This document shows positions 1 to 64,000 of a DNA stretch of 64,000 nt, in pieces. Numbering within the stretch: the first letter of the stretch is position 1; each line of letters starts with the position of its first letter. The translations under genes and the position numbers were made by a program. Below the pieces are notes generated by a model. It was not told the origin of the DNA. It worked only from the letters and a program-made list of their open reading frames with translations, and did not search any database. This DNA comes from Nitrospirota bacterium (GTDB lineage: Bacteria > Nitrospirota > Thermodesulfovibrionia > UBA6902 > DSMQ01). The stretch covers positions 1-64,000 of the forward strand of contig JACQXB010000016.1 in NCBI GenBank assembly GCA_016208965.1, given 5' to 3'.

Positions 1-1806
1 GCTCTTTTTTGGTGTTTAAAATCCTTCCTGTGAGTGTCCCTGCCCCCTGACTGTCATTCTGATGCCGAAGTTTCGGCAGAAGAATCTCGTTGTTTGAGAT
101 TGCTTCTCCCGATTCTTGTCGGGATCGCAATGACAAGGGGGAAGGGGGTTGCAATGACATTTGGGTTGCTGTTGTTTCTTCTACTACATTTAGATAAAGA
201 GGGTTTGATGTGTATGCACCTGGTGATGGGTTTATTACAACAACAGGGTATTTGCCGATGGAGCTTATAATTGATGGCGTTATCTCTGCCTCAAGAAGGA
301 TGCTGCTTATGAATTTAGTTTTAAGATTTTCTCCGTTAAGGTTTACTATTGAGCCATTGAAGAAGTTCTTGCCTCTGACTCTGAGGGTTAGAGGAGTTAG
401 GATTGCCCCCTCACCCCTGCCCTCTCCCCGACGCATCGGGGGAGAGGGAGTATTTTGGTTACTCTCCGAGAGAGTGCTAAGGGAGATGGTATCGGGCAAG
501 ATGGATTCAAGCACAGGTGCAGGATTGTAGATTTTAAACATGAGCGTGTTGGAGATGCCTCCGCCAGGCGAAGGATTTATCACTGTGAGAGGGACATCAC
601 CGGGCCCTGTCAGATGTTCCCATAAAATCCCTGCCTGAAGTTTTTCATTGCTTAGAAAATAAGTAGACACATCCTCTCTATTAAATTGTGCCTGTGAATC
701 CTTGACAAACTTTGAGCCTTCTATTGAAAGCATAAAACCACTGTCTCCTGACCTTGCAGAACTTGGAACCAATAGATCTATTTTTGGAACAGGGTTTTCA
801 AGTTTTATGATTGCGATGCCGTCTTTATGGGCTATAAGGGCAATATTTCTTAACGGGTCAATGGATATAGCAGTGGGTTCGTTGAGACCGATGCCGGAAA
901 GTTGAGAAGTTGAGAGGTTAGGAAGTTGGGAAGATGAGATGCAGGATGCAGGATACATGATGCATGATGATAAAGAAACTACTGTGATACTGTTGTCCGA
1001 TGGGTTTGTGAGAACTGCGATGTGTGTTGAGGGATTGACGGCAACGCCGGAAAATCCCCCCATCCCCCCTTTGACAAAATCCCCCTCTATTCCCCCTTTG
1101 ACAAAGGGGGATGAAGGGGGATTTATCTCTGTTATAAACTCTAATGTCTCTGCATTGTAGAGATATAATAACCCTTTTTTGTCATTGCGAACCAAAGGTG
1201 AAGCAATCCCGTCTTTTGAGATTGCGGAGCCTGCCCCTATCGTGCCTTGAGATTGCCCTCTTTGATAATATCCCCTGTGGTTAAATCCATCAGTGTAATA
1301 CTGTTGTCATTGGCGATATAGAGGGTGTCGGTTTTGGAATTGATGGCGATAGAATTAAGAAGTTGAGAGGTTGGGAAGTTGGGATGTTGGGAAGCAACGA
1401 CGGAAGATGAGAGGTTAAGAAAATGAGAAGTTGGGAAGTTAGGAAGTTGAGAACTTTTAATAAGGTTACCTGTATTAAGGTCAATAAACTGAAGTATTCC
1501 GTCTGATGAAGACACGATAACCTGATTTCTATTTGTGTCAACTGCAATACCTGAGGGCGTTATTTCAAGAGAGATTTTCTTGGTAATGGTGTTCGTTTGT
1601 GTATCAATAAAATAGAGGGTTTTTGTTTCTCTGCTTATGGCTGCTGCTGTGTTTGTGGATGGATTGATTGATATGCCTGTGAGAGTATCTGCAAGGGGAA
1701 TATTGCCGAGTGTCTGGATGTCATAGGAGAAGGCGAAAGTCGTCCATAAAAGTATAATCATCAAAAAAGAGAATACTGATAGTTTCTTAATCTGGAAATC
1801 CCTCAT
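1..1806 (-). pseudogene. Secreted beta-propeller (YVTN-like) + IPT/TIG-like surface protein, interrupted by a repeat insertion; runs off window start
   Basis: Minus-strand translation starts MRDFQIKKLSVFSFLMIILLWTTFAFS (signal peptide), then propeller repeats (TLYFIDTQTNTITKKI...TLYIANDNSITLMDLTTGDIIKEG). ORF stops at 1237 inside a repeat; homologous-looking sequence (LLYLYNAETLEFITEINP... FNGSIVNLNGEKLKTKFISSILLEAEITPSIISS...) continues open in another frame to position 1. Confidence 0.6.
1181..1255. repeat. Dispersed gtcattgcga...gcaatc...gagattg repeat, disrupting the propeller gene
   Basis: Same module as 47265-47330, 48362-48425, 11490-11636 and 32671-32899. Confidence 0.8.
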
Positions 1807-2021
1807 TACGTCATTGTCCTCCTCCGGCTTGACCGGGGGATTGACCGGACAATCCAGTGTTATTACTGGTTCCCCATTTTCATGGGAACGGCGTCTGGAT
1901 TCCCGTTTCCACGGGAATGACGGATTATAGAGTCTTTCTTTCATATAGCCCCCTTAGAGAATAGTACGCGTATTGTAATCCCTCCTTTTTCGTCATTCCT
2001 GCGCAGGCAGGAATCCAGTAT

Positions 2022-2312
2022 CTATCTGCAGATGTCTTCATACAAATCATTCCATTGCGGGTTATCTTTTTCAATCAATTCCAATTTCCATGCCCTCTTC
2101 CATTTCTTTATCTGTTTCTCCATGGTAATTGCAGACTCAGATGATTTGTGTATCTCATACCACACCAAGCGGTGAATGTTATACTTCTTTGTAAAACCGC
2201 CAACCAAATTATTTTTATGTTCATAAACACGTTTAACAATATCTGATGTTACTCCTATATACAGAGTGCCATTTCGTTTGCTACAGAGAATATACACATA
2301 AAACTTTTTCAT
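2022..2312 (-). CDS. GIY-YIG domain endonuclease (UPF0213/YhbQ-like)
   Basis: MKKFYVYILCSKRNGTLYIGVTSDIVKRVYEHKN...KKWKRAWKLELIEKDNPQWNDLYEDI is typical of small GIY-YIG proteins. Confidence 0.9.
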   Translation of the reverse strand: MKKFYVYILCSKRNGTLYIGVTSDIVKRVYEHKNNLVGGFTKKYNIHRLVWYEIHKSSESAITMEKQIKKWKRAWKLELIEKDNPQWNDLYEDICR

Positions 2313-2468
2313 ATTCCTTACTTAATTTGTCATGCCCGAAGTTCTTAATCGGGCATCCAGTACCTTTGTATTCTGGTTCCCCACTTTCGCAGGGACGACG
2401 TCTGGATTCCCATTTTCATGGGAATGACAGCATATCGGTAATAAAAGTTATTTCAAAGAACTCATATA

Positions 2469-3944
2469 TCATTTCATTAACCCTGCCAAAAGTTCAGCCT
2501 TTATCTCCCTTCCTTTTTCTGTTATATAAGTAACCTCTGAGCCTTTGCCCATTGTTGTCGCAACGCGGACTTTTTCTATCTTTTCATTATCCCAATACAT
2601 TGCTATCTGAACAGTGAATGTGACAGTGGCAGTGAGTATGCTCTGATATGATGTTGAAAGTGTTACTGAGACTGAGGTTGTTGATGATGCATCTGTGCCG
2701 CTGAGGGCACCTGTTACACTGGTTGAATTTCCATATTCAGGTACTGATGTTACTGTCACCTGCGTGCCAACAGGGATGTTAGCTCCTGATATGTTTACAG
2801 TCACAGGATTTGTTGTAGTTGAGGGCAGTGTAACATCAGGAGAGCCATATTTACCTGATGGACTCGCTGGCACATTCACTCCACCTACTGAGGTTATTGA
2901 AAGTGTCGGGATGTTTGTAATAAAGACTGTGCTTGGATAGGAGTAGGTATTTGCAGGATTAACTGTTCCAGTCCATGATACATTATTTGCCTCAAAACGG
3001 ATTCTACCTCCGCCACCTGCGCCACCAAAGTAAGTACCGCCTACCCCACCACTTGCTGAGATTGTGCCATTCCCATCTATTGTACCTGCCATTAATTTTA
3101 TAGCTCCACCACTTCCACCGCCTCCGCCACCAGCGCAACCACCACCGTCGCCGTTTCCCCCTTTTCCCGCATTAGCTGTTATTGAACCAGTCACTCTAAT
3201 AGTACCTGAAGAAGCGATCAATATAGCGCCTCCGCCGCCCCCGCCGCCGCCGCCTGAAAATGGACAACTTGACCTCTTTGAACCTGCCCCGCCTCCACCG
3301 CCTGAACCTCCTATTGCAGGAAGAATTTTTTCATTCCCATATGTTCCACCTCCGGAGCCTCCGGGCGCATAATATGCCGTAGCATTGCTACCACCTAAAC
3401 CAAATCCGCCACCCCCGCCTGCACCGCCAAGATCACTACTACCACCGCTACCAAAGTCCCCTGGGTTTCCTCCTCCAGGGCCAAGTCCCTTACCACCTAC
3501 TTGATTATTTATCCCTCCATATCCTCCCAATCCTCCATCAAACCCACCGGCTCCGCCTCTGCCGGGATAAATACCGCTTCCATCTGTGCCATTTACGTTA
3601 ATTGTTCCTGCAATGGTTACATCACCTGTAGCAAGGATATAGACAGGAGTGTTTGCAGAGTTCTTTTTGAATGTTACTGTTACATCTGTTGGGATGTTAA
3701 CGGTTGTGTAATTTAATTTCCCGTCTGCTGGAAGTGTAACCTCTGTGTTTGCTGTTGGATTGAATGCGCCGTCAGCGCCTGTAGAGCCGCTGTCAAAGGC
3801 GTAGGCTGTGCTTGTGAGAAGTAGTAGCGCTATGGATACTACTATGAGACCCCCGAAACAAGTTCGGGGCAGGCTCTGAATCAAGCCATACCTGATGCCA
3901 GATACCTGATGCCAGATGCCAGTCCTTAAAAATAGTTTCTTCAT
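2469..3944 (-). CDS. Secreted glycine-rich surface protein
   Basis: Start MKKLFLRTG... with signal peptide (LIVVSIALLLLTSTAYA), long GGGG-rich tract, Ig-like/FN-like C-terminal region. ORF track extends further 5' to 4019; start refined to the Met after the GGAGG-like motif. Confidence 0.6.
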   Translation of the reverse strand: MKKLFLRTGIWHQVSGIRYGLIQSLPRTCFGGLIVVSIALLLLTSTAYAFDSGSTGADGAFNPTANTEVTLPADGKLNYTTVNIPTDVTVTFKKNSANTPVYILATGDVTIAGTINVNGTDGSGIYPGRGGAGGFDGGLGGYGGINNQVGGKGLGPGGGNPGDFGSGGSSDLGGAGGGGGFGLGGSNATAYYAPGGSGGGTYGNEKILPAIGGSGGGGGAGSKRSSCPFSGGGGGGGGGAILIASSGTIRVTGSITANAGKGGNGDGGGCAGGGGGGSGGAIKLMAGTIDGNGTISASGGVGGTYFGGAGGGGRIRFEANNVSWTGTVNPANTYSYPSTVFITNIPTLSITSVGGVNVPASPSGKYGSPDVTLPSTTTNPVTVNISGANIPVGTQVTVTSVPEYGNSTSVTGALSGTDASSTTSVSVTLSTSYQSILTATVTFTVQIAMYWDNEKIEKVRVATTMGKGSEVTYITEKGREIKAELLAGLMK

Positions 3945-4021
3945 GTGAACCTCCTTTTTTTTATGGTTATTTCTCTTGTTAAGCATATGATTCTTATTTA
4001 CACACCTAAACACACCCATAC

Positions 4022-4142
4022 GAGCCTGTCTAAAAAGTCCTTTTTTTCGTCATTCCTGCGAAAGCAGGAATCCAGAACCTATTGAAATTACTGGATTCCC
4101 GTTTTCACGGGAATGACAACTCGTTAGTTTTTAGACAGGCTC
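4022..4142. repeat. 121-bp element with perfect 15-bp terminal inverted repeats carrying two gtcattcc..ggaatcc palindromes
   Basis: gagcctgtctaaaaa (4022-4036) and tttttagacaggctc (4128-4142) are exact reverse complements; the interior has CATTCCTGCGAAAGCAGGAATCCAG and CTGGATTCCCGTTTTCACGGGAATGAC hairpins. Confidence 0.85.
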
Positions 4143-4218
4143 CTACACCCCTCTTTTTAGAGGGGATTTTTTGAATCATAAAATCTCCCCTCCCCCTCTT
4201 TGACAAAGAGGGGATTAC

Positions 4219-5487
4219 TTATTTTTTCAATATAAAATTCTTAATCTTAACTGTTCCTCCACTTATTCTCATAGTTCCTTTAAGCTCTGTTTTGCCGGTA
4301 TTGGATGTATAATCACAATTGTATCCACCCTCTACGGTAACTGATTTAGTACCTCCAAAAACAAGATTTTCAGTGAAAGCAGTTAATGCCTGTGCCTGAA
4401 TGGTCTCGCCATCCAAAGCAGCATCATATGCAGCCTGAAGCGTAGAATAATAATTAGTTGATGTGCCTACAACTCTCACAGGATAATCTGAACATATATC
4501 AATGCTTACCTGCTGAGATACGATTATTCCATTTGCAATTTCAAGCCATTGCACACTTACAGGACTTGAAGATATAATGCTTCCTTCGGGTATATAACCT
4601 ATGTTAACGCTCACCGGGTTTGAAGAAATAACTGTGCCTTCAGGCACATACCCGATATTAACCGAAACAGGCATAGAACTTATTACCGTACCTGAAGGAA
4701 CATTGCCTATTGAGACGCTTACAGGCTTAGCCTCTATAAGAGCGCCTCTTGAGTCTTCATCTCCTCCGATTACATAAACAATAGCCTCTGCGTTTCCAAT
4801 ATTAATCGTCCCTGCCCCACCTTTAACTGCGGTTACAGTAAAGGCAACGTTTCCGCCTGCAGGAATAGTAGCAGAAGGCGGAGTTTCTATAATGTCAGGA
4901 TTATTATTATTGATTTTTACCTCTACATCTTCAGGTGCTGAAGGAGTCAGGCTGACTGACAAAGACACGTTGCTTCCGGGAAATAATGATATTTCATTAG
5001 GCGCTATATTGACACCGTATAGGTTTATAGGAATGCTCGCAGAACCATATGATGTGGTAACGGTTATGTTTGCCTGTCCTGGGGATGCAGTATCTGCTAT
5101 TGATAAAATCGCTGATATTTTTGTATCTATTGCAGCAATAAATTTAATAGTGATATTGGGGTTGTCAGATGTTACACTGCTTGTTGTCAGAAAATTCTCG
5201 CCGGTGATAACAACATTGTAAGTTTCACCAATAAGAAAGATGTCAGGGTCTATGCTATAAATCGCTGGCGGCAAGGCTTGAGGATCTGATGTTTCTTTGT
5301 AAATGGATAAAAGATTCCCAACCTCATCGTATTGATAAAGAAGACGGGTGTTATTAGTTGTATCAGTGACAGTTACAAGCCTGCCACTGTCATCATAAAA
5401 ATAATCAACAGAACCAGCAATGGATATGGAAGGGGAAATTATGAAAATAAGTAGTAAAAAGATTGCGATATTAATTTTTTGTTTCAT
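4219..5487 (-). CDS. Secreted protein with YD/RHS-like N-terminal motif, IPT/Ig-like domains and tandem VSVNIGYVPEGTVISSNP repeats
   Basis: Signal peptide; SVDYFYDDSGRLVTVTDTTNNTRLLYQYDEVGNLLSI (YD repeat); repeats PVSVSIGNVPSGTVISSM/PVSVNIGYVPEGTVISSN/PVSVNIGYIPEGSIISSS. Confidence 0.65.
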   Translation of the reverse strand: MKQKINIAIFLLLIFIISPSISIAGSVDYFYDDSGRLVTVTDTTNNTRLLYQYDEVGNLLSIYKETSDPQALPPAIYSIDPDIFLIGETYNVVITGENFLTTSSVTSDNPNITIKFIAAIDTKISAILSIADTASPGQANITVTTSYGSASIPINLYGVNIAPNEISLFPGSNVSLSVSLTPSAPEDVEVKINNNNPDIIETPPSATIPAGGNVAFTVTAVKGGAGTINIGNAEAIVYVIGGDEDSRGALIEAKPVSVSIGNVPSGTVISSMPVSVNIGYVPEGTVISSNPVSVNIGYIPEGSIISSSPVSVQWLEIANGIIVSQQVSIDICSDYPVRVVGTSTNYYSTLQAAYDAALDGETIQAQALTAFTENLVFGGTKSVTVEGGYNCDYTSNTGKTELKGTMRISGGTVKIKNFILKK

Positions 5488-5707
5488 GAATTTATGGAAA
5501 GATTCTGAGATATATTTGCACGTTCCTTAATTTCCTGTCAAGGAAAATTTTCACTATCCATTAATCTTCTCCAACAACCCTGTTTTTGGTTCATTCGTAA
5601 AAAAGTTGAAACCCGTATAAACAAACACTGAGACACAGAGGCACAGAGAATTGCATCCCGATAATTCGGGAATAAATTTACAATGATTTTCTCAGTGTCT
5701 CAGTGTC

Positions 5708-6976
5708 TCAGTGGTTAAATATATCTTTTTCAACTAAAATACGAAAGATCCCTGTTTTTATATCAGAGATGTGCAATCTCTCAATCTGTTTCGTCTTTCT
5801 TGATTTAATCTCTACAAAACCTTCTTTAAGACTTCTTCCACCGACGATCACCTGCCATGGAATTCCTATTAAATCAGCATCCTTAAATTTTATCCCTGGT
5901 CTTTCATCTCTGTCATCAATAAGAACCTCAATGCCCGCTGCTTTTAGGTCTTTATACAAGGTATCAGCTAAATTTAGAACATCCCTGTCTTCTATATTAA
6001 GCGGAATAATTTCCACATCAAATGGTGCAATACTTCTTGCCCAGATTATCCCGTCTTTGTCATGGCTTTGTTCTATAGCAGCAGCAGCAATTCTCGCTGG
6101 CCCGAGCCCGTAGCTCCCCATTACTATTGGTTTCTCTTTCCCGCTTTCATCAAGGTAAAATGCCTTAAGGGGCACAGAATACTTGGTGCCGAGTTTGAAT
6201 ATGTTGCCAATTTCAATTGCCCTCTCAACCCTTAATGTCGTATTACATTTCGGGCATTCTATGCCTTTTTCAAACTCAGTATTTGCAGCATATCCGCATT
6301 GAGCACACAATACAATCCTGTCTTCTCCTGCAGGAGAGGTTGCCATAAACTCATGGGCACCTCTGCCTCCCATCATTCCGGGGTCTGACTCAACCTGATA
6401 GAATTTAAGCCCACATCTCTGAAGGAGCCTGTGATATGCCTCTGTATGTTTTTTGTAGTTTTCCTCAAGCCCTGCATCATCCCTGTCAAAGCTATAACTA
6501 TCCTTCATTAGAAATTCGCGGGTTCTTAGCACACCGCTTTTAGGCCTTGCCTCATCTCTCATTTTTGTCTGGAGCTGATACCACACCTGAGGCAAATCTC
6601 TGTAAGAGCGAAACTCCTTTGACGCAAGCCATGTGATAATCTCCTCATGTGTCATGCCAAGGCACATATCCCTGTTGCCTCGGTCTTTAAGCCTAAACAT
6701 CTCTTCTTTTATCTCAAACCACCTGCCTGTCTCCTGCCAGAGTTCTGCAGGATGAAGTACAGGCATGGAAATCTCCTGAGCGCCGATTGCATCCATTTCT
6801 TCTTTTATGATTTTATTTATGCGGTTAAGAACCTTCCAGCCAAGCGGGAGATATATATATAGCCCTGATGCAAGCTGTCGGACATAACCTCCCCTTAACA
6901 TAAGGATGTGACTTATTGCCTCAGCCTCTGCAGGGGTTTCTCGTAATGTTGGGATAAATGTTCTGGAAAAACGCAT
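5708..6976 (-). CDS. proS: Prolyl-tRNA synthetase (apparently without the long INS editing domain)
   Basis: MRFSRTFIPTLRETPAEAEAISHILMLRGGYVRQLASGLYIYLPLGWKVLNRI..., class II motifs (TREFLMKDSYSF, GSYGLGPARI); 422 aa. Confidence 0.95.
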   Translation of the reverse strand: MRFSRTFIPTLRETPAEAEAISHILMLRGGYVRQLASGLYIYLPLGWKVLNRINKIIKEEMDAIGAQEISMPVLHPAELWQETGRWFEIKEEMFRLKDRGNRDMCLGMTHEEIITWLASKEFRSYRDLPQVWYQLQTKMRDEARPKSGVLRTREFLMKDSYSFDRDDAGLEENYKKHTEAYHRLLQRCGLKFYQVESDPGMMGGRGAHEFMATSPAGEDRIVLCAQCGYAANTEFEKGIECPKCNTTLRVERAIEIGNIFKLGTKYSVPLKAFYLDESGKEKPIVMGSYGLGPARIAAAAIEQSHDKDGIIWARSIAPFDVEIIPLNIEDRDVLNLADTLYKDLKAAGIEVLIDDRDERPGIKFKDADLIGIPWQVIVGGRSLKEGFVEIKSRKTKQIERLHISDIKTGIFRILVEKDIFNH

Positions 6977-6996
6977 AGATATTTACTTGTAAGAAT

Positions 6997-8127
6997 TTAG
7001 GATTTAGGATATTCCGGCTTTCTCATAAAAGTCGGGGTATCCAGATTTTTCTCATCAATTGCTGGAGCATCTAATACACGTTTTGAGAGTATTCTTTCAG
7101 AGCCTTTAAGTGTTACTGATTCTCCTGATGGTCTCCATCTCTCGTAAGACGGCATTGCCGCCTGCGGTTTTTCTTCAAAGTTAGTGGCAATAACCGTTAC
7201 CATTACTGCGTCATCAAGGTCGGAGTCAATCACAGAGCCAAAGAATATATTTGCATCCTCATGAACAGCGTCACTGATAAAAGTTGATGCCTCATTTACT
7301 TCATGTAGCGAAAGGGAGGATCCGCCGGTAATGTTTATTAACACACCCTTTGCATCATCAATGGAGGTCTCCTCAAGCAAAGGGCTTGCTATAGCCATCT
7401 TTGCAGCATTCAGGGCCCTGTTGCCATCCGAGGCAGCGCCTATGCCCATAAGTGCCTTCCCGCTGTCTTTGAGTATTGTCCTTATGTCTGCAAAATCAAG
7501 ATTTATAAGCCCTGGGACAAGTATTAAATCAGAGATACCCTTGATTGCCTGCCTTAAGACATCATTAGCAAGCCTTAAACCCTCAAGCCATGGTGTGTTT
7601 TTATCTGTAATGCTTAATAATCTCTGGTTCTGAATAACTATTATTGCATCAACATGCTTTTTTAATTCTTTTATCCCCTGCTCTGCATTCTTTGCCCTTT
7701 TACTTCCCTCAAAAATAAATGGTTTTGTTACAACTGCGGTTGTGAGCATTCCAATCTCCCTTGCAACCTCTGCTATAACAGGAGATGCACCTGTTCCTGT
7801 TCCACCACCCATACCAGCAGTTATAAACAACATATCAGCCCCTTTTATAGAATCTGCAACAGCGTTTTTATCGTCTAAGGCAGCCTGCCTTCCTATCTCA
7901 GGATGGGCGCCTGCGCCAAGCCCTTTTGTAAGGTTTGCGCCTATCTGAACCTTTTGTTGCGCGAGGGATGAATCAAGTGCCTGCAAATCAGTATTAACAG
8001 CTATAAATTCAATTCCTTGAATGCCGGAGGCTATCATACCATTTATTGCATTCCCACCACCGCCACCTACACCTATAACCTTAATCTTTGCCGAATTCCT
8101 CAACTCTTCAAACTCAAAGATTTTCAT
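6997..8127 (-). CDS. ftsZ: Cell division protein FtsZ
   Basis: IKVIGVGGGGGNAINGM, FITAGMGGGTGTGASPVIAEVAREIG tubulin signature. Confidence 0.98.
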   Translation of the reverse strand: MKIFEFEELRNSAKIKVIGVGGGGGNAINGMIASGIQGIEFIAVNTDLQALDSSLAQQKVQIGANLTKGLGAGAHPEIGRQAALDDKNAVADSIKGADMLFITAGMGGGTGTGASPVIAEVAREIGMLTTAVVTKPFIFEGSKRAKNAEQGIKELKKHVDAIIVIQNQRLLSITDKNTPWLEGLRLANDVLRQAIKGISDLILVPGLINLDFADIRTILKDSGKALMGIGAASDGNRALNAAKMAIASPLLEETSIDDAKGVLINITGGSSLSLHEVNEASTFISDAVHEDANIFFGSVIDSDLDDAVMVTVIATNFEEKPQAAMPSYERWRPSGESVTLKGSERILSKRVLDAPAIDEKNLDTPTFMRKPEYPKS

Positions 8128-8158
8128 GATTAACCCCCTCTTTTAAAAATTAATACTT

Positions 8159-8301
8159 GAGGCTCTTGCAAAAGTCTTTATTCGTCATTCCCGAGGTCTT
8201 TATCGGGAATCCAGTATTCTTTAAAATCAAAGACTTCTGGATACCCGCCTTCGCGGGTATGACGGCAAAAGCGGTTTCTTCGATACTTTTGTAAGAGGCT
8301 C
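8159..8301. repeat. 143-bp element with imperfect TIRs (gaggctcttgcaaaagt / acttttgtaagaggctc) carrying palindromes
   Basis: TIR 15/17 complementary; located between ftsZ and ftsA. Confidence 0.75.
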
Positions 8302-8352
8302 ACTTGGAAAAAGATTATTCCTCAATTTTGTCCCTGCCATTCGGGATAATTT

Positions 8353-9603
8353 TTAAATTTTGAATTTCTTATTTATCAATGTTTTAACATTAGATGAAAA
8401 ATTATAAACTTTGTCAATCATTCCACCAAAAATATTACTACCATTAAGCCTTTTTTTCTCTATTAAGGTATCATTTACACCATATAATACAAGCCCAACC
8501 CCTGCTGCATATATCGGATTGGAAATAATTTTCGCCAAGCCTCTAATATGTTTAGGTGCCCCTACCCTTACAGGAAGCTCAAGTATGTTTTCAGCGATTA
8601 GCTCTATTCCACTCATAAGGGATACACCACCTGTGAGGACAACACCAGATGCAAGGCTTCCATAATAGCCGCTCTTTGTTATTTCCTTTTTTACGAGGAT
8701 AAAAAGTTCCTCTGCCCGCGGCTGAAGTATCTCAATAAGATGCTGCCTCGGGATATATTTACTTGGCTTATTACCAGCGTATGTAATCTCTATCTCTTCA
8801 TTAGGGTCAATCATAGAGAGCAAGGCACATCCATATTTTTTCTTTATACTCTCCGCCTCTCCTGTCTGCATCCTTAACCCTATTGCCACATCGTTGGTAA
8901 AGTTATTTCCACCAACAGGCAAAACAGAGGTATAACACAGGCTTCCCTCATGATATAGTGCGATGTCTGTTGTACCTCCTCCAATGTCCACAATTCCAAC
9001 ACCCACGTCTTTTTCATCCTCCATAAGTATCGCAGATGCAGAGGCAACGGGATTAAACACAACACCAATTACTTCAATACCTGCCGACTGACAACTCTTA
9101 ATCAGGTTTTGAACAGCTCCCAATGCAGCGGTTACTATCTGAACATTAGCCTCAAGCCTAACACCTGCCATACCAGTTGGGTCATTAATGCCGTTCTGAC
9201 CATCTATAGTAAAACCTGTGGAAATCACATGGAGGACTTCCCTATCAACAGGGATTGCTATTGCTTTTGCAGCCTCTACTGCACCCTCTATGTCTCTATA
9301 TCCAATCTCTTTTCCATTAACCGCTATAACACCATGGCTGGAGATACTACTTATATAACCCTCTGAGAGCCCTGCATACACTGCCTTTATATTAATGCCG
9401 CCTGTGAGCTCTGCCTCTGAGATAGCCTTTTTTATTGAATTAGCAGTGTCATTAATATTTATGACAGCGCCTTTTTTTATACCCCTTGAGAGTGCATTAC
9501 CAATACTAATAAGCTCAACACCATTTTCACCTGCCTCTGCAACAATAACGGATACCTTTGTTGTTCCAACATCAAGACCCACTATGAATTCTTTTCTCTT
9601 CAT
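8353..9603 (-). CDS. ftsA: Cell division protein FtsA
   Basis: FIVGLDVGTTKVSVIVAE..., GIVDIGGGTTDIALYHEGS, actin-like fold motifs; between ftsQ and ftsZ. Confidence 0.97.
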   Translation of the reverse strand: MKRKEFIVGLDVGTTKVSVIVAEAGENGVELISIGNALSRGIKKGAVININDTANSIKKAISEAELTGGINIKAVYAGLSEGYISSISSHGVIAVNGKEIGYRDIEGAVEAAKAIAIPVDREVLHVISTGFTIDGQNGINDPTGMAGVRLEANVQIVTAALGAVQNLIKSCQSAGIEVIGVVFNPVASASAILMEDEKDVGVGIVDIGGGTTDIALYHEGSLCYTSVLPVGGNNFTNDVAIGLRMQTGEAESIKKKYGCALLSMIDPNEEIEITYAGNKPSKYIPRQHLIEILQPRAEELFILVKKEITKSGYYGSLASGVVLTGGVSLMSGIELIAENILELPVRVGAPKHIRGLAKIISNPIYAAGVGLVLYGVNDTLIEKKRLNGSNIFGGMIDKVYNFSSNVKTLINKKFKI

Positions 9604-9614
9604 CTCTCAGTTTT

Positions 9615-10448
9615 TTAGCTAAATTTTCTTTTACCCTTTCCTTTAGAACTTTTTTCTGGGACACTTTTTGATTTCTTAATCTTTAATGGCTTCACTATCA
9701 CCCTGCCTGCAAACCTAAGGTCTATGTATTCTATCGTTATCCCTCTTTTCCTGACCTCAGGCTCAATGTCCATCCATTTTTGAAATTTCTCCTGATACCT
9801 TCCATGACCAACCTTAAAGAGTTCTCCATCCATATTCATGGAGAGACCGTATGGTTTCAGGGTAATTTCAACAAATTCTTTACTTGAAAGAATTCCATTC
9901 TTTGAAAGTTCCTCTATAAGTTTTAATGCCTCAATTACATCCGCCCTGTTTGTTTTAGGGTCTATCTCTGAGATTACCGGAAGGAATGGGGTCTTCCCCT
10001 CCTTAATCTCTTCTAAGATATTGACTTCTGCATCTATAAGAAAAAAGTTGTTATCAAGATTAAGAATCGCTGCAGGTGCCGCCTCTTCAACCCTTACCAT
10101 AAGGGTATCAGGGAATTGTTTTTTTAAATATACATTCCTAATCCATGGTAATGCTTTAAGTCTCCTGTCAACATCCTTAAGTGAAATCCTTAATAAACCC
10201 TTGTTGTTCCCTATATTTATTGTATCCTTGATTTCATCCTCTTCAAGGTTTTTATTGCCGGTAACAATAATATCTTTTAAATGGAAGAGCTTATCTAACT
10301 TATTTATAGCATAAACAATAAATGCGGAGAGGACAAGCACAGATATGACTAAAACCACTCTTTTTAGAAAGAGCATTGCCTTCTCACCGCGCCGATAAGC
10401 AGACTTCCCGTTACTTTGTTTTTGACCCTTCTGATTCTTTAAAAGCAA
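9615..10448 (-). CDS. ftsQ: Cell division protein FtsQ (POTRA domain)
   Basis: TM + [23 protein letters not shown]...[30 protein letters not shown]; dcw context. Confidence 0.93.
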
Positions 10449-11406
10449 GTCTCAGTATCTCCTCCACAAGGTCTTTAAAACTCATGCCTACTGATTGGGC
10501 TATCTTCGGAAGCAGGCTTGTCCCTGTCATTCCCGGAAGGGTATTTACCTCAAGTATATAAGGAATACCACTTTCATCTATTTTAAGGTCAACCCTTGTA
10601 GCCCCCGAACATCCAATCGCTGTATGTGCATTAAATGCGGACTCCTTAGCCTTATCATAGACTTCGCTGTCAATTTGCGGCGGGATTATATACTCAGTTA
10701 ATCCTGATGTATACTTGGCTTCATAATTATAAAATTCCAGTGATGGTCTTACCTCTACACCACCCAAAACCCTGCTGCCGAGCATCCCTATATGGACTTC
10801 TCTGCCATTTATGAATTTTTCAATTATTGCCTTTTTGCCAAACTGAAATGCCTTCTCCAACGCAGATGCTAATCCGTTTTCTTCTTTCACTATATTTATC
10901 CCAACACTTGAACCCTCTCCTACAGGCTTTACAACCCATGGCAGATCAAAGATAGGTGACAAGTTACGAGTAACAAGTGACGAGTCTTTATTTTTACTCG
11001 TAACTCGCAACTCGTTACTCGTTACTGCCTTAAATGGCGGAACAGGTAGTCCATGATATAGAAATATCTTTTTTGATGCCTCCTTATCCATAGCAAGCGC
11101 AGATGCCAATACCCCTGAACCTGTATAAGGTATTCCTAATACCTCAAGCATTCCCTGCATTGCGCCATTCTCACCTATGCCTCCATGAAGTGCAAGAAAG
11201 GCAACCCTTGCCTTTTCTTTCTTTAGTACATTTACAACGTCTTTGCTCACATCTATTAGCACAGAGTTATAGCCAAGCTCTTGCAACGTTTGATACACAG
11301 CAAGACCGCTTCTGATGGAAATATCCCTTTCAGATGATTCACCACCCATTAATACACCTATTCTCTTTGTGGTTATCAAACCTTTAGTCATACCCAGTAA
11401 AATCAA
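10411..11406 (-). CDS. ddl: D-alanine--D-alanine ligase with in-frame repeat insertion
   Basis: [23 protein letters not shown]-grasp motifs, [18 protein letters not shown]; internal [24 protein letters not shown] is repeat-encoded. Confidence 0.95.
10955..11026. repeat. Heptamer-arm/core element inside ddl
   Basis: Coding strand AGTAACGAGTAACGAGTTGCGAGTTACGAGTAAAAATAAAGACTCGTCACTTGTTACTCGTAACTTGTCAC. Confidence 0.85.
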
Positions 11407-11462
11407 AAATTAAAATGCAAAATGCAAAATTAAGGAAATTTTTATTTAATTTAATATCTATT

Positions 11463-11651
11463 ACAAACGCATTAAATCCTTTTACATTGTCATTGCGAGC
11501 GACCAACGGGAGCGTGGCAATCCGACCTGAAAGGTCGTTGCGAGTCCCGACATTTCGGGACGTGGCAATCTCAAAAGAGATTCTTCTGCCGAAACTTCGG
11601 CAGACAGGCGAGGAATCGCACTCCTCGCAATGACACTTTGATTAATGCGTT
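11463..11651. repeat. Dispersed composite element (copy A) with inverted ends aaacgcattaa/ttaatgcgttt
   Basis: Shares about 110 bp near-identical with 32642-32920 (gtcattgcgagcgaccaacgggagcgtggcaatccgacctgaaaggtcgttgcgagtcccgacatttcgggacgtggcaatctc). Confidence 0.85.
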
Positions 11652-11719
11652 TCTATTAATATAATTTTTTCCACAATTTTGTCCCGACTGTTCGGGATAA
11701 TTTTTGCATTTTAATTTTT

Positions 11720-12652
11720 TTAACCATCCTTCCCGATAATTTTTATCTCTGGTTCAAGTGTTACCCCGCTATATTCTTTTACCCTTGCATTTACAATATC
11801 CATGAGTTTCATAAAGTCATCTGATGTAGCCCTGCCTTTGTTAATAAAGTAATTCGCATGCTGGCTACTTACCTCTACATCTCCTATTGCCATTCCTTTA
11901 CACCCTGCTAAATCTATAAGCCTTCCAGCATAATCTCCATCTGGATTCTTAAATACGCATCCTGCTGAACGTTCTTTAAGAGGCTGCGTAGCGGCTTTCT
12001 TTGCTAAGAACTCCTTTATCCGTTTTGCCACATTCTCAGGGGTATCTTTTTTAAGGACAATATTGGTGCTAAGGATTATCAATCCCTGAGGGAGATTAGA
12101 AGCCCTGTAAGAGAAATTAATCTCTTCTTTCTTCATTATTGCAATCTTTCCTTTCATATCAATTACTGCAATTGAGAGAAGCACATCTTTTATCTCTGTT
12201 CCAAAAGAGCTTGCATTCATATATACTGCCCCACCAACTGTCCCGGGTATGCCAGCGAGTGACTCTATGCCTGCATATCCGTTTTCTCTTGTAAAATTTA
12301 TAAGTCGTTTAAGGGGGACACCAGCCTCTACAAAAAGGGTTACCCATCCTTCCATATTTTCTATGTTCTGAATAACCTCAATCATGCTGAATGCCTTTAA
12401 GGATATTGCTATACCATCCATACCATTATCACTTACAAGTAGATTTGTCCCTGCACCAAAAACAAATACAGGGATGTCCTGTTTATTCGCTGTGCTCAGG
12501 GCATTCCTTAATGAAACCGGGTCTTCTGGAAAGACCATAATGTCAACAGGACCGCCGATTTTTAAAGATGTATAGGCTGACATTGGTTCATTAAATTTTA
12601 TCTTTCCCTTAAATAGACCTTTCTCAAATATTTCTTTTATCTCTTTGTCCAC
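11720..12652 (-). CDS. murB: UDP-N-acetylmuramate dehydrogenase
   Basis: YTSLKIGGPVDIMVFPED, GAGTNLLVSD, ESLAGIPGTVGGAVYMNA, AGCVFKNP. Confidence 0.97.
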   Translation of the reverse strand: MDKEIKEIFEKGLFKGKIKFNEPMSAYTSLKIGGPVDIMVFPEDPVSLRNALSTANKQDIPVFVFGAGTNLLVSDNGMDGIAISLKAFSMIEVIQNIENMEGWVTLFVEAGVPLKRLINFTRENGYAGIESLAGIPGTVGGAVYMNASSFGTEIKDVLLSIAVIDMKGKIAIMKKEEINFSYRASNLPQGLIILSTNIVLKKDTPENVAKRIKEFLAKKAATQPLKERSAGCVFKNPDGDYAGRLIDLAGCKGMAIGDVEVSSQHANYFINKGRATSDDFMKLMDIVNARVKEYSGVTLEPEIKIIGKDG

Positions 12653-14094
12653 TTTTCATTCCGCACTTTTAACTTTAAAAACTCTTCTCCAATCTTCCAT
12701 ACATCACCTGCACCGAGTGTAATAAACATGTCCCCTGTCCTTAGGTATCCCGAGAGATACCCTGAAATCTCGCCCTTGTCCTTTATATATTCCACATCCT
12801 TTCCCTCTGCCTTTATACCTTTAGATAAGAGAGCTGAATTTATTCCATCTATAGGTTTTTCCCCTGCAGGATAGATGTCCATAAGAAGAACCTTGTCTGC
12901 ATCACTGAATGCACTATAAAACTCTTTCAGCAAATCCTTTGTCCTTGTATATCTGTGGGGTTGGAAAAGCACAACCAATCTACCTTTATGAGGCTTGAGT
13001 TCGGCGTTTGAGGTTTGGAGTTTTTTATCTTGCATCCTGTATCGTGCATCGTGTATCTTTACCTCTTTTGCTGCCTTAAGTGTTGCAATTATCTCTGTAG
13101 GATGATGTCCATAATCATCAAATACCTTTATACCTTCTTCCTCACCCTTAAATTCAAATCTCCTCTGAACACCACTGAAGTTTTTAAGGGCATCCCTTAC
13201 ATTATTCATATCAAGCTCAAGTTCATTTGCCACTGCAATAGCAGCAAGACTGTTATAAACATTATGTATTCCAGGAAGTGGAACCTCAAATATACCCAAT
13301 GATTTACCTTTTAACAATGTTTCAAATCTTACTCCGAAACCCTCTGTTTTTATACTTTTTGCTGTAAGGTCTGCCTTGCCCTCTACGCCATAAGTAATAT
13401 ATCTACGTTGAACATATGGTAATATCTCTCTTATATAAACATTGTCTATACAGAGCACGGAAAGACCATAAAATGGCACCTTATTTATAAAGGCAAGAAA
13501 TGCACCTTTAAGTTCATCAATATTCTTAAAAAAATCCATGTGCTCTTTATCTATATTCGTTACCACAGCAACAATTGGGGAAAGCTTCAGAAATGAGCCA
13601 TCACTCTCATCTGCCTCAGCAACAAGGAATTCGCCTTCTCCTAACTTTGCATTACTTCCAATACCTTTTAACTTGCCTCCTATTACAACTGTTGGGTCAA
13701 GCCCTGCACCAGCAAGTACACTTGCTATTAAAGATGTGGTCGTGGTCTTCCCATGTGCGCCTGCTACGAGGATGCTTTGTTTAAGTCGCGCAAGTTCTGC
13801 AAGCATTTCAGCTCGAGGAATAACAGGGATTGATTGCTCTCTCGCAGCAATGACTTCAGGATTATCCCATGAAACTGCTGAAGAGATAACAACAACATGG
13901 GCATTAAGGACATTCTCTGCCTTATGTCCTATAATAACCTCTATCCCCAAGTACCTTAATCTTTTTGTGGTCTCTGTCTCTTTCATGTCCGAGCCTTTAA
14001 CTGTATAGCCGAGGTTCTTAAGCACCTCTGCTATGCCGCTCATCCCGGAACCGCCTATCCCGATAAAATGAACTATTTCAAATTTTTTATACAT
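12637..14094 (-). CDS. murC: UDP-N-acetylmuramate--L-alanine ligase
   Basis: HFIGIGGSGMSGIAEVL, AGAHGKTTTTSLIASVL, FDDYGHHPTEI; internal HDARYRMQDKKLQTSNAELKPHKG is repeat-like. Confidence 0.97.
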   Translation of the reverse strand: MYKKFEIVHFIGIGGSGMSGIAEVLKNLGYTVKGSDMKETETTKRLRYLGIEVIIGHKAENVLNAHVVVISSAVSWDNPEVIAAREQSIPVIPRAEMLAELARLKQSILVAGAHGKTTTTSLIASVLAGAGLDPTVVIGGKLKGIGSNAKLGEGEFLVAEADESDGSFLKLSPIVAVVTNIDKEHMDFFKNIDELKGAFLAFINKVPFYGLSVLCIDNVYIREILPYVQRRYITYGVEGKADLTAKSIKTEGFGVRFETLLKGKSLGIFEVPLPGIHNVYNSLAAIAVANELELDMNNVRDALKNFSGVQRRFEFKGEEEGIKVFDDYGHHPTEIIATLKAAKEVKIHDARYRMQDKKLQTSNAELKPHKGRLVVLFQPHRYTRTKDLLKEFYSAFSDADKVLLMDIYPAGEKPIDGINSALLSKGIKAEGKDVEYIKDKGEISGYLSGYLRTGDMFITLGAGDVWKIGEEFLKLKVRNEKWTKR

Positions 14095-14258
14095 AAATAT
14101 TTAAAACCCTAAATTCTAATATCTAAATTCTAAACAAATCCAAAATTCCAATGTTCAAAACCTCTTCCTGATAGGTTCAAGAATTCTAAGCTGTTTTGAA
14201 TTTAGAAATTTTGAATTTTGCTCTTGTTTAGGATTTCGGATTTCGGATTTAGAATTTT

Positions 14259-15368
14259 TCAGTTTCCTCCTTTCTTGCTCTTTATCAGCCCCATTGCGAG
14301 TTCAACAATCTTCTGGGCTGCGTCAGATTTCCCAAGCGTTTTGCTCATTCCTTCCATCTCCCCTATCGTATCAGGATTCTCAAATAAATATATCACTAAC
14401 TCAGATAGGGACTTTCCATTAAGTCCCCTGTCAAGAAGCATCTGTGCAGCTCCAATGTCCCAGAGTTTTTCTGCGTTAAGTTCTTGATGGTCACCTGCAG
14501 CATATGGATATGGAATAAGAATGGCTGCCTTTCCGCACGCGGTCAACTCAGACAGAGTTGTTGCCCCTGCCCTTGATATTACGAGGTCCGCAACTGCATA
14601 TGCATCTGCCATATTATATGCGAAAGGAATAACCGCTCCCTTAAACCCCCGAGTGCCGTAAAAATCTCTTACTTTATTAAAATCCTTCTCTCCTGTTTGA
14701 TGTAGAAATTGTATTTTATCCTTAAACTTATCAAGATATACTAAAGCCTCAGTTACTGCCTTATTAATACTGCTTGCCCCGCGGCTGCCCCCAAAAACAA
14801 ATATTGTAAAAAGTCCTTTGTCAAGACCAAAAACCTTATAGCCTCTTTCCTTATCTCCATGGAGTATCTCCTGCCTTACAGGATTCCCTGTAATATAGGT
14901 CTTGTCCTTTGGGAAATGATCCAGAGACTCCTGATATGTTACCGCCACCACATCAACAAACCTGCTAAGCAGACTGTTTGTAAAACCAGGCACGGCATTC
15001 TGTTCATGTATCATTGTTGGTATGCCTGATATAGAAGCAATTAAAAGGGCTGGACCTGAAGAGTAACCACCAACTCCAAAAACTAAGTCAGGTTTAATCT
15101 CCTTAAGGACTTTATAAGAGTCTTTCAGAGAGATAGGTATTCTAACAGCCGCTCTAATTGTATTTATTATATTCTTGCCAACTATGCCTTCTGACCTTAT
15201 GAATCTTATATCAAATCCCTCCTTAGGAACTATCTTTGACTCTATTCCATAAGCTGTACCTATAAATATAACTTCTACATCTTTATGCACCCTCTTAAAT
15301 TCCTGCGCAACCGCAATGCCAGGGAAGACATGCCCACCTGTGCCGCCACCAGCAATTATTATCCTCAT
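14259..15368 (-). CDS. murG: UDP-GlcNAc--lipid I GlcNAc transferase
   Basis: RIIIAGGGTGGHVFPGIAVAQEF, HEQNAVPGFTNSLLSRF. Confidence 0.97.
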   Translation of the reverse strand: MRIIIAGGGTGGHVFPGIAVAQEFKRVHKDVEVIFIGTAYGIESKIVPKEGFDIRFIRSEGIVGKNIINTIRAAVRIPISLKDSYKVLKEIKPDLVFGVGGYSSGPALLIASISGIPTMIHEQNAVPGFTNSLLSRFVDVVAVTYQESLDHFPKDKTYITGNPVRQEILHGDKERGYKVFGLDKGLFTIFVFGGSRGASSINKAVTEALVYLDKFKDKIQFLHQTGEKDFNKVRDFYGTRGFKGAVIPFAYNMADAYAVADLVISRAGATTLSELTACGKAAILIPYPYAAGDHQELNAEKLWDIGAAQMLLDRGLNGKSLSELVIYLFENPDTIGEMEGMSKTLGKSDAAQKIVELAMGLIKSKKGGN

Positions 15369-16483
15369 CTCCTAACCCATGAATTGTAATTTGCAATCTG
15401 TAACCCGTGACTTTTTAGGATGCTAATAAGTATTCCCACAGCTGCCATATTTATAAGTGCAGCCGAACCTCCATAACTTATGAATGGTAATGGCAGTCCT
15501 TTTGTTGGCATTGCACCCACTGCAACAGCAAAATTGATAAGTGCCTGGTTTACTATCATCATGGTTAATCCAATTGCTAAATAGTAACCAAATTGGTCCT
15601 CGGTCTGCTGAGCAATCTTAATCCCTTTTATAAAAAACCAGATAAAAAGGCAAAGCACCACTGCTGCGCCTATTATCCCTGTCTCCTCCCCTATTAATGA
15701 AAATATAAAGTCTGTATGGAGTTCGGGTAGATAAAAGAGTTTCTGCTTACTTGCCCCTATACCAACACCTGTAAGTCCCCCTCTTCCAAAGGCAATAAAA
15801 GACTGAACAAGCTGAAATCCCTTGCCGAGCGGGTCCTCCCATGGGTCAAGAAAACTTAGTATCCTGTCTTTCCTGTATGAAACGGACCATACAAGTTTAT
15901 AAATAACAGGTAATGATAAAAGGGCAAGCCCTGCTATATAATTCCATCTCACTCCCCCGATAAATAGCAATGTTATTGTAAGAATACCAAGACTTGCCGC
16001 AGCTCCAAAATCGGGCTGTAGTAATATAATCCCCTGGAAAATAATTAGAACAGAAATTGGAATTATAATCCCGTATCGCAGACTTTTCATCCTTGAGGCA
16101 TTCCTGCTCATATAATCAGCCAAAAATAATACCATTGTAATTTTCGCAAGCTCTGATGGCTGAAATGTTGATGGCCATAGTTTAATCCACCTCCTCGCGC
16201 CTCCTGCAGAAACTCCAATACCTGGGACAAAAACCAGAATAAGTAAAGCTAAAGACAATACAAGTAAAGGTATAACAAAAACCATGAGTTTCTGATAATT
16301 TACCCTCGCCAAAAAAAACATCGTTAAAAATCCAATCACAATAATGAAAAGATGTCTCCATATAAAGTGAAATCCATTGCCATATTTTCCCATTGACATT
16401 AAGGCAGTTGAACTGTAAACCATAACAATTCCTATAACAATGAGTGCTGTAACAGGGATTATAATGCCTTTTGAGTTTTTCAT
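15365..16483 (-). CDS. ftsW: SEDS-family peptidoglycan glycosyltransferase FtsW
   Basis: Polytopic; PSELAKITMVLFLADYMSR, GLPLPFISYGGSAALINMAAVGILISI. Confidence 0.95.
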   Translation of the reverse strand: MKNSKGIIIPVTALIVIGIVMVYSSTALMSMGKYGNGFHFIWRHLFIIVIGFLTMFFLARVNYQKLMVFVIPLLVLSLALLILVFVPGIGVSAGGARRWIKLWPSTFQPSELAKITMVLFLADYMSRNASRMKSLRYGIIIPISVLIIFQGIILLQPDFGAAASLGILTITLLFIGGVRWNYIAGLALLSLPVIYKLVWSVSYRKDRILSFLDPWEDPLGKGFQLVQSFIAFGRGGLTGVGIGASKQKLFYLPELHTDFIFSLIGEETGIIGAAVVLCLFIWFFIKGIKIAQQTEDQFGYYLAIGLTMMIVNQALINFAVAVGAMPTKGLPLPFISYGGSAALINMAAVGILISILKSHGLQIANYNSWVRR

Positions 16484-16498
16484 ATCTTACATCCTGTA

Positions 16499-18094
16499 TT
16501 ATGCATCTTGCATCTTGCATCTTGCATCTTGTATCTTGTATCTTGCATCTTGCATCTTGCATCTTGCATCTTGCATCTTTCTTACCGCCGCTTTGAACTT
16601 TCTTCCCCTGTCTTCAAAGTCTAAAAACATATCAAAACTCGCACAACCCGGGGAAAGCAATACAACATCACCTCTCTGGGCTTTTGACATAGCTGCCTCT
16701 ATAGCCTCCCTTAAACTATCAACAAGCACTGTATCCACAACATCTCCAAGCGCCTTTTCAATCTTTTCCTTTGCTTCGCCAAGTAATATAAGGGTCTTAA
16801 CCCTTCCCCTCACCAAATCCCTTAAGACCGTAAAATCCCCTGCCTTATCCCTTCCACCCATAACCAGTATTACTTTCTGAAAACTTTCCAGAGATTTGAT
16901 AACCGCTCCTATATTAGTCCCTTTAGAATCATTGATAAAACTAACCCCATCAACTTCACAAACAAATTCAAGCCTGTGTTCAAGCCCCGGGAATTCCTTA
17001 AGCACATTCCTCACAGCATCTGCTGAACAGCCGGAAATTATGGCTGCTAAGGAAGCTGCCATCGCATTCTCAAGATTATGAACTCCTTTAATCTTTATTT
17101 CATCAACTGAGATAAGTGGGAAGTGAGAAGTGGAAAGTGGGAAGTAAGGAGATTTTCCATAAATTACGCCATCTTTAAGGTAAACGCCATTCACTTCTCT
17201 TTGGCGGCTGAAATAAAGAAGCTTTGGTATTTCACTTTTAACTTTTAACTTTTCACTTATAACTTTTGTTACAGGATCATCGGCATTAAGAATCAGATAG
17301 TCACTCTCTGTCTGATTTTCAAAAATCCTTGCCTTGGCATCAATATACTCTTCAATATTGTGGTATCTATCAAGATGGTCAGGGGTGATATTAAGGATGC
17401 TTGCAACCTTTGGTCTAAAATCTATTATTGACTCCAACTGAAAGCTGGAAATCTCAGCAACTATATAATCAAGTAACGAGTAACGAGTAACGAGTAACGA
17501 GTCTTTGTCTTTACTTGTAACTTGTAACTTGTTACTTGTTACTATCTTATAAATTTCTTCTGTTAAAGCATTGCCGATGTTGCCCCCCATTATTGTCCTG
17601 AAGCCTGCCTTCTTTAACATCAAATCAATAAGGGTCGTAGTAGTTGATTTTCCGTTTGTCCCTGTGACAGCTATGAAAGGCAGTGATGAGTGATGAGTGA
17701 TGAGTGATGAGTTTAGTTTTGAGTTTTGAGTTTTGAGTTTTGAGTTTTTACTCATAACTCGTAACTCGTTACTTGTTACTATTTGGTAGGCAAGTTCAAG
17801 TTCACCAATCACTGGTACCCCCCTTTCTCTTGCATGCATAATGGGCGGAATATCAAGCGGCACACCTGGACTTATAACTATCATGTCTGCTTTATTAAAG
17901 ACCTCTTCCGGGTGTCCACCCGTGACAATTTTAACCTGAGGGGATAATCTCTTTATATCATCCTTTAAAGAATTGATTGGCTTTATATCTGTTACCCATA
18001 CATTTGCACCAAGATAAATGAGTAGGTTTGCCGCGCCTATCCCGCTTCTGCCTAAACCAACCACGATGATATTCTTATTCTTTAATGTCTTCAT
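16499..18094 (-). CDS. murD: UDP-N-acetylmuramoylalanine--D-glutamate ligase with several repeat-encoded insertions
   Basis: VVGLGRSGIGAANLL, VTGTNGKSTTTTLIDLML, FINDSKGTNIGAVIKSLE; insertions [34 protein letters not shown] and VTSNKLQVTSKDKDSLLVTRYSLL; C-terminal KMQDARC repeats. Confidence 0.96.
   Translation of the reverse strand: MKTLKNKNIIVVGLGRSGIGAANLLIYLGANVWVTDIKPINSLKDDIKRLSPQVKIVTGGHPEEVFNKADMIVISPGVPLDIPPIMHARERGVPVIGELELAYQIVTSNELRVMSKNSKLKTQNSKLNSSLITHHSSLPFIAVTGTNGKSTTTTLIDLMLKKAGFRTIMGGNIGNALTEEIYKIVTSNKLQVTSKDKDSLLVTRYSLLDYIVAEISSFQLESIIDFRPKVASILNITPDHLDRYHNIEEYIDAKARIFENQTESDYLILNADDPVTKVISEKLKVKSEIPKLLYFSRQREVNGVYLKDGVIYGKSPYFPLSTSHFPLISVDEIKIKGVHNLENAMAASLAAIISGCSADAVRNVLKEFPGLEHRLEFVCEVDGVSFINDSKGTNIGAVIKSLESFQKVILVMGGRDKAGDFTVLRDLVRGRVKTLILLGEAKEKIEKALGDVVDTVLVDSLREAIEAAMSKAQRGDVVLLSPGCASFDMFLDFEDRGRKFKAAVRKMQDARCKMQDARYKIQDARCKMQDA
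16502..16578. repeat. Heptanucleotide array, 11 units of TGCATCT/TGTATCT
   Basis: Direct reading; 77 bp = 11 x 7, encodes the murD C-terminus. Confidence 0.97.
17471..17543. repeat. Heptamer-arm/core element in murD
   Basis: aagtaacgagtaacgagtaacgagtaacgagtctttgtctttacttgtaacttgtaacttgttacttgttact. Confidence 0.93.
17682..17781. repeat. Composite heptamer array in murD (tgatgag, ttttgag, taactcg units)
   Basis: gtgatgagtgatgagtgatgag...gttttgagttttgagttttgag...ctcataactcgtaactcgttacttgttact. Confidence 0.93.
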
Positions 18095-18100
18095 CTCTTC

Positions 18101-19117
18101 TCACAGCAATTTTTGCACGGGGTTAGATTTTAGAATAATTCCGACAGGGTTTAATGCCCCGCTGGAATTTCTAACGGAGTTTACTTTTTTAACGTTTGAT
18201 TTACTTGCAGGAGCAGAATATACAGCGGTCTCCTTTTGATCTTTTATAGCCCTATAACCCTTTTCAAAGAGCATCTCGGATTCGGTCCAGAGAGTCTTTC
18301 TACTTGGAGAGCCTAAAATAGCAGTTACGAGTTTTACATCCTCCTTATTTGCAACCCCAACAAAGCAATGCCTTGCTAACCTCGTAAAGCCTGACTTACC
18401 AGCTATAATATAATCGCCTCTCCAGAGCAACTCATTTGTATTTCTTAAGAAAATCTTTCTTCTATTTATAGTTATTCCCTTAACCTTAGTAGAAAGGATC
18501 TCCTTTATATCTGGAATTGTCATAGCATACTGCATTGTCTTAGCAAGGTCATAAGCTGTTGAATACTGCCCCTTTCGGGGAAGCCCATTTGCGTTAATAT
18601 ATCTTGTATTAACAGCACCTATTTCCAATGCCTTCTTGTTCATCAATCTCACAAAACTCCATTCATTGCCTGTAACTGCTTCTGCAAGAGCAGTTGCAGC
18701 GTCATTAGCTGATTCCATCAGTGCAGCATACAAAAGGTCTCTAATTTTCACCCTGTCACCTTTTCTTAAATTTATCTTTGATGGCTGCTGGTTAGCAGAC
18801 TTACTGCTTATGGTTACTACCTCATCCATATCTAAACGCTCTACTGCAACAATCGCAGTCATTATTTTTACAGTGCTCGCAGGGAAAAGCCTCAGTTCAG
18901 GGTTTTTCGCAAAAAGAACCTCATCTGTTGATGCATTAATAACAATTGCAGAGCGGGCAGTAACTTCATCAGCATTAGCTACAGTAACAAGTGACAAGTG
19001 ACAAGTGACAAGCAATAGAAACAGTAACAAGCGGCAAGTGACATGCGATAAGTCTTTTATTAACCTTCTACTTATGACTCGTAACTCGTAACTCGTAACT
19101 CGTAACTTTTCTTTCAT
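18101..19117 (-). CDS. dacA: D-alanyl-D-alanine carboxypeptidase (DacA/PBP5 family) embedded in dcw cluster
   Basis: NPELRLFPASTVKIMTAIVAVERL (SxxK), SANDAATALAEA (SxN), IAGKSGFT (KSG); start refined to MKEKLRV at 19117 preceded by AGGTGA. N-terminus is heptamer-repeat encoded. Confidence 0.9.
   Translation of the reverse strand: MKEKLRVTSYELRVISRRLIKDLSHVTCRLLLFLLLVTCHLSLVTVANADEVTARSAIVINASTDEVLFAKNPELRLFPASTVKIMTAIVAVERLDMDEVVTISSKSANQQPSKINLRKGDRVKIRDLLYAALMESANDAATALAEAVTGNEWSFVRLMNKKALEIGAVNTRYINANGLPRKGQYSTAYDLAKTMQYAMTIPDIKEILSTKVKGITINRRKIFLRNTNELLWRGDYIIAGKSGFTRLARHCFVGVANKEDVKLVTAILGSPSRKTLWTESEMLFEKGYRAIKDQKETAVYSAPASKSNVKKVNSVRNSSGALNPVGIILKSNPVQKLL
18972..19111. repeat. Heptamer arrays encoding the predicted signal peptide of the DD-carboxypeptidase
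   Basis: gtaacaagtgacaagtgacaagtgacaag ... cgtaactcgtaactcgtaactcgtaac. Confidence 0.9.
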
Positions 19118-19119
19118 GT

Positions 19120-20202
19120 TCACCTCACCTTTAATGTCGTTAAACTCAATAGTGCAAGTATAATACCTATTATCCAGAATCTCACTATAACCTTTGGCTC
19201 GGGCCATCCTTTTAATTCAAAATGGTGGTGTATAGGAGTCATCATAAATATTCGCTTCCTTGTAAGTTTATATGATGCAACCTGTAAAATCACTGAGATG
19301 GTTTCAATAACAAAAATACCACCAACCACTGCTAAGACTATTTCGTGCTTTGTTATCACAGCGAGTGTGCCCAGTGCACCACCAAGACTAAGGGAACCAA
19401 CATCCCCCATAAAGACCTCCGCAGGATAACTGTTATACCACAGAAAACCTAAGGCAGCACCGAATATGGCGCCACAAAATACTGTAAGCTCACCCATTCC
19501 AGGCAAATAAATCACATGGAGATACTTTGCAAGACCTGAATGTCCGGATATATAAACAAGCGCGCCATTTGCGAGTGTTGCAATACCAATAAGTCCGATA
19601 GCAAGCCCATCTATGCCATCAGTAAGATTGACCGCGTTAGAGGAGCCAACAATAACAAGTATGGAGAACGGAATATAAAACCATCCCATATCTATTAACC
19701 ATTTCTTGAAGAAAGGAATACTCAGTGTTGATGCATAGGGGTCAAGGGGGTCATTATAAAGCAGTAAGCCAATTATTAGTGCAAGGATTATCTGGGCTCC
19801 AAATTTATACCACCCGCCCAGCCCCTTTGAATTCTGCCTTGTAATCTTCAGATAATCATCCATAAATCCAATAATGCCAAATCCTGTGGTTGCAGCAAGC
19901 ATTACCCAGATATACTTATTTCTAAGGTCAGCCCACATAAGAACACTCAGGAGGATTGACAAGAGTATTATAATCCCTCCCATTGTTGGAGTCCCTACCT
20001 TACCGAGATGGTTCTTTGGACCGTCCTCCCTTACATATTGGGTAAGACTAAATTTCTTTAATTTTTCTATCATATAAGGTGCAAAAATAAAACTCATTAG
20101 GAGCGCTGTAATTACAGCAAGGGCAGTTCTGAAGGTAATGTATCTGAATACATTAAATGGTGAAAACCAATCATGCAGACTATAAAAAAGGGTAGCCAAC
20201 AT
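19120..20202 (-). CDS. mraY: Phospho-N-acetylmuramoyl-pentapeptide transferase
   Basis: KVGTPTMGGIIILLSI, NAVNLTDGIDGLAIG, PIHHHFELKGWPEPKVIVRFWIIGI. Confidence 0.97.
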   Translation of the reverse strand: MLATLFYSLHDWFSPFNVFRYITFRTALAVITALLMSFIFAPYMIEKLKKFSLTQYVREDGPKNHLGKVGTPTMGGIIILLSILLSVLMWADLRNKYIWVMLAATTGFGIIGFMDDYLKITRQNSKGLGGWYKFGAQIILALIIGLLLYNDPLDPYASTLSIPFFKKWLIDMGWFYIPFSILVIVGSSNAVNLTDGIDGLAIGLIGIATLANGALVYISGHSGLAKYLHVIYLPGMGELTVFCGAIFGAALGFLWYNSYPAEVFMGDVGSLSLGGALGTLAVITKHEIVLAVVGGIFVIETISVILQVASYKLTRKRIFMMTPIHHHFELKGWPEPKVIVRFWIIGIILALLSLTTLKVR

Positions 20203-21671
20203 TATCTCTGCCCCCCGAACTCATTTATTGTCTCTGCAATTTTTTCCATTGTCATTGAGCGTGAACCCTTTACAAGCACTGTATCGCCTGCCATGAGGAT
20301 ATCGGGAATATTCTGTTTAGCCTCAGATATGTCTTTAAAGGTGTAAATTGCAGTGTGTGAACCATTTTTAGATTTTTTTATCTCTTCCACCGCGATTTTC
20401 ATCATATCCCCTACCGCTACAAACACCTCAATGCCTATTTTTGAAACCATCCTCCCGACTTCTCTGTGTAAATCCACTGAAAATTCCCCAAGTTCGTTCA
20501 TGTCTCCAAGTACTGCAACCAATCTGCCTTTCCCCCTGAAATGTGTTAGCTCCTTTAAAGCCTCTCTCATAGATGCAGGGTTTGCATTATAAGAATCATT
20601 TATCAACGTTATATCTCCTCTTATGACCTCAAATCTCATTGGAAATGCCTTATAACCTTCAAGCGCCTCCTTTATCTCATCAACAGTAACTCCAAGGGAA
20701 AAGCAAACAGCAGATGCAGATAGGACGTTATATATATTAAAAACACCGTGTACATAAAGGTTAACCTCCCTTTTGTCTCTATCGTTAAATACAAGTGTAA
20801 ATCTGCTTCCCTTCTCTGTCATTACTACTTCCTCTGCCTTTACCCAGTCCCGACGCTTCGGGACCGGGTTTACCTGAGAATTGGCATTAATCGAAAATGT
20901 TACCTTCTCTCCTCTAAAACATCCCCTTGCTTCAGCATCAATTACCCCCTGCATTAAGAAGTCATCATCTGCATTAATTACTGCAACCTTAAGGTTTTCA
21001 AGGATTTCAAGCTTTGCACCCCTTACAGCCTCAATGCTCCCAAGGTTACCAATATGAGCAGGTGATATATTCGTAATTACCCCATACGTTGGGAGAACTA
21101 TCTCGCATAATCTTCTTATCTCACCTACAGCATTCATACCAAACTCAAGGACAGCAATCTCATCATCATGTTTAATCTTTAAAAAGCTCAAAGGGACACC
21201 TATATGGTTATTTAGGTTTCCATCATTTTTAAGAACCTTAAACCGCTTCAAAAGAATCTCATACACCATCTCCTTTGTTGTTGTCTTCCCGTTACTTCCT
21301 GTGATTGCAACCACTGGGATATCTCTATTTATCCTTAAAAAGTGGGCTAAATCCTGTAGTGCCCTGAGGGTATCATGAACAATAATAACCGTGAACCGTG
21401 AACCGCCCACCCCGTCCCGACGCTTCGGGACGAGGCCGGGGTGAACCGTGAACTGTGACTCTCTTTCTACAACAACCCCTCCTGCCTCTCTTGATATTGC
21501 ATCCTTAATAAAATCATGCCCATCAAACCTTTGCCCTTTTAATGCAAAGAAAATCTCTCCCTTCTTAATGGTTCGTGAATCTATAGAGACACCTGAGAAG
21601 GACTTCACACTCTCAGATGCTAATTTTCCACCTGTTGCCTTAATAATATCTTCTCCTGTTAACATCGCCAT
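20202..21671 (-). CDS. murF: UDP-MurNAc-tripeptide--D-Ala-D-Ala ligase with repeat insertions
   Basis: VSIDSRTIKKGEIFFALKGQRFDGHDF, ITGSNGKTTTKEMVYEIL, INDSYNANPASMREAL; insertion ESQFTVHPGLVPKRRDGVGGSRFTVIIVHD. Confidence 0.96.
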   Translation of the reverse strand: MAMLTGEDIIKATGGKLASESVKSFSGVSIDSRTIKKGEIFFALKGQRFDGHDFIKDAISREAGGVVVERESQFTVHPGLVPKRRDGVGGSRFTVIIVHDTLRALQDLAHFLRINRDIPVVAITGSNGKTTTKEMVYEILLKRFKVLKNDGNLNNHIGVPLSFLKIKHDDEIAVLEFGMNAVGEIRRLCEIVLPTYGVITNISPAHIGNLGSIEAVRGAKLEILENLKVAVINADDDFLMQGVIDAEARGCFRGEKVTFSINANSQVNPVPKRRDWVKAEEVVMTEKGSRFTLVFNDRDKREVNLYVHGVFNIYNVLSASAVCFSLGVTVDEIKEALEGYKAFPMRFEVIRGDITLINDSYNANPASMREALKELTHFRGKGRLVAVLGDMNELGEFSVDLHREVGRMVSKIGIEVFVAVGDMMKIAVEEIKKSKNGSHTAIYTFKDISEAKQNIPDILMAGDTVLVKGSRSMTMEKIAETINEFGGQR

Positions 21672-21718
21672 AATCTCCTAAAAAACTGATGCAAGATTCA
21701 TGATTCATGATTCATGAT

Positions 21719-23350
21719 TCATGATTTTTTATCCTGCATCCTGTATCTTGTATCCTCTTTAAGTTTCTCCCTTATCGCCTTCTCCGCTATCTCTCTATCT
21801 CTGAATTTATGCCTTGCGCCTTTTATCTCCTGGTAATCCTCGTGCCCCTTTCCTGCAATCAGCAGTATATCGCCTTCTTCTGCGGTCTCCACCGCCTTCT
21901 GAATAGCCTTCTCCCTGTCGGGTTCAATTGTATAATTCATCCTCAATGCGCCTTTCTCTATCGCTTTTATTATGTCCATCGGTTCTTCGCTGCGGGGATT
22001 ATCAGAGGTTATCACGACGTAATCACTTAATTCTGTTGCTGCTGCCCCCATTCTAGGCCTTTTGCCTCTATCCCTGTCACCCCCGCATCCAAATACTGTT
22101 ATCACCTTTCCAGGGGTTATCAATCTTGTCTCCTCAATAAGTTTTCTTAAGGCATCCTCTGTATGAGCATAATCTACTATACAGAGGAAACCTTGCCCCA
22201 TATCAATTCTTTCAAATCTGCCTTCAATAGGTTCTACTTCTCTTACACCTTTTTTTATTGCCTCTTCACTTATACCGAGGGCGTATGCAATCCCAACAGA
22301 CATAAGGATATTGTAAACATTATTCCATCCAACGAGTGGAGAGTCTATAAATAACTCTCCTCTCGGCGTTTGAACTTTAAATGAAAGCCCCCTTGAAAGT
22401 AACGAGCAACTATTTTTTAGTAACGAGTTTGTGGAATTTTCTTTACTCGTAACTCGTCCAAAGGATGCTTCGCATAACTCGTTACCTGTTACTGTCTTTT
22501 TGTTACTTGTTACTTGCAACTTGTAACTATCTGTAATTGCCCTTATCATTGCTCCCTCTTCAAGCCCACATGTTATGACTTTGCAATTCAGTTTTTCTGT
22601 GAGGCTCCTTACCATCAGGTCATCCCAGTTCAACACAGCAAAGCCGTCTTTTTCGAGATAATCAAAGAGCCTGGACTTGGCAGTAAAATATTCATCCATT
22701 GTCCTGTGAAAATCTAAATGGTCCTGTGAAAAATTGGTAAATACCCCTACTTTAAAGGAACAGCCATTGACCCTCTTAAGCGCCAATGCGTGCGAAGATA
22801 CTTCAATTACAACATACCGCACTCCTTTATCTATCATCTCCCTTAGGTATCTCTGAAGGTCTAAAGATTCGGGGGTAGTATGAGGTGATGGAATGGTTTT
22901 GCTGCCTATAACATAACGAATTGTCCCTAAAAGTCCTGTGCTCTTTCCCCACGCATTGAGTATACTTTTTGTAATATAACTCGTTGTTGTCTTGCCGTTT
23001 GTTCCTGTAATACCGATAAGGGATAAGCTCTTAGAAGGTTTTCTGTAAAAAGTAGAAGAAAGATCAGCCAGTACTTCCCTGCTATCAGCAACCTCTACAA
23101 ATATAACGTTATCACCAAATTGACCTGAGCCTATTAAATCTACTGTCCTATCTATTACCACAGCAGTAGCACCCCTGCTTATGGCGTCTTCTATGTAAAA
23201 GTGGCCATCAGAAGTAAACCCTTTGACAGCCACAAAGAGAAAACCATCTTTTACTAATCTTGAGTCGTAGGCAACCCCCTTTATCTCTTTATCAAGTCTC
23301 CCGATGATCCTCTTTGCTTTTATACCACTTAAAAGCTCCGTAATTGTCAT
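21719..23350 (-). CDS. murE: UDP-MurNAc-L-Ala-D-Glu--2,6-diaminopimelate ligase with repeat insertion
   Basis: VAYDSRLVKDGFLFVAVKGFTSDGH, ITGTNGKTTTSYITKSIL, SDNPRSEEPMDII (DNPR motif); insertion around TDSYKLQVTSNKKTVTGNELCEASFGRVTSKENSTNSLLKNSCSLLS. Confidence 0.96.
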   Translation of the reverse strand: MTITELLSGIKAKRIIGRLDKEIKGVAYDSRLVKDGFLFVAVKGFTSDGHFYIEDAISRGATAVVIDRTVDLIGSGQFGDNVIFVEVADSREVLADLSSTFYRKPSKSLSLIGITGTNGKTTTSYITKSILNAWGKSTGLLGTIRYVIGSKTIPSPHTTPESLDLQRYLREMIDKGVRYVVIEVSSHALALKRVNGCSFKVGVFTNFSQDHLDFHRTMDEYFTAKSRLFDYLEKDGFAVLNWDDLMVRSLTEKLNCKVITCGLEEGAMIRAITDSYKLQVTSNKKTVTGNELCEASFGRVTSKENSTNSLLKNSCSLLSRGLSFKVQTPRGELFIDSPLVGWNNVYNILMSVGIAYALGISEEAIKKGVREVEPIEGRFERIDMGQGFLCIVDYAHTEDALRKLIEETRLITPGKVITVFGCGGDRDRGKRPRMGAAATELSDYVVITSDNPRSEEPMDIIKAIEKGALRMNYTIEPDREKAIQKAVETAEEGDILLIAGKGHEDYQEIKGARHKFRDREIAEKAIREKLKEDTRYRMQDKKS

Positions 23351-23412
23351 TTACCCCGTTAGAAATAGAAACTCGCCTTTTAATGTATACGGACCCGTTA
23401 GAAAAAACATTT

Positions 23413-25212
23413 CTAACGGGGGTTACTAACAAGAATAACATAATTTTCTTCTGTGTCCATAGGGACATTAAGGTATGTAAGTGTATGTTCAACGATATTC
23501 TTAAATACAGGGGCCGCTACTACACCTCCATATGTTGCACCCCGGGGTTTGTAAATAACCACTATAAGTGCAATCCTTGGATTATCAGCCGGAACAAAAC
23601 CAACAAATGAGCTTACATAGTCATTAGAAGAGTATCGTCCTGTTTTTGTGTCAATTATCTGTGCAGTCCCTGTCTTGCCTGCAACCAAATTTCCCTTAAT
23701 AGACGCCTTCTCTGCTGTACCCCCCACTTCAACAACTGTTTTCAGAATATCCCTCATAACCCTTGCTGTATCTTCAGATATAACCCTCCTCTCTATAGCA
23801 GGAGTAAATCGTTTTACAATCTCGCCTGATGGGGAGATTATTTCTGAAATAATATATGGTCTCATTAAATTACCACCATTGGCAATCGATGAATATGCCC
23901 TAAGAAGCTGCAGAGGCGTTACCCCTATTTCCTGACCAATAGAGAGAGACGCCAATGACCTGCCTGACCAATTCTTGGGGTCCCTTAGAAATCCGTTTAC
24001 CTCACCTGGAAGGTCTATCCCTGTCTTTTCTCCGAAACCAAATTTCTTCACATACTTATAAAAATCCTTTTCCCCAAGCCTCATTCCAACCTGAACCAAA
24101 CAAACATTAGAGGATTTCTGAACACACTCTTTAAATGAAAGAACCCCATACCTGTGGACATCGCGGATTGGTTTACCACCACCTACATTTATAAAACCCT
24201 TAGATACATCAAATTTCTCATCAAGCCTGACCAATCCTTCATCCATAACCCCTGCCGCAGCTATTACCTTAAATGTTGAACCCGGTTCATAAAAATCAGT
24301 AACTGCCCTGTTACGTCTCTCATGAACATCTGCCTCTGCTGGTGAATTCGGATCATAAGTAGGCCTGTTAGCCATTGCAAGGATTTCGCCTGTCATGGGA
24401 TTCATCATTATTGCCACTGCTGCAGATGCCCTCCATGTTTCCATAGCCTTCTCTATCTCTCTTTCAACAATATTCTGTAGACCTTCGTCAATGGTAAGTA
24501 AGAGATTATTGCCCGGGATGTCCCCCTCACTTCCCTGAGAAAGATTTACACCACGGGCATCTCTTGTAATTAGAATATTTTTCTTTTCACCGTTTATATA
24601 TTTATCATATCTAAGTTCAACGCCCTCCAGTCCTTTATTATCAATATCTGTATATCCGAGGATATGTGATGCCAATTGACCTTTGGGATAATACCTCTTT
24701 GTCTCTGTAAGTAGCCCTATCTCCTTAAGTTTTAATTTATTCTTTAATGAACCAACCTTGAGGGATGTTTCTTCATCTATTTTTCTGGCGAGCCACACAA
24801 AGCTTTTCTTTCTTTCCGAAGAGAGTTTACTGATAAGTCTACTTGCTGAGACCCTAATAAGAGGGGCAAGCTCCTTAGATAATGTATTTACATCATTCAC
24901 ATCGGAAGGAACTGCATAAAGAGAGTCTGTCTCAATGTTTATAGCCAATTCTCTCATCCCTCTGTCCCAAATCATTCCCCTATGGGGCATTAATGTTATG
25001 ACTTTTTGATATTGCTGTTGGGCCTTCTGTATGAGTGTTTCGTGTTTAAAGACCATAAGGTCAACGAGTCGTAAAAATATCACACAAAAACCAAACAATA
25101 TGATAGCAGTAAGTATCGCGGCCCTTTTCCTGATGTTCATGTCATGGGATTTTATTATCTCCTCATCCCAGAGCTTCCTAATATCCGTCTTTCGTGCTCT
25201 TTTATAGCTCAT
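23413..25212 (-). CDS. ftsI: Penicillin-binding protein / FtsI-type transpeptidase
   Basis: YEPGSTFKVIAAAGVMDEG (SxxK), KSSNVCLVQVGM (SxN), AGKTGTAQ (KTG). Confidence 0.96.
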   Translation of the reverse strand: MSYKRARKTDIRKLWDEEIIKSHDMNIRKRAAILTAIILFGFCVIFLRLVDLMVFKHETLIQKAQQQYQKVITLMPHRGMIWDRGMRELAINIETDSLYAVPSDVNDVNTLSKELAPLIRVSASRLISKLSSERKKSFVWLARKIDEETSLKVGSLKNKLKLKEIGLLTETKRYYPKGQLASHILGYTDIDNKGLEGVELRYDKYINGEKKNILITRDARGVNLSQGSEGDIPGNNLLLTIDEGLQNIVEREIEKAMETWRASAAVAIMMNPMTGEILAMANRPTYDPNSPAEADVHERRNRAVTDFYEPGSTFKVIAAAGVMDEGLVRLDEKFDVSKGFINVGGGKPIRDVHRYGVLSFKECVQKSSNVCLVQVGMRLGEKDFYKYVKKFGFGEKTGIDLPGEVNGFLRDPKNWSGRSLASLSIGQEIGVTPLQLLRAYSSIANGGNLMRPYIISEIISPSGEIVKRFTPAIERRVISEDTARVMRDILKTVVEVGGTAEKASIKGNLVAGKTGTAQIIDTKTGRYSSNDYVSSFVGFVPADNPRIALIVVIYKPRGATYGGVVAAPVFKNIVEHTLTYLNVPMDTEENYVILVSNPR

Positions 25213-25372
25213 AGCACCTCATAAAAACAAACTGCTGTTTCAACCATTATCCTGTAATATTACGATTAACTACTACTAATCCCAAAGTGCTAAGACTTTC
25301 ACTTTTTGCCACTTCTTGCTATCCTTCTGTCTTCTTTAGATATTTAGTTTGCCGTACTTTTATACTTATCTA

Positions 25373-25729
25373 TTACTGTGATGAGGCCAATTCCGATGCT
25401 GATTTTGTAGATGCCTCATAAGGACGAGGTCCCTGTATTTTTTTTACAAAGAAAACATTTTCCCTCTTGGGAGGACCCATCCCGAAGTCCTTTATTGCAA
25501 CTTCTTCCATCCTTTTCATAGCAGAGAGGCTTACCCTCTCTGCTGAGGTCAATTTTCTCTCTCTCATGACAGTGTCTTTATCTTTCTGGAGCTGCCAAAC
25601 CTTGTATTCAAGGTTAAAAACCGCTGTCCTAAGCCATATAATGGTAAATATACTTGCAAACATATAAAGCAGCCACCCAACCTTGATAAAGCCAATTCTC
25701 TTGTTTTTCTTTAATCGCCGTGTAATCAT
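25373..25729 (-). CDS. ftsL: FtsL-like cell division protein
   Basis: Small protein with one TM segment, between rsmH and ftsI. Confidence 0.7.
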   Translation of the reverse strand: MITRRLKKNKRIGFIKVGWLLYMFASIFTIIWLRTAVFNLEYKVWQLQKDKDTVMRERKLTSAERVSLSAMKRMEEVAIKDFGMGPPKRENVFFVKKIQGPRPYEASTKSASELASSQ

Positions 25730-26598
25730 ATTTTCTCTCCCACCCTAAGCTTGGCACTCCTTGAAGAGGGGTTAGACAAGACCTCCTCTCTACAGGGTGC
25801 TATGGGTTTTTTAGTAATAATATCAAACACTCCATGGGATGCAAGCCTTTTAAAAGAATGCTTCACAACTCTGTCTTCAAGGGAATGATAGGAAATTATG
25901 CAAAATCTTCCTCCTGCCCGGAGGATACTTACTCCTGCATCAATTGCCGCATTGAGTTCCACAAGCTCCCTGTTTACTTCAATCCTCAATGCCTGAAATG
26001 TCTTTGTTGCAGGATGAATCCTACCTCTTCGCGGTAGAGCCCTTTCAATTATCTTTGCAAGTTCCATGCATGATGTGATAGGTCTTTTATTCCTGGCATT
26101 AACAATTGCCTTTGCTATTTTTCTACTAAACCTCTCTTCTCCATATTCCCACAAAATATGCGAAATCCTTTCCTCAGAATATTCATTTACTATATCTTCT
26201 GCTGTAAACTTTTCTCTCTCATCCATCCTCATGTTCAGCAGCTCATCTTTTAAAAAACTAAATCCCCTGCCCTCTGCCTTAAACTGTAAAGTAGAGACAC
26301 CTAAGTCAAGCAGAATCCCATCAACCTTTTTATATCCTATATTTTCAACTGCGATCTTCATGTTTGAAAATCTATCCCTTATAAGATGAACATTGTAGTT
26401 TTTTAATTTCTCCTGTGCTATCCCTAATGCCTTTTCATCACGGTCAATGCCAATAAGGGTGCATCCCTTAACAGCCTTTAAAACACTTTCTGCATGCCCC
26501 CCAAGTCCGACTGTGCCGTCCACATAAACACCGCCTTCTACAGGCATCAGCATCTCTACTACCTCCTTCAACATTACAGGTACATGAACTATCCCCAT
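25726..26598 (-). CDS. rsmH: 16S rRNA (cytosine1402-N4)-methyltransferase
   Basis: HVPVMLKEVVEMLMPVEGGVYVDGTVGLGGHAESVL; LLDLGVSTLQFKAEGRGFSF; SYHSLEDRVVKHSFK. Confidence 0.97.
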   Translation of the reverse strand: MGIVHVPVMLKEVVEMLMPVEGGVYVDGTVGLGGHAESVLKAVKGCTLIGIDRDEKALGIAQEKLKNYNVHLIRDRFSNMKIAVENIGYKKVDGILLDLGVSTLQFKAEGRGFSFLKDELLNMRMDEREKFTAEDIVNEYSEERISHILWEYGEERFSRKIAKAIVNARNKRPITSCMELAKIIERALPRRGRIHPATKTFQALRIEVNRELVELNAAIDAGVSILRAGGRFCIISYHSLEDRVVKHSFKRLASHGVFDIITKKPIAPCREEVLSNPSSRSAKLRVGEKI

Positions 26599-27063
26599 CT
26601 ATAAGCCAAGATTTGAGAGTTGTTCCATAATAGCCCTTCTATCTATCTTTGATGGGTCTGCAACACTGCCCAATTCATTCCTGTCCCATATCTCTATCCT
26701 GTTTCCCTGCCCAACTATAACTATCTCACCTTCTAAACCCGCGTCAGCCCTAAGGGCTGATGGTATAAGTACCCTTCCCTGCTTATCTATTTCGCACTCT
26801 ATCGCTGAACCTACAACCCTGCGCATGTAGTATCTGACTGCTTCCAGCGTCTGCGGTTTTTCCTTTATCCTCTCCATGAGCTTGTTCCACTCCTCAACAG
26901 GATAGGCGCATACACAATTATCAAATGCATCATTGACAAAAATTAATTTAAGGTTATAATTGGATGAGAGTATTTCGCGGAAAGGAGCAGGGATAATGAT
27001 TCTTCCCTTTGGGTCTAAGGAATAATAATGTTTACCATAGAATCCCGGCAAATTGCCCTCCAC
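26599..27063 (-). CDS. mraZ: Transcriptional regulator MraZ (GTG start)
   Basis: GKHYYSLDPKGRIIIPAPFRE...YPVEEWNKLMERI...CEIDKQGRVLIPSALRADAGLEGEIVIVGQGNRIEIWDR; double SpoVT/AbrB-like. Confidence 0.96.
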   Translation of the reverse strand: MEGNLPGFYGKHYYSLDPKGRIIIPAPFREILSSNYNLKLIFVNDAFDNCVCAYPVEEWNKLMERIKEKPQTLEAVRYYMRRVVGSAIECEIDKQGRVLIPSALRADAGLEGEIVIVGQGNRIEIWDRNELGSVADPSKIDRRAIMEQLSNLGL

Positions 27064-27083
27064 TTTCTACCACTATTAACCAC
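27060..27083 (-). promoter_or_regulatory. Putative MraZ box: three GTGG repeats with 10-bp period
   Basis: Minus strand GTGGttaataGTGGtagaaaGTGG; the third repeat includes the GTG start codon of mraZ. Confidence 0.75.
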
Positions 27084-27112
27084 AGTATAATGGCTTTTAG
27101 TGTAGTTGTCAA
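27084..27112 (-). promoter_or_regulatory. Sigma70-type promoter for mraZ/dcw operon
   Basis: Minus strand TTGACA-N17-TATACT immediately upstream of the GTGG repeats. Confidence 0.8.
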
Positions 27113-27538
27113 GTAAAAAAATAATGGTCTATACATTGAGGCTCTTGCAAAAGTCATAAAAAGAGAAGAGTTATCATTCCTGCCTGCTTGAAAGGTGAGA
27201 TAAGAATTGCTGTTTCTGCTCGCTGCTTATGAGGATTTCATTAGACACCTCTTTGGGATATTGTCCGCCAAATGAATCCCGTTAGAGATAAATCTCTAAT
27301 CGGGATGAATTTGAATCATTGGTGGCAAAAGATGAAAACAGAAACCGTCAGACCCTACTAACCTTAGAGGTGCTTTGTGTCTAAACAATGGGTGTCATTC
27401 CAGTTTTTTTTGTTACCCTTAAATCAAGATTTGCTCTAATTCTGCATGAAATCAAAGACATCCTCTTGGGAATCCTCTTGGAAACAAAAAATTGCCCCTG
27501 CCTTTGATAAATTCATAAAATATTTTTTCGGGAATATT

Positions 27539-27567
27539 TTGACAAAGTCTTTTGTAATGTATATAAT
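27539..27567 (+). promoter_or_regulatory. Consensus sigma70 promoter of TA operon
   Basis: TTGACA-N17-TATAAT; the 17-bp palindrome ATGTATATAATATACAT (27557-27573) overlaps the -10; AGGAGG at 27577-27582. Confidence 0.85.
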
Positions 27568-27589
27568 ATACATCATAGGAGGATAAATT

Positions 27590-27838
27590 ATGGCGACGCT
27601 TAAGAGAACACAAATGTATTTCCCCGAAGAACTGCTCAGAGAGCTGAAAAGAAAAGCCAGTGAGGAAAAAACTACTATTGCTAATATTGTAAGAGGCGCA
27701 GTTTCATCACTTCTTAAACAGGAAAAGGCAAAAAACTGGATAGATGACTCTCTGTGGAATATGATTGGAGCCAGCGGTTCAAAGGACAATGACCTTTCTG
27801 TTAATCATGACAAATATCTATATGGGAAAAATAAATGA
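27590..27838 (+). CDS. Ribbon-helix-helix antitoxin (VapB-like)
   Basis: MATLKRTQMYFPEELLRELKRKASEEKTTIANIVRGAVSSLL RHH pattern; overlaps the PIN toxin start. Confidence 0.85.
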   Translation: MATLKRTQMYFPEELLRELKRKASEEKTTIANIVRGAVSSLLKQEKAKNWIDDSLWNMIGASGSKDNDLSVNHDKYLYGKNK

Positions 27839-28236
27839 GGCTTTTTGTAGATACCTCGGCATGGCTTGCGCTTAATGATAGGAATGACCAGTACCATAAT
27901 AAGGCAACGGCAAAGAGCGCAGAGATAAAGAAACAAAAAATTGAACTTATTACTTCAGAATATATAATTGATGAGAGTATAACCCTGATACGATACCGGG
28001 TCTCTCATAAGGCAGCGGTTATTTTTGGTGATTCTTTGATAAACAGCAGTATAGTCAGGATTATTGATGTAACAGGTGAAGATAGAATTAAGGCATGGGA
28101 AATGTTCAAGAAATATGAAGACAAGGAGATAAGTTTTACAGATTGCATAAGTTTTGTGCTGATGAAAAATTTAAAGCTTCACAAGGCTTTCACCTTTGAT
28201 GAGCATTACAAACAAATAGGATTTGAGATATTATAA
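27835..28236 (+). CDS. PIN-domain toxin (VapC-like)
   Basis: MRLFVDTSAWLALNDRNDQYH...SEYIIDESITLIRYR...EISFTDCISFVLMKNLKLHKAFTFDEHY, PIN acidic residues. Confidence 0.9.
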   Translation: MRLFVDTSAWLALNDRNDQYHNKATAKSAEIKKQKIELITSEYIIDESITLIRYRVSHKAAVIFGDSLINSSIVRIIDVTGEDRIKAWEMFKKYEDKEISFTDCISFVLMKNLKLHKAFTFDEHYKQIGFEIL

Positions 28237-28572
28237 TGATTAAGATCAACTACGGGAGTGTGGTATCCCTCTTGGGCTTCTGGTCTAGATTTTGTTTAAC
28301 GCATTGTATTTAAAAGACAAATCAACCATTCTGTAATTTCCGTGTAATTGCCTATTTTCTATACATCATGCTATTTTCAGCTACAATTTTGGCTACAGTC
28401 AAAATGTCTTTAGTTCTTCCTGAAACAAATGGAATAGGTATTTCGCCCATAATAATAGAGGCTCATCGTTAAAGAGAGTGGGTAAAATATTACTTTTAAA
28501 AGGTTGCCCAGCTTAATCCCCCCTTTAGAAAAGGGGGGCGAGGGGGGATTTGAAAAGGCTTTGCAGGTAATT

Positions 28573-28680
28573 ATGCTTTCGTATAATAAAACCCTGAAAC
28601 AGCTATCGAGAAAACTGAGAAGAGACATGACCGATGCTGAGCAGTTGCTCTGGTCAAAAATGCAGTTTTGGAGCAGATAT
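28573..28680 (+). pseudogene. Truncated DUF559-type (endonuclease-like) gene remnant
   Basis: MLSYNKTLKQLSRKLRRDMTDAEQLLWSKM resembles the N-terminus of DUF559 proteins; the remainder is lost and a CCCCTC/GAGGGG repeat follows. Confidence 0.55.
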
Positions 28681-29023
28681 TTAATGAATTATGATTCACA
28701 AAATCTCCCCTCACCTCTCTTTTCCAAAGAGGGGAAGGAGAAGAACAAAAAGGGGCAAATTTACCCACACTCTTACGCGAAAAGCCATAATAGATTTCTA
28801 TTGAAAATCTTTAAAATCCTGCCAGTATAATAAAACTACAAATTATATAGAATCAGTAAAATCATTAGCCGATACTTTTTTTGAGGATGAATGGCCTCGT
28901 ATTGAGCTGGTGTTATTAGGTAGTTATGAGTAAATATAAATCTTCAAAATGTGGTATTATTCAGGTGTATGGAATATAATTCATTTCATTAAATGAAGAT
29001 TTAAATTTAGATAGGAGATAAAA

Positions 29024-29218
29024 ATGTTAAAAATTCACAAAAATATTGTACTTGATGAAAGTCAAAAGCCTGTTGCTGTCCAGATTCCAATGGAGGAGTT
29101 TGAACGGTTAGAAGAAATAATAGAGAATTATGGATTATCAAAGTTAATGGATGAAGTAAAGAACGATGAACAGCTTTCAATTGAAAATGCAAAAAAATAT
29201 TATCAATCATTGAAGTAA
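29024..29218 (+). CDS. Small antitoxin-like protein
   Basis: MLKIHKNIVLDESQKPVAVQIPMEEFERLEEIIENYG...; preceded by GGAG; no adjacent toxin seen. Confidence 0.5.
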   Translation: MLKIHKNIVLDESQKPVAVQIPMEEFERLEEIIENYGLSKLMDEVKNDEQLSIENAKKYYQSLK

Positions 29219-29248
29219 AAATGTGGGGAGTGGAAGATAACTTATTAT

Positions 29249-32200
29249 TCAAGTAAAGACTGCTTCACTCTTTAAATACTCAAATGACCCATCTATTGTC
29301 CACATGTATAATTGAGAGGGTTCTTTAAGTTGTTGCCCGCGATACCTTGAAACTACGGCATAATTTACCTTTAAATCTTTTAATTGAGTCATATCACCCC
29401 AGAGTTTTTCAAACTGTGCTACAAGGTAAATATCTTCCTGTCCGATTCCCCATACCTGTTTTACATTTTTGATAGTGACATAGGTTGGTATCTTTCTTTC
29501 AACTGATTGTATTGCCTCAATTATCCTGTTCTTAGCACTTAAATCTTTTTCTGCTTGAACAGTCAGATTTCTGTCAATACCAAAATATTCAAGCAGTTCG
29601 TCTATAGTAATCCAGTTTGTAAGGGTATTATAATAACTTGATTTATATTCATCTTCCTCCCTCGGCAGTGCTAACCCCTCTATAAGTTGAATACGGCCGT
29701 TTATTTTTGCTAACCCGCCTCCCTTATCCTCTATTCGTCTTGGTGTCACTTCAAAGGTCAGGCAGGATTGGTTTGAAATGTGCATTCCCAATAAAGCAGG
29801 CTCTATATGTGTGCCTAATGTGTCAATGTTATGGCATAGTAAATACTTGAGGTTGGGATTTTCCGTTATTATTCTACCCAGTGTGCCATTCTTTATAAGG
29901 TTGGGGATTTCATACCAGTGACCCGGGGGGTTGAATCTCAGAATAGGTTTATTCTCTGAATAGTCTTCACCTTCTCCTCGGGATTTTGCCCATTCAATTA
30001 ATGCCTTATGTGTATCGTCAAGGAGCTTCTGTATATTCTCATCCTGCTTCTGCTGAAGCTGCTCATTCCAGTAAAATCTAAGGTCCCTTTCCATAGGGTA
30101 AACCCTGCGTCCAATAGTCTTTGCAGGTGACAGATATATCTGACCCTCATAATTAAAATAATTAAATCTCTCCAAGTATCTCTGAATAGCATTGTGGGTT
30201 AAATAACTTGTTGTAAAGATGTGAGTTATTCTGTGCCCTGACTGCTCTCCTGTTTTTCTGCTCTTTGCAAGATGGGATTCAATAAATGTTCTGTATTTGC
30301 CTTCTATTTCAATAAAGGGGCTGATTGGCTTGACAACTGCAGCACCGTGTGTCCAGCGGCTGCCAATGCCTCCTGCAAATGTGACTACCGCAGCCTCATT
30401 GCTTTTAAGAGACTCCATCCCTGATTTATAGAATTCGTTATTCCCTTTAATCCTATCAAAGTGAAAAACCTCATCAGGTTTTACATCTTCAATCTTTGTT
30501 GTAAGAGGCAGCCTGTTTTTTGATAAGCCGATGTCTCCTATTTTAAGCATGGATTTCATGTGTCCATGCGATTTGTAATCAAACCCGTATCTGTTCTTTA
30601 TGTCTTCTTCATCTAAAAATTCCCCTTCACTCTCCTTTATTAAGGAGGGAGTGGTGGGATTAGAGAGAGCAGGTATTTTTGCATCTGAACCTTTAAGTAG
30701 TTGAGCAACAATACCGTCATGATTAAATTTAAAATCATAGACAACCGGGTCAATAATAAAAGGAAAAGAGTTATTGTATATATTTTTTAATTCATTCATG
30801 ATTTCAAGTATCCTCTTTTTAAACACGTTGTTTACCTGAGGGTCTACAATAAATGCCATCCCACCGCCTGACATGCCGCCGAGCATCAGGAACCCCCAAT
30901 AATGGTCTCTAAATTCTTCTTTAATTTTATTAATCAGGTCATTTGTAAATGCATTGTTTACCCATGGTATCACCTTCTGTATGGACTCTTCCCAGTCAAG
31001 TGTTGTCAGCCTGCCGAGTTCTTTCATGTCTCCGCATTTAAGGGCATGGACAATTTTATCAAACAATCTAATACCCTTAAGCCGTGCGTCCCATTCTTTT
31101 TCATACTTCAAGAGATATTTTTCTGTAACCATTTCAAGAATAGGTCCTACATCTTGAGAGATTCCTCCGTGAACCAGTACCATTGAGTTGATTATTCTTT
31201 CTTCTATATCTTCAGACACTTCATCTTTTGTGAAGAGCTTATGTTCTGGAAGCAGACACCCTCTGCTCACCCCGCATTCAGGGTCTCCTGCCTTCGCCAA
31301 TCTCCCTGTAATCACTTTTATGCCTGGCCAGAGGCCGCCCGAGTCCTGCCAGCCGCCGCCTGAGCCGCCAAGCCACTCGCCGAGAATTGCCCTTGATACC
31401 ACAGTCCGTCTTTCTTCTTCAGTGAGAGAGCCTGTCTGGTTTTTAATCTGTCCACTGAATCTCATCAAACGTGTAATGATTGTTGATAGCAGAGTGGTAC
31501 TCACTGCGAGTCTTGAACCCTTGGGGATATTGTTAACTCTTGTGACTATCTCTATTCCGCCATGTTTGTTCAATAATTTTTGTAATAGGTCATTTAAAAA
31601 AATATCTGTTTTTTCAAAACATGGGGGCACTATCCCTGATGCAACAACCCCTGCCTTTAATAAAGAAAGGTAATCATTCCCGAAATTGAATAATTCCTCT
31701 ATTGTGGTTATATCCTTGGATGTCTTCAGGTCAACGGATGTTAAACGTATAAGCGGTTCCTCAATGTAACGGCAGTAACATTCGCATGGCGGCAGTATAT
31801 CGCCTTCACTGCCGTGAATCTTTAAATCAACAGATATGTTGACAACCCTTGCACCTTCTGGAAAGTCCATTCCAAGAAAAAATATATCAGACCACCCGCT
31901 GTGAGAGGGGTCAAGACGTACGGGTGATGCATCAAATCCAACCGGATAGAGACCGCTTGCAGGGTCAGAAATTATCAACTCTGCCGGTACAGAATAAGGG
32001 TACTCATTCAGCCCCTTTATATTGAAAAGATGAAAATTTTCATTACAATAACTGATAGATAGTTTTACCTGGTCAAGTAGGTATTTAAAAGATAATCTGT
32101 GATATGAATCGGCTATTGCACTAAAGATGGCGCTATTGTAACTGCAGTTTTCTGTTATCTCTTTTAAGTAGATCTCTATGGATTTTTCAAAATCTCTCCC

Positions 32201-32467
32201 CAGTGCTGCCTTTACACCTTCAAAGGGGATTTTCCCATGTTGTATTACCTCCTCATTCATCTGAAGGTAAAATCTGTAAAGCACAAAAAGAAAAAGCAAT
32301 GCCCGCACTTTATGGTAGAGATTGGTAGAGGTTTTACGAAATACCTCTAATTCCTCCGCACATTTCAGGAGTTCATCTTTGTTTTTATTCTGGAGAAGGG
32401 AATTAATAGAACGATTACAAATGGTATCATCTTTGTTAGTTATGGTTTCTATAAGCTCATTTTTCAC
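29249..32467 (-). CDS. Fusion: GHMP-type (fucokinase-like) sugar kinase + UDPGP-family nucleotidyltransferase
   Basis: Kinase motifs IPKGSRLAVSTTLLST, LGGSGGGWQDSGGLWPGIK, GGMSGGGMAFIVD; then VVTFAGGIGSRWTHGAAVVKPISPF and CHNIDTLGTHIEPALLG typical of UTP-sugar pyrophosphorylases. Confidence 0.75.
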   Translation of the reverse strand: MKNELIETITNKDDTICNRSINSLLQNKNKDELLKCAEELEVFRKTSTNLYHKVRALLFLFVLYRFYLQMNEEVIQHGKIPFEGVKAALGRDFEKSIEIYLKEITENCSYNSAIFSAIADSYHRLSFKYLLDQVKLSISYCNENFHLFNIKGLNEYPYSVPAELIISDPASGLYPVGFDASPVRLDPSHSGWSDIFFLGMDFPEGARVVNISVDLKIHGSEGDILPPCECYCRYIEEPLIRLTSVDLKTSKDITTIEELFNFGNDYLSLLKAGVVASGIVPPCFEKTDIFLNDLLQKLLNKHGGIEIVTRVNNIPKGSRLAVSTTLLSTIITRLMRFSGQIKNQTGSLTEEERRTVVSRAILGEWLGGSGGGWQDSGGLWPGIKVITGRLAKAGDPECGVSRGCLLPEHKLFTKDEVSEDIEERIINSMVLVHGGISQDVGPILEMVTEKYLLKYEKEWDARLKGIRLFDKIVHALKCGDMKELGRLTTLDWEESIQKVIPWVNNAFTNDLINKIKEEFRDHYWGFLMLGGMSGGGMAFIVDPQVNNVFKKRILEIMNELKNIYNNSFPFIIDPVVYDFKFNHDGIVAQLLKGSDAKIPALSNPTTPSLIKESEGEFLDEEDIKNRYGFDYKSHGHMKSMLKIGDIGLSKNRLPLTTKIEDVKPDEVFHFDRIKGNNEFYKSGMESLKSNEAAVVTFAGGIGSRWTHGAAVVKPISPFIEIEGKYRTFIESHLAKSRKTGEQSGHRITHIFTTSYLTHNAIQRYLERFNYFNYEGQIYLSPAKTIGRRVYPMERDLRFYWNEQLQQKQDENIQKLLDDTHKALIEWAKSRGEGEDYSENKPILRFNPPGHWYEIPNLIKNGTLGRIITENPNLKYLLCHNIDTLGTHIEPALLGMHISNQSCLTFEVTPRRIEDKGGGLAKINGRIQLIEGLALPREEDEYKSSYYNTLTNWITIDELLEYFGIDRNLTVQAEKDLSAKNRIIEAIQSVERKIPTYVTIKNVKQVWGIGQEDIYLVAQFEKLWGDMTQLKDLKVNYAVVSRYRGQQLKEPSQLYMWTIDGSFEYLKSEAVFT

Positions 32468-32532
32468 AATTTAAAAAGATGATTTCTCAGATTTAATTCA
32501 CCAACTAATTTGGAGATGAAACGATTTTTTTA

Positions 32533-32619
32533 TGGTGCCGAAGGCCGGACTCGAACCGGCACGCCATTGCTGACGAGGGATTTTAAGTCCCTTGCGTCTA
32601 CCAATTCCGCCACTCCGGC
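32533..32619 (-). tRNA. tRNA-Leu (anticodon UAA)
   Basis: Minus strand GCCGGAGTGGCGGAATTGGTAGACGCAAGGGACTTAAAATCCCTCGTCAGCAATGGCGTGCCGGTTCGAGTCCGGCCTTCGGCACCA; 7-bp acceptor stem, long variable arm, encoded CCA. Confidence 0.96.
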
Positions 32620-32641
32620 AATAAAATCAGTTATTAGTTAT

Positions 32642-32920
32642 TAATACAAACGCATTAAATTAGTTTACATTGTCATTGCGAGCGACCAACGGGAGCGTGG
32701 CAATCCGACCTGAAAGGTCGTTGCGAGTCCCGACATTTCGGGACGTGGCAATCTCAAAAGAGATTCTTCGCTACGCTCAGAATGACACTTTGTGTCAGAT
32801 TGCGGAGCCTGTTCCGAGCATGTCTTGAGATTGCTTCTGCCCCGATAAATTGGGACATCGCAATGACAGGCGAGGAATCACACTCCTCGCAATGACACTT
32901 TGATTAATGCGTTTGTATTA
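32642..32920. repeat. 279-bp composite element (copy B) with perfect 17-bp terminal inverted repeats
   Basis: taatacaaacgcattaa (32642-32658) and ttaatgcgtttgtatta (32904-32920) are exact reverse complements; interior shared with 11463-11651. Confidence 0.9.
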
Positions 32921-32956
32921 CTCTAAAAACTAAAAACAAATAAAAATATAATATTA

Positions 32957-34396
32957 TTATTTTTCAGTTTTTCTTTTATACGCATCTTCAAATCTTATTA
33001 TATCGTCTTCTTCAAGATAATCACCATTCTGAACTTCTATAATTTGCAAAGGTATTTTGCCGGGATTTTCAAGCCGGTGTCTTGTAGACATGGGAATATA
33101 CGTGCTTTCATTGGAATGCACATCATACGCTTTGTCTCCATTTGTTACACGTGCTGTGCCTGATACAACAATCCAATGTTCGCTGCGGTGATGATGCAGC
33201 TGATGACTAAGCTTGGCGCCTGGTTTTACCTCTATTTTTTTAATCTTGAACCTGTCACTTGTCTCAAGCACTGTAAATGAACCCCATGGTCTAAATACAG
33301 TAATGTGGGTCATATATTCTTTTGCCCCGCGTTTTTTAAGGATATCAACGACCTTCCGCACATCCTGCGCCTTATCCCTTGAACATATAAGTGTTGCATC
33401 AGGAGTATCAACTACAACCATGTTTTCAAGCCCTGCTGCTGCAACAAGTCTGCTGCCACAGTAAAGAATAGAGTTTTTGTTATCAATAGAGATGATATTG
33501 CCTTTTTTAACATTATTATCCATATCAACGGGCATCACACAATCAAGGGCATTCCAGTTGCCTACGTCACTCCATCCAATTTCTGCGGGAACCACAGCAA
33601 CATTATCTGCTCTTTCAAGAACGCCGTAATCTATTGACTCTGGTTTAAATTTTGAGAATACAGTCTCTGTAATTTCCTTGCTCTTTCCCGTGCCTAAAGC
33701 TTTCTCGATCTTAGCAAGTCCCTCATGCAATTTAGGCATATACTTTTTTATTGCCGCAAGTATAGTATCAGCCTGCCAGATAAACATACCGCTGTTCCAG
33801 TAGTAATTGCCATCTTTTAAATATTTCAATGCGTTATTCTTATCAGGTTTTTCTATAAATTTTTCTACATTATAAATGCCTTCTTTTATTCTCTTTCCGC
33901 TTTTTATATATCCGTATCCTGTCTCGGGTTTATCAGGTTTTATACCAATAGTTACAATGTATCCATCCGCAGATGCTCTGACTCCAATAAGCACTGAATT
34001 ATGGAACTTCTTCTTGTTTTTGATTACATGATCAGATGGAAGAACAACCATTATTGCCTGGGGGTCAAGATGCCTTAGATGAATCGCTGCAAGCCCTATG
34101 GCTGGAGCAGTATTTTTTGCTTCAGGCTCAACTATTAAACGTGAATCCCACGAAGCTCCTGTTATGGGGAAAAGCTGTAAATTAATTGATTCAGCTTGAC
34201 CTGAATTTGTAACTATATAGGTACGCTCTAACGGTATCATAGGACTTACCCTTGAAACCGTAGCCTGCAGCAAAGTTTGTTTATCACTGCCAATACTCAA
34301 AAGCTGTTTGGGAGTTTCTTCTCTACTTAGAGGCCAGAACCTCGTACCAGAGCCTCCTGCAATTATAACCGCATATACTTCCCTGCTTTTATTCAT
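32957..34396 (-). CDS. manC: Mannose-1-phosphate guanylyltransferase / mannose-6-phosphate isomerase
   Basis: VIIAGGSGTRFWPLSREETPKQLLSI; FRPWGSFTVLETSDRFKIKKIEVKPGAKLSHQLHHHRSEHWIVVSGTA. Confidence 0.95.
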   Translation of the reverse strand: MNKSREVYAVIIAGGSGTRFWPLSREETPKQLLSIGSDKQTLLQATVSRVSPMIPLERTYIVTNSGQAESINLQLFPITGASWDSRLIVEPEAKNTAPAIGLAAIHLRHLDPQAIMVVLPSDHVIKNKKKFHNSVLIGVRASADGYIVTIGIKPDKPETGYGYIKSGKRIKEGIYNVEKFIEKPDKNNALKYLKDGNYYWNSGMFIWQADTILAAIKKYMPKLHEGLAKIEKALGTGKSKEITETVFSKFKPESIDYGVLERADNVAVVPAEIGWSDVGNWNALDCVMPVDMDNNVKKGNIISIDNKNSILYCGSRLVAAAGLENMVVVDTPDATLICSRDKAQDVRKVVDILKKRGAKEYMTHITVFRPWGSFTVLETSDRFKIKKIEVKPGAKLSHQLHHHRSEHWIVVSGTARVTNGDKAYDVHSNESTYIPMSTRHRLENPGKIPLQIIEVQNGDYLEEDDIIRFEDAYKRKTEK

Positions 34397-35826
34397 AGTG
34401 ATTTAAAATTTATTATCTTGTTAAGTGCCCCTTCAACAAAATCTTTTATCTCTTTAAGTGTGGCTTCATCCTTTGCCTCAAATCTTAAAACCAATGCAGG
34501 CTGCGTATTAGATGCCCTAATCAAGCCCCATCCACCGTTAAATTTTATCCTTATCCCGTCAATAGTAACCAGTGGATATTCCTTAAATGCCTCTTTTACT
34601 TTTTCAACAATCCCAAACTTTATCTCATCCGGGCAGTCAACCCTTATCTCAGGAGTTGAAATCATGTGAGGTGTATCCTTAAGAAGTGCCTTTGTGCTAT
34701 AAGGTTTGCCTGATTTTTTTAACACCTCCAAAAGCCTTAAACTTGCATATATCGCATCATCATAGCCAAAATATCTATCAGCAAAAAACATATGCCCACT
34801 CATCTCACCTGCGAGTACAGCATGTTCTTCCTTAAGTTTCTCCTTTATCAACGAGTGTCCTGTCTTCCACATTATAGCCCTACCCCCTAATCTCTCAATC
34901 TCGTCATACATTACCTGTGAACACTTTACCTCTCCAATAAAAACGGGTTTTTTTGACTTTCCCGACATCAATTCACAAAGCGGGGTGGGCTGACTTCTGA
35001 CTTCCGACTTCTGACTCTCTATTATATCCCTCGCAAATATAATCATCAGTCTATCCCCCCATATAATCTCCCCACCCTCATCAATAACGCCAATCCTGTC
35101 TGCATCCCCATCATAACTCATTCCTACATGCGCCTTTAATTCTTTTACCTTTCTTATCAGGTCTATAAGATTTTTTTCTATCGTAGGGTCAGGATGATGA
35201 TTGGGGAATCTTCCATCAGGCTCACAATATAACTCAAACACATCTACCCCGAGTTCCTTGAGTATCTTTGGTGCAACAAGCCCTCCTGTACCATTGCCTG
35301 CATCAATAACCACTTTAAGTCCTGAAAGATCGGGGAATTTATCTTTCATAAAATCAATGTAGTCATCAATTATGGGATAACTCTCGATCCCCCCTCTCCC
35401 TTTTTTAAAATCCTTTAGATTTATAATGCCTTCAATTGCCTTGATTTTATCTCCAAAAAGCGTCTCTTTGCCGACACTTAATTTAAAACCATTAAACTCA
35501 GGAGGGTTGTGGCTTCCTGTAATCATAACGCCACCATCAACAGGAAGTTTAAATAGAGAATAATACTGCAGAGGGGTTGGGCATACACCGAGGTCTATCA
35601 CATCAATCCCTGAATTATTTAATCCTCTAATAAGGTTATCTAATATTGTCTTTGAGTGCAGTCTTACATCTCTTCCAATAGTTACTTTTGTTTTATCTTT
35701 ATTTACGGATTTTAAAAGATAAGAGGCAAATGCCCTGCCTATAAGCTCCGCAACCTCCTCTGTTAAATCCTTTCCCCATACGCCTCTTATATCATATTGC
35801 CGAAAAATGGCAGGACTGATCTCCAT
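34393..35826 (-). CDS. manB: Phosphomannomutase/phosphoglucomutase with repeat insertion
   Basis: IFRQYDIRGVWG, VMITGSHNPPEFNGFKLS, MSYDGDADRIGVIDEGG; insertion SQKSEVRSQPTPLCELMSGKS. Confidence 0.92.
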   Translation of the reverse strand: MEISPAIFRQYDIRGVWGKDLTEEVAELIGRAFASYLLKSVNKDKTKVTIGRDVRLHSKTILDNLIRGLNNSGIDVIDLGVCPTPLQYYSLFKLPVDGGVMITGSHNPPEFNGFKLSVGKETLFGDKIKAIEGIINLKDFKKGRGGIESYPIIDDYIDFMKDKFPDLSGLKVVIDAGNGTGGLVAPKILKELGVDVFELYCEPDGRFPNHHPDPTIEKNLIDLIRKVKELKAHVGMSYDGDADRIGVIDEGGEIIWGDRLMIIFARDIIESQKSEVRSQPTPLCELMSGKSKKPVFIGEVKCSQVMYDEIERLGGRAIMWKTGHSLIKEKLKEEHAVLAGEMSGHMFFADRYFGYDDAIYASLRLLEVLKKSGKPYSTKALLKDTPHMISTPEIRVDCPDEIKFGIVEKVKEAFKEYPLVTIDGIRIKFNGGWGLIRASNTQPALVLRFEAKDEATLKEIKDFVEGALNKIINFKSL

Positions 35827-36124
35827 TTAACCTCCTAAACTTTTGTAAAGCTCCGCGACTATCAGCCTCGGCTGATTCGCAGTGGCGAAAAAGTCGGGAC
35901 TTCCATGTAAGAAATATAACATAACGATACCTTTAAAATCATCCGATTTTCATATTTTTGAAGCGGTCTCTTGATTAAAAATGTTTAAGAAGGAGGCTCT
36001 TGCAAAAGTCTTAGAACCTTTTTCAAATTAGTCTTTTTATTTATAGCATTAAAATTGCTTATCTTATTATTATCGTGGTATTGACAATTAATTTTTGATG
36101 GGATAAACTTTCAAGAAAGGCTGT

Positions 36125-36340
36125 ATTTTTTTTATTGTAACAGTTATATTTGCTGTTATATTTGCTGTGGGATTGTTTCTCAACTCAGGCAGCGGTGGAG
36201 GAGGCACAGGTATCTCTTACAGTTCTCAATCAACACCATTTCAGCTTCAGTCAGGCACAACATACTACTGGAAGGTAGTAGCAAATGATGAGCAAGGTGG
36301 TGCAACTGAAAGCGAGATCCATACATTTACAACAGAATAA
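36125..36340 (+). pseudogene. Decayed surface-protein fragment (TM/signal-like segment joined to FN3-like end)
   Basis: In-frame KAVFFIVTVIFAVIFAVGLFLNSGSGGGGTGISYSSQSTPFQLQSGTTYYWKVVANDEQGGATESEIHTFTTE*, no start codon. Confidence 0.5.
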
Positions 36341-36345
36341 CATAT

Positions 36346-36387
36346 CTCATGGCTCATAGCTCATAGTAGTTACTAAGAGCTATGAGC
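36346..36387. repeat. Inverted flank 1 of tlyA (heptamer tcatagc-based)
   Basis: Reverse complement matches 37200-37246 apart from one extra heptamer and one substitution. Confidence 0.9.
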
Positions 36388-36422
36388 TTCCTCATCAATC
36401 CTTCTAAAAAAATCCAAACTAT

Positions 36423-37193
36423 ATGCCAAAGATTCGTCTTGATAAATTATTACTTGAAAAAGGGCTCATTGAAAGCAGGGAGAAAGGCAGGGCGCTGATA
36501 TTAGCAGGCAAGGTCTTTGTAAATGGTATGAGGGTTGATAAGGCAGGGGCGATTGTAAAGGATGATGCCTCAATAGAAATACTGCAGAAGATGCCTTATG
36601 TAAGCAGGGGTGGTTTAAAGCTTGAGGAGGCAGTAAGGGGTTTTAATATTGATGTTACGGATAAGGTAGCCATGGATGTTGGAGCATCAACAGGAGGATT
36701 TACAGACTGTCTCCTTAAACATGGCGCAAAGAAAGTTTATGCTATTGATGTTGGTTATGGACAGCTTGCTTTGGAACTAAGAAATGACCCAAGGGTTATT
36801 TTCTTAGAAAAGACAAATATAAGGTATCTTGATGAGATAATTAGGGCTTGTGGCTCATCTCAAGAGATTGAAGACCTTATAAAGAGGAATATAGACATAG
36901 CAACAGTGGATGTGTCGTTTATTTCACTTCTTAAGGTGATACCAAAAATTATGGAGTTTGTTAAAGAAGATGGAGAGATTATTGCACTCATAAAGCCGCA
37001 GTTTGAGGCAGAAAGAAGGGTTCTTAAAAAAGGGGTGGTCAGGGATGACGCTAAAAGGCTTGAGGTAGTGGAGAATATAAAAAGCGGGGTCAATGCAATG
37101 GGACTTGAGGTCAAAGGTGTAGTGCAGTCGCCAATTAAAGGACCTAAAGGGAATATAGAGTATTTTATATATTTAAAAAAACCTCACTCATAG
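36423..37193 (+). CDS. tlyA: TlyA-family rRNA 2'-O-methyltransferase
   Basis: RLDKLLLEKGLIESREKGRALILAGKVFVNG (S4 domain), DVGASTGGFTDCLLKHGAKKVYAIDVGYGQL. Confidence 0.95.
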   Translation: MPKIRLDKLLLEKGLIESREKGRALILAGKVFVNGMRVDKAGAIVKDDASIEILQKMPYVSRGGLKLEEAVRGFNIDVTDKVAMDVGASTGGFTDCLLKHGAKKVYAIDVGYGQLALELRNDPRVIFLEKTNIRYLDEIIRACGSSQEIEDLIKRNIDIATVDVSFISLLKVIPKIMEFVKEDGEIIALIKPQFEAERRVLKKGVVRDDAKRLEVVENIKSGVNAMGLEVKGVVQSPIKGPKGNIEYFIYLKKPHS

Positions 37194-37199
37194 CTCGTA

Positions 37200-37246
37200 G
37201 CTCATAGCTCTTAGTAACTACCATGAGCTATCAGCTATGAGCCATG
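37200..37246. repeat. Inverted flank 2 of tlyA
   Basis: gctcatagctcttagtaactaccatgagctatcagctatgagccatg. Confidence 0.9.
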
Positions 37247-37302
37247 ACCTATTAGAGATATTGTTGTGTCTTCTGTTTTAATTTGCTAAAATGCCTTAAG
37301 AG

Positions 37303-37458
37303 GTGAAACAATTGGTTACAGACCTTGTTTGCAAGATGACTGTTGAAGAAAGTAGGGCAGCAGCCACAAGCAAGTATAAAGAAAAGACCTATTATTTCTG
37401 CGCAGTTGGCTGCAAGAATGCCTTTGAAAAAGAGCCCGAGAAGCGAGAAGTATGTTAA
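37303..37458 (+). CDS. YHS-domain mini protein (51 aa, GTG start)
   Basis: MKQLVTDLVCKMTVEESRAAATSKYKEKTYYFCAVGCKNAFEKEPEKREVC*, CKM...YYFC..GC metal-binding pattern shared with CopA N-terminus; absent from ORF track. Confidence 0.65.
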   Translation: MKQLVTDLVCKMTVEESRAAATSKYKEKTYYFCAVGCKNAFEKEPEKREVC

Positions 37459-37491
37459 AGAAACAGAGGCACACAGACACAGCAGACACTG

Positions 37492-38598
37492 TTGTTAAAG
37501 GAACAAGAATTAAGGCGGAAAAGAGATGAGAGTGGAGGGCAAAATGAAGACTATAGCAGTAACACTCGCCTGCGCAATTATTATAAATCTATGACCAGCG
37601 GAAGAAACTATATCATAGCTGCTATTGTTACCTCTACCTTATTGATTACCTACCTGCATTATTCCACTAATCCAAATATCCACGCCCTGCATGATATTTA
37701 CAGGGAATTTTACTATATACCTATTCTCATAGGGGCTCTGGTATTTGGGCTTAGGGGTGCTGTTTTGACCTACCTTTTTGTGTTTGTTCTATACTTGCCT
37801 TACATTCTTATGAACTGGACAGGCATTTTTATCACTGAAGCGAACAGATTCCTGCATATTCTCTTGCAGGGCCTCTTTGCATTTTTTGCTGGGTTCCTTA
37901 TTGATCGCGACAGAAAGCATAGAGAGCAGTTAGAAAAAGAACGGTATCTCGCCGGTATAGGCCAGGTTGCCACAACTATTGTACATGATTTAAAAAATTC
38001 GCTTATTACGATTCTGGGGTTTGCAAAACGCATTCAGAAAGGGAAAGGAGAAACAGAGAGTGCTGTGCAAACAATAATAGATTCTGCCCAAAATATGCAG
38101 AGAGTGGTGCACGATGTGCTTGATTTCGCCAAACCAATCCAGCTGAACATAAAAGAAAATGAAGATATAAGAAGTATTATCAAGCAAGCATGTAATTCTT
38201 GTAAGACAAAGGCAGAGGAGGAAGGAATAAACCTTTTATTGGATCTGCCTGCTAATCCGGTAAATATTGCAATAGACGGCTTTCATGTGGAGAGGGCAAT
38301 TGTAAATCTTATAAATAATGCTATAGAAGCCTCGATCAAAGGGCAAAAAGTTACAGTCAACATGATGTCTGAGAAAAATCATCTAATTATAAAGATTAAA
38401 GACCATGGCACGGGAATGGATAAGGAAACGCTCAAAAATATTTTCATTCCATTTTATACAAAGAAAAGCAAAGGGACAGGACTGGGGATGTCTATAGTAA
38501 AAAAGGTTATAGAGGGACATCAAGGCAAGATTAGTATTGAGAGCCAAATAGGAAAAGGGACAGATGTAACAATAGAGTTACCCTATAAGTTAAAATGA
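37492..38598 (+). CDS. Membrane sensor histidine kinase
   Basis: TM N-terminus; GIGQVATTIVHDLKNSLITILGFAKRI (H-box), NLINNAIEAS (N), DHGTGMDKETLKNIF, TGLGMSIVKKVIEGHQGKISIES. Confidence 0.92.
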   Translation: MLKEQELRRKRDESGGQNEDYSSNTRLRNYYKSMTSGRNYIIAAIVTSTLLITYLHYSTNPNIHALHDIYREFYYIPILIGALVFGLRGAVLTYLFVFVLYLPYILMNWTGIFITEANRFLHILLQGLFAFFAGFLIDRDRKHREQLEKERYLAGIGQVATTIVHDLKNSLITILGFAKRIQKGKGETESAVQTIIDSAQNMQRVVHDVLDFAKPIQLNIKENEDIRSIIKQACNSCKTKAEEEGINLLLDLPANPVNIAIDGFHVERAIVNLINNAIEASIKGQKVTVNMMSEKNHLIIKIKDHGTGMDKETLKNIFIPFYTKKSKGTGLGMSIVKKVIEGHQGKISIESQIGKGTDVTIELPYKLK

Positions 38599-38645
38599 AA
38601 TGAGGGGACTACAGAAAAAGATGAACTTTATTAAGGAGGAGAAAG

Positions 38646-39233
38646 ATGAAAAGGCTAATGATAGTTTTAGGAGTTTTACTTGTTTTCAGTGTATCAGCAC
38701 TTGCACAGATGGAAGGACAGAAAGGTGAAATGGGAAAAGGCATGATGGAACAAAAGAGCCAGATGACGGAGCAAAAGGGAATGATGGAAAAGTGCCAGAT
38801 CATGATGAAGCAGGACATGATGCAGATGATGATGGACATGATGAATATGCAGGAAAAGATGATGATGGCACCTAATGCTGATGAGAAAAAACAGATGATG
38901 AAAGACATGTCCCAGATGAAAGAAAAGATGCAAAAGATAATGTCCATGCACATGGGGGCAATGATGAGGCAGTCTGTATATGATTTACAGGCTAAACTGA
39001 AATGTGCAGAGCAATGGCTCAAGAAAGCAATAGATCTTCATGAAATACACATAAAAGACCCAAAAACAGCAACTGAAGCTTCCCAGATGGAAATGATGGA
39101 GCAGATGGAAAATGCATATAAGTGTATTACTACAGGCTTAGAAACGACTGAAACACCTGCAAAAGTACATGAAGGGGAAAAGACCAAAAGAGAAGACTTC
39201 CCTAAAACCGAGCAGCATAAGCATTCGCATTAA
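38646..39233 (+). CDS. Secreted methionine-rich, His-tailed putative copper-binding protein
   Basis: Signal peptide LMIVLGVLLVFSVSALA; MMKQDMMQMMMDMMNMQEKMMMAPN..., C-terminal EQHKHSH; upstream of CopA. Confidence 0.75.
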   Translation: MKRLMIVLGVLLVFSVSALAQMEGQKGEMGKGMMEQKSQMTEQKGMMEKCQIMMKQDMMQMMMDMMNMQEKMMMAPNADEKKQMMKDMSQMKEKMQKIMSMHMGAMMRQSVYDLQAKLKCAEQWLKKAIDLHEIHIKDPKTATEASQMEMMEQMENAYKCITTGLETTETPAKVHEGEKTKREDFPKTEQHKHSH

Positions 39234-39265
39234 TCAGACGCAAGGCAATAATATGAGGAGGGAAA

Positions 39266-41638
39266 ATGCAAGTTGTAGACCCCGTATGCAAGATGACTAT
39301 AGAAGATAAGGATGCTGTAGGTGCATCTACATACAAAGGTGCTGCATATTATTTTTGCTCAAAATCCTGCAAAGAAGAGTTTGCTCAAAATCCTGAATCC
39401 TTTATTGGTGAAAAAATCCCCCCTCACCCCCCTTTAGCAAAGGGGGGAAGGGGGGAAATGGCTAAAGATCCCATATGCGGGATGGTTATTCCCAAAGAAC
39501 GTTCCATAAAAAGAGAGAGCGGGGGCAGGTCTTATTATTTTTGCAGTGAAAATTGCGTAAGGACATTCGAATCGCCTGAAGCAGAGCTGAAGGCTATGAA
39601 GAGACGGGTTGCTATTGCTCTTACAGGCGTTCTTGCTTTAGCTGTTTTCAGGGCAGCAGTTTTTTTGGGTCTTGCAGCAGGTGCAACCGTTCTTACCTGG
39701 GTGCCAATCTCGTGGCTTCCCTGGTTCACATGGGGAGTATGGCTTTTCATTATCACAACGCCAATAATGATATTTGGAGGTAAGGGATTTTTCATAGGTG
39801 CATACCATGCTATAAAAAAACGTGTTGCTAATATGGATCTCCTGATAGCTCTCGGGACTTCCACAGCATACATCTACAGCGCCTTCGTCGTATTCTTTCC
39901 CGGTGTGCTGCCTGTTGAGGAAAAGAATGTCTATTTTGAGGTTTCTGCAATTATTATCGCCTTTGTACTCCTTGGAAAGTATATGGAGGAAATAATCAAA
40001 AAGAGGAGTTCCGCAGCGATCAGAAAACTCCTCGATCTTAAACCCCAGACAGCGAGGGTTATAAGAAAGGGGTCAAGGGGTCAAGGGGTCGGGGGGTCAA
40101 GTGAAGAAGTTGAAATGGAAATACCAGCAGAGGCTGTTATGGTGGATGAGATAGTTATTGTAAGGCCTGGCGAAAAGATACCGACCGATGGAATTGTTAC
40201 AGAAGGGCATTCGTCTGTTGATGAGAAGATGCTGACCGGCGAGAGTGTCCCTATTGAAAAAAAGACAGGTGATAATGTAATCGGTGGGACAATCAATAAG
40301 GTCGGCTCGTTTAAATTCAGGGCTACAAGAATTGGTGCTGATACTACATTGAGTCAGATAATTAAACTGGTGGAGGAGGCACAGGCATCATCATCGCAAA
40401 TTCAGAGACTTGCTGACAAGGTTGCATCCTTTTTTGTCCCGGCTGTTATCGGTGTTGCCTTCTTATCAGCTATTGTGTGGGTACTAACTGGAAACTCCAC
40501 AATGGCGCTTTTATCATTTGTTGCCGTGCTGATAATCGCATGCCCTTGTGCACTCGGCATAGCGACTCCGGCTGCATTGATGGTTGGTGTCGGCAAAGGC
40601 GCGGAACTGGGAATACTGATAAGGGGAGCTGAATACCTTGAAAGGGCGGAGAAGTTAAAAGCGGTGGTATTCGACAAAACAGGCACCCTCACGAAGGGAG
40701 AACCGGAAGTGACGGAAATAATAGCAGTCAGCAGTCAGCAGTCAGCAGTCAGCGAAAAGGACGTGCTTAAGCTTGCAGCCATGGCTGAGAAAGGTTCTGA
40801 ACATCCTCTGGCTGAGGCAATTTTAAAAAGGGCGAATATGGCTGGACTTGCAATACCCGATGCAGAGGAATTTGAGGCTATTCCAGGGCATGGTGTTAAA
40901 GTAAAATCTCAGGGAAGAGAAATCCTAATCGGCAACAGAAGGCTTATGAAAGACATGGGTATTGATATTCAGGATAAAGAGTCTGTGATCTCCGGGCTTG
41001 AAGAAAAGGGCAATACCGTAATGCTTGTTGCCATCAATCCCCCTCACCCCCCTTTGATAAAGGGGGGTGAGGGGGGATTATTGGGATTTATTGCAGTGGC
41101 AGATACTTTAAAAGAGCATGCTAAAGATGTGGTTCAAGGACTTAAAAATGAAAGGGTTGAGGTTGTTATGCTTACAGGCGACAATGAAAGGACAGCAAGG
41201 GCAATTGGTTCAAGGATAGGGATTGAAAAAATCATATCTAATGTCCTCCCCGGAGATAAGGCAAAAGTGATAAAAGAGCTTCAGGCTGAAGGAAAAGTTG
41301 TGGCAATGGTGGGAGATGGTATAAATGATTCCCCGGCACTTGCTCAGGCAGACATCGGGATAGCCATAGGAAGCGGCTCTGATGTGGCAAAAGAGACAGG
41401 AGGCATTATACTGGTAAGGGACGACCTGAGAGATGTAATCAAGGGCATAAAGCTCAGCAGGGTAACAATGCAAAAGATTAAACAGAACCTTTTTTGGGCA
41501 TTTTTTTATAATACTGTTGCCATTCCCGTGGCTGCCTTTGGTCTGTTAAATCCAATTATTGCTGCTGCTGCGATGGCATTAAGTTCTCTCTCTGTTGTCA
41601 GCAACTCGGCACTTTTAAAAAGGGTAAAGATTGAGTGA
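39266..41638 (+). CDS. copA: Copper-translocating P1B-type ATPase with two N-terminal YHS domains
   Basis: Two CKM/CGM...YYFCS..C YHS motifs, [47 protein letters not shown]; three or four repeat-encoded insertions. Confidence 0.94.
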
Positions 41639-41659
41639 ATATATCAAATCTTATGAACT

Positions 41660-41805
41660 ATTAAGGGTCTCAAAATTGAATGGACATTAATCTGAAAATC
41701 TCCCCTCGCCCCTCTTTGCCAAAGAGGGGAAATCCCTCCCTTTAGCAAAGGGAGGTTAGGAGGGATTTTATAAATTAATGTATTCACTATTATGAGACTG
41801 TTAAT
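41660..41805. repeat. Dispersed TIR element (copy A) carrying CCCCTC...GAGGGG palindromes
   Basis: Near-identical to 58053-58202; ends gtctca.../...tgagac inverted. Confidence 0.88.
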
Positions 41806-41844
41806 AAGTAACTTAGGTAGAAAATAAATACAGGGAGGTTTCAA

Positions 41845-42342
41845 ATGCCAGATGAACATTCCTTTGATATTGTAAGCAAGGTAGACCTTCAGGAAGTTTC
41901 AAATGCCGTTCTGCAGGCAATGAAGGAGATAGGGCAAAGATTTGATTTTAAAGGGAGTAAAAGCAATATAGAGCTTGATAAGGCAAAAAATGAAATTACC
42001 ATTATATCAGACGATGAATACAGGCTCAAAAGTGTAGTTGATATACTTCAAGGCAAACTGGTTAAAAGAAACGTATCTCTTAAAGCATTAGTCTATAGCA
42101 AGATAGAGCCTTCACTCTCTGGAACTGTGAAGCAGGTCATAAGTATTCAGCAGGGAATTCCGACTGAAAAGGCAAAAGAGATTGTAAAAATTATTAAAGA
42201 CACCAAGCTTAAAGTTCAGTCTGAAATCCAGAAAGATCAGGTCAGGGTCAGGGCAAAAAAGATTGATGACCTGCAGGTAGTAATAGGGCTTTTAAGAGAA
42301 AAAGACATGGGGATACATATGGAGTTTGTGAATTACAGATAA
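41845..42342 (+). CDS. yajQ: YajQ family nucleotide-binding protein
   Basis: [42 protein letters not shown]...[19 protein letters not shown]. Confidence 0.96.
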
Positions 42343-42384
42343 TCTTACTATCTAACCCTCCAGTTTATTGTATAATATCGCATT

Positions 42385-44529
42385 ATGGCTTTCTGGCATG
42401 ATATAGAACGGGATTATAAGGCTATCTTTGAGAGAGACCCGGCAGTAAGAAACGGGCTTGAAATTATCTTTGCATATCCCGGATTCCATGCGATATTTCT
42501 TCACAGGATTAACCATTTCCTTTGGAACATAGGCATTCCTGTTATCCCAAGATTTCTATCACACATAGGAAGATTTCTCACAGGCATTGAGATACATCCG
42601 TGTGCAAAGATTGGTGCGGGTTTTTTCATTGACCACGGCATGGGTGTAGTTATAGGAGAGACATCTGAGATAGGGGAAAACGCAACTCTTTATCAGGGAG
42701 TTACACTTGGAGGCACGGGCAAGGAAAAAGGTAAGAGGCACCCTACGCTTGGCAATAATGTAGTTGTTGGGACAGGGGCAAAGATCCTCGGTGCGATAAC
42801 AATCGGAGATAATGTTGCAATAGGCGCTAATTCAGTAGTGCTTAAATCCATTCCCGGAAACTCAATTGTTGTAGGTGTTCCGGGAAGGGTAACAAAAAAG
42901 AGAATAATAAGGATGACAACAGAGGAAGGTTTGATAGAGGTGATGGATCATTTCCCTGACCCTTTATTAGAGAGGCTTGAAGAGCTTGAAACTAAGGTCA
43001 CTGAGCTTGAAAAGGATATTGAGGCAATGGAAAAACAAAAAGAGAGAGATAAGGTAATGAGGGTATACAACACGCTTACTGGAAAGAAGGAGGAGTTTAT
43101 TTCCATTAATCCCGGCAAGGTAGGCATGTATGTATGCGGGATAACTGCTTATGATGTATGTCATCTGGGGCATGCAAGAAGCGCTATAGTTTTTGATGTC
43201 ATGAAGAGATATATGAGATACAGCGGATTTGAGGTAAGGCATGTCAGAAACATTACTGACATTGACGACAAAATAATTAAAAGGGCAGCACAGGAAGGTG
43301 TCTCTACTGTGGATATTGCAAAGAAATATACAGAAGAATACTACAGAGATATGGACAGACTCGGGGTAAGCAGGGCTGATGTTGAACCAAAGGCAACCGA
43401 GCATATCCCTGAGATGATTGAGATTATAAAAGGGCTGATTGAGAGTGGATATGCATACAGTGTTCATGGGGATGTATATTTCAGGGTCAGCAGGTTTTCT
43501 GATTACGGGAAACTTTCAAGAAGAAGCCTTGATGACATGATGGCAGGGGCAAGGGTTGAGGTGGATGAGAAAAAGGAGAATCCGCTGGATTTTGCATTGT
43601 GGAAGGCGTCAAAACCGGGTGAGCCGTGGTGGGACAGCCCATGGGGAAAAGGAAGACCGGGCTGGCATATAGAATGCACTGCAATGTCGATGAAGTATAT
43701 GAAGTATATGGGAGAGAGTTTTGATATTCATGGAGGAGGCGCGGATTTAATCTTTCCGCATCATGAAAATGAAATTGCGCAGTCAGAGGCATTTACAGGC
43801 AGGCCTTTTGTAAGATACTGGCTTCACAATGGGTTTATTACTGTTGACAAGGAAAAGATGTCCAAGTCTTTGGGGAATTTCTTCACGATTAAGGAGATTC
43901 TTGATAAGTATGACCCTGAGGTTGTGAGATACTTTCTACTTTCAACCCATTACAGAAGCCCGATAGAGTTTTCTGATGCGCAGTTAAGTGAATCTGAGGT
44001 CTCTATTGATAGATACTATTCAACTGTATTAAGGGTCAATGACTTCTTAAATGAGCCATCAGCCATCAGCCATCAGCCATCAGCCATTAAAGTGGTTGAA
44101 GAGTTTGAAAAACAAATATCCTCTTTGAAAGAAAAATTTATGGATGCAATGGATGATGATTTTAATACTGCACTTGCACTTGGACATATTTTTGAACTCA
44201 TAAGGGAAGCAAATAAATTTCTTGATGCCAAGCCAAGAGGGCAGAAGGCAGGGGAGCTTGTTGCAAAATCAAAAGAAGTTTTAACTGAATTAGGCAATAT
44301 TCTTAATATATTTAACAGGACGCCGCATGAATGGTATATCTCGCTTATGAAAGTAAAAAATGTTGGTTTTACCGAAGGGGATATTCTTAATGAAATAACC
44401 AAGAGGCACGGGGCAAGACAGAAGAAAGACTGGGCATTGGCAGATAAGATAAGAAATGAACTGGAAGAAAAAGGTATTATCCTTGAAGATAAAAAGGATA
44501 CAACAAAATGGAAAATTAAGGTTGGTTGA
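42385..44529 (+). CDS. Serine O-acetyltransferase fused in frame to cysteinyl-tRNA synthetase (CysE-CysS)
   Basis: CysE: [40 protein letters not shown]; CysS: [82 protein letters not shown]. Confidence 0.93.
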   Translation: [714 protein letters not shown]

Positions 44530-45269
44530 TGGAGATAGCAGAAGCTCTGAGGCTCGTTCAAGGGAAAATTGTAAACTCTGCACTCAGGGCTGGAAGGAAT
44601 CCCGCTGAAATAAAAATAATTGCGGTTACTAAAACTGTAAGTATTGAACATATTCAGGAGGCAATAGACGCAGGATTAAGGATATTTGGGGAAAACAGGG
44701 TTCAGGAAGCTCAAAAAAAAGTTACAAGTTGCAAGTTGCAAGTTGCAAGTAAAGACAAAGACTCGTTACTCGTTACTCGTTACTCGTTACCTAAGATAGA
44801 ATGGCATTTAATAGGAAATCTACAGAGAAACAAGGCAAAGTATGCGGTTCAGTTATTTGACCTTATTCATACCATTGATTCCATCGGAATTGCAGAGGAA
44901 GTCAATAAACAGGCTGAGAAGATAGGCAAAACCCAAAGGGTTCTTGTTCAGGTTAAATTATCTAAAGAGGAGACAAAACACGGGGTTTCAGAGGAGGATT
45001 TAATGCCCTTGCTTGAAATGATAAGTAATTTGAGAAACTTAAAACTTGAAGGGCTGATGACCATGCCTCCTTTTTTTGATGACCCGGAAAAAGCAAGACT
45101 GTATTTCAGGAGATTAAGAGAATTAAGGGATAATATTAACAAGTTACGAGTTACGAGTTACGAGTTACGAGACTTATCTATGGGTATGTCCAATGACTTT
45201 GAAGTTGCAATAGAAGAAGGGGCAACTATGGTAAGAGTCGGGACGGCGATATTTGGGGTGAGAAGATAA
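44526..45269 (+). CDS. YggS-family PLP homeostasis protein with two repeat insertions
   Basis: KIIAVTKTVSIEHIQEAIDAG..FGENRVQEAQKK, WHLIGNLQRNKAKYAV, LSMGMSNDFEVAIEEGATMVRVGTAIFG. Confidence 0.94.
   Translation: MMEIAEALRLVQGKIVNSALRAGRNPAEIKIIAVTKTVSIEHIQEAIDAGLRIFGENRVQEAQKKVTSCKLQVASKDKDSLLVTRYSLPKIEWHLIGNLQRNKAKYAVQLFDLIHTIDSIGIAEEVNKQAEKIGKTQRVLVQVKLSKEETKHGVSEEDLMPLLEMISNLRNLKLEGLMTMPPFFDDPEKARLYFRRLRELRDNINKLRVTSYELRDLSMGMSNDFEVAIEEGATMVRVGTAIFGVRR
44722..44792. repeat. Heptamer-arm/core element in yggS
   Basis: gttacaagttgcaagttgcaagttgcaagtaaagacaaagactcgttactcgttactcgttactcgttac. Confidence 0.93.
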
Positions 45270-45365
45270 GTGTTCTATGGCTTATAGAAAAAGCGGTTGT
45301 TTTGATATAGAATAATAACCTAAAAGATGCTTGAGTAAATTATCTCGACAGCACTAATTAAGCAA

Positions 45366-45400
45366 CCCCCGTTAGAAAGGACGGGGCTTTCTAACGGGGT
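45366..45400. repeat. CCCCGTTAGAAAG...CTTTCTAACGGGG palindrome
   Basis: ccccgttagaaaggacggggctttctaacgggg; related copies at 23355-23425 and in-frame at 58692-58726. Confidence 0.9.
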
Positions 45401-45407
45401 AAATTAA

Positions 45408-48400
45408 ATGCTAAAGTCCTACGTTAAAAAAATATTTGAAGTTGCGAAAAGAGGCGATGCAAGGGAAGAAAGTTATTACTCCTGTCTTGAAGAACTTTTA
45501 AATGATTATGCTGATTCTATCAACAAAAAACAGATTTATATTACTACCCTTCCTAAAAAGACTGATGCAGGAAATCCTGATTTTAGAATATGGGATGGGA
45601 AACAACACATTATTGGATATATTGAGGCTAAATCACTACATGAAGAAGACTTAACCCATATAGAGCATTCTGAACAGCTTGAAAGATATTTAGACATTTT
45701 CCCTAATCTTATACTCACAAATTTTTTTGAATTCCGTCTTTATCGTGATGGCAATTTAATTGATAAAATTCGGATTGCAAGACCATATGTGATTCACAAG
45801 CTCGGTACAGTCCCTCCTGTTGAAAAAGAAAAGGAATTTTTTGCTCTTCTCGAAAAATTCTTTTCTTTTTCTTTACCCAAAACCTATTCAGCAAAGACCC
45901 TTGCAGTGGAGCTTGCAAAAAGGACAAGGTTTTTAAAAGAACAGGTCATTATTGAAGAATTAAAAACAGAAGAGACTCCCCCCTTTAATTCCCCCCTTAC
46001 CAATGGGGGACTGAGGGGGGTGTATGGTTTTTATGAAGCATTCAAACAATACCTCATAAGTGGCCTTTCAAAAGAAGATTTTGCAGACCTTTATTCTCAG
46101 ACTATCACATACGGGCTTTTTGCTGCCCGAACACGCTCGGAAAACAGCTTTAACAGAAAACTCGCATATGACAGGATTCCAAGGACGATTGGAATATTAA
46201 GGGATGTTTTCAGATTTATTTCTCTTGGTGAATTACCTCAACAGATGGAATGGATAATTGACGATATTTCAGAAGTTTTAGCAGTTACGGATGTTTATAA
46301 AATACTTGATGAGTATTTTCATAAACATAAAGGTAAAGACCCGATTGTACATTTCTATGAAACATTTCTTGCTGAATATGACCCTAAGACAAGAGAAAAA
46401 AGAGGCGTCTATTATACCCCTGAACCAGTAGTTTCTTATATTGTTCGTTCTTTGCACCATATCTTAAAAGAGCATTTTAATAGAGCAGATGGCTTTGCAA
46501 ATGATACAGTCACAGTATTAGACCCTGCTGCAGGAACACTCACTTTTTTAGCTGAAGCTGCTAAGTTGGCAGTGAACGAATTCTCTTTAAAATATGGCGA
46601 AGGAGCAAAAGAAAATTTCATTAAAGAACAAATCCTTAAAAACTTTTACGCCTTTGAATTAATGATGGCGCCGTATGCAATAGGGCATTTGAAAATATCC
46701 TTTCTCCTTGAAGAACTTGGTTACAAACTTCATGAAGATGATAGATTCAAACTCTACCTGACCAATACCTTGGAAATGGAAGAACTTGCGCAGACAGAAC
46801 TTCCCGGAATGGCTTCTCTTTCTGAAGAGTCACATCTTGCAGGCAAAGTCAAAAAAGAACAGCCTATTTTAGTGATACTCGGAAATCCACCCTATTCTGT
46901 AAGCTCTGCAAACAAATCTGACTTCATTGAGAAAGAGATGGAACTATATAAAAAAGATGTCCGTATTGAGAAAAATATCCAGCCTCTTTCAGATGATTAC
47001 ATTAAGTTTATTCGCTTTGCGCACTGGAAAATAGATAAAGCAGGTAAGGGTATTATCGGAATGATTACCAACAATTCTTATCTTTCAGGATTAATTCATC
47101 GCGGAATGCGTAAAAGTTTGCTTGAAAGTTTCAATGAAATTTATATCTTAAATCTTCATGGGAATAGCCGAATTGGAGAGAAATGTCCTGATGGAAGTAA
47201 AGACGAAAATGTCTTTGATATTCAGCAAGGAGTTTCAATCGCATTGTTTGTTAAGAACGACTCTGTCATTGCGAGGAGCAGAGCGACGAAGCAATCTCAT
47301 GAGATTGCCACGCCTTCGGCTCGCAATGACATTACTACTTGCAAAGTTTTCTATCAGGATGTTTACGGACTGAGGAAAAAGAAATACGCATACTTGAATA
47401 AATATTCTACTAACTCAACAAAGTGGATAGAGTTAACACCGACCGATACTTATTATTTCTTTGTAAAGAAAGATTTTTCTCTACAAGCAAAGTATGATAA
47501 GTTTTTGTCTATTCAGGAAATATTTGTTCAATCCTCCAGTGGTGTAAAAACCCATCGTGACCATTTCATAGTAGGATTTACAAAAGAAGAAGTTAAACAG
47601 CGAATTAGAACATTTACCAGTAATTTACCAGATGAAATAGTTACTCAAGGATTGAACTTAAAAGATACGAGAGATTGGAAGGTAAAAACCGCAAGGGAGA
47701 GTCTAAAGAAAATTGATTGGGGAGAATATGTTAGACCATACTCGTATCGCCCTTTTGATAAAAGATATATTTGTTATCTATCAAACCTGATTGATAGAGG
47801 TTGTGACAGATGGGATTTGATGAAGAACTTTTTTAAGGAGAATATTGGGTTAGCAACAACAAGAAGGATGCCAGAAATATTCGGTGTCTCCACTTTTGTA
47901 TGCAATTATGTTGGAGACATACATATAATCGGAGACCAAAACTACTTTTTCCCTCTTTACCTCTACAAAACAAAAGAAGATAATCCTTCAAAGAAACGCT
48001 CTTTTAGCACTTTAATGATGCTCTTTGAGCCGGAAGCAGATTATTTTGTAAAAAAGCCTAATCTATCTCCAGCATTTGTAGAAAAATTAACCAAAGAGTT
48101 TAAGAAAACACCAACCCCCGAACAAATCTTCTTTTACATTTATGCCATTCTCTACTCAAATATTTACCGTATAAAATATGCTGAATTCTTAAAGATAGAT
48201 TTTCCAAGGATTCCTTTTACAAAAGATTATAAATTGTTCAAGAAAATGGGTGATTACGGCGAAAGACTTGTTGATTTACATCTGCTAAAATCATCAGCGC
48301 TTGATTCACCTGTTGCAAAGCTGCAGGGCAAGGGTGATAATAAGATTGAAAAAGTGTGGCTGTCATTGCGAGGCAAAGCCAAAGCAATCTCAAAAGACGA

Positions 48401-48671
48401 GATTCTTCGCTACGCTCAGAATGACAAATTAGTGATTTACATCAACCAGAATCAGTATTTTGAAGGGCTTTCAAATGATGTCTGGGGATATCAAATTGGC
48501 GGTTATCAGGTTTGTGACAAATGGCTAAAAGATAGGAAAGGAAAAAGATTATCACTTGAGGATATAAAATATTACTGCAAGATTGTTACTGCTTTGAAGA
48601 AAACAATTGAAATCCAAAAAGCAATTGATAATGTCTATCCGGAAGTAGAAAAGGAGACTTTATCTTTATGA
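45408..48671 (+). CDS. Type IIG-like restriction enzyme/N6-adenine DNA methyltransferase with in-frame repeats
   Basis: N-terminal nuclease-like PDFRIWDGKQHIIGYIEAKS (PD..D/ExK); VLDPAAGTLTFLAEA and LVILGNPPYSVSS methyltransferase motifs. Confidence 0.88.
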   Translation: MLKSYVKKIFEVAKRGDAREESYYSCLEELLNDYADSINKKQIYITTLPKKTDAGNPDFRIWDGKQHIIGYIEAKSLHEEDLTHIEHSEQLERYLDIFPNLILTNFFEFRLYRDGNLIDKIRIARPYVIHKLGTVPPVEKEKEFFALLEKFFSFSLPKTYSAKTLAVELAKRTRFLKEQVIIEELKTEETPPFNSPLTNGGLRGVYGFYEAFKQYLISGLSKEDFADLYSQTITYGLFAARTRSENSFNRKLAYDRIPRTIGILRDVFRFISLGELPQQMEWIIDDISEVLAVTDVYKILDEYFHKHKGKDPIVHFYETFLAEYDPKTREKRGVYYTPEPVVSYIVRSLHHILKEHFNRADGFANDTVTVLDPAAGTLTFLAEAAKLAVNEFSLKYGEGAKENFIKEQILKNFYAFELMMAPYAIGHLKISFLLEELGYKLHEDDRFKLYLTNTLEMEELAQTELPGMASLSEESHLAGKVKKEQPILVILGNPPYSVSSANKSDFIEKEMELYKKDVRIEKNIQPLSDDYIKFIRFAHWKIDKAGKGIIGMITNNSYLSGLIHRGMRKSLLESFNEIYILNLHGNSRIGEKCPDGSKDENVFDIQQGVSIALFVKNDSVIARSRATKQSHEIATPSARNDITTCKVFYQDVYGLRKKKYAYLNKYSTNSTKWIELTPTDTYYFFVKKDFSLQAKYDKFLSIQEIFVQSSSGVKTHRDHFIVGFTKEEVKQRIRTFTSNLPDEIVTQGLNLKDTRDWKVKTARESLKKIDWGEYVRPYSYRPFDKRYICYLSNLIDRGCDRWDLMKNFFKENIGLATTRRMPEIFGVSTFVCNYVGDIHIIGDQNYFFPLYLYKTKEDNPSKKRSFSTLMMLFEPEADYFVKKPNLSPAFVEKLTKEFKKTPTPEQIFFYIYAILYSNIYRIKYAEFLKIDFPRIPFTKDYKLFKKMGDYGERLVDLHLLKSSALDSPVAKLQGKGDNKIEKVWLSLRGKAKAISKDEILRYAQNDKLVIYINQNQYFEGLSNDVWGYQIGGYQVCDKWLKDRKGKRLSLEDIKYYCKIVTALKKTIEIQKAIDNVYPEVEKETLSL
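47265..47330. repeat. 66-bp gtcattgcgagg...ctcgcaatgac repeat in frame in the RM gene
   Basis: Encodes the ARSRATKQSHEIATPSARND segment. Confidence 0.92.
48362..48425. repeat. gtcattgcgagg...cagaatgac repeat in frame in the RM gene
   Basis: Encodes LRGKAKAISKDEILRYAQND. Confidence 0.92.
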
Positions 48672-49471
48672 TAGGTTTCATAGGCGGGGGGAACATGGCG
48701 GAAGCGATGATTAAAGGCATGTGTCAAAGTGTCAAAGTGTCAAAGTGTCAGAGCAAAATACTTGTCTCTGAACCGAGGGAGGACAGGAGGAAGTATCTTG
48801 AGCAGAGCTATGGGGTGAAAACAACCTCTTCAAATAAAGATGCGGCGTCTTTATGCAATATTATAATCCTTGCCGTTAAACCGCAGAATATGGAGACAGT
48901 ACTTGATGAGATAAAAGATTTAGTCAATGAGGATAAAACAGTGGTATCAATAGCCGCAGGTATTACACTATCATATCTTCAATCAAAATTAAAAACAAAA
49001 AAACTCATCCGGGTAATGCCTAATACACCTGCACTTGTACAGGAAGGTATGTCCGTTATCTCCTTATGCGAATGCTTTTCTGACACGGATATATTAACCG
49101 TAAGAGAAATCTTTATGTCTATAGGAAAAGTTATCACCCTCCCTGAGAAATATATGGATGCTGTCACTGCCCTTTCAGGAAGCGGTCCTGCCTTTATTGC
49201 CTTTTTCATTGAGGCAATGATAGAGGCAGGAGTAAAAATGGGTTTAAACAGAGACAATGCCTCTGAGCTTACGATACAAACGCTCATTGGCACAGCAAAG
49301 CTTCTTAAGACAGGTATGCCTGCAGAAAAACTCAGAGAGATGGTAACATCTCCCGGGGGAACAACAGCAGCAGGTCTTAAGGTGTTTAATGAAAAAGGAC
49401 TTAAGGATATTGTTGTATCTGCGATTGAGGCAGCAACAAACCGGGCAAAGGAACTTGGAAAAACAAATTAA
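48668..49471 (+). CDS. proC: Pyrroline-5-carboxylate reductase
   Basis: MIGFIGGGNMAEAMIKG, AVKPQNMETVLDEI, VMPNTPALVQEGM, SGSGPAFIAFFIEAM, VTSPGGTTAAGL; N-terminal gtgtcaaa x3 insertion. Confidence 0.95.
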   Translation: MIGFIGGGNMAEAMIKGMCQSVKVSKCQSKILVSEPREDRRKYLEQSYGVKTTSSNKDAASLCNIIILAVKPQNMETVLDEIKDLVNEDKTVVSIAAGITLSYLQSKLKTKKLIRVMPNTPALVQEGMSVISLCECFSDTDILTVREIFMSIGKVITLPEKYMDAVTALSGSGPAFIAFFIEAMIEAGVKMGLNRDNASELTIQTLIGTAKLLKTGMPAEKLREMVTSPGGTTAAGLKVFNEKGLKDIVVSAIEAATNRAKELGKTN

Positions 49472-49501
49472 TATTTTATCCTGAATTTTAAGGGAGTCTA
49501 T

Positions 49502-49807
49502 ATGTTTATATTTGCAAATCTATTAACAGCTTTAGCAAAGATACTTGATATTGCGCTTACAGCCTATATGTGGATAATAATAATCGCAGCACTTATTAGC
49601 TGGGTAAATCCTGATCCATACAATCCAATTGTGCGATTCTTATATTCGGTCACAGAGCCCGTTCTAAGACCAATAAGGAGAAGGATCGGAATAGGCATTG
49701 GTGTTGACATATCGCCGATGATAGTGATTTTAATAATTCTCTTCATTAAATATTTTCTAATAGCGTCTTTAATTGAAATGGCTTTTAGAATGAAAGGAGC
49801 AGCATGA
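49502..49807 (+). CDS. YggT family membrane protein
   Basis: WIIIIAALISWVNPDPYNPIVRFLYSVTEPVLRPIRRRIG; downstream of proC. Confidence 0.9.
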   Translation: MFIFANLLTALAKILDIALTAYMWIIIIAALISWVNPDPYNPIVRFLYSVTEPVLRPIRRRIGIGIGVDISPMIVILIILFIKYFLIASLIEMAFRMKGAA

Positions 49808-50047
49808 TGCATGATACACGATTCATGATTCATGATAAAAGCTTTTCCATCTTGTATCTCGGACCGAGTCGTTTCCGACTTGCTACAGGATTGCCTTATT
49901 TCTGTCATTCCGCACTTGATGCGGAATCCAGTTATTTTTTTCTGGATTCCTGCTTTCGCAGGAATGACTAATAACAAAAGCGTAATAAAGTTTTTAAGAT
50001 ACCTTGCAGCTTGCTGCAGGCAGGCTCATTAGGTAAAGGAGGTTTGG

Positions 50048-50524
50048 ATGAGAATTACACCACTTGATATTCAACAGAAGCAGTTTTCTACAAAGTTCAG
50101 GGGATTTGATACTGAAGATGTAGATTCCTTTCTTGAACTTATAAGGGAGGAGATGGAGGAACTCCTAAGAGAGAACGCTAATCTAAGAGAGGATGTGAAA
50201 AGGTTTGACAAACAGCTAAAGGATTATAAAAACATTGAAACAACCCTCAGAGACACCCTTATGATAACCCAGCAGATGGTTGAAGAGTATAAAAATAATG
50301 CAAGAAAAGAGGCAGAGCTTATAAAGAAAGATGCAGAATTAAGGGCAGATGAGATATTAAAAGATGCACAGGAGAAGGTCATCATGATACACGAGGACAT
50401 AACTGACCTCAAGGGGGTAAGAAGACATTTTAAAGAAGAATTAAAACGATTAATAGAAAACCACCTAAGGATGGTTGAGTTTGATAAAGAAAGGGAGGAA
50501 GAGACCCCTACCGAGGGCTCGTAG
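50048..50524 (+). CDS. DivIVA-domain protein
   Basis: MRITPLDIQQKQFSTKFRGFDTEDVDSFLELIREEMEELLRENANL..., coiled coil. Confidence 0.9.
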   Translation: MRITPLDIQQKQFSTKFRGFDTEDVDSFLELIREEMEELLRENANLREDVKRFDKQLKDYKNIETTLRDTLMITQQMVEEYKNNARKEAELIKKDAELRADEILKDAQEKVIMIHEDITDLKGVRRHFKEELKRLIENHLRMVEFDKEREEETPTEGS

Positions 50525-50526
50525 AG

Positions 50527-51771
50527 ATGAAGTTTAAGGCACTTAAGGGAGTACATGATATTCTGCCTCCAGAGACCTATATATGGCAGCACATGGAGGT
50601 TGTAGCTAAGGAGGTATTCAGAACCTATGGATATAAGGAGATCAGGCTGCCTATAATTGAGCCGACAGATATATTTATCAGGAGCATAGGTGAGACAACA
50701 GATATCGTTGAAAAAGAGATGTATACATTTCAGGATAAGGGTGGACGCAGTGTTACCCTGAGACCTGAGGGTACTGCACCCTTTGTCAGGGCGTTTATTG
50801 AGCATAATCTTTATAATGAGCCTTCCCCACAGAAATATTACTATATCGGCCCGATGTTCAGATATGAAAGGCCACAGGCAGGCAGGCAGAGACAATTCTA
50901 CCAGATAGCCGTTGAGGTGTTGGGCACAGATGATGTAAAAGTAGATGCAGAGGTCATATCTATGCTTTCAATATTTTTTAAAAAAATCGGCGTAAAGGAC
51001 ATTGAAATTGAGGTTACATCAATTGGTTGTGGGAGGTGTCGTCCTGAATACAAAGTGGCTCTTAAGAATTTTTTAAAGGATAAATTAAATATTTTTTGCG
51101 ATGACTGTAAAAGACGATATGATATTAATCCCCTGAGAATACTTGATTGTAAGGTAAAAACATGCATTGATGCCCGTGAGGGCTCACCCTCAGTAATAGA
51201 GTTTCTATGTAAGGATTGTAAGGTGCATTTCAATGATGTTAGGTATTATCTAAGGCTCTTAGGTATTGAGCATATCATAAACCCAAATTTGGTAAGGGGG
51301 CTTGATTATTACACACGGACTACATTTGAGGTAAAAAGCCCACTGTTAGGTGCGCAGAATGCGGTAGCAGCAGGTGGCAGATATGGCAGCCTCGTTGAGG
51401 AGTTTGGTGGTCCGCCTGTTTCTGGAATAGGTTTTGCGGTTGGGATAGAAAGGGTTATTCCGCTTATTAAGGGATTGCCTAGTATCTGGGGCGGGCCTGA
51501 TATCTTTCTTTGCTCATTAGGTAAGGAGGCGGAAGAAAAAAGCCTTTTACTTGCTGAGCAGTTGCGTGGTGAAGGTCTGTGGGTTGAGCTCGGATATGAC
51601 AAGTCTTCCCTTCGGAGTCAGATGCGCAGGGCTGACCGCATTGGAGCTAAAAATGTTATTGTTGTGGGAGAAGATGAGTTAAAAAAACAGAGGGTTATAA
51701 TAAAAAATATGAAGGACAAAAATGAGGTTGAGGCTGCTTTTGATGTTAAGGCGATAATAAAGACAATTTGA
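50527..51771 (+). CDS. hisS: Histidyl-tRNA synthetase
   Basis: GVHDILPPETYIWQHMEVVAKEVFRTYGYKEIRLPIIE, TLRPEGTAPFVRAFIE, LVRGLDYYTRTTFEV. Confidence 0.97.
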   Translation: MKFKALKGVHDILPPETYIWQHMEVVAKEVFRTYGYKEIRLPIIEPTDIFIRSIGETTDIVEKEMYTFQDKGGRSVTLRPEGTAPFVRAFIEHNLYNEPSPQKYYYIGPMFRYERPQAGRQRQFYQIAVEVLGTDDVKVDAEVISMLSIFFKKIGVKDIEIEVTSIGCGRCRPEYKVALKNFLKDKLNIFCDDCKRRYDINPLRILDCKVKTCIDAREGSPSVIEFLCKDCKVHFNDVRYYLRLLGIEHIINPNLVRGLDYYTRTTFEVKSPLLGAQNAVAAGGRYGSLVEEFGGPPVSGIGFAVGIERVIPLIKGLPSIWGGPDIFLCSLGKEAEEKSLLLAEQLRGEGLWVELGYDKSSLRSQMRRADRIGAKNVIVVGEDELKKQRVIIKNMKDKNEVEAAFDVKAIIKTI

Positions 51772-51854
51772 GAAGAAAATAAATCTTTAATAAGGGATAA
51801 AAAACCTCTTTAGATCAAAAATATATAAATCTGCTTTTATGTTACAATAACCGT

Positions 51855-52586
51855 ATGAATCCCCCTTTAAACTGCACAGGTATAATCCTCGCTGGAGGAG
51901 AGAATAAACGTATGCCTGAGCCAAAGGCTTTTTTAAAGATAAATGGAGAGTGTATTATAGAGAGAGGCATTAAAATCATGAGACAACTATTCAATGAGAT
52001 ATTTATTATTACAAATCAGCCTGAGGCTTATTTTTATCTTGGGGTACCATTGTTTGGTGATACCTATAATGTGCGAGGACCAATGACAGGGATATTCACT
52101 TCCTTTGTAAATTCATCGCACCCATGGGTTTTTGTCACTGCATGCGACATGCCATTTATAAATGAAGAACTCATAAAATATATGGCTTCAAAAAGAGAAG
52201 ATTACGAGGCAGTTGTACCAAAATCCCCCCGTTCTATCTTTAATCCCCCTCTGTCCCCCTTTAATAAAGGGGGACAGAGGGGGATTTTTAAAGGAGAGCA
52301 AAGGGGGGATTTTGTAGAGCCTCTTTTTGCATTTTATTCCAGTCGGTTAAGTAAACGGATGGAAGAAGCGATTCTCAGCGGCAAGACAGGGCTAAGGGAT
52401 TTTTTAAAGGATAAAAAAGTGAGATATATACCCTCGGTGGAGATAGAGGGCATTGACCCTGAAGGTAAATCTTTTATAAATCTCAATACCCCTCAGGATG
52501 TGAAATTTTATTTGCATCCTGAAACCATTTGCTCCCCTAAAAAAGGGGCACAGGCTCCTGGATTATGTGGTTTACAGGGGAATTAA
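51855..52586 (+). CDS. mobA: Molybdenum cofactor guanylyltransferase with repeat insertion
   Basis: GIILAGGENKRMPEPKAFLKINGECIIERGI, VTACDMPFINEELIKYM; insertion RSIFNPPLSPFNKGGQRGIFKGEQRGDF. Confidence 0.88.
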   Translation: MNPPLNCTGIILAGGENKRMPEPKAFLKINGECIIERGIKIMRQLFNEIFIITNQPEAYFYLGVPLFGDTYNVRGPMTGIFTSFVNSSHPWVFVTACDMPFINEELIKYMASKREDYEAVVPKSPRSIFNPPLSPFNKGGQRGIFKGEQRGDFVEPLFAFYSSRLSKRMEEAILSGKTGLRDFLKDKKVRYIPSVEIEGIDPEGKSFINLNTPQDVKFYLHPETICSPKKGAQAPGLCGLQGN

Positions 52587-52596
52587 AAGGAGGATA

Positions 52597-52794
52597 ATGA
52601 TGAATGAATGGATTATCGTTGGAGTGGTAGCTGTAATAGTAATCTTTGGTGTTTCAAAACTGCCTGAGATAGGTAAAGGCATTGGAGAAGGGATAAAGAA
52701 CTTCAAAAAGGCACTCTCTGGACCATCTGAGATTGATGTAACCCCAAAGAAGAAAAATGAAGAAGTAGAAGAAGCTAAAGAAAATAAGTCATAG
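52597..52794 (+). CDS. tatA: Sec-independent translocase TatA/E
   Basis: MMNEWIIVGVVAVIVIFGVSKLPEIGKGIGEGIKNFKKAL; start refined after AGGAGG. Confidence 0.92.
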   Translation: MMNEWIIVGVVAVIVIFGVSKLPEIGKGIGEGIKNFKKALSGPSEIDVTPKKKNEEVEEAKENKS

Positions 52795-53886
52795 GTGAAA
52801 TCCACTATAACTCGTGCAGAGATTGATTTAGTTGCCCTTTCTCACAACTTAACAGTTGTTAAAAAAAAGACAAAAAACAAGCCGTCTATATTAGCGGTAG
52901 TAAAGGCTAATGCCTATGGACATGGCGCTGTAGAGGTAGCAAGGCATCTTTTAAGAGAGGGCGTTGCCATGTTTGCCGTAGCCTTTACTACCGAGGCAAT
53001 AGAGCTTAGAGAGGCAGGTATAATCGCCCCAATTCTTGTATTCTTTGATAGAGATAATATAGATTCATACATAAAATATAATCTCACACCTACTGTATTT
53101 GACCTTAAAACCGCAGAGAGGCTTTCAGTAAAAGCTCATAAGCACAACCGCAAGATAGCAATACATATTAAGATAGACACAGGTATGGGGCGCGTTGGGT
53201 TTAGTGTCAAAGACGGCTTTCAATCAATCATTAAAATTTCGCAGATGAGAAATATTGAACTTGAAGGCATCATGAGTCATTTTGCAGATGCAGAGCTTCA
53301 AGACAGAGAGTTTGCCTTGAGGCAGTTAAAGGATTTCACGCAGCTTATAGCATCCTTAAAAAAGAAGAATATTGACTTTAAATTTTTTCATATCTCAAAT
53401 AGTGCTGCTATTTCATTGTTTCCAGAGGCACATCTTAACATGGTTCGCCCCGGCATAATGCTCTATGGTTACGGACCAGCAAGAGAGAGCTTGAAACCAG
53501 TTATGAGCCTTAAGAGTAAGATTATACTTACAAAAACAGTACCGTCTGGAACTCCTATAGGGTATGGTATGACCTTTATTACAAGAAGAAAGAGCACTAT
53601 AGCTACTGTGCCTGTTGGTTATGCAGATGGATATAATAGAAAACTATCAAACTGTGGAGAAGTACTTATAAATGGCAATCGCACACATGTGGTTGGCATG
53701 GTATGTATGGATACCATCATGGTTGATATTACTGAAATAGGGAATGCCAAAGTTGGTGACGAGGTGGTATTAATAGGTTCGCAGGGTGGCGAGAGGATTA
53801 CTGCTCAGGACATTGCTGATAGGATAGGTACTATCCCGTATGAAATTTTAACATCTATAGGTCAGAGGGTTAGAAGGGTTTACTAA
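52795..53886 (+). CDS. alr: Alanine racemase (GTG start)
   Basis: SILAVVKANAYGHGAVEVARHLL (PLP Lys), HIKIDTGMGRVGF, RPGIMLYGYGP, VCMDTIMVDIT. Confidence 0.96.
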   Translation: MKSTITRAEIDLVALSHNLTVVKKKTKNKPSILAVVKANAYGHGAVEVARHLLREGVAMFAVAFTTEAIELREAGIIAPILVFFDRDNIDSYIKYNLTPTVFDLKTAERLSVKAHKHNRKIAIHIKIDTGMGRVGFSVKDGFQSIIKISQMRNIELEGIMSHFADAELQDREFALRQLKDFTQLIASLKKKNIDFKFFHISNSAAISLFPEAHLNMVRPGIMLYGYGPARESLKPVMSLKSKIILTKTVPSGTPIGYGMTFITRRKSTIATVPVGYADGYNRKLSNCGEVLINGNRTHVVGMVCMDTIMVDITEIGNAKVGDEVVLIGSQGGERITAQDIADRIGTIPYEILTSIGQRVRRVY

Positions 53887-55252
53887 GCTTAAAGGGATTT
53901 AAGAGCTTATCTGCCTCTTTCTCTTTTAGAATACCTTTTTCAATTACTATCTGTTTTATGGTCCTACCTGTTATATATGCCTTCTTTGCAACCTTGGCAG
54001 CTGATTCATAACCAAGTATAGGGTTAAGTGCTGTTGCTATAGCAAGGGTTGATTCTGCGAATTTTCTACAATTCCTTTCATTTGCCTTTATACCATTGAT
54101 ACATTTTTTATTAAATGCCTCAATTGCATTTGAGAGTATATCTATTGAGAAGAGCAGATTATAAGCTATCAACGGCATCATGACATTAAGTTCAAGCTGT
54201 GATGCCTGTGTAGCATAGGTAATAGCTGTATCATTACCTATAACCTGAAAACACACCATATTGAGCATTTCAGCCATAACAGGATTTACCTTTCCTGGCA
54301 TTATAGATGAACCTGTTTGAACTGGGGGGAGGATTATCTCCGCAAAGCCTGTCCTTGGTCCAGAGCTTAGAAGCCGTATATCATTGGCTATTTTTGTAAG
54401 GGTTACAGCGAGCCCTCTAAGGGATGCGCTTAGTTCAAGTGCAGGATATACATTCTGGATGCCCTCAAAGGAGTTTCTTGCTTTCATGAACTTTATGCTT
54501 GTTATTTTTCTTATCTCTTTAATAACTCTATCCTGAAACATGGGATGTGCGTTTATTCCTGTGCCAACTGCGTTCCCGCCAATAGGTAAATATAGTAAGG
54601 AGCGGGATGCCTTCTGTAGCCTCTGTATATCATTCCTTATTCCCTCAGCGTAGCCGCTGAATTCCTGGCCTAAAGTCATTGGCACGGCATCCTGTAGATG
54701 GGTTCTGCCTGCCTTGAGGATTTTATTAAATTCCTGAGATTTTTTTAATAATCCTTGATACAGCCTTTTTAGGTTTGGCACAAGCCTCTCTTTAACTGAT
54801 TCAAATGAAGATATATATATAGCAGTTGGGATTGTGTCATTAGTTGATTGAGCCATATTAATGTGGTCGTTTGGGTGAATAAGCCTGTAATTACCCTTTT
54901 TACTACGAAGAATCTCTATTGCCCTGTTTGCTATTACTTCATTTATATTCATATTCTGCGATGTTCCTGCACCTGCCTGGTAGACATCAACAACAAACTG
55001 GCTATCATGCTTCCCTCTGATTACCTCTATTGCGGCTTTCTCAATTGCATGCAGGACTTTCTTATTCAGCAATCCAAAAGATGCATTTGCCTTTGCAGCT
55101 GCGAGTTTAACGGTTCCCTGAGCCCTTATAAATTGTCTCTGAAGCCTCAGCCCGCTTATCTGAAAATTTTCCACGGCCCTTTTTGTCTGGGCGCCGTAAT
55201 ATGCATTATCAGGTAGAGTTACTTTTCCTAATGTGTCTTCTTCAATCCTCAA
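53870..55252 (-). CDS. Class II fumarase/aspartate ammonia-lyase family
   Basis: MRIEEDTLGKVTLPDNAYYGAQTKRAVENFQIS, GAGTSQNMNINEVIANRAIEIL, GSSIMPGKVNPVMAE. Confidence 0.9.
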   Translation of the reverse strand: MRIEEDTLGKVTLPDNAYYGAQTKRAVENFQISGLRLQRQFIRAQGTVKLAAAKANASFGLLNKKVLHAIEKAAIEVIRGKHDSQFVVDVYQAGAGTSQNMNINEVIANRAIEILRSKKGNYRLIHPNDHINMAQSTNDTIPTAIYISSFESVKERLVPNLKRLYQGLLKKSQEFNKILKAGRTHLQDAVPMTLGQEFSGYAEGIRNDIQRLQKASRSLLYLPIGGNAVGTGINAHPMFQDRVIKEIRKITSIKFMKARNSFEGIQNVYPALELSASLRGLAVTLTKIANDIRLLSSGPRTGFAEIILPPVQTGSSIMPGKVNPVMAEMLNMVCFQVIGNDTAITYATQASQLELNVMMPLIAYNLLFSIDILSNAIEAFNKKCINGIKANERNCRKFAESTLAIATALNPILGYESAAKVAKKAYITGRTIKQIVIEKGILKEKEADKLLNPFKLSKPF

Positions 55253-55356
55253 CTTCCACCTCTAAGGAATAAAACTTAGTCTACTATAACACACAATATA
55301 AAGTTAAAAAATCAGAAATTTCAGGTTACATAGAAGATACCATAAGGTCTCTGCGG

Positions 55357-56289
55357 TTAAGAATTGAGCAGCTTATCAAAAGGAAAAGTTCTTAAAAATT
55401 CTAAGAAACTCTCCACTGTATGTGATGACTCCTTTGCCCTACGGCGGAGCATTAAAAAATCTCTTAAAAATTTATCTTCTTTAAAAGTGGCTGTTTTTAA
55501 GGTACCATAACGTGTTTCTTTCTTAGCAGCCCATTTTGAAATAATGGATACCCCAAGCCCCTTTTCAACGGCGGATTTTATAGATTCTGTACTTCCCATG
55601 ATAAGGGCTATTTTTATATTTTGTGGATGTACCCCGTGTTTTGTAAGGTATTTCTCTATCATTTGTCTTGTACCTGATCCCTCTTCTCTGAAGATAAATG
55701 ATTCTTTAGATAGCTCGAAGATAGAGACACTTGCCCTCTTTGCCCATGGATGATCGGGTGGCATAATGAGAACCATCTCATCAGAGACAAGTTTTTCGGC
55801 GATGAGCTTTTGTTTATTGATTTCCCCCTCAATAAATCCAACATCAACGCCTCCTGCGTTTAGGCAATCACCGATTGTTTTTGAATTACCAATGAGAAGG
55901 TTAACTTTTACCGTTGGGAATTTCTTTTTAAAATTAAATATTGCACTGGGTAAAACATAATTTCCTATTGTGGAGCTTGCACCTAAGGTTATGTCGCCCT
56001 TTACAAACCCTGTAAGTTTTCCCATTTGTTTTTCGGCTTCTGTGTATAGCGAAATAATTTCTTTTGCATATTTGTAAAGTGTTTCACCTGCTGAGGTAAG
56101 TGTAATGATACACCCTGAACGATTAAACAACCTGGTCCCATAGGTGTCTTCAAGTGCCTGGATCTGAAGACTGACAGCAGGCTGTGTAAGGCGGATTATC
56201 TCTGATGCCTTTGAGAAACTCTTTGTCTCTGCAACCGTACAGAAAACTTTTAGTTTATGGTCATCCATTTTTTTTATTAAAAATACCAT
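55357..56289 (-). CDS. LysR-family transcriptional regulator
   Basis: HKLKVFCTVAETKSFSKASEIIRLTQPAVSLQIQALEDTYGTRLFNRSG HTH; start may be the downstream Met (MDDHKLKV). Confidence 0.92.
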   Translation of the reverse strand: MVFLIKKMDDHKLKVFCTVAETKSFSKASEIIRLTQPAVSLQIQALEDTYGTRLFNRSGCIITLTSAGETLYKYAKEIISLYTEAEKQMGKLTGFVKGDITLGASSTIGNYVLPSAIFNFKKKFPTVKVNLLIGNSKTIGDCLNAGGVDVGFIEGEINKQKLIAEKLVSDEMVLIMPPDHPWAKRASVSIFELSKESFIFREEGSGTRQMIEKYLTKHGVHPQNIKIALIMGSTESIKSAVEKGLGVSIISKWAAKKETRYGTLKTATFKEDKFLRDFLMLRRRAKESSHTVESFLEFLRTFPFDKLLNS

Positions 56290-56297
56290 AAATATTA

Positions 56298-56324
56298 ACT
56301 ATAAGTCAATTATCGTTTTATAGT
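56298..56324. promoter_or_regulatory. Dyad ACTATAA-N13-TTATAGT in LysR/mtnP divergent intergenic region
   Basis: Perfect 7-bp inverted repeat in the divergent promoter region, T-N11-A type geometry. Confidence 0.5.
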
Positions 56325-56394
56325 GTTGACTTTTTAGCATTGAGTTATTTATTTTAAATCGTACTTGTAAATATTAATAATTTAAGGAATTGCT

Positions 56395-57159
56395 ATGGTA
56401 AAGGTAGGTATAATCGGGGGCTCAGGACTTGATGATCCAAAAATTCTAAAACGGGCAAGTGAAGTTGAACTGGAAACCCCCTATGGTTCACCATCATCCC
56501 GCCTGAGATGCGGAATAATTGAAGGTGTTGATGTAGTTATAATAGCAAGGCACGGCAAGGGGCATACGATACCACCATCCAAAGTGAATTTCAGGGCAAA
56601 TATATTGGCATTGAAAGAACAAGGATGCACACATATTCTCGCCTCTACAGCAGTAGGCTCTCTTAGAGATGAGATAAAACCGGGGCATCTGGTATTTCCA
56701 AGCCAGTTTATAGACCATACAAAAAAGAGAGGGACAACATTTTTTGACAAGGATATGGTTGTTCATACACCGATGGCAGAGCCGTTCTGCCAAAACCTTA
56801 TAGAATTGCTTGCCTCATCTGCTGAGGATAAAAAAATTCCTTATCACAAAAACAAGACAGTTATTACAATAGAAGGTCCAAGGTTCTCCACTAAGGCAGA
56901 AAGTCATATGTTTAGAGGCTGGAATGCAGATATTATAAATATGAGCACGGTGCCAGAGGTTAATCTTGCCAGAGAAAAGCAAATACACTATGCGGCAATT
57001 GCCATGTCAACAGATTATGACTGCTGGCGTGAAGGAGAAGAACATGTGACATGGGAGATGATCCTTGAGACCATGAAGAAAAACGCAGATAATGTAATAA
57101 ATTTGTTTTTAGATGTTATTCCAAAAATAAAAGAATATAATGATGTCTGTGTAAAATAG
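56395..57159 (+). CDS. mtnP: S-methyl-5'-thioadenosine phosphorylase / PNP family
   Basis: VKVGIIGGSGLDDPKIL, IARHGKGHTIPPSKVNFRANI, TIEGPRFSTKAESHMFRGWNADIINMSTVPE. Confidence 0.94.
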   Translation: MVKVGIIGGSGLDDPKILKRASEVELETPYGSPSSRLRCGIIEGVDVVIIARHGKGHTIPPSKVNFRANILALKEQGCTHILASTAVGSLRDEIKPGHLVFPSQFIDHTKKRGTTFFDKDMVVHTPMAEPFCQNLIELLASSAEDKKIPYHKNKTVITIEGPRFSTKAESHMFRGWNADIINMSTVPEVNLAREKQIHYAAIAMSTDYDCWREGEEHVTWEMILETMKKNADNVINLFLDVIPKIKEYNDVCVK

Positions 57160-57365
57160 CTCAAAATAAATTAAAAATAAAAAAGCAAAAATTAAAATGA
57201 CAAATAAAAATTCAAAAATGAATAATATCTTCTAAGATGTTTTTACATTTTAATATGTCATTTTGATTTTTTATCTTTAATCTTTTATTTTACTGGCTAA
57301 CAATTTAAATCTACTTCAACTAAGACACGGAAAACCATAAATAACTTAGTAAAGGAGAATAACAC

Positions 57366-57899
57366 ATGTCTATTAAATCCCGAATCAGAACCATTCCAGA
57401 TCATCCTAAAAAAGGAATCATGTTCAGGGATATAACCACACTTATTAAAGACCCTGTTGGGTTCAGGCTTGTCATTGACACTTTTACCCAAAGATACATA
57501 AGTGGCGATATCAAGTTTGACGTCATAGTTGGCATAGAGGCACGCGGCTTTATTATTGGAGGTGCATTGTCTTATACACTCGGAAAAGGCTTTATCCCTG
57601 TAAGAAAACCGGGCAAACTCCCTGCAAAAGTAATAAGCCATGAATATGAACTTGAATACGGTAAAGACAAGATAGAAATACATGAGGACTCCATAGGGAA
57701 AGGCACAAAGGTTTTGCTCGTTGATGACTTGCTTGCAACAGGAGGGACAGCTTTGGCTGCTGCTACATTAATCGAAAAACTCGGCGGCGCAGTAACAGAG
57801 ATGGCATTTATAGTGAACCTTCCAGATGTCGGCGGATACAAGAGATTAAAGGATACAGGATACAGTGTATTTTGTCTTACAGAGTTTGAAGGGGACTAA
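57366..57899 (+). CDS. apt: Adenine phosphoribosyltransferase
   Basis: IKSRIRTIPDHPKKGIMFRDITTLIKDP, GIEARGFIIGGALSYTLGKGFIPVRKPGKLP, VLLVDDLLATGGTALAA. Confidence 0.97.
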   Translation: MSIKSRIRTIPDHPKKGIMFRDITTLIKDPVGFRLVIDTFTQRYISGDIKFDVIVGIEARGFIIGGALSYTLGKGFIPVRKPGKLPAKVISHEYELEYGKDKIEIHEDSIGKGTKVLLVDDLLATGGTALAAATLIEKLGGAVTEMAFIVNLPDVGGYKRLKDTGYSVFCLTEFEGD

Positions 57900-58052
57900 A
57901 CAGAGTAAAATCCGAAATTCAAAGCACTAAATTCCAAACAAATCCTAATGTTCAAAATCCAAATATTCCAGACATTGCTTTGAATTTATGTTATTTGAGT
58001 TTTGATATTGTTTAGAATTTAGAATTTTGGGTTTAGAGCTTAAATTTATACA

Positions 58053-58202
58053 TTAATAAGGGTCTCAAAATTGAATGGACATTGACCTGAAAATCTCCCC
58101 TCGCCCCTCTTTACCAAAGAGGGGAAATCCCTCCCTCTAGCAAAGGGATGTTAGGAGGGATTTTATAAATCAGTATATTTACTATTATGAGACTGTTATT
58201 AA
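58053..58202. repeat. Dispersed TIR element (copy B)
   Basis: Ends ttaataagggtctcaaaat / attatgagactgttattaa, 16/19 complementary; body as at 41660-41805. Confidence 0.88.
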
Positions 58203-58242
58203 CGTAGGACTTAGACAAACTTAAACTTTGGGAGGATGAGAT

Positions 58243-59061
58243 TTGAATATAGTAGTTTGCATAAAGCAGGTTCCTGATACAGCAGAGGTAAGGATTAACC
58301 CTGAAACAAATACGCTTATCAGGAAAGGAGTGCCAAGCATAATTAATCCTTATGACCTTCATGCACTTGAGGCAGGACTTGAGATAAGAGATAAACTCGG
58401 TGGAAAGGTAACCGTCCTTACTATGGGACCGCCACAGGCAGAAAACTCCCTAAGAGATGCGATATCAATGGGAGCTGACGAGGCAGTTCTTCTTACTGAC
58501 AGGGCATTTGCTGGCTCCGACACACTGGCAACATCTTATACACTTTCCAAGGCAATTGAAAAGATTGGTGCAGATATAATCTTCTGTGGCAAACAAGCAA
58601 TAGATGGAGACACAGCACAGGTTGGCCCTGAGATAGCTGAATTTCTTGGTATTCCTCATATTGCTTATGTGAAAAAAATAGAAGTGGTAAACCCCGTTAG
58701 AAAGACCCCCTTTTCTGACGGGGTAAAGGATGGTTATATCAGAGTCCACAGGCTTATGGATGAAGGATATGATATTGTGGAATCATCGATTCCTGTTCTG
58801 CTTACTGTTGTTAAGGAACTGAATCAGCCACGACTGCCGTCTCTTAAGGGGAAAATGGCTGCAAAGAAGGCTGGGATAAAAAAGATGGGGCATTCTGAGA
58901 TATCTGCTGATGAGAATAGACTGGGACTGAAAGGCTCACCTACACAAGTTAAAAATATCTTTGCACCAAAGATAAAGTCAGACAGAATAATGCTTGCAGG
59001 TTCATCTGAAGAACAAGTGAGCAAGCTAATAAAAGAGTTAAGGAAAATTCGAATGCAATAG
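58243..59061 (+). CDS. etfB: Electron transfer flavoprotein beta subunit with repeat insertion
   Basis: MNIVVCIKQVPDTAEVRINPETNTLIRKGVPSIINPYDLHALEAGL; CGKQAIDGDTAQVGPEIAEFLGIPH; insertion NPVRKTPFSDGVKDG. Confidence 0.95.
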   Translation: MNIVVCIKQVPDTAEVRINPETNTLIRKGVPSIINPYDLHALEAGLEIRDKLGGKVTVLTMGPPQAENSLRDAISMGADEAVLLTDRAFAGSDTLATSYTLSKAIEKIGADIIFCGKQAIDGDTAQVGPEIAEFLGIPHIAYVKKIEVVNPVRKTPFSDGVKDGYIRVHRLMDEGYDIVESSIPVLLTVVKELNQPRLPSLKGKMAAKKAGIKKMGHSEISADENRLGLKGSPTQVKNIFAPKIKSDRIMLAGSSEEQVSKLIKELRKIRMQ

Positions 59062-59205
59062 CGAGCATTCCGTGAGCGGATATAATTAATTAGTTAATTC
59101 CTTACATTCAGATTTTCAGAGGGAAGATAAATGCATATGAGCTGAAGGCGAAGGAATATGATAAATGAGAAAATCCTTACATTGGATTTCCAGAGGGAAT
59201 ACTAA

Positions 59206-60417
59206 ATGTATATAATTATAAGACCTGACAAGTGCAATGGATGTGAAAACTGTATTTCTTCCTGCCCTTATGATGCCATTACTGTAAGAAGCGGTGTAGC
59301 AGTTATTAATAACGAGTTATGCCAGCTATGCAAGGCATGCCTTGACGTCTGTCCTGAAGGTGCAATAGTAGAGGTTGAAGACACTCCGCAGCCGTCAGGC
59401 ATCAGCCATGAGCTATCAGCCTATAAAGGCGTGTGGATTTTCGCAGAACAGAGAGATGGAAAAATCGCCTCTATATCTTATGAACTGCTTGGCGTCGGGA
59501 AAAAGTTATCAGAAGAACTTGAAACAGGGCTTTCGGCAGTTCTTTTTGGAGCAGATGAATCAGAAGCAAAGGAACTTATAAAATGGGGGGCTGACAAGGT
59601 ATACCTTTGCAATAACCCTACATCTATTAAGTTTAATGATGAGATATACTCTCTGCTCTTTTCAAGATTAATTGAACAGCATAATCCTGCAATCGTCCTT
59701 GCTGGTGCAACCACTATCGGGAGGTCATTCATTCCACGAGTGGCAGCAAGACTGCGAACAGGGCTTACAGCTGACTGCACATCACTTGAAATAGATAAAG
59801 AGACAAAAAATCTACTCCAGATAAGACCTGCATTTGGTGGAAATATAATGGCAACAATTCTGTGTCCTAACCATAGGCCCCAGATGGCTACTGTAAGGCC
59901 AAAGGTAATGAAAAGGGGAGAATATGTTGCAGGTAAAACAGGAGAAATCATATATGTTAAGGCTGATAACCTTACCTCAAGGACAAATGTTATAGATACT
60001 ATAAAAGAGGTATCAGAGCTTACTATAAATTTACACGAGGCCGATGTTATCGTTGCTGGAGGCAGAGGACTTGGAGATGCAAAAGGCTTTAAACTCCTTG
60101 AAGGACTTGCAGGTGCAATGGGTGGTGCCATTGGCGCATCAAGGGCTGCAGTTGATGAAGGCTGGATTTCTTACAGCCACCAGATAGGACAGACAGGCAA
60201 GACCGTTTGTCCTAAGGTATATATTGCCTGCGGAATCTCAGGGGCAGTACAACATCTTGTAGGGATGCAATCATCAGATATTATTATTGCAATAAACAAA
60301 AATCCTGAGGCTCCGATTTTTAGTGTAGCAGCTTATGGGATAGTTGGAGACTTATATGAGATTGTGCCGCTGCTTACAAAAAAGATTAAGGAAATAAAAG
60401 GGATAACGAGTCTGTAG
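59206..60417 (+). CDS. etfA: Electron transfer flavoprotein alpha subunit with N-terminal 2x[4Fe-4S] ferredoxin domain
   Basis: CNGCENCISSCPYDAI...CQLCKACLDVCPEGAI; AGGRGLGDAKGFKLLEGLAGAMGGAIGASRAAVDEGWISYSHQIGQTGKTVCPKVYIACGISGAVQHLVGMQ. Confidence 0.96.
   Translation: MYIIIRPDKCNGCENCISSCPYDAITVRSGVAVINNELCQLCKACLDVCPEGAIVEVEDTPQPSGISHELSAYKGVWIFAEQRDGKIASISYELLGVGKKLSEELETGLSAVLFGADESEAKELIKWGADKVYLCNNPTSIKFNDEIYSLLFSRLIEQHNPAIVLAGATTIGRSFIPRVAARLRTGLTADCTSLEIDKETKNLLQIRPAFGGNIMATILCPNHRPQMATVRPKVMKRGEYVAGKTGEIIYVKADNLTSRTNVIDTIKEVSELTINLHEADVIVAGGRGLGDAKGFKLLEGLAGAMGGAIGASRAAVDEGWISYSHQIGQTGKTVCPKVYIACGISGAVQHLVGMQSSDIIIAINKNPEAPIFSVAAYGIVGDLYEIVPLLTKKIKEIKGITSL
60306..60403 (+). repeat. 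98-bp direct repeat, copy 1 (native etfA 3' end)
   Basis: 97/98 identical to 61334-61431. Confidence 0.97.
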
Positions 60418-60636
60418 AATAAGTCCCCGGTGAGTTAAACCGCTTTGTTTTTGGGGGGTCTCTTAATCCTTCCCGCACCCGAGATCGTTCAATACAGCGC
60501 ATTTTAAGCATTCGTTTTTTTGATCGTTCAGTCAAAATTTTTCGGTGAGGCCTTTTTCTACAGCCTCAACGTCTGAAATCAGCGGCGGCGTTTCAGCGTG
60601 TCCGCTGGATTGATTTGTCAGGCATGTTAAATTTTT

Positions 60637-60846
60637 TTATGCAAAGACCAATCGGCCTTTAGGCTGGGGGATGTGGCGTCCTAATTCCCTTGCAGTTGTA
60701 ATCCACTCTTTAATAATTACTTCAACATTAGCAAGTGCTTCCTTGTAGGTAGCGCCATCTGCTGCACAGCCCGGTAACTCCGGCACCTCAGCAATAAAAG
60801 CCTTATCTTCTGCGCTCCAGTAAATAATTACTTCATATTTACCCAT
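60637..60846 (-). CDS. hicB: HicB-family antitoxin
   Basis: YEVIIYWSAEDKAFIAEVPELPGCAADGATYKEALANVEVIIKEWI. Confidence 0.92.
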   Translation of the reverse strand: MGKYEVIIYWSAEDKAFIAEVPELPGCAADGATYKEALANVEVIIKEWITTARELGRHIPQPKGRLVFA

Positions 60847-60847
60847 T

Positions 60848-61099
60848 TTATTCTTCTCCTAATTTATATTTTAATACTACACCACGGACCTGTTTAACTT
60901 GATAAGGTTTGGCTTTAGCACCTTTAGGCTGTAAATTGAGTATCTCTTCAACTCCATCCAGTGTAAATATATGATGACTTCCACGTATTCTTTTGTCAAA
61001 ACCTAAATGTTTCAATAGACCGCATAATCCCTCAAAAGGAATATTTGCATCAGAAGTGCCTCTTAAAATCTGCAGTAAAAGTTTTTCATGCTTACCCAT
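60848..61099 (-). CDS. hicA: HicA-family toxin
   Basis: IPFEGLCGLLKHLGFDKRIRGSHHIFTLDGVEEILNLQPKGAKAKPYQVKQVRGVVLKY. Confidence 0.88.
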   Translation of the reverse strand: MGKHEKLLLQILRGTSDANIPFEGLCGLLKHLGFDKRIRGSHHIFTLDGVEEILNLQPKGAKAKPYQVKQVRGVVLKYKLGEE

Positions 61100-61240
61100 C
61101 TAATAAATTATAATATATGAGTTGTTTTTTGTATATCCATTTATTAAAAGCTGATTATCAAGAGAAAAATATACAAATTCCAAGTCCTGCCTCTAATTTG
61201 TTGTATTAGTCCTCATTCATTAAACAAGCGGGGGGTTGTC

Positions 61241-61330
61241 CCTGTATTTTGCCTCTGTATTTTGCCTGTATTTTGCTGTATTTTCCTGTATTTTCTCCCC
61301 TGTATTTTCTGCTGTATTTTCTGTATTTTC
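61241..61330. repeat. Irregular tandem array of TGTATTTT (8 copies)
   Basis: cctgtattttgcctctgtattttgcctgtattttgctgtattttcctgtattttctcccctgtattttctgctgtattttctgtattttc. Confidence 0.95.
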
Positions 61331-61333
61331 TGT

Positions 61334-61431
61334 TGAGGCTCCGATTTTTAGTGTAGCAGCTTATGGGATAGTTGGAGACTTATATGAGATTGTGCCTCTG
61401 CTTACAAAAAAGATTAAGGAAATAAAAGGGA
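61334..61431 (+). repeat. 98-bp direct repeat, copy 2 (duplicated etfA 3' end)
   Basis: EAPIFSVAAYGIVGDLYEIVPLLTKKIKEIKG re-encoded 1028 bp downstream of copy 1. Confidence 0.97.
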
Positions 61432-61594
61432 CAAGAGAGGCAATGAACTACCCAAAGAGATAGAGGGGGTTCAAGACAGGAGACATCTGCCCACTTTAAT
61501 TAAAAATACTTTGTCCTAACTTGGAAATGTTTTATGAGTTTTTAGACAGGCTCTGTGGAGCTAATATTTCCGAATATTTCCCTGAGATGCTTCC

Positions 61595-63025
61595 TCACTC
61601 TTCTGCGGGCCAGATGTCCCATTTCCAGAGAATGTTGGCTAGTGGGTCTTCGGGCGGCTTCCGCCCAAAAACGGTTCCCAGATAAAGGCGGTTACCGTCG
61701 CATCTTAGGTGGACAATACCCTGAATTGACCGTTCGTAAAGCTGGATATTTCCGGTCTTAAACTGCTTCTGCTCCTCTGCTGACAGCGGACTATAGCATG
61801 CAGCAAGCTCGGTGGAGAAAACAGCAGGCTTTTCGTGCTCAGAGTAACGAGTGATTGTTCCCATGAGCACAGCTCGAGGGTGACCATGGACATCATTCCG
61901 GTCGTCTCCAGACGAGATAACAGCAGCATCTGGTCTGACAATTTTTAAAAACGGGAGAGAGAAGTGCTGGCTGCCGTGATGCGCGGCTTTGTAAACATCC
62001 GCTCGAAGGATATTTTCAGGCTGTTGACCACCCTGGCGGTAGAACTCAAGAATGTCGTCCATCGACTCCGTGTTTAAATCTCCGGTAAGAAGTATCCGCC
62101 GCTCGCCGTATTCCAACAGAAGGACAATAGAATTGCCGTTGACCGTAGTTCCTACGCTTCCATAATAACCATAGGAAATCTTGTCTTTCTTTCTGCGCGC
62201 CGCTGGCCAGAGGACCCTGATTTTCATTGACTTAGCAGGGTTATTGTAAGGGGGAAGGTATTCGTCAGTTGCATCGAGCCGCTTGAATACAAAACCTTCC
62301 TCAGGCAGGTCAATCCGGCCTTTCCAGCGCTCCAGTTTCTTCATCTTGTCAATCACCTTCGGCAAGTTCTGTTTCGCCTTCTCAACTGCCTTGATTATCT
62401 TTTTCATCAAACTTGCCAATTCCGGCGAATCAATGAGCTTGGGACGGTCGACCAACCCGTAAATTCGATCACCGACCTTAGGACCCGGGTCTTCCGATTT
62501 ATTTTTACGCCTAAAAAGCCCATTGTGGTAGAAACGTTTGACAGCGATATTTGGGTCCTCCAGTATCGGGATCAATCCCTGGGTATGATCAGCATCAGAA
62601 TGAGTCGCCACAATTGCATCGAAATCAATAAAGTTATCCGGCTTATCAAGACGGTATTTGTTTCTGATAAAATCGTGGGCCTCATTCCCTTGGCCGCCAT
62701 CAATCAGGATCCGACGGTCTTCAGGCGTCTGGATGAGAATCGAATCGCCCTGGCTAACATCAATGAAGAAAAACTCCAAAAACCGGTCCCAGCTAAAGTG
62801 ACTGCTATCAACATAGCCCTTTCCTCCGCGGTAGCTAACATTAACCATTTCTTGCTCAGGAATCTTATCATCCAGAATCTTCATCCATTCTCCCATGAAC
62901 AAGTTGGCAATTCTCTTTTTGCTACGGGGATGGCGGCTGTCATAAACCTGCACTAAAGGCTGGGAAGCGTAAACATAACGGGGAAATTTTGGGTCGCGTG
63001 TTCCATCAAAAGCTATTGTAGGCAT
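61595..63025 (-). CDS. MBL-fold (ComEC/Rec2-like) metallohydrolase with N-terminal extension
   Basis: FFIDVSQGDSILIQTPEDRRILIDGGQG, VATHSDADHTQGLIPIL, ILLTGDLNTESM, KAAHHGSQHFSLPFL. Confidence 0.85.
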   Translation of the reverse strand: MPTIAFDGTRDPKFPRYVYASQPLVQVYDSRHPRSKKRIANLFMGEWMKILDDKIPEQEMVNVSYRGGKGYVDSSHFSWDRFLEFFFIDVSQGDSILIQTPEDRRILIDGGQGNEAHDFIRNKYRLDKPDNFIDFDAIVATHSDADHTQGLIPILEDPNIAVKRFYHNGLFRRKNKSEDPGPKVGDRIYGLVDRPKLIDSPELASLMKKIIKAVEKAKQNLPKVIDKMKKLERWKGRIDLPEEGFVFKRLDATDEYLPPYNNPAKSMKIRVLWPAARRKKDKISYGYYGSVGTTVNGNSIVLLLEYGERRILLTGDLNTESMDDILEFYRQGGQQPENILRADVYKAAHHGSQHFSLPFLKIVRPDAAVISSGDDRNDVHGHPRAVLMGTITRYSEHEKPAVFSTELAACYSPLSAEEQKQFKTGNIQLYERSIQGIVHLRCDGNRLYLGTVFGRKPPEDPLANILWKWDIWPAEE

Positions 63026-63145
63026 GATTGCCCTCCTTTTTAAACTGACAGAAAATTAGAAAAGTTAGGGACAGTATTCCTATTCCAGTATTAGACATTA
63101 TCAGACAGGCTTTTCATAAGACATGCGCAACAACCAAGACATTAT

Positions 63146-64000
63146 CTACTTCCCAATCAGCACGACAGTGCTTCTCGCATTGGCAAAATAGCAGTCTGAA
63201 GGTTCTATCAATATCTCCCTGCCCGCATAGAGAAAGTCATCTCCGCTTTTAAGGCTTGTATCAATTGCCCTATACCACTTCATTCCGTTATTAAGTATGG
63301 GTATCTTGATTGATTGCGGATTAAAATCAGCATTCAGGATAATAAACAAATGATAATCGCCCACATCTGATTTTTCTTCGCCGCCGTCAAGCTGATAGCA
63401 GATTGTGCGAAGCTCAGGGTCATCCCATGACGGTTTATTCAGGTCTTTACCGAACCATGAGATATCAGGAATATTATCCGCATCCAGATCTTTTCCAAGA
63501 AAGAATTTCCTCCTCTGAAGTATCGTATATTTCTTCGTGAATGTAATAACCTTCTTAAAGAAATCAAGGATGTCAGCATTTTTATTTAAATAATCCCAGT
63601 TGAACCAACTTATATCATTGTCCTGACAGTATGCATTGTTATTGCCATTCTGAGTCCTCATGAATTCATCTCCTCCCAAAATCATAGGTGTGCCTGATGA
63701 AAAAAGAAGATGACATACATAATTTTTTACGAGCTGTCTCCTTAAACTGATGATATTGCCATTTTCGGTCTCTCCTTCAACCCCGCAGTTCCATGAATTG
63801 TTGTCATTTGTGCCGTCACAGTTGTTTTCGAGATTTGCTTCATTGTGTTTGTAATTGTATGAGACAAGGTCATACAGCGTAAATCCGTCATGGCAGGTTA
63901 TAAAATTTATGCTGTTGTATGCAGACCTGCCGTCGTCTCCGTAGAGGTCGGCAGAACCTGTTAATCTTGCTCCCATATCCCTTACCTGTCCGGCGTCACC
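63146..64000 (-). CDS. glgX: Glycogen debranching enzyme (GlgX/isoamylase family), 5' end beyond window
   Basis: SINFITCHDGFTLYDLVSYNYKHNEANLENNCDGTNDNNSWNCGVEG, GTPMILGGDEFMRTQNGNNNAYCQDN. Confidence 0.92.
   Translation of the reverse strand, partial: GDAGQVRDMGARLTGSADLYGDDGRSAYNSINFITCHDGFTLYDLVSYNYKHNEANLENNCDGTNDNNSWNCGVEGETENGNIISLRRQLVKNYVCHLLFSSGTPMILGGDEFMRTQNGNNNAYCQDNDISWFNWDYLNKNADILDFFKKVITFTKKYTILQRRKFFLGKDLDADNIPDISWFGKDLNKPSWDDPELRTICYQLDGGEEKSDVGDYHLFIILNADFNPQSIKIPILNNGMKWYRAIDTSLKSGDDFLYAGREILIEPSDCYFANARSTVVLIGK

Follow-up and report, generated by a model that had tools for sequence, protein, structure and literature searches.

In-frame palindromic heptamer-repeat inserts in the Mur and Ddl ligase genes of a groundwater Nitrospirota bacterium and its relatives

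The Mur and Ddl ligase genes of an uncultured groundwater bacterium carry in-frame, palindromic inserts, most of them built of tandem heptamers, at addresses that recur across its order. We consider it probable that these inserts are copies and remnants of small palindromic DNA elements, themselves probably mobile, and that tolerant loops are refilled from a genome-specific pool. The main kind of element would consist of two arms of about four tandem heptamers each (~31 nt), inverted around a short spacer, and the second kind would be a plain GC-rich hairpin. Copies that enter the surface loop of a soluble housekeeping enzyme in frame, and oriented so as to lack stops, would persist and be translated as extra flexible loops. 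Accepting loops of this kind in the ligases of the Mur and Ddl types, in HemC, in LeuRS, and in ArgRS would explain the recurrence of addresses across the order, and the heptamer word at each address would be replaced from the genome-specific pool. We infer that the elements move, that protein tolerance acts as the filter, and that the host derives no benefit.

The window is a 64,000-nucleotide stretch of a 1.67 Mb draft genome from a free-living lineage, the nearest named relatives of which are Nitrospirota (Thermodesulfovibrionia). Its dcw cluster runs on the minus strand, in the order ftsI-like, murE, murF, mraY, a DacA-like gene, murD, ftsW, murG, murC, murB, and ddl. The genome background comprises a sample of ~300 kb (18%), from which two contigs consisting entirely of N were left out, and the 64 kb window. 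All of the genomes compared are drafts, and genes were called as longest ORFs, so that some gene ends may be misplaced, while internal sites are unaffected. An Rfam scan of the window detected a tRNA only. The window also contains 8-bp repeat blocks of the GAAGTTGG type (894-1464), 10-11 bp units in irregular CTGTATTTTG arrays (61241-61333), and two dispersed repeats that are probably other mobile repeats: one of 128 nt (11459-11586/32642-32769, 97% identical) and one of 157 nt (41651-41807/58046-58202, 91% identical).

Inserts in the ligase genes of the dcw cluster

Table 1. Host genes, inserts, and arrays in the window
Feature	Position	Strand	Description	z
murE host gene	21719..23350	-	intact ORF; NCBIfam NF001126, 581.7 bits (cut-off 373)	
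murE composite insert	22395..22530	-	aa ~274-318 (SYKLQVTSNKKTVTGNELCEASFGRVTSKENSTNSLLKNSCSLLSRG); AGTTACA-type array, middle, inverted CTCGTTACT units	
murE 3′ end/spacer	21688..21754	-	GATACAA/GATGCAG units (last 11-12 codons), then ATGAATC units past stop; inverted pair	
murF host gene	20202..21671	-	intact ORF; NCBIfam TIGR01143, 394.9 bits (cut-off 288.6)	
murF insert 1	21387..21460	-	GTTCACG heptamers, ~4.4 units in total, split by GC-rich hairpin	-3.5
murF insert 2	20842..20870	-	12-bp hairpin CCCGGTCCCGAAGCGTCGGGACTGGG; codes NPVPKRRDW	-5.5
DacA-like gene, 5′ end	18983..19107	-	two opposed arrays; start codon uncertain	-3.0
murD site 1	17682..17780	-	forward array, ACTCAAA array, ACTCATC array	-5.4
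murD site 2	17472..17545	-	complete 71-nt element, (AGTTACA)4-AGTAAAGACAAAGACT-(CGTTACT)4	-3.4
murD site 3	17114..17265	-	AAGTTAA/AAGTGAA arm (17230-17265) and CTCACTT arm (17114-17145) flanking a conserved segment	
murD C-terminal array	16484..16579	-	GATGCAA, 13.7 units; crosses stop codon	
murC heptamer array	13027..13057	-	period-7 array	
ddl palindrome	10951..11026	-	two arms of four heptamers each; site common to G040 and G006	-5.8
YggS-type (Ala_racemase_N) gene	44719..44790	+	copy of 71-nt element; 44720-44790 is 93% identical to murD site 2 copy	

The sequence-only reading had placed repeat blocks in murF at 21391-21463, with a hairpin, and at 20845-20870 (NPVPKRR). Both are real, and their limits are refined in Table 1. 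Insert 1 codes for QFTVHPGLVPKRRDGVGGSRFTV, and its hairpin core, GTCCCGAAGCGTCGGGAC, lies at 21414-21431. Insert 2 is a separate hairpin, with the core of insert 1 and without heptamers. This core has 7 matches at ≤3 mismatches, as compared to 0.00 expected, and the murF-type hairpin is rare in the genome, as GTCCCGANGCNTCGGGAC is found at 7 places. At the insert 1 site, other arrays occur in G003/L032 (GATTCAA) and in L035 (GAGTTCA), while insert 2 was found only in this genome and in none of the orthologues compared. In the AlphaFold model of MurF, insert 1 (about residues 70-93) is a loop between strands 65-69 and 94-98, with a pLDDT of 51-65, and insert 2 (about residues 261-275) is a loop with a pLDDT below 50 at 266-271; the rest of the model is confident.

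The murE block encodes the peptide exactly as quoted in the earlier reading. The orthologue alignments to MurE break at residues ~272 and 319, where the insert is missing from most orthologues or other arrays stand in its place. The loop concerned lies between GAMIRAEN and LSF. Several relatives have a very short version of it, and others have a different heptamer array there (GTCAGAA, GACAGAA, GTCAGCA, GGAGTCA, AACAGAC, or GGGGCAA), in several cases with a C-rich or G-rich hairpin behind the array. The AlphaFold pLDDT is below 50 at residues 280-318, between strands 269-281 and 319-328, and the remainder of the model is confident. The MurE and MurF inserts are thus extra loops rather than domains, absent from most orthologues. 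The murE insert is a longer composite, and its closest match is the LeuRS insert at G000:C50:11026-11145 (L200/L202). The array reported at the C-terminus of MurE (21690-21760) exists, but it is coding only in part: the stop codon lies at 21719-21721, and the remainder is the murE–murF spacer.

In the predicted fold of the ddl insert, each heptamer contributes 6 bp and one mismatch. The DacA-like gene (18101-19207, minus strand) lies between mraY and murD; its called start overlaps mraY, and its arrays may fall within the leader.

The proposal that inserts are unusually dense in the Mur/Ddl ligases was borne out, as the density was above the genome mean rather than equal across genes. Period-7 arrays occur in 6 of the 11 dcw genes of at least 700 bp and in 23 of 155 sampled genes (Fisher p 0.004), with densities of 0.98 and 0.157 per kb, respectively; this comparison is post hoc in the discovery genome, and it recurs in ten relatives. 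Over the 11 genomes, 32/45 ligase genes contained arrays, as compared to 49/479 of the other genes. When the discovery genome was excluded, the counts were 27/40 and 19/294, and with a further reduction to one genome per genus they were 11/15 and 14/154; the other genes of the relatives represent short samples. The Mantel-Haenszel odds ratios were ~62 with the discovery genome, ~52 without it, and 36 with one genome per genus. The direction was uniform, while the p-values overstate independence because the genomes share ancestry and addresses. Hairpins with a stem of at least 11 were likewise enriched, being found in 10/45 ligase genes versus 16/477 others. In none of the genomes sampled do mraY and ftsW, which encode membrane proteins of the cluster, contain arrays.

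Heptamer arrays and the dispersed AGTTACA element

In the window, 588 bp belong to period-7 arrays, as compared to 0 in base-shuffled copies, while periods 5, 6, and 9-13 yielded 0-2 segments. The arrays qualify as long simple sequence repeats (LSSRs), defined as tandem units of 5-11 nt beyond chance. Their length peaks at four units, 30-33 nt, in 53 of 118 arrays here and 62 of 175 in the relatives, far above chance extension. A reading-frame cause of this peak (three added units being 21 nt) was rejected, since the same peak occurs in and between genes (48/111 versus 53/119). A G-quadruplex explanation was likewise discarded, as most of the heptamer words are not G-rich. Moreover, the arrays are paired: 75 neighboring pairs were observed versus 20.8 expected (3.6 times random placement), and 39 of these 75 show an inverted match of at least 16/21, as compared to 14 of 192 controls. 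Elsewhere in this genome, the NuoG-like (L112:6127-8622) and ThyX (L113:16587-17360) genes contain perfect AGCTATC and AGCACTC quads within the CDS, and in the window a CysRS gene (42385-44529, plus strand), with an N-terminal hexapeptide-repeat (acyltransferase-like) part, contains an AGCCATC array at 44051-44087.

One family is dispersed as a complete element of ~71 nt, spacer included; the longest composite reaches ~140 nt. The element is present in murD and yggS, with further copies in C31, at C37:85227, and in C35. The ORFs that host its copies encode YggS, MurD, PMT/PAP2 (mannosyltransferase), LpxK, QueC, an aminotransferase, LeuRS, HemC, Ddl, and cobalamin enzymes, and the copies read SYKLQVT...DSLLVTRYSL (SYKLQVT...SLLVTRYSL). 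Read one way, the AGTTACA unit is stop-free, whereas the opposite reading includes TAA, and therefore the in-gene copies of the family yield one peptide. Members of the AGTNRC family are numerous in this genome and in G019, G006, and G009, while most other genomes have few or none. G019, G006, and G009 are examples of array-rich genomes, and G020, G032, and G045 of array-free ones. In G001, the reversed control pattern TGARCRN is abundant, indicating a genome with its own heptamer word.

The words shared between genes, together with the conserved spacer, require copying between loci. Local microsatellite expansion, in which polymerase slippage adds 7-nt units in place and nothing moves, is unlikely, although several observations fit it. 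In many bacteria, heptanucleotides are described as the most frequent type of long simple repeat (Mrazek 2007, cited in PMC4679880 and PMC4692102), ~seven AAGACAG units in G029 correspond to four AAGTCAG units in its congener G031, CCAACCC units gained at MurD site 1 of G029 are missing in G031, and the MurD C-terminal tail has 13.7 units. However, slippage predicts a monotonically falling copy-number distribution, in contrast to the four-unit peak seen both within and between genes, and it does not provide for inverted pairing, for a spacer and both arms common to unrelated genes, or for words common to the genes of one genome.

Shared addresses and genome-specific words

The recurring addresses are three internal sites and the C-terminus in MurD, and one site each in MurC, MurE, and Ddl. 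The elements at the shared loops of the relatives are heptamer palindromes, GTAG-type REPs, and C-rich hairpins. Where this genome has a heptamer element at MurD site 2, the insert of four relatives is a REP palindrome of the GTAG type (GTAGGGGCGGGTTTGAAACCCGCCCCTAC or a variant); at site 1, three relatives have a GTAG-type REP, and in the MurD of G008 a heptamer quad adjoins a REP. The GTAG tag occurs only in inserts of G029, G031, G036, G040, and G008. Outside the cluster, 9/9 of the relatives examined carry arrays in HemC, for the most part at two shared sites; the count is 7/9 for LeuRS and 5/9 for ArgRS, and sites recur in all three enzymes, which were selected because the discovery genome has inserts there. 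The array enrichment is thus not specific to the ligases. Shared addresses require either inheritance or a strong filter, and the different element types at one address favor the filter, a tolerant loop. Accordingly, of the two possibilities raised earlier, that the essential ligases are tolerant or targeted, tolerance is the better reading: unrelated elements fill the same loops, and HemC, LeuRS, and ArgRS behave alike.

The words themselves follow the genome. Near-identical array pairs amount to 14.1% for different genes of one genome, 3.2% within a genus, and 2.2% between genera, and in label permutations the observed within-genome, different-gene mean was reached in 0/500. For same-site arrays between genera the value is 7.6%, below that for different genes of one genome. 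This difference, as well as the presence of REPs and heptamers at one address, argues against insertions in the order's ancestor followed by vertical inheritance with sequence drift only, which we regard as quite unlikely overall. That history would account for the identical addresses in most genomes and for the same-site similarity, which is above random (p 0.0005). It would also account for MurD site 3, the exception, where one heptamer family is kept across families; at some sites, such as this one, inheritance explains the data better than re-insertion. Another quite improbable scenario is a trans-acting system that writes or rewrites four-unit arrays at fixed addresses with a genome-specific 7-nt word, from a template or source element, such that many essential genes change their word together.

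A function of the inserts in the host, such as pacing of translation by hairpins in the mRNA or regulation of the Mur ligases by the loops, seems highly improbable. The predicted hairpins are stable and the inserts persist at fixed addresses, which would fit such a role; on the other side, words and element types are freely swapped, and the corresponding sites of MurE and MurD are empty in several relatives. In addition, no covariation between the arms was found in seven element copies, which gives no sign of RNA-hairpin selection.

This lack of covariation, MurD site 3, the draft state of all the data, and three single-contig relatives with no period-7 arrays in the stretch read also count against our preferred reading of small, probably mobile elements. 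Of the features of a MITE, the elements have inverted arms, while no target-site duplication, parent transposon, or mobilizing gene was identified. Y1/RAYT transposases seem unlikely as the mobilizer: Y1_Tnp genes are present in 34/41 genomes, but at 20 Y1-transposase loci, also counted against mobility, neither a heptamer pair nor a GTAG REP was found in closely flanking positions, and the heptamer arrays there are distant, unpaired, or at the gene start.

Comparison with known palindromes and heptamer repeats

Rickettsia is the best-known case of palindromes inserted in frame in essential genes; there, as summarized in PMC10969869, in-frame palindromic elements (RPEs; Ogata 2000, 2002) are established. 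The present inserts behave like RPEs: they are palindromic and dispersed, and they lie in frame in unrelated housekeeping ORFs with one peptide per family. They differ from RPEs in their size, about 70-140 nt as opposed to about 150, in their heptamer-built arms, in the free-living Nitrospirota host, in words that differ between genomes, and in addresses shared across the order.

The REPs tagged with GTAG/CGTC are also short palindromes, some of them intragenic, and in two Xanthomonas species differing REPs occupy nearly the same position in recB (PMC3733652), a precedent for shared addresses; moreover, the MurD of the relatives has true GTAG REPs. In contrast, the heptamer elements and the murF hairpins lack the GTAG/CGTC tag, the heptamer palindromes are longer than the 20-40 bp of a REP, and the host genes, which for REPs are mainly those of DNA repair, encode here Mur/Ddl ligases, HemC, and tRNA synthetases.

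The tandem hepta-/octanucleotide elements of Geobacter metallireducens, which are described as regulatory sites of fixed consensus (PMC2700814), resemble our arrays in their four tandem heptamers in and between genes, and other classes there have opposed tandem-repeat pairs at variable distance; in-frame coding inserts at conserved enzyme sites are not reported there. The 7-nt LSSRs of Xanthomonas and Nostoc (PMC4692102) and of Beggiatoaceae (PMC4679880) share the unit length, and four units are the commonest in Xanthomonas. However, a single fixed word, G-rich or TAACTGA, is repeated there and attributed to G-quadruplexes or regulation, whereas many non-G-rich words here keep the four-unit rule and pair in inverted orientation. 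The palindromes of nematomorph mitochondria (PMC6649704) likewise lie within coding sequence and come and go, but they are mitochondrial and have long perfect arms without heptamers.

We found no report that joins in-frame palindromes with heptamer repeats or names Mur ligases as hosts. The inserts provide a natural map of insertion tolerance in Mur ligases, tRNA synthetases, and HemC, and they call for caution in annotating and modeling proteins from such genomes. Unlike in Rickettsia, the palindromes occur here in a free-living lineage, at shared addresses in core enzymes, with a rule of four heptamer units and with genome-specific words. The address is thereby separated from the sequence, and it becomes testable what makes 7-nt repeats so common among bacteria.
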